DNA from: a virus
IMG/VR virus record: IMGVR_UViG_3300020401_000111
Span: 1 to 21,759 of that record
Length of the DNA stretch: 21,759 nucleotides
Direction: 5' to 3' (one strand)
The stretch's first letter is position 1. Every line of letters begins with the position of its first letter. This document shows, piece by piece, positions 1 through 21,759 of this stretch. The notes under the pieces are model-generated. The model ran no database searches, was not told the origin of the DNA, and saw only the letters and a program-made list of their open reading frames with translations. A program made the position numbers and the translations under genes.

Positions 1-2185
1 TTCTTGTACTTAAAGGGTCAAGATTTAAATCTATAGCTTTTTCAAATGGAGCTCTTGCATTTGTTCCTTGAAAACTTTTTTCTAACAATTTGCCACCGAA
101 GATTGTGTCATTTAAAACTTCATTAATAATTTCTAGGTCAGTTGTTTTAGCTGTTGTTTGTAATATTTTATTTTTATCTAATATTAATTTACCACTTTGA
201 AATAAAGCTTCTCCAGCAATTTTAGATTGTTTTGCTCTAAAATTTAATTCACTTAATATTTTTCTTGTTTCTTTTTCGGCAGCAACACCTTTTACTGTTA
301 TTGCCATGTCTTCATCTAGAAGGTTTGGAGTTTTAGCAAATCCTTTAGCATTTACTTTTTGAGTTACTAATCCAGTAGCATTCACTCCTAATCTAAATTT
401 ATTACTTGATGGTCTATCTAATCCAAAAGCAGTAGCTGTGCTTCTTAAGGCATTAAACATGAATAAACTAGGAGTATATACAAATGCATCAGTTCTATCT
501 CTGAGACCTCCTCTTTTATCAGTACCTGGACCACCAAACTCAATTTGATAAGCGTCTCTAATAGCATCAGCTGTTTTAGACTTTGCAGACTTACCACCAA
601 AAGCTACAGTATAAGTTATTAAGGTTTCAGGGTCTTTAGTGTCAGGTGCTAATGAGTGTATAGCTCTTCTTATTTGTTCTCTAGAAGCTACATAGTTATG
701 TCTTTGTGGATTATTGCTAAAAGTACTTTGATGATACTCTCCTTCGAATACAGGACTTTTTTCTCCAGTATTACCTTGATATTGTTTTTTTCTTTTATCA
801 AATTTACTTCCAATATCTTTTTTTCTACCAGCTCTAGCTTTTCTTATATTTTCTTTTTCTCTTGCATCAGTAGTCTCAGTCACACCATAAGTACTATCCA
901 TAAAATCATTCCAATCTTTGATTTGTTCATCTGTAAGGTCTGATGGATTCATTAATGTCTTATCACCATCTTCATTTTCAGCATATCTCATATTTTTCCA
1001 TGACTTTACAGGTAGACCGTGCAATTCTGTTATGTCACCTCTAATCTTTCTTAATGTTGAAGCTAAACCTTTTAATCGCAATACAGCTCCGTCTTTCGAC
1101 AGTAATCCTTGTGTAAGTGCAATAACCATATTTGTACCATTTAAACCACCAGAAGCTGCGATTCTCTCCTGTAGTTCAGCATCAGGAATACTTTTTGCTA
1201 CTTGTTCCATTTCGTATGCAACATCAATAATGTCTTCTAGTTCTTTGTCTGTAGGCATCCTGCCACCAAATCCATATAAAGCTCCTTCTCCAGTCTGTTC
1301 CACATACAGTTTTGTTTGATTTAATACATCATCAAAATTAGGAGTAGACTGTTGGTGTCTATTGATGTGATATTTATGTTTGCCTTTTTTCTTTTGAGCT
1401 GAGACAAAAGCTTGTGCTTCTGCTTCTGATTCAAAGGTTCCAACAGGTCCTGATATAGAACCCTGACGTGACTTTCCTTTTCCTGATTGTGTCTCTATAA
1501 CAGTAAATAAATCTTTGTTTGCATCTGAACCAGCTAATTCACTTGCATCAAATATGTGTCTCATATCAGCACTTTCCATTAATCTATTTATTTCTTCTGG
1601 TGAATAATTAGTTAATGAATATGCAGACATTACATTGTTATTAAAAGAACCATCAGGTTTACGATTTTCTTTCTCTAGAGCGTAGTAATCAGGAGCAGTA
1701 TTTATAGCTACTGCTTGTATACTTTTTTGTATTTGTTCAAAGGAAGGCATACCTTTTCTTGCCATGTTTTTAACTTTGTTATCAAATACGTTTGCATCAA
1801 TTTTAAAATTACTTCTTAAATCTACTCTTAAAGGATTAGTAACTTTGTTAAGAACTTTACTTGAAAGCTGACCAGCACCTATTCTTAGAATACGTCCAAC
1901 TGGTCCAGGCATATCAGGAACCAACATATTCATAAATTTACCTGTCAACCTACCACCAATTCTATAAGCAGCACGACGACCAATATCTATAGATTCACCT
2001 TTTACAGTTCTTTTAAAAGAATCAAAGTCTTGTTTTCTTTGTAGAAAATCGTAACCTCTAGTAGTTAGACCACTTAATCCTCGAAAACCAAATGATTTAG
2101 CAGAACTGGCGTTTCGTAAAATGGTATAACCTTTTTCATCAAATCCTTTTGCTTCTCTGATAGACTTGCGAAGTTTTATACGCAT
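1..2185 (-). CDS. large neck/tail-region protein, partial (runs off left edge)
   Basis: An uninterrupted minus-strand reading frame of 728 codons starts at ATG 2183-2185 and is still open at base 2. It starts 4 bases after the head-closure gene stop, so it is in the same operon. The N-terminal 120 residues are basic and glycine-rich. Around residues 145-190 there is a helix followed by an INTAPDYY segment, loosely like the 'tAP' region of HK97 gp10-type tail-completion proteins; that is a weak resemblance. Residues about 225-267 hold a short region ending in FESEAEAQAF, similar in form to one in the portal extension. The rest is mixed, Lys/Asn/Thr-rich, with no signal peptide or membrane segment seen. 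Position after the connector and head-closure genes argues for a virion protein of the neck or tail. I do not recognise the family; the length is far beyond a normal gp10 protein. Confidence 0.75.
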   Translation of the reverse strand, partial: MRIKLRKSIREAKGFDEKGYTILRNASSAKSFGFRGLSGLTTRGYDFLQRKQDFDSFKRTVKGESIDIGRRAAYRIGGRLTGKFMNMLVPDMPGPVGRILRIGAGQLSSKVLNKVTNPLRVDLRSNFKIDANVFDNKVKNMARKGMPSFEQIQKSIQAVAINTAPDYYALEKENRKPDGSFNNNVMSAYSLTNYSPEEINRLMESADMRHIFDASELAGSDANKDLFTVIETQSGKGKSRQGSISGPVGTFESEAEAQAFVSAQKKKGKHKYHINRHQQSTPNFDDVLNQTKLYVEQTGEGALYGFGGRMPTDKELEDIIDVAYEMEQVAKSIPDAELQERIAASGGLNGTNMVIALTQGLLSKDGAVLRLKGLASTLRKIRGDITELHGLPVKSWKNMRYAENEDGDKTLMNPSDLTDEQIKDWNDFMDSTYGVTETTDAREKENIRKARAGRKKDIGSKFDKRKKQYQGNTGEKSPVFEGEYHQSTFSNNPQRHNYVASREQIRRAIHSLAPDTKDPETLITYTVAFGGKSAKSKTADAIRDAYQIEFGGPGTDKRGGLRDRTDAFVYTPSLFMFNALRSTATAFGLDRPSSNKFRLGVNATGLVTQKVNAKGFAKTPNLLDEDMAITVKGVAAEKETRKILSELNFRAKQSKIAGEALFQSGKLILDKNKILQTTAKTTDLEIINEVLNDTIFGGKLLEKSFQGTNARAPFEKAIDLNLDPLSTR

Positions 2186-2188
2186 GGT

Positions 2189-2536
2189 CTATTCTCTCAA
2201 TAATAAAGATAATGATTTGTAATAAACCCTTCCATCTTTCATTCTTGCTTGACCAACAGATTGTATTTCGTAATAATTTCCAGTTGAAGGTTCGTGTAAT
2301 CTATCTGATGATTTTACATCAGTATCACCGGGTACTACTGCACTAAATGTTTTAGTAGTTGTGTTTCTACCATCTCTACTTTCTGATTCACTGAGTAACA
2401 CAAATCTAGTCGGTACATTAGTAGCTACATCTGTCCATGCATCATTGACTAAACCTCTTTCATCATATGCAGAAGCAGTAGTTCTTTGAACATTGACACT
2501 ATCTATTAATAGTCTTCTAGGAAATCTTGCTGGCAT
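2189..2536 (-). CDS. head-tail joining / head-closure protein
   Basis: A 115-aa protein with the outline of the phage head-tail joining family (SPP1 gp16 / HK97-type stopper). It has an N-terminal basic stretch, a segment like 'aYDERGLVNDAWTDVAT', a middle beta-rich part and a C-terminal 'YEIQSVGQAR..GRVYYKSLSL' strand pair. These proteins form a ring under the connector that keeps DNA in the filled head. Its start overlaps the stop of the upstream connector gene by one base, so translation is probably coupled. Family assignment rests on size, strand pattern and gene order. Confidence 0.75.
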   Translation of the reverse strand: MPARFPRRLLIDSVNVQRTTASAYDERGLVNDAWTDVATNVPTRFVLLSESESRDGRNTTTKTFSAVVPGDTDVKSSDRLHEPSTGNYYEIQSVGQARMKDGRVYYKSLSLLLRE

Positions 2537-3192
2537 TAGACAAAGAACTGTCTTCTAAAAGGTGCCAGTAGTGTTAAGTCAGATGCAGTTAGTACTGTAG
2601 CAGCATTTAAAGACAGACCTCCAGGATAAGATACAGAGTAATCTCCTACTCTTTGATTGTCTGTAAGTGTAAAGTTTGATACTTCAGAAGAAGTTTGTCC
2701 TTTAATCTCTGCAGCTTCTTGTTGTGAAGCAATAATTAAAGTAGATTCTAATATTCTTGCAGCTGACCTTTCAGTAACTGATTTAAATTGAATTGGTAAT
2801 TCAGGACTAGTACCTGAGCCTCTTGCATAATATCCTGCGTTATAAACAACTGTAATGTTAAGTGGTCTAGCATAAGACCATCTAGTTCCTATTCTTGTAA
2901 CTCTTCCATTAGAGTATTTAACAAAGTCTTTTGAATTACCTTCTTCTAAGGTTGTGTCATCTTCTGTTATTGATGTTATAGAGTTAATAGGAAGATGTGT
3001 TAAAAATATATCTTTTGTTTGGTCGCCAGTAAATGTCTCTGTTTGTGTAGCTTGTTCTACGTCATATCCGACATATTCTTTGATAGCAGCTTCAACTAAT
3101 GGAATTATATTATTAGTTAAGTGTGTCTCTAAATCGGAGGATAGAGCAAACTGTACATAGTTTTCTACATCAGAGGCTGTACAGAAAGCCAT
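2536..3192 (-). CDS. head-tail connector (HK97 gp6-like adaptor)
   Basis: A 218-aa protein opening with 'TASDVENYVQ', then helices ('IIPLVEAAIKEYVGYDVE') and a beta-rich centre with 'LPINSITSI' and 'ITVVYNAGYY'. This order is typical of the gp6-like DNA-packaging/connector family, whose rings bind the portal vertex. The C-terminal part after about residue 165 (Asn/Thr/Ser-rich, 'GDYSVSYPGG') fits the longer members. An AGGAGGCTAACTT ribosome site precedes the ATG. It lies between the capsid block and the head-closure gene, the standard order. Confidence 0.8.
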   Translation of the reverse strand: MAFCTASDVENYVQFALSSDLETHLTNNIIPLVEAAIKEYVGYDVEQATQTETFTGDQTKDIFLTHLPINSITSITEDDTTLEEGNSKDFVKYSNGRVTRIGTRWSYARPLNITVVYNAGYYARGSGTSPELPIQFKSVTERSAARILESTLIIASQQEAAEIKGQTSSEVSNFTLTDNQRVGDYSVSYPGGLSLNAATVLTASDLTLLAPFRRQFFV

Positions 3193-3208
3193 AAGTTAGC
3201 CTCCTGTT

Positions 3209-3469
3209 TTATTTATCTTCTTTCTTGACTTTGGCAGCTTTGTTTTCTACTGGCTCTTGAGCTTTAGCTTTTGCTGGCTCTGCTTTAGCAGGAGCTTTTT
3301 TAGCAGGAGCTTTCTTTCCCCAACCTTGCTCTTTTAACCAAGCAGTTGGATATTCATGTCCAGCTTTAGCAATTAAGTCTGCTTGACTTACAGGTAAGTC
3401 TGCAGAAACGCCTTCCCAAATCTTTCCATCAGGGAGCTTCCAAATATTCTTTTCTGGTATTGTATACAT
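3209..3469 (-). CDS. small Lys/Ala-rich structural-block protein
   Basis: An 86-aa protein in two parts. Residues 1-50 look folded ('NIWKLPDGKIWEG', 'EYPTAWLKEQGWG'). Residues 51-86 are a low-complexity tail of KKAPAK/EPAKAKA-type repeats followed by a charged end. The tail is likely flexible and could touch nucleic acid or an acidic partner. A GGATAATTATT sequence before ATG is a plausible ribosome site. It lies between the capsid and connector genes, where small head-decoration or head-completion proteins are often found. Function not recognised. Confidence 0.6.
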   Translation of the reverse strand: MYTIPEKNIWKLPDGKIWEGVSADLPVSQADLIAKAGHEYPTAWLKEQGWGKKAPAKKAPAKAEPAKAKAQEPVENKAAKVKKEDK

Positions 3470-3484
3470 AATAATTATCCTACC

Positions 3485-3544
3485 TTACTTCTTACGCTTT
3501 TTAGGTTTTTTCTTTTTCTTAGGTTTGTACATTCCGTAGCCCAT
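3485..3544 (-). CDS. 19-aa Lys/Pro-rich micropeptide
   Basis: A tiny gene: ATG at 3542-3544, stop TAA at 3485-3487, product MGYGMYKPKKKKKPKKRKK. A good AGGAG ribosome site sits 8 bases before the ATG, and the gene fills the gap between two head genes without overlapping either. Thirteen of 19 residues are Lys, Arg or Pro/Lys clusters, so the peptide would be strongly cationic. I recall similar 'KKKPKK' micropeptides in head modules of environmental phages, but cannot verify this here. It could bind packaged DNA or the acidic scaffold tail; this is inference. Confidence 0.6.
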   Translation of the reverse strand: MGYGMYKPKKKKKPKKRKK

Positions 3545-3561
3545 AGTTCACTCTCCTGTGA

Positions 3562-3738
3562 TTATTCTTCTGTTACTTCGTCAGTACTATCCTCAACCTT
3601 CTCCTCATCAGAAACTTCTTCTTCAATTAAAAATTGTTCTAATGTTGCCTCAGCATTTTTATAAAATTCTTCATCTCTCACAATCATACCAAATCTTTCT
3701 ACTTGGTCTTTTGTGTCTTGTTTGTTTACGTATCTCAT
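3562..3738 (-). CDS. small acidic protein next to capsid gene
   Basis: A 58-aa protein starting 'MRYVNKQDTKDQVERFG' and ending in an almost purely Glu/Asp/Ser/Thr/Val tail. I chose the ATG at 3736-3738 because an AGAGGAG ribosome site lies 6 bases before it. The alternative ATG at 3771 is 11 codons upstream and falls in the loop of the stem-loop after the capsid gene, without a ribosome site. The acidic tail contrasts with the cationic micropeptide encoded next. No family recognised. Confidence 0.6.
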   Translation of the reverse strand: MRYVNKQDTKDQVERFGMIVRDEEFYKNAEATLEQFLIEEEVSDEEKVEDSTDEVTEE

Positions 3739-3750
3739 CAATTCTCCTCT

Positions 3751-3790
3751 TGGTTTAAAGGGCGAATACAAATCCGCCCCTTATAAACCA
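3751..3790 (-). terminator. stem-loop after the major capsid gene
   Basis: A strong inverted repeat begins 6 bases after the capsid stop. In the minus-strand RNA, TGGTTTA-AAGGG-CG pairs with CG-CCCTT-TAAACCA: 14 pairs with two single-base bulges and a 10-base loop. No U-run follows, so it is more likely an attenuator, processing site or stabiliser that raises capsid mRNA over downstream genes than a complete terminator. Confidence 0.6.
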
Positions 3791-3796
3791 AATTTT

Positions 3797-5023
3797 TTAC
3801 ATAGCTGTAATAGTACAGAATGCAGTTGGACGATAAATTGCAAATCCTAATCTCATTGTCAATCTGATTGCCAATTGATTCTTTGCAAAGAAATCGCTGT
3901 GGCTGTCGGAAACAGCTAGGTCAACGCCTTCTCTCATAATTACTTGAGCAGCGTCACCACCGCCAAACTTACCGACGAGCATTGTTCCTTCAGCAATAAC
4001 TGTTGAAGGTACTACGTTTAATCCCCAAAGTTTTGGAGCAACGTCTGCACCGAAACCACCGGCAACGACAAACAATGGGTTTCTTGAACCGCTTGTTTCT
4101 ACAGAGCTTTCTTCTGTAACAATGTCGTACCAATCAGATGGGTGCATAACAATTGAATCTGGTTCAACGAATGCATCTTTTCTGATTTCTGTGATTGCTT
4201 GGTAAACTTGACCGATTTTTCTTAACTTACCTGAGTAAGAACCATATGCAAAGGTATTAATACCTGATTTGTTCAATACACCAGTTAAGTTAGGAGCACT
4301 TCCGTCACCGTTAATAAGTTGGTTATCCAAGTTCAATTTCATCATTGTTGATAATCTTGAATTGACATATCCTTGAATTCCAGCAACATCAGCTAACAAT
4401 TCGTCAGTTACAGGTAAGAAAGTTGCCATCTTTCTGATGGATTCTGTTCTTTCTGTAAATGCTAAAGCACCTTCATTAGCGGAACTAATGTCAGTAGATT
4501 CAGCAACTGCACCAGCATTGTTGGTGAATGTTGTTTCTTCGAGATAGACATATGCATTTTGGTTAGTTTGAATTTGGTCAAACAATCCAATAACGCTGTC
4601 TGGATTACGAAGAGCTGTCTCAAGAATTCCAGGAGCTCTTAGGCTCTCTGGAGCATAACCAGTTGTATTCAAGGTTGTTTTAAATTCAACGCCTGAATCT
4701 ACACCTTTAACACCATTCTCATTGTATGCTTCATAAGCTTTTGTTCCTGTGAACATTTCACCAATTGTTTTTGGTGATTGTGCTTCTTCTGCATTAGGAA
4801 TAGCATTAACAGGTGCTGAGTCGACTTCCATAGCTTTTTCGTTTTGAACTTTTGCTTCTTCGATTTTTACATCATCAATTAGTCCAGCAAGTTCTGTGTT
4901 GAGACCTTTGATTTTCTCTTTAGCCTCAGGTGTGTACTTACCGTCTTCTTGTGACTCGAATGCAACTTTGAGTTCTTCACGAGACTTTGCTATTTGGTCT
5001 TTGAGTTCTGTTATTTTACTCAT
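3797..5023 (-). CDS. major capsid protein (HK97 fold)
   Basis: A 408-aa protein with the expected two-part layout. Residues 1 to about 110 form a charged, coiled-coil 'delta' domain ('ITELKDQIAKSREEL', 'EAKEKIKGLNTELAGLID') that acts as internal scaffold and is normally removed by the prohead protease. The capsid domain that follows has typical segments: 'LRAPGILETALRNPDSVIGLFDQI', 'YVYLEETTFTNNAGAVAE', 'ATFLPVTDELLADVAG', 'IVMHPSDWYDI', 'LWGLNVVPSTVIAEGTMLVG', and a C-terminal 'LAIRLTMRLGFAIYRPTAFC' strand. An AGGAG site precedes the ATG. The gene order portal-protease-capsid agrees. Cross-linking residues of the HK97 type cannot be judged by eye. Confidence 0.95.
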   Translation of the reverse strand: MSKITELKDQIAKSREELKVAFESQEDGKYTPEAKEKIKGLNTELAGLIDDVKIEEAKVQNEKAMEVDSAPVNAIPNAEEAQSPKTIGEMFTGTKAYEAYNENGVKGVDSGVEFKTTLNTTGYAPESLRAPGILETALRNPDSVIGLFDQIQTNQNAYVYLEETTFTNNAGAVAESTDISSANEGALAFTERTESIRKMATFLPVTDELLADVAGIQGYVNSRLSTMMKLNLDNQLINGDGSAPNLTGVLNKSGINTFAYGSYSGKLRKIGQVYQAITEIRKDAFVEPDSIVMHPSDWYDIVTEESSVETSGSRNPLFVVAGGFGADVAPKLWGLNVVPSTVIAEGTMLVGKFGGGDAAQVIMREGVDLAVSDSHSDFFAKNQLAIRLTMRLGFAIYRPTAFCTITAM

Positions 5024-5047
5024 TTAACTTAATCTCCTGTGATTATA

Positions 5048-6616
5048 TTATTCTTCGATTAAGTCAGCTTCCAAGGACTCTGCAATAACTGCTTGTCCTT
5101 CAGCCCAGAGTGCATCAGATTCTTCGTCGATTACGGCTTCAACTTCAGCTTCACCTTCTGCTACTTCTTCAGTATCACCAACAGGTACAGCGTCTGTTTC
5201 TGGTTCAACAGAAACTTCTTCTTCCTTTGGCTCCTCTTCTTCAGCAACTTCAGGTTCTACGACTTCAACTTCTTCAGTAGTTTCAACCACTGCCTCAGCT
5301 TCATCGGTAGCTTCCACTTCTTCCACAGATTCCTCTTCAACAGATTCTTCTGCTTCCTCGACGTTTTCTTCTAGTGCAACATCATTATCAGCTCCGAATT
5401 CAGTAATGAATTCGTCAACCTCTGCCCAAGCTTCAGTTAAATCTTCTTGAACAGAACGTAATGCTTCTGTAGCTTTCATACCTAGTTTCCTCCCGTCCTT
5501 AGCACGCAACATCGCTATGGCGTTAGCTCGTGCCATCAAGTCATTAAATGCGGCAAGCACATCTTTAACTTGCTGTGAAAAAGAAACTTTTTCTTGTGAT
5601 TCTTCTTCAACACTTTCATCTACCTTGTAATATGATTTACCATCAACTTCAACAATGTTTATTGTTTTACCAGTTGAATCAGCTTCTGCTAATGCTTTAG
5701 CTGGGTCTTCATATATATTTTGCAAAGCTTTCTCTGGTTGTGGGTCTAAGAGATGGTCTCTTATATCGTTAATGTCCTTAGCTAAGTCCTTAACTTTATC
5801 TACCCACCAATCAGGCAACTCTGCATTTTCGTCTTTAGGTAAATTCTTTAAAATATCTTTCATATCTTCTGCGATAGTCCCTAAGGCTTGCATAACAGTA
5901 TGTTGTGGCGTATGTCCTTTATCACCTTTACCTATTGCATCTTCATATTCATCATGAGTCTTGCAAGGCATAAATACATTTTTACCATTTACTTTATGTG
6001 TGTGTACACCTACTGCACAAGATAATTCTTTTGACCTGTTCATAGCTTCACCAGGATTGTCAAAGACATCTTTTGGATTAGCTGCTTTTTCTTCAGGTTC
6101 TTCTTTAATCTCTTTAACAAAAGCTTCAACTAAATCTTTATTAGATTTAATAGCCATTGTATAAGTTTCTTGATTAGCTCCAACTAATACTGGGCTAACT
6201 TCAAATACAGTTAAGCTTTTAAGATATCTGGCATCTGTTTGTTCATCATTGCCAACCTCTTTAAACTTACCGTGTTCAGCATCATTTACTCTATATCCAA
6301 ATGACCATTGTTGAAGCTCACCCATGTTCTTAACAAGTTTGTATGCTTCTTGTCCAGAATCAGTATCCATGAAAAATTCACCAACAAACGTTGCTTTATC
6401 TCCATCTTCTTTGATATAGCCTTTACCTATTGGCATATCCCATTTGTGAGCCCAAACCATAGGAACCATTCCTGAATCCCATTTTGATTTGATTGCACCT
6501 GGAACGACTACATCGCCGTCTGAATCTAGGTTATTGAATACAGAAAAAACTGCTGATACTTTACCTTCCGCTTCATCATCAAGCTGAAAGTCTATACTTT
6601 TGATTTCTTCTTGCAT
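5048..6616 (-). CDS. prohead protease with long acidic scaffold-like C-terminus
   Basis: A 522-aa protein. Residues 1-155 match the HK97-type prohead protease (peptidase family S78): 'DSDGDVVVPGAI' at 31-42, His57 in 'MVWAHKWDMPIGKG' and Ser105 in 'QQWSFGY' are the likely catalytic pair. This domain cleaves capsid delta domains inside the prohead. Residues about 196-225 carry a Cys/His cluster (C200, H205, H207, C218, H221). Residues about 240-290 and 345-410 are helical, and about 415-522 are dominated by Glu and Val. The acidic extension resembles a scaffolding segment, so one gene may give both protease and scaffold. Usual S78 proteases are roughly 160-250 aa, so most of this protein is extra. 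An AGGAG sits before the ATG. Confidence 0.9.
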   Translation of the reverse strand: MQEEIKSIDFQLDDEAEGKVSAVFSVFNNLDSDGDVVVPGAIKSKWDSGMVPMVWAHKWDMPIGKGYIKEDGDKATFVGEFFMDTDSGQEAYKLVKNMGELQQWSFGYRVNDAEHGKFKEVGNDEQTDARYLKSLTVFEVSPVLVGANQETYTMAIKSNKDLVEAFVKEIKEEPEEKAANPKDVFDNPGEAMNRSKELSCAVGVHTHKVNGKNVFMPCKTHDEYEDAIGKGDKGHTPQHTVMQALGTIAEDMKDILKNLPKDENAELPDWWVDKVKDLAKDINDIRDHLLDPQPEKALQNIYEDPAKALAEADSTGKTINIVEVDGKSYYKVDESVEEESQEKVSFSQQVKDVLAAFNDLMARANAIAMLRAKDGRKLGMKATEALRSVQEDLTEAWAEVDEFITEFGADNDVALEENVEEAEESVEEESVEEVEATDEAEAVVETTEEVEVVEPEVAEEEEPKEEEVSVEPETDAVPVGDTEEVAEGEAEVEAVIDEESDALWAEGQAVIAESLEADLIEE

Positions 6617-6660
6617 GCTAAATAAAACTCCTATAGTAGCTACAGTTTTATATATTTATA

Positions 6661-9285
6661 TTAAACAGATGCGTTTGAATTTAGTGTCTTTTCTTTTGTA
6701 ATATCTTTAATTACTGTTAGTTTTGAAATAGGTTGAGTTACTCGTCTATCTGTTTTCTTATGCTTTCCATTTTCTAAAATAGCCCAAACTACCATTGTTG
6801 CAGTTTTGTCTTTACCATTTACTGAAGTAACTACTCCGTGTACTGTTGAAGGTGGGTCCGGGTCCTTATTGATTGACCAACTGACAGACTGCCCAACTCT
6901 AACACTAGCTGCTTTCTCCCCATCTTTTTTAGATGAGAGTGGATGAGAAGAAGGAAGCAAGTCTTGGTCATAAGGCTTTCTCTTAAATCTACCAGTTCTC
7001 AATGCGTGAAGGAACCCGTTAACTCTGGCCACGCCCCACTGCTCAGGTCCTGTAACATTACCACGAACTGAACCAGGGCTTGTACGATAAGCACCTACAC
7101 CTCTACGGAACACTGCAATCAAAGTTCTTAAGTTAGCCCTATGCTTAGGATTTTTTGCATTATGTTCCTTTACCTTGTTAGATAATATCTTTCTGACATT
7201 AGCAGAAACCTTTTGTGAAAATACTTCATCTAGTATTTCGCCTTGTAATTCTAAACTTTTCTTTCTTCTTTCACGGACAAGTTTTTTTCTTTCATTTATA
7301 ATTTTCTTCATAGCAGGAACACCAATGTTTGAAACACCACCCCATTTAATATTTGCAATAGTTCCATTCAATCTTGTGTTACCTTGATGTCTACCCATAA
7401 ATCTTTCTCTTCTTCTTACCCAGTTAAGAACTGATTCACTTCTATCACCTGCTTTGTATTTAGCCCAGTTTCTGTAAGCATCATTACCAGTAAATGAAGT
7501 TGGAGGATTACCACCTGTTCCAGCTAATCTCCAGATTTCTGGCCAGTTCTCTTTTAAATCTTTTGCATAAGCAAATGGAAATTCTTTATATTTAGAATTA
7601 GATATTCTCACTTGCATGTCATCACCTGGACTTGGAAAGTTTGTTCTATCTTTTTTTGGTTTTTCTTTCTTCTCACTACGCCATGAATCAGAATCAATCT
7701 CTTCTAATGCTTCAGCTTCTTCTGTAGAAACTTTTATTTCTTCTACTTCCGATTCTTTTTTCATGTTACTTAAAAAATCTTCTGCTTCTTTTCTAGTCTT
7801 AAAACATTTAACAACTTCCTGATTGTCATGTTTGATTACACAGAACGCACCATTAGGCATTTGAGCTACATACTTTTCTTCGCTTATTCTTTGAGGTGAT
7901 TCAATAACATCTTGCCTCGTAGATTCAGGAGGTAAAGCGACTGAACCTAATAAAGCTTTACCTTCTTCATCAGGCGAGAATCTATCTCTTTCTAATAAAG
8001 GTTGACCATCTTCAGTTATTTGAACTGTGTTTAATGGTCTTAAGTATATATTGTGTCTTTCGTCAGCATCCAGACCTACTACTTTTCTAGCTTCACCGAT
8101 TGTTATCCAACCACCTTGAACACCTGTGTTTACTCTCTTGTATAACTCATCCATATCTTCAGCAAGAGCTCTAACTTTATTGAAGTCAAATTCGCATGTT
8201 GCATTGTCTTGACCAAAGTCTGGCTCTAGTAATTGATGTGTTAATTCAGAAGCAACCATCTTCCATAGTGGTATAAGTTTTTGTTCTGTAAAAAATTCTC
8301 TTAATTCTCTTGTGTTGTTATAAGTTGCAGAATCTAAACCTGCACCAAGTCCCGCTAATATTGCAGGAACTCCAAGTACTGCAGATATTCTTTCTTCAGG
8401 TAATCTTCTTAATTCTTGAAGTTTCATTTGGTCAGGTGAGAATGAGACTATATCAACATTCATTGAACCAGATAAAACCATAGGAGCACCTCTGTTATTA
8501 CCACCAAACTTTTGTTTGTATGATTCAGAAATAGCTTCTGCTTCTTCTCTAGTAGGACCACCAAGAGAATCATTTCTTGGAGATAGAACAACTCCAGGTA
8601 CAGCCATATTGTGTAATAGAGCAGCTGACCATTGTCCTGCAGCTTCATCTCCTAGTATTTCTCTTAACACACCTTTCAATGGTGCATGACCTCTTCTGTG
8701 GTCATTAGGGTCTATTCCTTGTCGGATATGTACTACGTCGCCTACCGGAATCTTTAAGTTTTCTCCACCTTTTCCATGTTGATAATATTCGTAGTGTGTA
8801 ATTAGTTCTTCAGAGTTACCTCTTACTTCAACAAGGTTTGGCATTATAGGAACTAACTGAACTACTTTACCTTGTGCATTTCTGTTCTTATAAAGAAAAG
8901 CATCACCAATGGTATTTATTGCCAAAACTATGTAGTGTGACAATAAACCTGCAGACATAAATGGATTAGGTCTTTTGTATAAACTTTCTACTGGATGATT
9001 ATTTAGAATCTCTTTATTTCCAAAGCTATCCATTTTACAGATTTGTAACAATGGTTCTGAAAAAGCAGTAGATAAAACATTTAAGCAAGCGATGACTGCG
9101 GAGTTAGCAGAACCATCACCAATCTCTCTTAACTTGTCTGACTCCCAAAATCCAGCGGATGTATTATATCCATATACAGATAAATCTGCACCATAGGTTT
9201 GGTTATAGGTAGCTGTAGCCTTACTTTCAAACTCCCTACCTCTTAGAGCATCGAAAGCTTTTTGAAATCTATTTCTTTCTGCCAT
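6661..9285 (-). CDS. portal protein with multi-domain C-terminal extension
   Basis: An 874-aa protein. Residues 40 to about 420 are an HK97-type portal: 'VIACLNVLSTAFSEPLLQ', 'HPVESLYKRPNPFMSAG', 'GDAFLYKNRNAQGKVVQL', 'IPVGDVVHIR', 'ELRRLPEERISAVLGVPAIL', 'TYNNTRELREFFTEQKLIPL'. The ring forms the DNA gate at the vertex and docks the terminase. Typical portals end near 400-450 aa. Here follow a short module at 472-510; a Trp-rich module at 549-668 ('FPSPGDD', 'YAKDLKENWPEIW', 'IKWGG'); a module at 700-790 with RRGVGAYRTSPG and QWGVARVNGFL; and a small beta-barrel-like module at 794-862 ('RVGQSVSWS', 'VHGVVTSVNG') that resembles Tudor/SH3-type domains. The extension may act in head morphogenesis. 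It starts 3 bases after the terminase nuclease ORF. Confidence 0.93.
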   Translation of the reverse strand: MAERNRFQKAFDALRGREFESKATATYNQTYGADLSVYGYNTSAGFWESDKLREIGDGSANSAVIACLNVLSTAFSEPLLQICKMDSFGNKEILNNHPVESLYKRPNPFMSAGLLSHYIVLAINTIGDAFLYKNRNAQGKVVQLVPIMPNLVEVRGNSEELITHYEYYQHGKGGENLKIPVGDVVHIRQGIDPNDHRRGHAPLKGVLREILGDEAAGQWSAALLHNMAVPGVVLSPRNDSLGGPTREEAEAISESYKQKFGGNNRGAPMVLSGSMNVDIVSFSPDQMKLQELRRLPEERISAVLGVPAILAGLGAGLDSATYNNTRELREFFTEQKLIPLWKMVASELTHQLLEPDFGQDNATCEFDFNKVRALAEDMDELYKRVNTGVQGGWITIGEARKVVGLDADERHNIYLRPLNTVQITEDGQPLLERDRFSPDEEGKALLGSVALPPESTRQDVIESPQRISEEKYVAQMPNGAFCVIKHDNQEVVKCFKTRKEAEDFLSNMKKESEVEEIKVSTEEAEALEEIDSDSWRSEKKEKPKKDRTNFPSPGDDMQVRISNSKYKEFPFAYAKDLKENWPEIWRLAGTGGNPPTSFTGNDAYRNWAKYKAGDRSESVLNWVRRRERFMGRHQGNTRLNGTIANIKWGGVSNIGVPAMKKIINERKKLVRERRKKSLELQGEILDEVFSQKVSANVRKILSNKVKEHNAKNPKHRANLRTLIAVFRRGVGAYRTSPGSVRGNVTGPEQWGVARVNGFLHALRTGRFKRKPYDQDLLPSSHPLSSKKDGEKAASVRVGQSVSWSINKDPDPPSTVHGVVTSVNGKDKTATMVVWAILENGKHKKTDRRVTQPISKLTVIKDITKEKTLNSNASV

Positions 9286-9288
9286 TAA

Positions 9289-9804
9289 TTAATATGCTTC
9301 CCAGACGCGTCTTTTCTGCATCTCTTGAGCTCCAATAGCTAATGCGTCTACCATGTCATCATGCGAACCTAGTGGAAATGCAAGGAGCTCACGCTCTAGG
9401 TCCGGTAGCCATGGTGCTTCCGCTTTTAAAAGTACATCTCCGCTTTCCATCCTAGCTGATAATGGCAAAGCTTTGGTTATTTTATCTTTATCTGCTTTCA
9501 TTTCTTGTACACGATATCCCTCTCTTGAAAGCATTTGAGAAACAGTTTTAGAAAGACCAACATTTTCAATACAAACATGTGTCCAATTATATTTCTGATA
9601 CATAGATTGTATTTCAGGAAATACATCAGGTCCTTCAACCTTTACTCTTTTTACATCATTAACAAACAATGTTCCATCAGAATGTTTTGCAAAATCTACT
9701 ATTGCTGTGTAATCAGAACTAGTTGCTGTAGTTACAGCTATATCAGCTGCACCAAAATGTGTAAGTTCTAATGGGTCCCAAGTACCACCGCCACCAGACC
9801 ACAA
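9289..9804 (-). CDS. terminase large subunit, nuclease domain (downstream part of ochre-split gene)
   Basis: A 171-aa reading frame in the same frame as the ATPase part upstream, separated only by one TAA and five sense codons. It has the RNase H-like terminase nuclease motifs: Asp21 in 'GAADIAVTTATSSDYTAIV', Glu80 in 'HVCIENVG' and the terminal acidic cluster 'GSHDDMVDALA' (D149, D150, D153). This domain cuts concatemeric DNA at the start and end of packaging. The only local start for separate translation is a TTG at 9802-9804 with a poor ribosome site, so readthrough of the ochre codon is equally possible. If the stop is an assembly error or point mutation, the two parts form one ordinary 404-aa terminase. 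Confidence 0.88.
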   Translation of the reverse strand: MWSGGGGTWDPLELTHFGAADIAVTTATSSDYTAIVDFAKHSDGTLFVNDVKRVKVEGPDVFPEIQSMYQKYNWTHVCIENVGLSKTVSQMLSREGYRVQEMKADKDKITKALPLSARMESGDVLLKAEAPWLPDLERELLAFPLGSHDDMVDALAIGAQEMQKRRVWEAY

Positions 9805-9819
9805 ACCATTTTCTGTCTT

Positions 9820-9822
9820 TTA
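9820..9822 (-). other. single in-frame ochre codon inside terminase large subunit
   Basis: Minus-strand codons read TCT TAT TAT TAA AAG ACA GAA AAT GGT TTG TGG. Removing the TAA would give one continuous terminase (…PHWLSYY-x-KTENGLWSGGGG…). The frame is unchanged across the stop, so a single frameshift cannot explain it. The break falls in the linker between ATPase and nuclease domains. Confidence 0.9.
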
Positions 9823-10503
9823 ATAATAAGATAACCAATGTGGTTTGAATAAAGATTGTCCATCTTCAATAAACTCCGCAAGATACTCTTGTGTATAAAT
9901 TACAGAACCAACTTCTTTTTTTGCAACTTCAACTTCTTCAGGGTCAATTGCTGGATTATCTACAGTTGCAAATCTAAACGTTTGCCAGTTGTCATCATCT
10001 TCTGCCATCTTCCATAAATCATAAAACCAATTGTTCATTCCCATAGGAGTAGAGATAAATAAAGCTCCACCTTTTCTTTCAGTAAGTGTTGGTCTTAAAA
10101 CTTCTCTCCACACTTCTGGTTTAACAAATGCTGCTTCATCCATAACTAGAAAGTCAAGACCCTCACCTCTTAGCCTTTGTGGATTGTCTGCTGACTTAGC
10201 TGCTATAAAACCACCATTCTCGAAATGTACTTCCATATTTGCTATGGATACTTTTGGTCTTATCTCTTGAGGAAACGACATAGCCGCTGCTTCAATAGCA
10301 CGCCAGCCAACACGAGCAATAGAAAAAGTAGGAGCAACCCACCACGCTCTTTTACCTTCGAGAGCTGCTTGAATACAAAGTTGTACACCGAGTCTAGTCT
10401 TTCCAAATCTTCTTCCTGCACAAAGTACTTTCCATCTAGCTTCGGAATGTGCGACTTCTTCCTGTGCTGGATGTAGCAAGGGAAGTTTGGCAGAATATTT
10501 CAT
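9820..10503 (-). CDS. terminase large subunit, ATPase domain (upstream part of ochre-split gene)
   Basis: A 227-aa protein with a complete packaging ATPase: Walker A 'CAGRRFGKT' at 28-36, Walker B 'FLVMDEAA' at 118-125 with the catalytic Glu, and the coupling motif 'STPMG' at 151-155. 'LRGEGLDFLVMDEAAFVKPEVW' is the classic surrounding block. The domain drives DNA translocation through the portal. It ends at 'LFKPHWLSYY', the usual exit from the ATPase domain, where the TAA lies; the nuclease domain continues in frame. A GAAGGGGA sequence sits directly before the ATG, closer than usual, and the gene overlaps its upstream neighbour by 4 bases, so coupling to that gene is likely. Confidence 0.93.
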   Translation of the reverse strand: MKYSAKLPLLHPAQEEVAHSEARWKVLCAGRRFGKTRLGVQLCIQAALEGKRAWWVAPTFSIARVGWRAIEAAAMSFPQEIRPKVSIANMEVHFENGGFIAAKSADNPQRLRGEGLDFLVMDEAAFVKPEVWREVLRPTLTERKGGALFISTPMGMNNWFYDLWKMAEDDDNWQTFRFATVDNPAIDPEEVEVAKKEVGSVIYTQEYLAEFIEDGQSLFKPHWLSYY

Positions 10504-10994
10504 TCCCCTTCGTAGTCATCCCAAGTTTCTAATAAAGCAAATACAGTTTCTTCTAACTTATCTAATTCCATTACGACCATACCGTCTGAAGTTCCATCAG
10601 GCATAGCTACAAAAATAAAAGGTTTGTTATTTCCAATTGCAGAATTGTTTTCATCAGATTGTTGTTTAGCAGCTTTAAACTTTGTCCATAATGATTGAAC
10701 TTGTTTACCTGCTTTAACTTCTACACGGACATGACCTAACCAACTCTCTTCGTGTCCCATCATTGAACGAAATTTAGTATTAGGTATTTTTAATTTCTTT
10801 CTAGCAAGGTTTTGTTTTCTTCTACCTTTGTTTCTATTACGACGTGCTCTTTGAGCAGCTTCACTTTTTTTTGGGTCATCAGGATTAAATCTTTTTTGTC
10901 CCATAGCTACATTAAATCCTGGACCTTTCTCTCTGAGTTTTCTTGATTTGTATTCAGAATATGTTTCATCATCTCTCATGTCAAAGCCTGACAT
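10500..10994 (-). CDS. putative resolvase/endonuclease-like protein
   Basis: A 164-aa protein. Residues 1-70 are highly basic and probably disordered ('RARRNRNKGRRKQNLARKK'). Residues 78 to about 150 look like a small nuclease fold: 'HEESWLGHVRVEVKAGKQV' contains an E-x-K (E92, K94) as in PD-(D/E)xK and resolvase-like enzymes, followed by a helix and then 'KPFIFVAMPDG' and 'MVVMELDKLEETV'. Actinophages often carry such resolvase-like proteins near packaging genes, where they may clear branched DNA. It overlaps the terminase start by ATGA. It has an AGGTGG ribosome site. The nuclease call is tentative. Confidence 0.6.
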   Translation of the reverse strand: MSGFDMRDDETYSEYKSRKLREKGPGFNVAMGQKRFNPDDPKKSEAAQRARRNRNKGRRKQNLARKKLKIPNTKFRSMMGHEESWLGHVRVEVKAGKQVQSLWTKFKAAKQQSDENNSAIGNNKPFIFVAMPDGTSDGMVVMELDKLEETVFALLETWDDYEGE

Positions 10995-10995
10995 A

Positions 10996-11241
10996 TTACC
11001 ACCTATACTTTCTTTTCTTAGCCTCCGTATATTTTCTATAAGAGGTAGCTGTTAAATCACTTGGGTCTTTTTCCCATTCTACATCAACAGGAGTTTCAAA
11101 CATCACGTTTCTTGAAATAAGTCTTTTCATAATAGATTTACAAGCAGGACATTTAATCTCTGGTTCTGAATTGATTGAATGAGAAATTTCTGCATTAAGT
11201 TTGCATTCATCACTAATACATTGATAGTCGTATCTTGGCAT
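10996..11241 (-). CDS. FmdB-like zinc-ribbon protein
   Basis: An 81-aa protein beginning 'MPRYDYQC', with C8 and C13, then CPAC (C31, C34) and 'MKRLISR'. This is the zinc-ribbon pattern of the FmdB family of small putative regulatory proteins. Its C-terminal half is charged and ends 'AKKRKYRW'. It lacks a clear Shine-Dalgarno, but TATACT lies about 10 bases before the ATG, so a nearly leaderless transcript is possible. It is followed after 1 base by the nuclease-like gene, implying one operon with the terminase. Confidence 0.75.
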   Translation of the reverse strand: MPRYDYQCISDECKLNAEISHSINSEPEIKCPACKSIMKRLISRNVMFETPVDVEWEKDPSDLTATSYRKYTEAKKRKYRW

Positions 11242-11269
11242 GTGGTAAGTATAGTAGTTATTTTGAATA

Positions 11270-11321
11270 CGGCTATCCTATGGACAGCCGATGATGGGAG
11301 GAGGTCGGTGTGGATGCCGAC
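11270..11321. other. two adjacent GC-rich hairpins upstream of the zinc-ribbon gene
   Basis: 11270-11290 folds as CGGCT-A-TCC / GGA-C-AGCCG with a 3-base loop (8 pairs, one mismatch). 11304-11321 folds as GTCGG / CCGAC with an 8-base loop. They sit in the 89-base gap between two minus-strand genes and are GC-rich in an AT-rich context. Neither is followed by a U-run on either strand. Their role is unknown; they may mark the leader of the packaging operon. Confidence 0.45.
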
Positions 11322-11330
11322 AATTCAATA

Positions 11331-11543
11331 TTAGCTGTTCTTAACTTTCCTAGTGGTATTTGACACCATGTCTGAATAAAAAATATTTAAATAATTTTGT
11401 ATGAAATAAGTTACATCTTGACCGATAGGTGCAATAAATTTTTCTACCATTTGATTTTCTTTTATCATGGATACTAAATATTCTTTTTCATTTAGAACTT
11501 TTATTTTGAATCTGCATCCTGCGTATATAAAATCTTGAATCAT
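11331..11543 (-). CDS. hypothetical small protein
   Basis: A 70-aa protein with 'FKIKVLNEKEYLVSM' and 'FIAPIGQDVTYFIQNYLNIF' segments, suggesting a small alpha/beta fold without membrane spans or metal sites. The ribosome site is weak (AAAGAA before ATG). It is divergent from the plus-strand mini-gene starting 54 bases away. Family not recognised. Confidence 0.5.
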   Translation of the reverse strand: MIQDFIYAGCRFKIKVLNEKEYLVSMIKENQMVEKFIAPIGQDVTYFIQNYLNIFYSDMVSNTTRKVKNS

Positions 11544-11597
11544 GGTTCTTTAAATATACCACAGGGGTTTGGTATTTAATTATGGTAAGATATTCAG

Positions 11598-11771
11598 ATG
11601 AAAGATAAATTTTTAGAATGGGAAGACAGAATATTTACTGCACCTTACAAGTGGTTAATAACAAAAGGATATATTGCAGCAAAGAAAATATATTTATCTA
11701 TGGAAGATTTATATGAAAGGACTATCTATGACGAATACAGAGGTAATCCAAACTGGGCAGGTGATGATTGA
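11598..11771 (+). CDS. hypothetical 57-aa protein (plus-strand island)
   Basis: ATG 11598-11600 to TGA 11769-11771. The product begins 'MKDKFLEWEDRIF', has an amphipathic centre ('KGYIAAKKIYLSMEDLYER') and ends 'GNPNWAGDD'. It is one of two plus-strand genes placed inside the minus-strand arm. The Shine-Dalgarno is poor (GGTAAGATATTCAG). Its stop overlaps the start of the next mini-gene (TGATG), which supports both being real. No function recognised. Confidence 0.5.
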   Translation: MKDKFLEWEDRIFTAPYKWLITKGYIAAKKIYLSMEDLYERTIYDEYRGNPNWAGDD

Positions 11772-11851
11772 TGACTGCTGAATTTGTAATTGTTGCAGCA
11801 TTAGGAACTGGTTTAGTTTTTGGAATGATGATTGCTTTTATTTTAAAATAG
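11771..11851 (+). CDS. 26-aa single-span membrane peptide
   Basis: A coupled mini-gene (TGATG overlap) encoding 26 residues, nearly all a hydrophobic Gly/Ala/Val/Phe segment ending in Lys, so a single membrane span with a very short cytoplasmic end. A stem-loop follows 9 bases after the TAG. Too short to assign; phage membrane micropeptides of this kind can be lysis or exclusion factors, which is only a possibility here. Confidence 0.45.
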   Translation: MTAEFVIVAALGTGLVFGMMIAFILK

Positions 11852-11860
11852 AAAAAGAAT

Positions 11861-11931
11861 ACCCGCCTCACAGGACGGGTTTAATTCTTTAGATTCTTAC
11901 TATGGTCTACCATAGAGATTACTTTGTAATC
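11861..11931. terminator. three consecutive stem-loops between convergent genes
   Basis: First, 11861-11880: ACCCG-CCT / AGG-CGGGT with one bulged A, followed on the plus strand by a T-rich stretch and on the minus strand by ATTCTTTTT, a fair bidirectional terminator. Second, 11900-11915: perfect CTATGG-TCTA-CCATAG. Third, 11917-11931: GATTAC-TTT-GTAATC. They separate the plus-strand island from the end of the minus-strand exonuclease gene. Confidence 0.6.
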
Positions 11932-11940
11932 CTAATATCT

Positions 11941-12522
11941 CTAAATAAATATCCAATCAGGTTTTTCATTTATATTTTTAAATATCTTCGCTAACATTCT
12001 TACATCTTCAATAGCAGAGTGTGCTTCATAAGTTTCATCTAGTAACCATTTAGCTACATCAACTTGTGAACTAGGTTTATCTGGATACATTTGTTTTATT
12101 TCTTTCTTAGTATCTCGCCACTTACAAAGCGGAGGTAGTAATTTATATTTTTCACAAGTCTGTTCCATGACTAATTTATCAAAAGCAAAAGCATTATGTG
12201 CAACTGCAGTCTTTCCTGTCAAAACACGCTGTACTTCTGGATACACATCAGTCCATTTTTGCAGGTCATCTCTCTTAATAAATTTATCAGGCTCATAACC
12301 ATGTATCTCTGTAGCCCAATTCTTACCCTCAACAATGTAATCTTTGTGTGGTTCTATGAAATAATGGTACTCTTCACCGCTAGATAAATCTATTAAGGCT
12401 AATTCAATAGGGTCATACCAAGTCTTTGATTTAAAATATCCCATTTCTTTGGGTGGTGTGTTGTAGATATCACACCCTGTGGTCTCAAAATCAAGTATTA
12501 CAAACTTATCTTCCATCATCAT
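11941..12522 (-). CDS. DnaQ-like 3'-5' exonuclease (DEDDh)
   Basis: A 193-aa protein with the DEDDh exonuclease motifs: Asp11 and Glu13 in 'FVILDFETTG', Asp115 in 'AVAHNAFAFDK', and His168 with Asp173 in 'EAHSAIEDVRML'. These residues hold two metal ions that remove nucleotides from 3' ends, as in the DNA polymerase III epsilon family. The loop after motif I is longer than usual ('CDIYNTPPKEMGYFKSKTWYDP'). Three Met codons stand in a row at the start, so the exact first residue is uncertain. It overlaps the upstream gene by 17 bases. It could act in proofreading, repair or nucleotide scavenging during replication. Confidence 0.9.
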   Translation of the reverse strand: MMMEDKFVILDFETTGCDIYNTPPKEMGYFKSKTWYDPIELALIDLSSGEEYHYFIEPHKDYIVEGKNWATEIHGYEPDKFIKRDDLQKWTDVYPEVQRVLTGKTAVAHNAFAFDKLVMEQTCEKYKLLPPLCKWRDTKKEIKQMYPDKPSSQVDVAKWLLDETYEAHSAIEDVRMLAKIFKNINEKPDWIFI

Positions 12523-12751
12523 CCAATGGTTTTAGGCGTTTAATCTTTTCAGGTATCTCATATCCCTGTGTTTCAAGCCAATAAAACATTTCATGTCTGG
12601 TAAATGGTCCTACTAACATAGGCTCATCATCTTTGGTAAGCCATATCTCCCAATACCAAACAGGTATTTTAGCTTTTCTTCTTTTCCTTTTGCCTTCGTT
12701 CTCGTCGAATAGCTCGTCTCTCACGTTCAGATTTACCACCCCAGATTCCAA
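12506..12751 (-). CDS. hypothetical protein overlapping whiB
   Basis: An 81-aa protein with a basic linker at 20-30 and a compact Trp/Tyr-rich part ('VWYWEIWLTKDDEPMLVGPFTRHEMFYWLETQGY'-type region, residues about 31-65). The 'GPFT..E...WL...G' pattern recalls small GYF-like or tail-less adaptor domains, but I do not claim the family. The start at 12751 has AGAGAG 7 bases upstream but gives an 83-base overlap with the WhiB gene in another frame; later GTG codons are alternatives. It overlaps the exonuclease start by 17 bases, so the three genes form a coupled unit. Confidence 0.6.
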   Translation of the reverse strand: MESGVVNLNVRDELFDENEGKRKRRKAKIPVWYWEIWLTKDDEPMLVGPFTRHEMFYWLETQGYEIPEKIKRLKPLDDDGR

Positions 12752-12935
12752 ATCTCTCTTTGCGTTCTACTGCGAATTCTAAACACTCCTCTCTGACTTT
12801 ACATTCTTTGCATATAGCCTTGGCTTTGACTGTTGAGCCACCTCTTTCTGGGAAAAACAAGTCCTGATTCTCTCCCGTACAATTAGCTTCTTTGTAGAAT
12901 TCTGGTATCTCTAGTATGTCAGCCAGCGTCGCTAT
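12669..12935 (-). CDS. whiB: WhiB-family transcriptional regulator (apparent ATA start)
   Basis: Reading from an ATA at 12933-12935 gives 88 aa with the complete WhiB signature: C19, then C42-x2-C45-x5-C51 for the iron-sulfur cluster, 'LFFPERGG' at 26-33, the 'GIWGG' turn at 63-67, and a basic tail (RERRAIRRERRQKEKKK) for DNA contact. WhiB proteins bind sigma factor and are restricted to actinobacteria and their phages. No ATG, GTG or TTG exists between the upstream stop (12948-12950) and a TTG at 12860, which would remove the first cluster Cys. AAGGGAGAG lies 7 bases before the ATA, so ATA is the best start. The first residues (ATLADILEIPEFY) look native. Alternatively the start was mutated from ATG. 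Confidence 0.88.
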   Translation of the reverse strand: MATLADILEIPEFYKEANCTGENQDLFFPERGGSTVKAKAICKECKVREECLEFAVERKERFGIWGGKSERERRAIRRERRQKEKKKS

Positions 12936-12977
12936 AAATACTCTCCCTTATTGATACCTACATAGTAGAGAGATACC
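12904..12977 (-). promoter_or_regulatory. large stem-loop enclosing the whiB ribosome site and start
   Basis: In the minus-strand RNA, the arm at 12977-12961 (GGTATCTC-TC-TACTATG) pairs with the arm at 12918-12904 (CATACTA-GAGATACC): about 14 pairs with a 2-base bulge and one C-C mismatch. The 42-base loop holds AAGGGAGAG and the ATA start. It could present or hide the start site and so control WhiB synthesis. Control is inferred from position only. Confidence 0.45.
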
Positions 12978-13153
12978 TAAAGACTTAATAGATTTAATAA
13001 GATATACAGCATAACCATCCTAAAGAGCTTTATTCTTTGATATTTTTCCATCTTGAGTACGGTATGTGTCGAAAAAATTTTTTTTTCTGGGGTATACGGG
13101 GTTGTATAGTTGAAACAACGTTCAAAACCGAACCGCGTGTGGGCGGAGCTAAG
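12948..13153. other. intergenic tract between terminase small subunit and whiB
   Basis: About 205 bases without a gene. It holds the outer arm of the whiB stem-loop, AT-rich stretches, an A/T block at 13073-13089 (AAAAAA then TTTTTTTTT), a small inverted repeat TTGAA-ACAACG-TTCAA near 13110-13125, and a GC-rich segment at 13130-13148. Promoter or packaging signals could lie here, but nothing can be fixed by eye. Confidence 0.4.
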
Positions 13154-13591
13154 CTAATCCCCGTATTCTATTTGGAATTGTATAACCTCATCCTTGTCTC
13201 GGAAGTCCATGGTTGAGCGTTTGCCCCATTTCTGTGGGAACGACCTCTCTAAGAACCAAGCTGACGCTTGCCACGTTCCATTGTCGGCTGCTTTCCTTAT
13301 ATTCCTTATGTGCGCACCCTCAGCCTCAGCTCTTGCTTTTTTTACTGCCTCCGAAAACTCCGAATACATGTTAATAACCTCGCCTTCACCGTCCTCCAGT
13401 ATTGCTGGTAAGGAAGAAGGGTCACCTGACTCTAGGGCTTTCTGATGGTCATCACCCCTTTTCATCCAGTCATAGTAGGTAGAAGCAGAGATACCAGCCA
13501 TAGTGGCAGCATCTTCTTGATAGTAACCAAGCTTTAGCCAATTACATATCTCATCAATCTTCTCTTGAGTTAACTTACTAGGTCTTGCCAT
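13154..13591 (-). CDS. terminase small subunit
   Basis: A 145-aa protein. Residues 5-45 form a helix-turn-helix domain ('QEKIDEICNWLKLGYYQEDAATMAGISASTYYDWMKRG') for DNA recognition. Residues 75-110 form a long charged helix ('EFSEAVKKARAEAEGAHIRNIRKAA') for oligomerisation. 'WFLERSFPQKWGKR' at 112-125 is a signature seen in many phage small terminases. The protein binds the packaging site and recruits the large subunit. It is the first gene of the minus arm and lies next to the strand switch. There is no Shine-Dalgarno; TAAGAT lies 7 bases before the ATG, suggesting a leaderless or very short leader. Confidence 0.85.
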   Translation of the reverse strand: MARPSKLTQEKIDEICNWLKLGYYQEDAATMAGISASTYYDWMKRGDDHQKALESGDPSSLPAILEDGEGEVINMYSEFSEAVKKARAEAEGAHIRNIRKAADNGTWQASAWFLERSFPQKWGKRSTMDFRDKDEVIQFQIEYGD

Positions 13592-13774
13592 GAGGACATC
13601 TTATCACAATAGAGGTGAGAAGTGGGGGATAGGGTAGTGACGAGTTCACCTCTACATTGAAAACTAGAAAAAAATTTGCGGGGAGCCAAGTATGAAAATG
13701 ATATATCTTTTTTTGATTTCCGTGTACCCCCCGGGTCATGGGTAAGAAGATATACAAGTGAAGAAAGGAAATAT
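13592..13774. promoter_or_regulatory. divergent strand-switch region with 9-bp inverted repeat and GC-rich core
   Basis: The two arms of the genome diverge here. TAGAGGTGA at 13610-13618 and TCACCTCTA at 13646-13654 form a perfect inverted repeat with a 27-base spacer. A GC-rich core ACCCCCCGGGT lies at 13726-13736 in otherwise AT-rich DNA. TATACA at 13751-13756 could be a -10 element for the plus arm. Such a site beside the small-terminase gene is a natural place for cos/pac and for divergent promoters with a shared operator. Confidence 0.5.
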
Positions 13775-13882
13775 ATGAACAAGATAATATGGCGACTTAG
13801 ATGGTTGCTTTATTTAAAGAAAGAGGGACTTAATACATGGACAATGTTATTTAAGAACCTATTAAGAAAGGAGAGCATATGA
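13775..13882 (+). CDS. hypothetical 35-aa basic peptide
   Basis: First gene of the plus arm. An AAAGGAAATAT ribosome site precedes ATG 13775-13777. The product 'MNKIIWRLRWLLYLKKEG…' is Trp/Leu/Lys-rich and likely an amphipathic, membrane- or nucleic-acid-touching helix. Its last codons contain the AAAGGAG site of the next gene, which it overlaps by 4 bases. Function unknown. Confidence 0.5.
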   Translation: MNKIIWRLRWLLYLKKEGLNTWTMLFKNLLRKESI

Positions 13883-14034
13883 TAAGGAAACTTATTAAAT
13901 TGCTTATAAACAATGAAGTCTTCATGGATTACATTCCGTGTTCATGGGGATTAAGACTAGAGAACTTTGTTTATGGAAGTACTGAAGAGTATGACTATGA
14001 AGAAAGAACTCTTAATTACTGCGAGTTTGTGTAA
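13879..14034 (+). CDS. hypothetical 51-aa protein
   Basis: ATGA overlap with the preceding gene and an AAAGGAGAGCAT ribosome site. A basic N-terminal helix ('MIRKLIKLLINNEVF') is followed by an acidic, Tyr-rich end ('STEEYDYEERTLNY'). No family recognised; coupling to neighbours supports translation. Confidence 0.5.
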   Translation: MIRKLIKLLINNEVFMDYIPCSWGLRLENFVYGSTEEYDYEERTLNYCEFV

Positions 14035-14126
14035 TGAGACCATGTGCAGTATGTGGAATACCATTTCATTACATAATGGTTCCTGCTTGTCAGGAATGTT
14101 GTAGAAAGGAGAGCGAATGTATCTAA
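14034..14126 (+). CDS. 30-aa Cys-rich zinc-knuckle peptide
   Basis: TAATG overlap with the previous stop. The product starts 'MRPCAVCGIPFHY', continues with 'CQECC' and has a last Cys near the end. C-x2-C and C-x2-C-C spaced 11 residues apart are enough to hold one zinc ion, so this may be a minimal zinc ribbon. No strong ribosome site of its own; probably translated by coupling. Confidence 0.45.
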   Translation: MRPCAVCGIPFHYIMVPACQECCRKESECI

Positions 14127-14257
14127 CACTAGATATGTTAACTGACCCAATGTTCTGGGTTGGATTACCAGTGTTTGTCTTCTTCTTAGGTGGTAAGTTG
14201 TCACCTTTGAGCCAGACAAAATGGTATCGCAAGTTCTACAAGTCTATAGGACTGTAG
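14117..14257 (+). CDS. 46-aa membrane protein
   Basis: AAAGGAGAGCGA ribosome site before ATG 14117-14119. Residues 8-26 ('LTDPMFWVGLPVFVFFLGG') are a clear transmembrane span, followed by a basic 'KWYRKFYKS' end that would stay in the cytoplasm. A stem-loop follows 7 bases after the stop. Could be an exclusion, anchoring or lysis-related micro-protein; undetermined. Confidence 0.5.
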   Translation: MYLTLDMLTDPMFWVGLPVFVFFLGGKLSPLSQTKWYRKFYKSIGL

Positions 14258-14264
14258 ATAAATC

Positions 14265-14287
14265 AAGCTCATCGTAATGGTGGGCTT
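14265..14287 (+). terminator. stem-loop closing the first mini-gene cluster
   Basis: AAGCTCATC-GTAAT-GGTGGGCTT folds into 9 pairs (two G-U) with a 5-base loop. No U-run follows, so it may be a partial terminator or an RNA processing site. Its 3' arm GGTGGGCT recurs in the hairpin at 15460. Confidence 0.55.
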
Positions 14288-14323
14288 GGACTTATCTATA
14301 TAGGTAAGAGAAAGGAGACTGAC

Positions 14324-14572
14324 ATGTCTCAATCTAAGAAGGTTGAACAGTCAAAGCTTACACAACTAGATGAAGCTATAGAAACATCTGTAAGTATTGT
14401 TAGAGGCAACACTACAGAGAAACTACAAAGCGACGGACAAATTGTGTACACAAGCGAGACTGGTACACCTACAAAGCAGACAAGTGTAGTTGACAAAATG
14501 GCGATTGCATTTGCAGAGAACTTCGACGAAATGGAGGATGTATTCCTACGTTATGTCGCAGAGAAAGGATAG
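14324..14572 (+). CDS. hypothetical 82-aa protein
   Basis: GAAAGGAGACTGAC ribosome site before the ATG. A polar N-terminal half rich in Gln, Ser and Thr, then a helical acidic end ('DKMAIAFAENFDEMEDVFLRYVAEKG'). No known motif. Stop lies 3 bases before the next ATG. Confidence 0.6.
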   Translation: MSQSKKVEQSKLTQLDEAIETSVSIVRGNTTEKLQSDGQIVYTSETGTPTKQTSVVDKMAIAFAENFDEMEDVFLRYVAEKG

Positions 14573-14575
14573 ACA

Positions 14576-14878
14576 ATGGTCTATAGAGAAGATGAGCAAG
14601 CTCCCTTTGACTTTGACTGGGAAAAGTTCCACGAGTTCGAGGTAAAGCTCAATGTTCTTCGTAACTCAGTAAGAGAAATACTGGATGGAGATGAAGAACT
14701 GGACGTGCTCGATAAGAAAACAATAGCAAATATACACAAAGAGTGGATGATTAAATCAGGAATTATCCATGAGGACCGTGTAAATATGTTACGAAGCAGA
14801 AATAGTAACTTAGCTAAAGATATTACAAGGCTTGAACGAAAGGTTAGAAGGCTTGAAAAACAATTAGCTAATAAATAA
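14576..14878 (+). CDS. hypothetical coiled-coil protein
   Basis: 100 aa. The N-terminal part is acidic and aromatic ('APFDFDWEKFHEFEVKL'). From about residue 68 a heptad-like basic coiled coil runs to the end ('LAKDITRLERKVRRLEKQL'), so it likely dimerises. The GAGAAAGGA ribosome site lies inside the end of the preceding gene. No family recognised. Confidence 0.6.
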   Translation: MVYREDEQAPFDFDWEKFHEFEVKLNVLRNSVREILDGDEELDVLDKKTIANIHKEWMIKSGIIHEDRVNMLRSRNSNLAKDITRLERKVRRLEKQLANK

Positions 14879-14891
14879 GAAAGGAGATTAG

Positions 14892-15017
14892 ATGATATAT
14901 CTAATCAATTACATAAGAGCAGAACTTAAGCTGCTCAGAGAAAAGAGAAAAGGGTATGACGATACCTTTGACTCTGTAATAGACGAATCCTACTTTACGG
15001 TAGGAAGAAAGGAGTAA
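14892..15017 (+). CDS. hypothetical 41-aa protein
   Basis: AAGAAAGGAGATTAG ribosome site, ATG 14892-14894, TAA 15015-15017. The product has a basic helix ('RAELKLLREKRKGYDD') and a short polar end. Its last codons carry the AAAGGAG of the next gene, which starts 1 base after its stop. Confidence 0.5.
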   Translation: MIYLINYIRAELKLLREKRKGYDDTFDSVIDESYFTVGRKE

Positions 15018-15018
15018 G

Positions 15019-15207
15019 ATGTCAGACTTACTCTTAGTAGGTAGTGGTGGGGGAAAACTCCCACCTACTCCTAGAACAATGGTCGCTTCATCAGATGATG
15101 GAGAGTTTGAGGCCATAATGATGAACAACAATATGTTCCACGAAACGAGAGAGGACTTTGCCACTCCGTTTAGTGAGGACATTTTATATGAGAAAGGAGC
15201 CAACTAA
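15019..15207 (+). CDS. hypothetical 62-aa protein
   Basis: AGAAAGGAGTAAG before the ATG. A Gly/Pro-rich start ('LLLVGSGGGKLPPTPR') is followed by a polar acidic part. The glycine loop is not a Walker A motif (no GKT/S). Stop overlaps the next ATG (TAATG). Function unknown. Confidence 0.55.
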   Translation: MSDLLLVGSGGGKLPPTPRTMVASSDDGEFEAIMMNNNMFHETREDFATPFSEDILYEKGAN

Positions 15208-15452
15208 TGGCTATAGTAACCAAGTTCGTGGACACCATGAACGCAATAGAAAAAGAAATGGAAGAGTATCACGTCGACCTATTAGTGATGGACGAGGTGA
15301 AGGCTACCATTGATGCAAGAGGGGTAACAGATGAGGATGGTATCAAAAATATCATTAACGAAATCTGCATGTCTTTTGCAGGAGAGTTCGATAGAGGATA
15401 TATATTCAAACATCTTAAAGAAGATGAGAATGTAACTATCGACTCAGCTTAA
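15207..15452 (+). CDS. hypothetical 81-aa acidic protein
   Basis: TAATG-coupled to the preceding gene, with AGAAAGGAGCC upstream. Mostly helical and acidic ('MNAIEKEMEEYHVDLLVMDEVKATI'), no metal sites or membrane spans. A strong stem-loop follows 7 bases after the stop, so this is the last gene of its cluster. Confidence 0.55.
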   Translation: MAIVTKFVDTMNAIEKEMEEYHVDLLVMDEVKATIDARGVTDEDGIKNIINEICMSFAGEFDRGYIFKHLKEDENVTIDSA

Positions 15453-15459
15453 CAGCTCG

Positions 15460-15501
15460 GAGCCCATTACGGTGGGCTCTAGGGTGTTAGGAAAGTCCTA
15501 A
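15460..15501 (+). terminator. two stem-loops after the second mini-gene cluster
   Basis: 15460-15479: GAGCCCA-TTACGG-TGGGCTC, 7 perfect pairs. 15487-15501: TTAGGA-AAG-TCCTAA, 6 perfect pairs. No U-run follows the first. They separate the 81-aa gene from the 59-aa gene and could be a terminator followed by a leader element. Confidence 0.55.
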
Positions 15502-15523
15502 TACTGTATAACAAGGAGGCAAT

Positions 15524-15703
15524 ATGTCTGCAACATTGGTTATTCATCCTGCTACTAAAGCAGAGATGGATGACATGATGGACTCTATGAAACTAGAGTC
15601 TGAAAGAAATAAAGAAAGATTACTACAACTAATCTGGCTACCAGAAGTAGTTGAGGTATATCTTCAAGAAAGAAAAATAAATGGTAACCTTCCAGCTGCT
15701 TAG
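15524..15703 (+). CDS. hypothetical 59-aa protein
   Basis: An ideal AAGGAGGC ribosome site 6 bases before ATG 15524-15526. The product has a Met/Asp-rich helix ('AEMDDMMDSMKLESERNKERL') and an 'LIWLPEVVEVYLQERKI' segment. It is the last gene before the amidoligase cassette, 71 bases upstream. Function unknown. Confidence 0.55.
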   Translation: MSATLVIHPATKAEMDDMMDSMKLESERNKERLLQLIWLPEVVEVYLQERKINGNLPAA

Positions 15704-15727
15704 AGAGTCTAAGTATGGAAGGAAACA

Positions 15728-15761
15728 GGGATTAATGTTTACTAGCAATAGCATTAATACC
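15728..15761 (+). promoter_or_regulatory. inverted repeat in the leader of the amidoligase cassette
   Basis: GG-G-ATTAATG at 15728-15737 and CATTAAT-A-CC at 15752-15761: 9 pairs with one mismatch around a 14-base centre. It ends just before the AGGAAGGAA ribosome site of amidoligase A. It may be an operator or an RNA hairpin controlling the cassette. Confidence 0.45.
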
Positions 15762-15774
15762 AGGAAGGAAAAAT

Positions 15775-17739
15775 ATGAAACTATATCCTGCTAGCGATAG
15801 CAGATATTCAAATAGAGAGATATGGCATCCACGATTCGACACCATCTTCAGAGATGAAACAGATGAAACGATGTACTATCTTGAAATTCCAGTTATGTAT
15901 TGGAGTGACATACTCAGTGGTGATTATGCCGATTGGGATGAAATTACAGACGAGCTGGAAAATCTATCTTATCCAAGAGATACACTAGCTGAAGACTATG
16001 CAGAAGAGAATGCTATAAACTTCAGAAGTAGTGTATTTGGTAAGATAAACAGTTATGTCAAGAGTAGTATTCTTTGGCATATGCAAGACCAACTACAGAA
16101 CAATACCAATCAAGCTATGGTGTTGGGTGTATCAGTTTGGACTGAGGTTACAGATATTACTAATGCAGTAAGATACAGACTAAGCAGTCCTCACTACTGG
16201 GGTAGACAACCACACATACTATCTAATGATAGTGATGGTAATATCCGACAGATATCAACCAACTTAGCACTAGCTAAAGATACTGGTAGGTTCGAGTACA
16301 AACGTTGGTTGGAAACACAAAGACCATACACACAATGTAAACTATGTGGTCTGTTCAACAAGACTAGAACAGATATGGTTCCTGTCTATCATCAACAAAG
16401 AAGATGGCAGAATCGTAAGAACGTATGTATCAAGTGTGTGTGTTCATTAGTAAAAGGCGATAACCTCGGTGATGTTGGATATGATGGGGAAAATCAATTG
16501 ATTATCTCTGACAATGATACAACATACAGTCATCTTGACTGTCACAACAAAGACTATCTTGTTACGATAACAGGTGAGTATGGTAGAGCCTTTAGAAAGA
16601 TTGCTGAGATAGAAGATGAATGGCATGTCGATATACTCAATGAAATTAAGCTTGTTGAGACAATTGATATACCTACATGGGACTATTCATTTGATACAAG
16701 CATACATGCTTGGAACTGGAGATTCCCAATCTTCTTGACTACTGCAAGACCTTATGGTGACAGTGGTAGTCATTTCTTTGAGAGTCATTCTCTAGGATAC
16801 GATTGGCAAGACCCAGATTGGTATGCAAACACAGGACCATACTTTGGTGCTGAGTTCGAATGCTTTGTCAGAAATGACAGACAAGACTTGCGTGCTAACA
16901 ATGAGGTCAAGAAAACAGCAATCAAGATGTTCCATCCTACCGACTATCCAACTGCATATACACAAGATGCTGAGCATCAATTGATATATGCTAAGGAAGA
17001 CGGTAGCTTAAGTGATGGCGATGGTGTTGAGTTTGTGTCTCAACCACTTAGCTATGACTACTGGATGAACCATGTACCTGAAAGATTCTGGGACTATTTC
17101 AGAAACAACTTCAGAGCAAGGAACTCATCACAGTGTGGTATACACGTACACATAGGATGGGAATCTATGGATGTAGTACAGAGATATATATTCCTGTACT
17201 TCTTGAACAGAATGAACCTAAGCAGTTCAGAACTGTTACAGCGTGTTGCTGGTAGAGGTAGTACATACTACTCAGTATGGAACTCACTTGTCTATCAAGG
17301 CTCAAGAGACCAAGTGTTTCAAGTAGCCCTTGAGAAGACACAGACAGGTGACAATCCTAAGTACAACTCTATCAACACAAGACATGCAGACACAATAGAG
17401 TTGAGATACTTTCAAGGTAACACTGGAGAGAACTCAATCAAAGGTATATTCCAATTCATCAATGGACTCTATCGCATCTCAGATGAGTTAGCTAATCCAC
17501 ACAGGGATTGGGATTATACAGAAGAAGAGCAACCAGAAGAACTGAAGTTCCTTCTAGAAGGAATCAAAGAACAGACGGACTCTACCTTCTTAAGACAATT
17601 GATGAACACTGAGAGACTAACTGCAGATGATATGAAATACTTTGTCAACAGAGTTGGTATAGATTGGATTCGTACCAAACTCAATGATGAAGAGTATGGA
17701 TATATGGCAGACAGGTATCTAAATGTTCCATCAATATAA
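15775..17739 (+). CDS. amidoligase A (GCS/GS-fold, Amidoligase_2-like) with N-terminal zinc ribbon
   Basis: A 654-aa protein. Residues 1-180 are unrecognised. C188-x2-C191 and C218-x2-C221 form a zinc-ribbon-like knuckle. From about 345 onwards the amidoligase pattern appears: 'FGAEFEC' at 357-363 (acidic metal/ATP residues), 'KEDGSLSDGDGVEFVSQPL' at 407-425, 'CGIHVHIG' at 454-461 and 'IELRYFQG' at 541-548. This is the motif order of glutamate-cysteine-ligase-like amidoligases, which join a carboxylate to an amine using ATP. Family members predicted by comparative genomics often pair with amidotransferases, as here. The substrate is unknown. AGGAAGGAAAAAT precedes the ATG. The family call is good; the N-terminal half could be substrate-binding. 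Confidence 0.83.
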   Translation: MKLYPASDSRYSNREIWHPRFDTIFRDETDETMYYLEIPVMYWSDILSGDYADWDEITDELENLSYPRDTLAEDYAEENAINFRSSVFGKINSYVKSSILWHMQDQLQNNTNQAMVLGVSVWTEVTDITNAVRYRLSSPHYWGRQPHILSNDSDGNIRQISTNLALAKDTGRFEYKRWLETQRPYTQCKLCGLFNKTRTDMVPVYHQQRRWQNRKNVCIKCVCSLVKGDNLGDVGYDGENQLIISDNDTTYSHLDCHNKDYLVTITGEYGRAFRKIAEIEDEWHVDILNEIKLVETIDIPTWDYSFDTSIHAWNWRFPIFLTTARPYGDSGSHFFESHSLGYDWQDPDWYANTGPYFGAEFECFVRNDRQDLRANNEVKKTAIKMFHPTDYPTAYTQDAEHQLIYAKEDGSLSDGDGVEFVSQPLSYDYWMNHVPERFWDYFRNNFRARNSSQCGIHVHIGWESMDVVQRYIFLYFLNRMNLSSSELLQRVAGRGSTYYSVWNSLVYQGSRDQVFQVALEKTQTGDNPKYNSINTRHADTIELRYFQGNTGENSIKGIFQFINGLYRISDELANPHRDWDYTEEEQPEELKFLLEGIKEQTDSTFLRQLMNTERLTADDMKYFVNRVGIDWIRTKLNDEEYGYMADRYLNVPSI

Positions 17740-17766
17740 AGAAACAATAGAAAGAAAGGAGATTAC

Positions 17767-18750
17767 ATGTGTGTAATCGCTAGCCTCCCAAGAGGCAAAA
17801 ACATATCCAACAAGAACCTCGACCAAATGTGGAAGAGAAACCCAGATGGTGGTGGTATTGCTTGGATACAAGATGGTAAGATTCAAGTCTACAAGACTAT
17901 GAAACTCAAGGACTTCAAGCAGAAGTTCAAAGAGGTTACCAGTAAGTATGGTGATTCAGACATACTAGTTCATATGAGGATAGCAACTCATGGTTCAGTT
18001 TGTCTTGATAACAATCATCCATTCCATATCGATACGCAGACTGTGTTTGCTCACAATGGCATTATGCCTAATGAGTTTCACCCACCTGCTAAATCAGACT
18101 TGTCTGATACAAGATACTTCAACAAAGTATTCTTGCAGAACATGAAGCCAATAGCATTGGACGACGAACTGTTCCGTACTGCTATCGGTGACATTATCGG
18201 TATGGGTAACAAGCTAGTTATCTTGTCAGCTAACAAGAAGCTCAAGCAAGATTCATATATCATCAATGAGCATATGGGTCAATGGGTCAAGGGCGTATGG
18301 TATTCCAATACAGCTCACATCCCAAGCAAGGGTATCAAGTATGACAAGACAGGTGCAACAATTGGCAACCATCAACAAGGTACGATATGGAACTCATTTG
18401 ATGGGACATTCGAACATGTTGATGACTCATGCGAGATTGAGATAGCGCCAGATGTTGACAGTTCTTGGTTTGACGAAGTAGAAGTCAATGACGAGTACTG
18501 GTGGTGTGAGACTATACCAGAGCAGGAGCTAGAGAAGGAATCAGTGCAAGAAGAGATTGCACAATTCTTGGAAGCTGCTGAAGGTAAGTACTTGTATCAA
18601 TATGAAACCTTTGATGATTGTATGGCAGACTTTGCAATACATTATGATGGTGGTTTCAGATGTTGTGAATGTGAACTACCAGTCAAGGCTGAAGCTGGAA
18701 AGGTCGTAAGAGATTGTGACGTGGAATGTTCAGCTAGGGTGTTCAGCTAA
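17767..18750 (+). CDS. class II glutamine amidotransferase (Ntn-hydrolase)
   Basis: A 327-aa protein whose second residue is Cys ('MCVIASLPRG'), the nucleophile exposed after Met removal. Other glutaminase residues are present: 'NPDGGG' at 25-30, Arg71 in 'HMRIATHG' (69-76), 'NNHPF' at 82-86, the oxyanion 'HNG' at 96-98, and Asp114 in 'LSDTRYF'. The domain frees ammonia from glutamine. After about residue 215 there is an acidic region with no synthetase domain, so the acceptor enzyme must be another protein, most likely the flanking amidoligases. The C-terminus has five Cys (299, 300, 302, 317, 321), possibly a metal site. AGAAAGGAG lies before the ATG; the stop overlaps the next start by one base. 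Confidence 0.9.
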   Translation: MCVIASLPRGKNISNKNLDQMWKRNPDGGGIAWIQDGKIQVYKTMKLKDFKQKFKEVTSKYGDSDILVHMRIATHGSVCLDNNHPFHIDTQTVFAHNGIMPNEFHPPAKSDLSDTRYFNKVFLQNMKPIALDDELFRTAIGDIIGMGNKLVILSANKKLKQDSYIINEHMGQWVKGVWYSNTAHIPSKGIKYDKTGATIGNHQQGTIWNSFDGTFEHVDDSCEIEIAPDVDSSWFDEVEVNDEYWWCETIPEQELEKESVQEEIAQFLEAAEGKYLYQYETFDDCMADFAIHYDGGFRCCECELPVKAEAGKVVRDCDVECSARVFS

Positions 18751-19127
18751 TGGGAATACCTGACTGGAACAAAACAGAACAAACAGTAACTGTTGAGAAT
18801 ACAGCAACTTATGTAGCTGAATTTGATGTTGATTACAGTATGAGCAGTGAAGTTCGTATTGATACAATGCATTCAGGTAGTGCAAGTTACAGTGAACGTG
18901 GTATTACTAGATACACAATACAAGATATTGTTGATGATGGTATAAATCAAGGTCACTGGGAACAGGATGAAATCGATAGAGGTAACATTCCTACTCTTGA
19001 TGAAATCACTGAGTATGCAAGGGAGATGCATTACAACATCGGAGAAATCGACGATTATGATGATATCGAGTATGACAATCATGACCAATATGATTGGGAG
19101 ATATCAGATATAAGTATAAGAAACTAA
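18750..19127 (+). CDS. acidic cassette protein 1
   Basis: 125 aa, started by a TAATG overlap with the amidotransferase gene. It begins 'MGIPDWN', has a beta-like region ('YVAEFDVDYSMSSEVRIDT') and ends in an Asp/Tyr/Glu-rich stretch ('EIDDYDDIEYDNHDQYDWE'). The second cassette protein (20195) begins 'MTIPQWN' and also carries a V-x-IDT segment and a similar Asp/Tyr/Trp tail, so the two are probably related by duplication. Each follows its enzyme with coupled translation, suggesting a dedicated partner or substrate. No known family. Confidence 0.7.
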   Translation: MGIPDWNKTEQTVTVENTATYVAEFDVDYSMSSEVRIDTMHSGSASYSERGITRYTIQDIVDDGINQGHWEQDEIDRGNIPTLDEITEYAREMHYNIGEIDDYDDIEYDNHDQYDWEISDISIRN

Positions 19128-19139
19128 CAAGGAGGAAAT

Positions 19140-20198
19140 ATGACGGAAGTCAATTTCGAATCGGAGGGACGCGCAAGGTCTCTCCGAGAAGCAATACATT
19201 ATAGTATGGACACACAAGTGAACAGCTATAGTACAAGACCAGCATATTACTTCTTCTCACCAGAGAAGATGATAAAGAGTTGGACAAGAGCTACTAAGGT
19301 AGAATCTAACTTCATAGATAACTATGGGATACCAATGGGTATGGAACTAGAGGTAGAACGTAGAAACTATGTTGGACGACAAGATGATGCAGACAACATT
19401 AGACACATCAACAAAGATGCGATGTGGCAATACTACATCAAACGCTTTGATGAGTATACGAATGATGTCACTGCTGATGTTGTTGATACACCAGTACAGT
19501 TCTTCATAGCTAAGGAAGATGGTTCACTTAACAATGGTGTTGAGTTTGTATCTCAACCTATGACATTGGGTATGTGGAGGTCGATACCTTTGAAGTTCGA
19601 AGACATTACAGGTGATTATGCTGCTTACCATAGACGTACTACTGGTTTGCACATACACGTACCTAAGGGTGCATTCGAAGATAGTCATCTACACAGATGG
19701 TTACATTTGATGAAAGCATTGGGTAGTACTCCTGTAAATCACAGAAGACTAACTAATGTCTTGTCACTTGTTGGTCAGAGACAGTTTAACAACTGGGCAA
19801 GGTTCGAAATGCCAGAGTTCAGAAATGTTAAATCATCTCTTGCACAAGTAGCTATTGATAGAATCAATCACGATGGTGGAAGGTACAAGTTCTTGAACTT
19901 TCAACCTAGTGCAACTATTGAGTTGAGATTCTTCAAGGCTAACATGCAGACACATAGGATACTTAAGAACTTAGAGTTTGTTGACGCAACCTATGAGTTC
20001 ACTAAGGGCATGACTGATATGACACAATGTAATATCAACATGTTCACTTGGTATCTAAGAAACCATTCAACCAAGTATCAAAACTTACTTGAATATCTTG
20101 ACGCACATAGTGACAAGATTGATTGGGACTACAAATATGACCTTGACTCTTTTGAGTTGGAGGCACAAGAAAATATGAGGGAAGGAGAGTTGGTATGA
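19140..20198 (+). CDS. amidoligase B (GCS/GS-fold, Amidoligase_2-like)
   Basis: A 352-aa paralogue of the catalytic half of amidoligase A. It has 'MGMELEVER' at 66-74, 'KEDGSLNNGVEFVSQP' at 125-140, 'GLHIHV' at 169-174 and 'IELRFFK' at 260-266. The 'AKEDGSL…VEFVSQP' block is almost the same in both proteins, so they probably arose by duplication and diverged. It lacks the zinc-ribbon N-terminal region. Predicted to form amide bonds with ATP; substrate unknown. An AAGGAGGAAAT ribosome site precedes the ATG. It overlaps the next gene by 4 bases (ATGA). Confidence 0.83.
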   Translation: MTEVNFESEGRARSLREAIHYSMDTQVNSYSTRPAYYFFSPEKMIKSWTRATKVESNFIDNYGIPMGMELEVERRNYVGRQDDADNIRHINKDAMWQYYIKRFDEYTNDVTADVVDTPVQFFIAKEDGSLNNGVEFVSQPMTLGMWRSIPLKFEDITGDYAAYHRRTTGLHIHVPKGAFEDSHLHRWLHLMKALGSTPVNHRRLTNVLSLVGQRQFNNWARFEMPEFRNVKSSLAQVAIDRINHDGGRYKFLNFQPSATIELRFFKANMQTHRILKNLEFVDATYEFTKGMTDMTQCNINMFTWYLRNHSTKYQNLLEYLDAHSDKIDWDYKYDLDSFELEAQENMREGELV

Positions 20199-20590
20199 CT
20201 ATACCACAATGGAATCTAGCAGAAGGAACAACTACTAGTATAAGCAACTTAAGAAACGCAGGTAACTGGGATGACATGGGTGTCTACTTTGATATATCAC
20301 GTACTGAAGTAAGACATGCTTATCACAGCACAAGTGCTCGTGTTTCTATTGATACACTAGTAGAACTTAACTTACTACCAGAGTCAGCATTCACTATTGA
20401 AGAAGATTCAATGGGTGGTACAAATGTTGAGTTCATAGGTGATAGCTCAGATATGAATCGTGCTATTCAAGAGTATGTTGACAATCATATGGATGGTGAT
20501 GATGAGTTCATGTATTCAGAAGCACACGATGAAGACCATGCCGAATGGTACGGTCCAGCTAGTTATGACGATTACTTTGATTGGGAATAG
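20195..20590 (+). CDS. acidic cassette protein 2
   Basis: 131 aa, ATGA-coupled to amidoligase B, with GGGAAGGAGAG upstream. It starts 'MTIPQWN', contains 'ARVSIDTLVELN' (compare 'EVRIDT' in protein 1) and ends in a very acidic, aromatic tail ('GPASYDDYFDWE'). The shared start and tail with cassette protein 1 support a common origin. Could be a carrier, adaptor or modification target of the amidoligase. No known family. Confidence 0.7.
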   Translation: MTIPQWNLAEGTTTSISNLRNAGNWDDMGVYFDISRTEVRHAYHSTSARVSIDTLVELNLLPESAFTIEEDSMGGTNVEFIGDSSDMNRAIQEYVDNHMDGDDEFMYSEAHDEDHAEWYGPASYDDYFDWE

Positions 20591-20599
20591 GAGGTAATT

Positions 20600-20704
20600 A
20601 TAGAAATAATATACTACTTAATAAGAGCATTCATAGTAATAACACTTGTGTTTGTTGCTATTGTGTTCGCATTGTACTTGTGGCTATTCGAATCTAATAG
20701 ATAG
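20600..20704 (+). CDS. 34-aa membrane protein with apparent ATA start
   Basis: A textbook TAGGAGGTAATT ribosome site (AGGAGG at 20589-20594) is followed after 5 bases by ATA 20600-20602 and 33 further sense codons to TAG 20702-20704. The product (M)EIIYYLIRAFIVITLVFVAIVFALYLWLFESNR is one long membrane span with short polar ends. No ATG is present in the frame, and the first GTG lies in the middle of the span. So either AUA starts translation or an ATG has mutated. It may anchor the cassette's product at the membrane, or be a holin-like peptide; undetermined. Confidence 0.65.
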   Translation: MEIIYYLIRAFIVITLVFVAIVFALYLWLFESNR

Positions 20705-20713
20705 TAAGTACTT

Positions 20714-20737
20714 AGCAGGCATCTTCGGGTGCCTGTT
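20714..20737 (+). terminator. UUCG-tetraloop stem-loop after the amidoligase operon
   Basis: CAGGCATC-TTCG-GGTGCCTG gives 8 pairs closed by a very stable UUCG tetraloop, extendable by two weaker pairs. It lies 9 bases after the last stop of the operon. Only a weak T-rich tail follows, but position and stability support a terminator. Confidence 0.7.
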
Positions 20738-20914
20738 ATAGTACCTATTACATAAGGTAATTATTTAGTGAGCCAATAGGAGTAGTCTATCCTAGGATAT
20801 TTCATTAGGAAAATGGCCGACCTCTCCCCCTCGTGTCCCTCAACACATAGGGAAATTAGTGAGCCAATACCAGAGGTCTATCATTTTTCTCAGGCATCTG
20901 GCATCTAACTTAAA

Positions 20915-21035
20915 ACACAAAGTCCAATGTTTATAGGGTTTGTGTCTTGTAAGTAAGTTTCTCTTCCACGCTGTCTGGGCCAACGCCTTCTTGTTCACGA
21001 CACATACCTCAATGTTTATGGGCTTGTGTGTCGTG
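20915..21035 (+). ncRNA. pair of hairpins with conserved loop and changed stems
   Basis: Hairpin 1: ACACAAA…TTTGTGT around the loop CAATGTTTATAGG. Hairpin 2: CACGACACA (20996-21004)…TGTGTCGTG (21027-21035) around CAATGTTTATGGG. The loop sequence CAATGTTTATRGG is kept while stem bases change but still pair, which is the mark of a structure under selection. Orientation is uncertain; the plus strand is assumed from neighbouring genes. Confidence 0.4.
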
Positions 21036-21166
21036 GCAGCGAAGCAGCGCAGCTCGCTGGGCCGTCTGGTTTCACAACACATTGGGACTTAATAAATTTA
21101 TTAATTCTTCTGTAACCTTTTCTGGTTTCTGAGTGTCTAAGTAAGGCAAGCAGAGGAAGGATTGTA

Positions 21167-21343
21167 ATGGAAATTGTTGACCAAGAACATATTGAAGCAC
21201 TTATGTCTAGGGTTGAAACTTTAAATAAAGAAGTTGATTACTTAAGAAAAGTAAATGAGATTTTATGGTCTTATATACCAGAGAGCGATTATGAACTTAA
21301 CGAAAAAATATCTAACGAGATAAATGAATTGGAGGCAAAGTAA
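21167..21343 (+). CDS. hypothetical 58-aa coiled-coil protein
   Basis: AGAGGAAGGATTGTA ribosome site before ATG 21167-21169. Acidic, with a heptad-like helix ('LMSRVETLNKEVDYLRKVNEIL') and a helical end, so probably a small dimer. First gene after the non-coding repeat tract; TAATG overlap with the next gene. Confidence 0.55.
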   Translation: MEIVDQEHIEALMSRVETLNKEVDYLRKVNEILWSYIPESDYELNEKISNEINELEAK

Positions 21344-21468
21344 TGGATAAGATAAAAGAATTACTGCAAGAAGTATTAGATATAGCTGAAAAGTTAGATA
21401 GCAATAATGAGGATTCATTAACAACAGACCTACAAGAAGATATTTATATATTTTTAAGGAGTGTGTAA
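21343..21468 (+). CDS. hypothetical 41-aa acidic protein
   Basis: TAATG overlaps at both ends link it to its neighbours, and TTGGAGGCAAAG supplies a ribosome site inside the previous gene. Fully helical and acidic ('KIKELLQEVLDIAEKLDS'). No function recognised. Confidence 0.5.
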   Translation: MDKIKELLQEVLDIAEKLDSNNEDSLTTDLQEDIYIFLRSV

Positions 21469-21662
21469 TGATAACAATAGATGATGTTAAATTTATTATA
21501 GAAGAAGTATTCGCAGACTTTTATGAGAGCGCACTAGGTAAGAATAGTAGTGGCGAATATGATGAAGATGTTAAGAAGTTAGATATTGCAGAGCAAAGAT
21601 TGTGGGATACATTAAAGTTTATTGAAAGCGATTATATCTCACACTATAGAGAGGATGTGTAA
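21468..21662 (+). CDS. hypothetical 64-aa acidic protein
   Basis: TAATG-coupled, with AAGGAGTGTGTA upstream. Helical and acidic ('DVKFIIEEVFADFYESALG', 'AEQRLWDTLKFIESDY'). Overlaps the following gene by one base. Function unknown. Confidence 0.55.
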   Translation: MITIDDVKFIIEEVFADFYESALGKNSSGEYDEDVKKLDIAEQRLWDTLKFIESDYISHYREDV

Positions 21663-21759
21663 TGATAGAAGTGCTAGGTGTCTGGGTAACATGGATGGTT
21701 ATACAGTATGCATTGTTTGATGCAACCTATGATGATTGGAAAAAAGATAGTGATTATTA
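21662..21759 (+). CDS. hypothetical protein, partial (runs off right edge)
   Basis: TAATG-coupled start; 32 complete codons are visible before the window ends. The product begins 'MIEVLGVWVTWMVIQYALF', a probable membrane or signal-anchor helix, followed by a charged 'DDWKKDSDY' part. Extent and function cannot be judged. Confidence 0.45.
   Translation, partial: MIEVLGVWVTWMVIQYALFDATYDDWKKDSDY

Follow-up and report, generated by a model that had tools for sequence, protein, structure and literature searches.

A phage cassette pairing two amidoligases with a single putative class II glutaminase and small acidic proteins

What would a phage do with two amide-forming ligases, one glutamine amidotransferase (GAT) and a pair of small acidic proteins encoded in a single run of genes? 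The question is raised by an IMG/VR virus record of 21,759 bp in which TerL is present; we refer to the whole of this stretch as the window. Its cassette consists of five ORFs, all on the + strand in the order A-GAT-P1-B-P2, with gaps of at most 27 nt or overlapping ends. The cassette and its features are as follows.

15775..17739, + strand: amidoligase A, 654 aa, with an N-terminal region, a zinc-ribbon-like 4-Cys motif and a C-terminal GS/GCS-fold core (predicted).
16336..16437, + strand: CxxC...CxxC motif of A (C188, C191, C218, C221), zinc-ribbon-like.
16822..17610, + strand: GS-like catalytic core of A (G358xE360xE362, D409GS411, E419, G455xH457xH459, R494, N534, E542xR544xF546).
17767..18750, + strand: GAT, a stand-alone class II glutaminase domain with a C-terminal tail, 327 aa.
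18661..18729, + strand: C-terminal 4-Cys motif of GAT (C299, C302, C317, C321), without variation among 10 GATs from the two-ligase clade described below.
18750..19127, + strand: P1, 125 aa, acidic (pI 4.05), lysine-poor, with an N-terminal IPxWN motif.
19140..20198, + strand: amidoligase B, 352 aa, core only (G67xE69xE71, D127GS129, G169xH171xH173, E261xR263xF265).
20195..20590, + strand: P2, 131 aa, acidic (pI 4.05), lysine-free, with an IPxWN motif.

The first-pass annotation had described five coupled genes on one strand, and the junctions agree with that description. Read from the sequence, A and GAT are separated by 27 nt containing an AAAGGAG-like ribosome-binding site, GAT and P1 have 1 nt in common, 12 nt with AAGGAGG lie between P1 and B, and the start of P2 overlaps the stop of B in a 4-nt overlap; such spacing looks as it does in one translationally coupled operon. 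Against the nearest relative, dN/dS is 0.13-0.39 across all five genes, and values below 0.4 in five of five indicate purifying selection on every one. Promoter-like sites are rarer in the window than in shuffled sequence (11 versus 28.7), so we claim no promoter, and neither Rfam families nor tRNAs were found within the window.

A WhiB gene on the contig (PF02467, E=1.2e-18) indicates an actinobacterial host, and the phage, which is uncultured, probably infects actinobacteria. TerL and the portal-like and capsid-like ORFs lie on the - strand; the cassette region is transcribed in the opposite direction and is early-looking. Two small ORFs upstream of A (81 and 59 aa, window 15207-15703) look similar on inspection to ORFs that precede A in contigs L004 and L034, and may be early-region genes in common. 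At 9289-10503 (- strand) the terminase large subunit is broken into two ORFs by one in-frame stop, which could be a true nonsense allele, a suppressed codon or a sequencing error; the protein is intact (408 aa) in the close relative contig L171.

Both ligases carry the amidoligase motifs first noticed in them, with GxExE, DGS, GxHxH and ExRxF present in A and in B. Against Amidoligase_2 (PF12224, Pfam cut-off 22) A scores 29.8 bits and B 19.2 bits, the latter under the cut-off; the orthologue of B in contig L003 passes it at 23.6 bits, and B also matches PHROG 22302 and 16683. Ten motif residues of the A core are invariant across 49 homologues, each catalytic motif residue of B is common to A and to 13 to 51 relatives, and when A and B are aligned with 13 diverse homologues GxExE, DGS, E, P, GxHxH, Y, N, T and ExRxF are all kept. 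By sequence, neither ligase has a meaningful match in the PDB. An AlphaFold model of A built from a 49-row alignment has a core with pLDDT of about 92, residues 1-158 being mostly below 50. The modelled core matches solved structures at Z 9.6-10.6 (GS type III, 10.6; Dop, 10.2; YbdK/GCS2, 10.2; plant GCL, 9.8) and also GmaS, with a Foldseek E of 1e-4. In the model, then, the A core folds as a glutamine synthetase/GCS2/Dop-type ligase, and the GS/GCS fold expected from the motifs was recovered on structural comparison.

The signature of class II glutaminases is likewise in place in GAT: Met1-Cys2, Arg71, His96-Asn97-Gly98 and Asp114 are invariant and there is no synthetase domain, as the original reading of a stand-alone protein with the class II residues had it. 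GAT scores 29.1 bits against GATase_4 (PF13230), over the cut-off of 23. Among solved structures the profile places it nearest to the glutaminase domain of GlmS (1xff, E 5e-7), and it aligns best with the glutaminase domains of GlmS and PurF, being nearer in sequence to these than to EgtC, an NCBIfam family that it matches weakly. These comparisons support GAT as a competent class II glutaminase.

The association of GAT with a ligase extends well beyond the window. An amidoligase ORF is present in 78 of the 80 IMG/VR loci best matching GAT, and the remaining two start near a contig edge. In the wider survey, which takes in near-identical contigs and cellular contigs and uses GlmS-length proteins (about 610 aa, in L131-L136 and L138) as outgroup, 112 of 115 GAT ORFs have an amidoligase in the locus; ligase and GAT lie within 150 bp of each other in 101 and overlap in 42, the median gap being 1 bp. 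Pairing is close to obligatory, which marks GAT as a dedicated amidoligase partner. A locus in an Atopobiaceae MAG (L128) that looks like a ligase-GAT fusion was dismissed as evidence, as its GAT would be without the N-terminal Cys and a near-identical Collinsella locus (L123) has separate genes, making a frameshift in L128 likelier than a fusion. Two loci, L073 and L118 (a Nocardia contig), have a tandem amidoligase-GAT-amidoligase-GAT arrangement in which the whole pair is duplicated, unlike the single GAT of the window.

The 15 GATs nearest that of the window form one clade (SH-aLRT 85) drawn from several divergent phage lineages: the window with L003; L004-L005; L008; L030; L029-L031; L034/L036/L037/L038; L032/L033/L035; and L039/L040. 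Identity to the window runs from 96% down to 37% for GAT and from 90% down to 24% for A. Two amidoligases are encoded on 14 of the 15 clade contigs, and the other contig (L031) ends inside GAT. Together with the 112 of 115 GATs accompanied by a ligase, this bears out the expectation that the ligase-GAT-ligase genes travel together. Gene order is either A-GAT-[P]-B or GAT-A-B, the trio being kept through the change, and all four cysteines of the N-terminal motif are found in 15 of 15 A proteins of the clade. In the ligase tree A, B and a single-ligase sister group (L153-L161, L166) make up one supported set (98), which fits a single duplication in the lineage, with long branches blurring the order of splits; A and B are probably paralogues from one ancestral duplication. 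Part of the synteny of the two-ligase phages may come from common descent. A tblastn search of 50,697 annotated phage records with window A, window B or the A of L032 found, at that sensitivity, no two-ligase cassette.

In the window lineage, A and B both keep all motif residues examined. The A proteins of L034, L036, L037 and L038 no longer have several of the conserved residues (H459 has become N and T540 has become R) beside an intact B, so the two ligase copies need not both be catalytic everywhere; an A in which HxH has become HxN and T has become R (2891-4888 in L034) is possibly a regulatory pseudoenzyme. At every locus of the GAT-A-B type (L032, 2530-4957; also L035, L039 and L040) four genes of unknown family, of about 335, 190, 90 and 130 aa, precede the trio.

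A phage module of Amidoligase_2 and a class II GAT was predicted by Iyer et al. 2009, according to the passage citing that work in PMC10580990, and the pair has already been described in phages (PMC10580990, PMC3890496), known cases being mycobacteriophage Marvin gp105-gp106, OM43 phages MEP401/402 and LUZ24-like phages. The Marvin and OM43 modules, like the window, set a GS/GCS-fold amidoligase next to a stand-alone class II GAT, and the catalytic residues are intact. They have one amidoligase, however, whereas the window clade has two probable paralogues with one GAT between them. Other features that set the clade apart from those modules are the P proteins, the large size of A and the 4-Cys motifs in the N-terminal part of A and in the GAT tail. 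LUZ24-like (PMC3890496) and StenR_269-type cassettes resemble the window in that a GAT accompanies more than one amide-forming ligase, and they carry GGCT; a GGCT/GGACT gene is absent on the window contig, itself possibly a fragment. The ligases of UFV-P2 belong to different families (COOH-NH2_lig, Amidoligase_2 and ATP-grasp), whereas those of the window both appear to be Amidoligase_2 paralogues; StenR_269 has Amidoligase_2 and ATP-grasp genes per Pfam, in contrast to the window cassette, which has no ATP-grasp. The peptidoglycan amidotransferase MurT/GatD likewise consists of a glutaminase and a ligase as separate subunits encoded together (PMC6085368, PMC3267633), but its Mur-ligase fold and class I GAT make these unrelated proteins and the analogy one of logic only. 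What appears to be new here is the conserved paralogous ligase pair with one GAT in common and lysine-poor P partners. A reading as a defence system was set aside, there being no real PADLOC match. Phage amidoligase-GAT pairs are common, and the literature searched yielded neither an experimental substrate of phage amidoligases nor a biochemical test of the pair; the functions suggested in print (cell wall, superinfection, nitrogen metabolism) have the status of proposals (PMC10580990, PMC10945688).

The reading we prefer, with somewhat better than even confidence, is that of a phage-borne module of duplicated amidoligase and class II GAT, fed by glutamine, which would act on a target of the host or of the phage by forming amide or gamma-glutamyl bonds. 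Formation of an acyl phosphate and an amide bond by the ligases, and cleavage of the glutamine amide by class II GATs, are established chemistry of these families. On the evidence of fold and residues, A and B are expected to carry out the former reactions and GAT the latter. GAT would cleave glutamine, or a gamma-glutamyl amide, by means of its N-terminal Cys, and A and B would use ATP to activate a carboxylate, which would then be coupled to an amine or to the ammonia set free. The near-zero gene spacing and dedicated pairing favor a complex with transfer of ammonia (or glutamyl), and A, B and the single GAT probably sit in one complex, with P proteins as putative accessory partners, either specificity factor or acceptor. 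Complex formation, reaction direction and target are the parts of this scheme that we infer. Its likeliest outcome would be that a host molecule is amidated or receives a gamma-glutamyl/peptide modification, or that a small gamma-glutamyl metabolite is made during infection. By analogy, envelope peptidoglycan is the leading guess for the target, in which case the module would give the phage a route to altering the host wall.

A different use of the same chemistry is possible, if rather unlikely: A and B would add gamma-glutamyl to amines as a handle, and GAT would strip it from the finished product. EgtA and PuuA add gamma-glutamyl groups and EgtC and Dug3 remove them, and the placement of GAT in GATase_4 with its weak EgtC match suits such a role, as does the fold of A, which resembles those of GCS2 and GmaS in addition to that of GS. 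Genes of the GGACT gamma-glutamyl cyclotransferase family, which acts on gamma-glutamyl compounds, also occur near some cassettes (PF06094 E 4e-18 in L034; pattern-level matches in L036 and L027), roughly 1 kb away and on the opposite strand; their presence, like that of GGCT around the related phage modules, counts for our preferred reading too. GAT is clearly nearer to the GlmS/PurF glutaminase domains than to EgtC, however, and the median linkage of 1 bp suggests stoichiometric partners, a linkage that channelling explains at least equally well.

The acidic proteins may bear on what our preferred module might act upon. P1 and P2 have 22-25% Asp+Glu and a pI of about 4.05, and profile comparison argues that they are related proteins, as had been supposed from the start: by hhalign P2 and the P of L029 match a pooled P1-type profile at E 8e-8 and 3e-6, respectively, while a narrower P1-only profile aligns with P2 over 18 columns only. 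In the family alignment an N-terminal [IV]PxWN, which is PxW in L029, is accompanied by a central segment resembling a beta-hairpin and by a tail that is acidic. Conservation is at the N-terminal end; the C-termini vary between lineages, and none ends GGE or GGQ. There is one copy in L008 and L029, two in the window, L003 and L030, and three in L004; none could be detected in L032/L039 or L034/L037, and about half of the two-ligase lineages have no detectable P. With zero to three per locus, the earlier idea of one acidic protein per ligase does not hold as a rule. In the loci searched, P was found solely beside ligase genes.

Lysine is scarce throughout the family (11 Lys and 63 Arg in 1402 residues). 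K/(K+R) is 0.15 against 0.56 for the other window genes, with a nominal p of 2e-13 that ignores relatedness; because of this, and because the pattern was noticed after the fact, we take it as a lead and not as proof. Between the window and L003, dS is 1.69 in P1 versus 0.16-0.22 in its four neighbor genes, and DNA identity falls sharply at the borders of P1 (window 18750-19127, L003 6984-7370) in cassettes otherwise about 95% identical. This pattern points to exchange of the whole allele rather than fast point mutation, and by this comparison P appears to be a rapidly exchanged protein. The model of P1 (mean pLDDT 64) is partly folded, with a beta-beta-alpha-alpha-beta core. Neither BFVD (best E 0.085) nor the PDB chains (best Z 4.2) offered it a convincing structural counterpart; P has nothing significant in Pfam, PHROGs or PADLOC, and tblastn with P1 and P2 in the 50,697 phage records gave no match. 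P showed no kinship with the N-terminal region of A (hhalign E 0.37), and hhalign of P with the 195-200-aa linker protein of L034-type loci was not significant.

Small, acidic, lysine-depleted proteins coupled to ligase genes recall Pup, and Dop and PafA, which combine a GS/GCS-like fold with a small acidic co-encoded protein as the window does, are among the fold matches of A. P1 and P2 might on these grounds serve as a tag, carrier or acceptor, with A and B ligating or amidating it and GAT deamidating or regenerating it. We think this improbable: P, unlike Pup, has no conserved C-terminal Glu/Gln (the Pup-type Gly-Gly-Glu/Gln ending is missing), carries its conserved motif at the N-terminus, is predicted to be partly folded, and goes undetected in about half of the two-ligase lineages. 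That P1 and P2 should be a new type of carrier or tag in a phage protein-modification system unrelated to Pup, charged or recycled by GAT, is similarly a long shot. Beside related families of ligases, Iyer et al. 2008 saw no small ORFs of the Pup kind (PMC2588565), which makes the P genes of interest even with no conserved C-terminus. Auxiliary nitrogen or amino-acid metabolism, in which the module would enlarge the pools of glutamine, glutamate or glutathione-like compounds, a role put forward for a comparable gene set in Phage-ZRK32 (PMC10945688), is likewise improbable, given that A and B have no close similarity to glutamine synthetase or GCS and no meaningful PDB sequence match, and that two divergent ligases and a P family are unnecessary for it.

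Returning to the glutamine-fed amidation module, its two putatively paralogous ligases, one glutaminase and exchanged acidic protein make a compact candidate set for co-expression and product finding, and if P is the acceptor the result would be a new protein-modification system. Lastly, on the 3' side of the cassette (window 20765-21100) there are short direct repeats (TTAGTGAGCCAATA... and ...TCAATGTTTATAGGG...) within a mostly non-coding stretch, and in L008 similar sequence comes after B.
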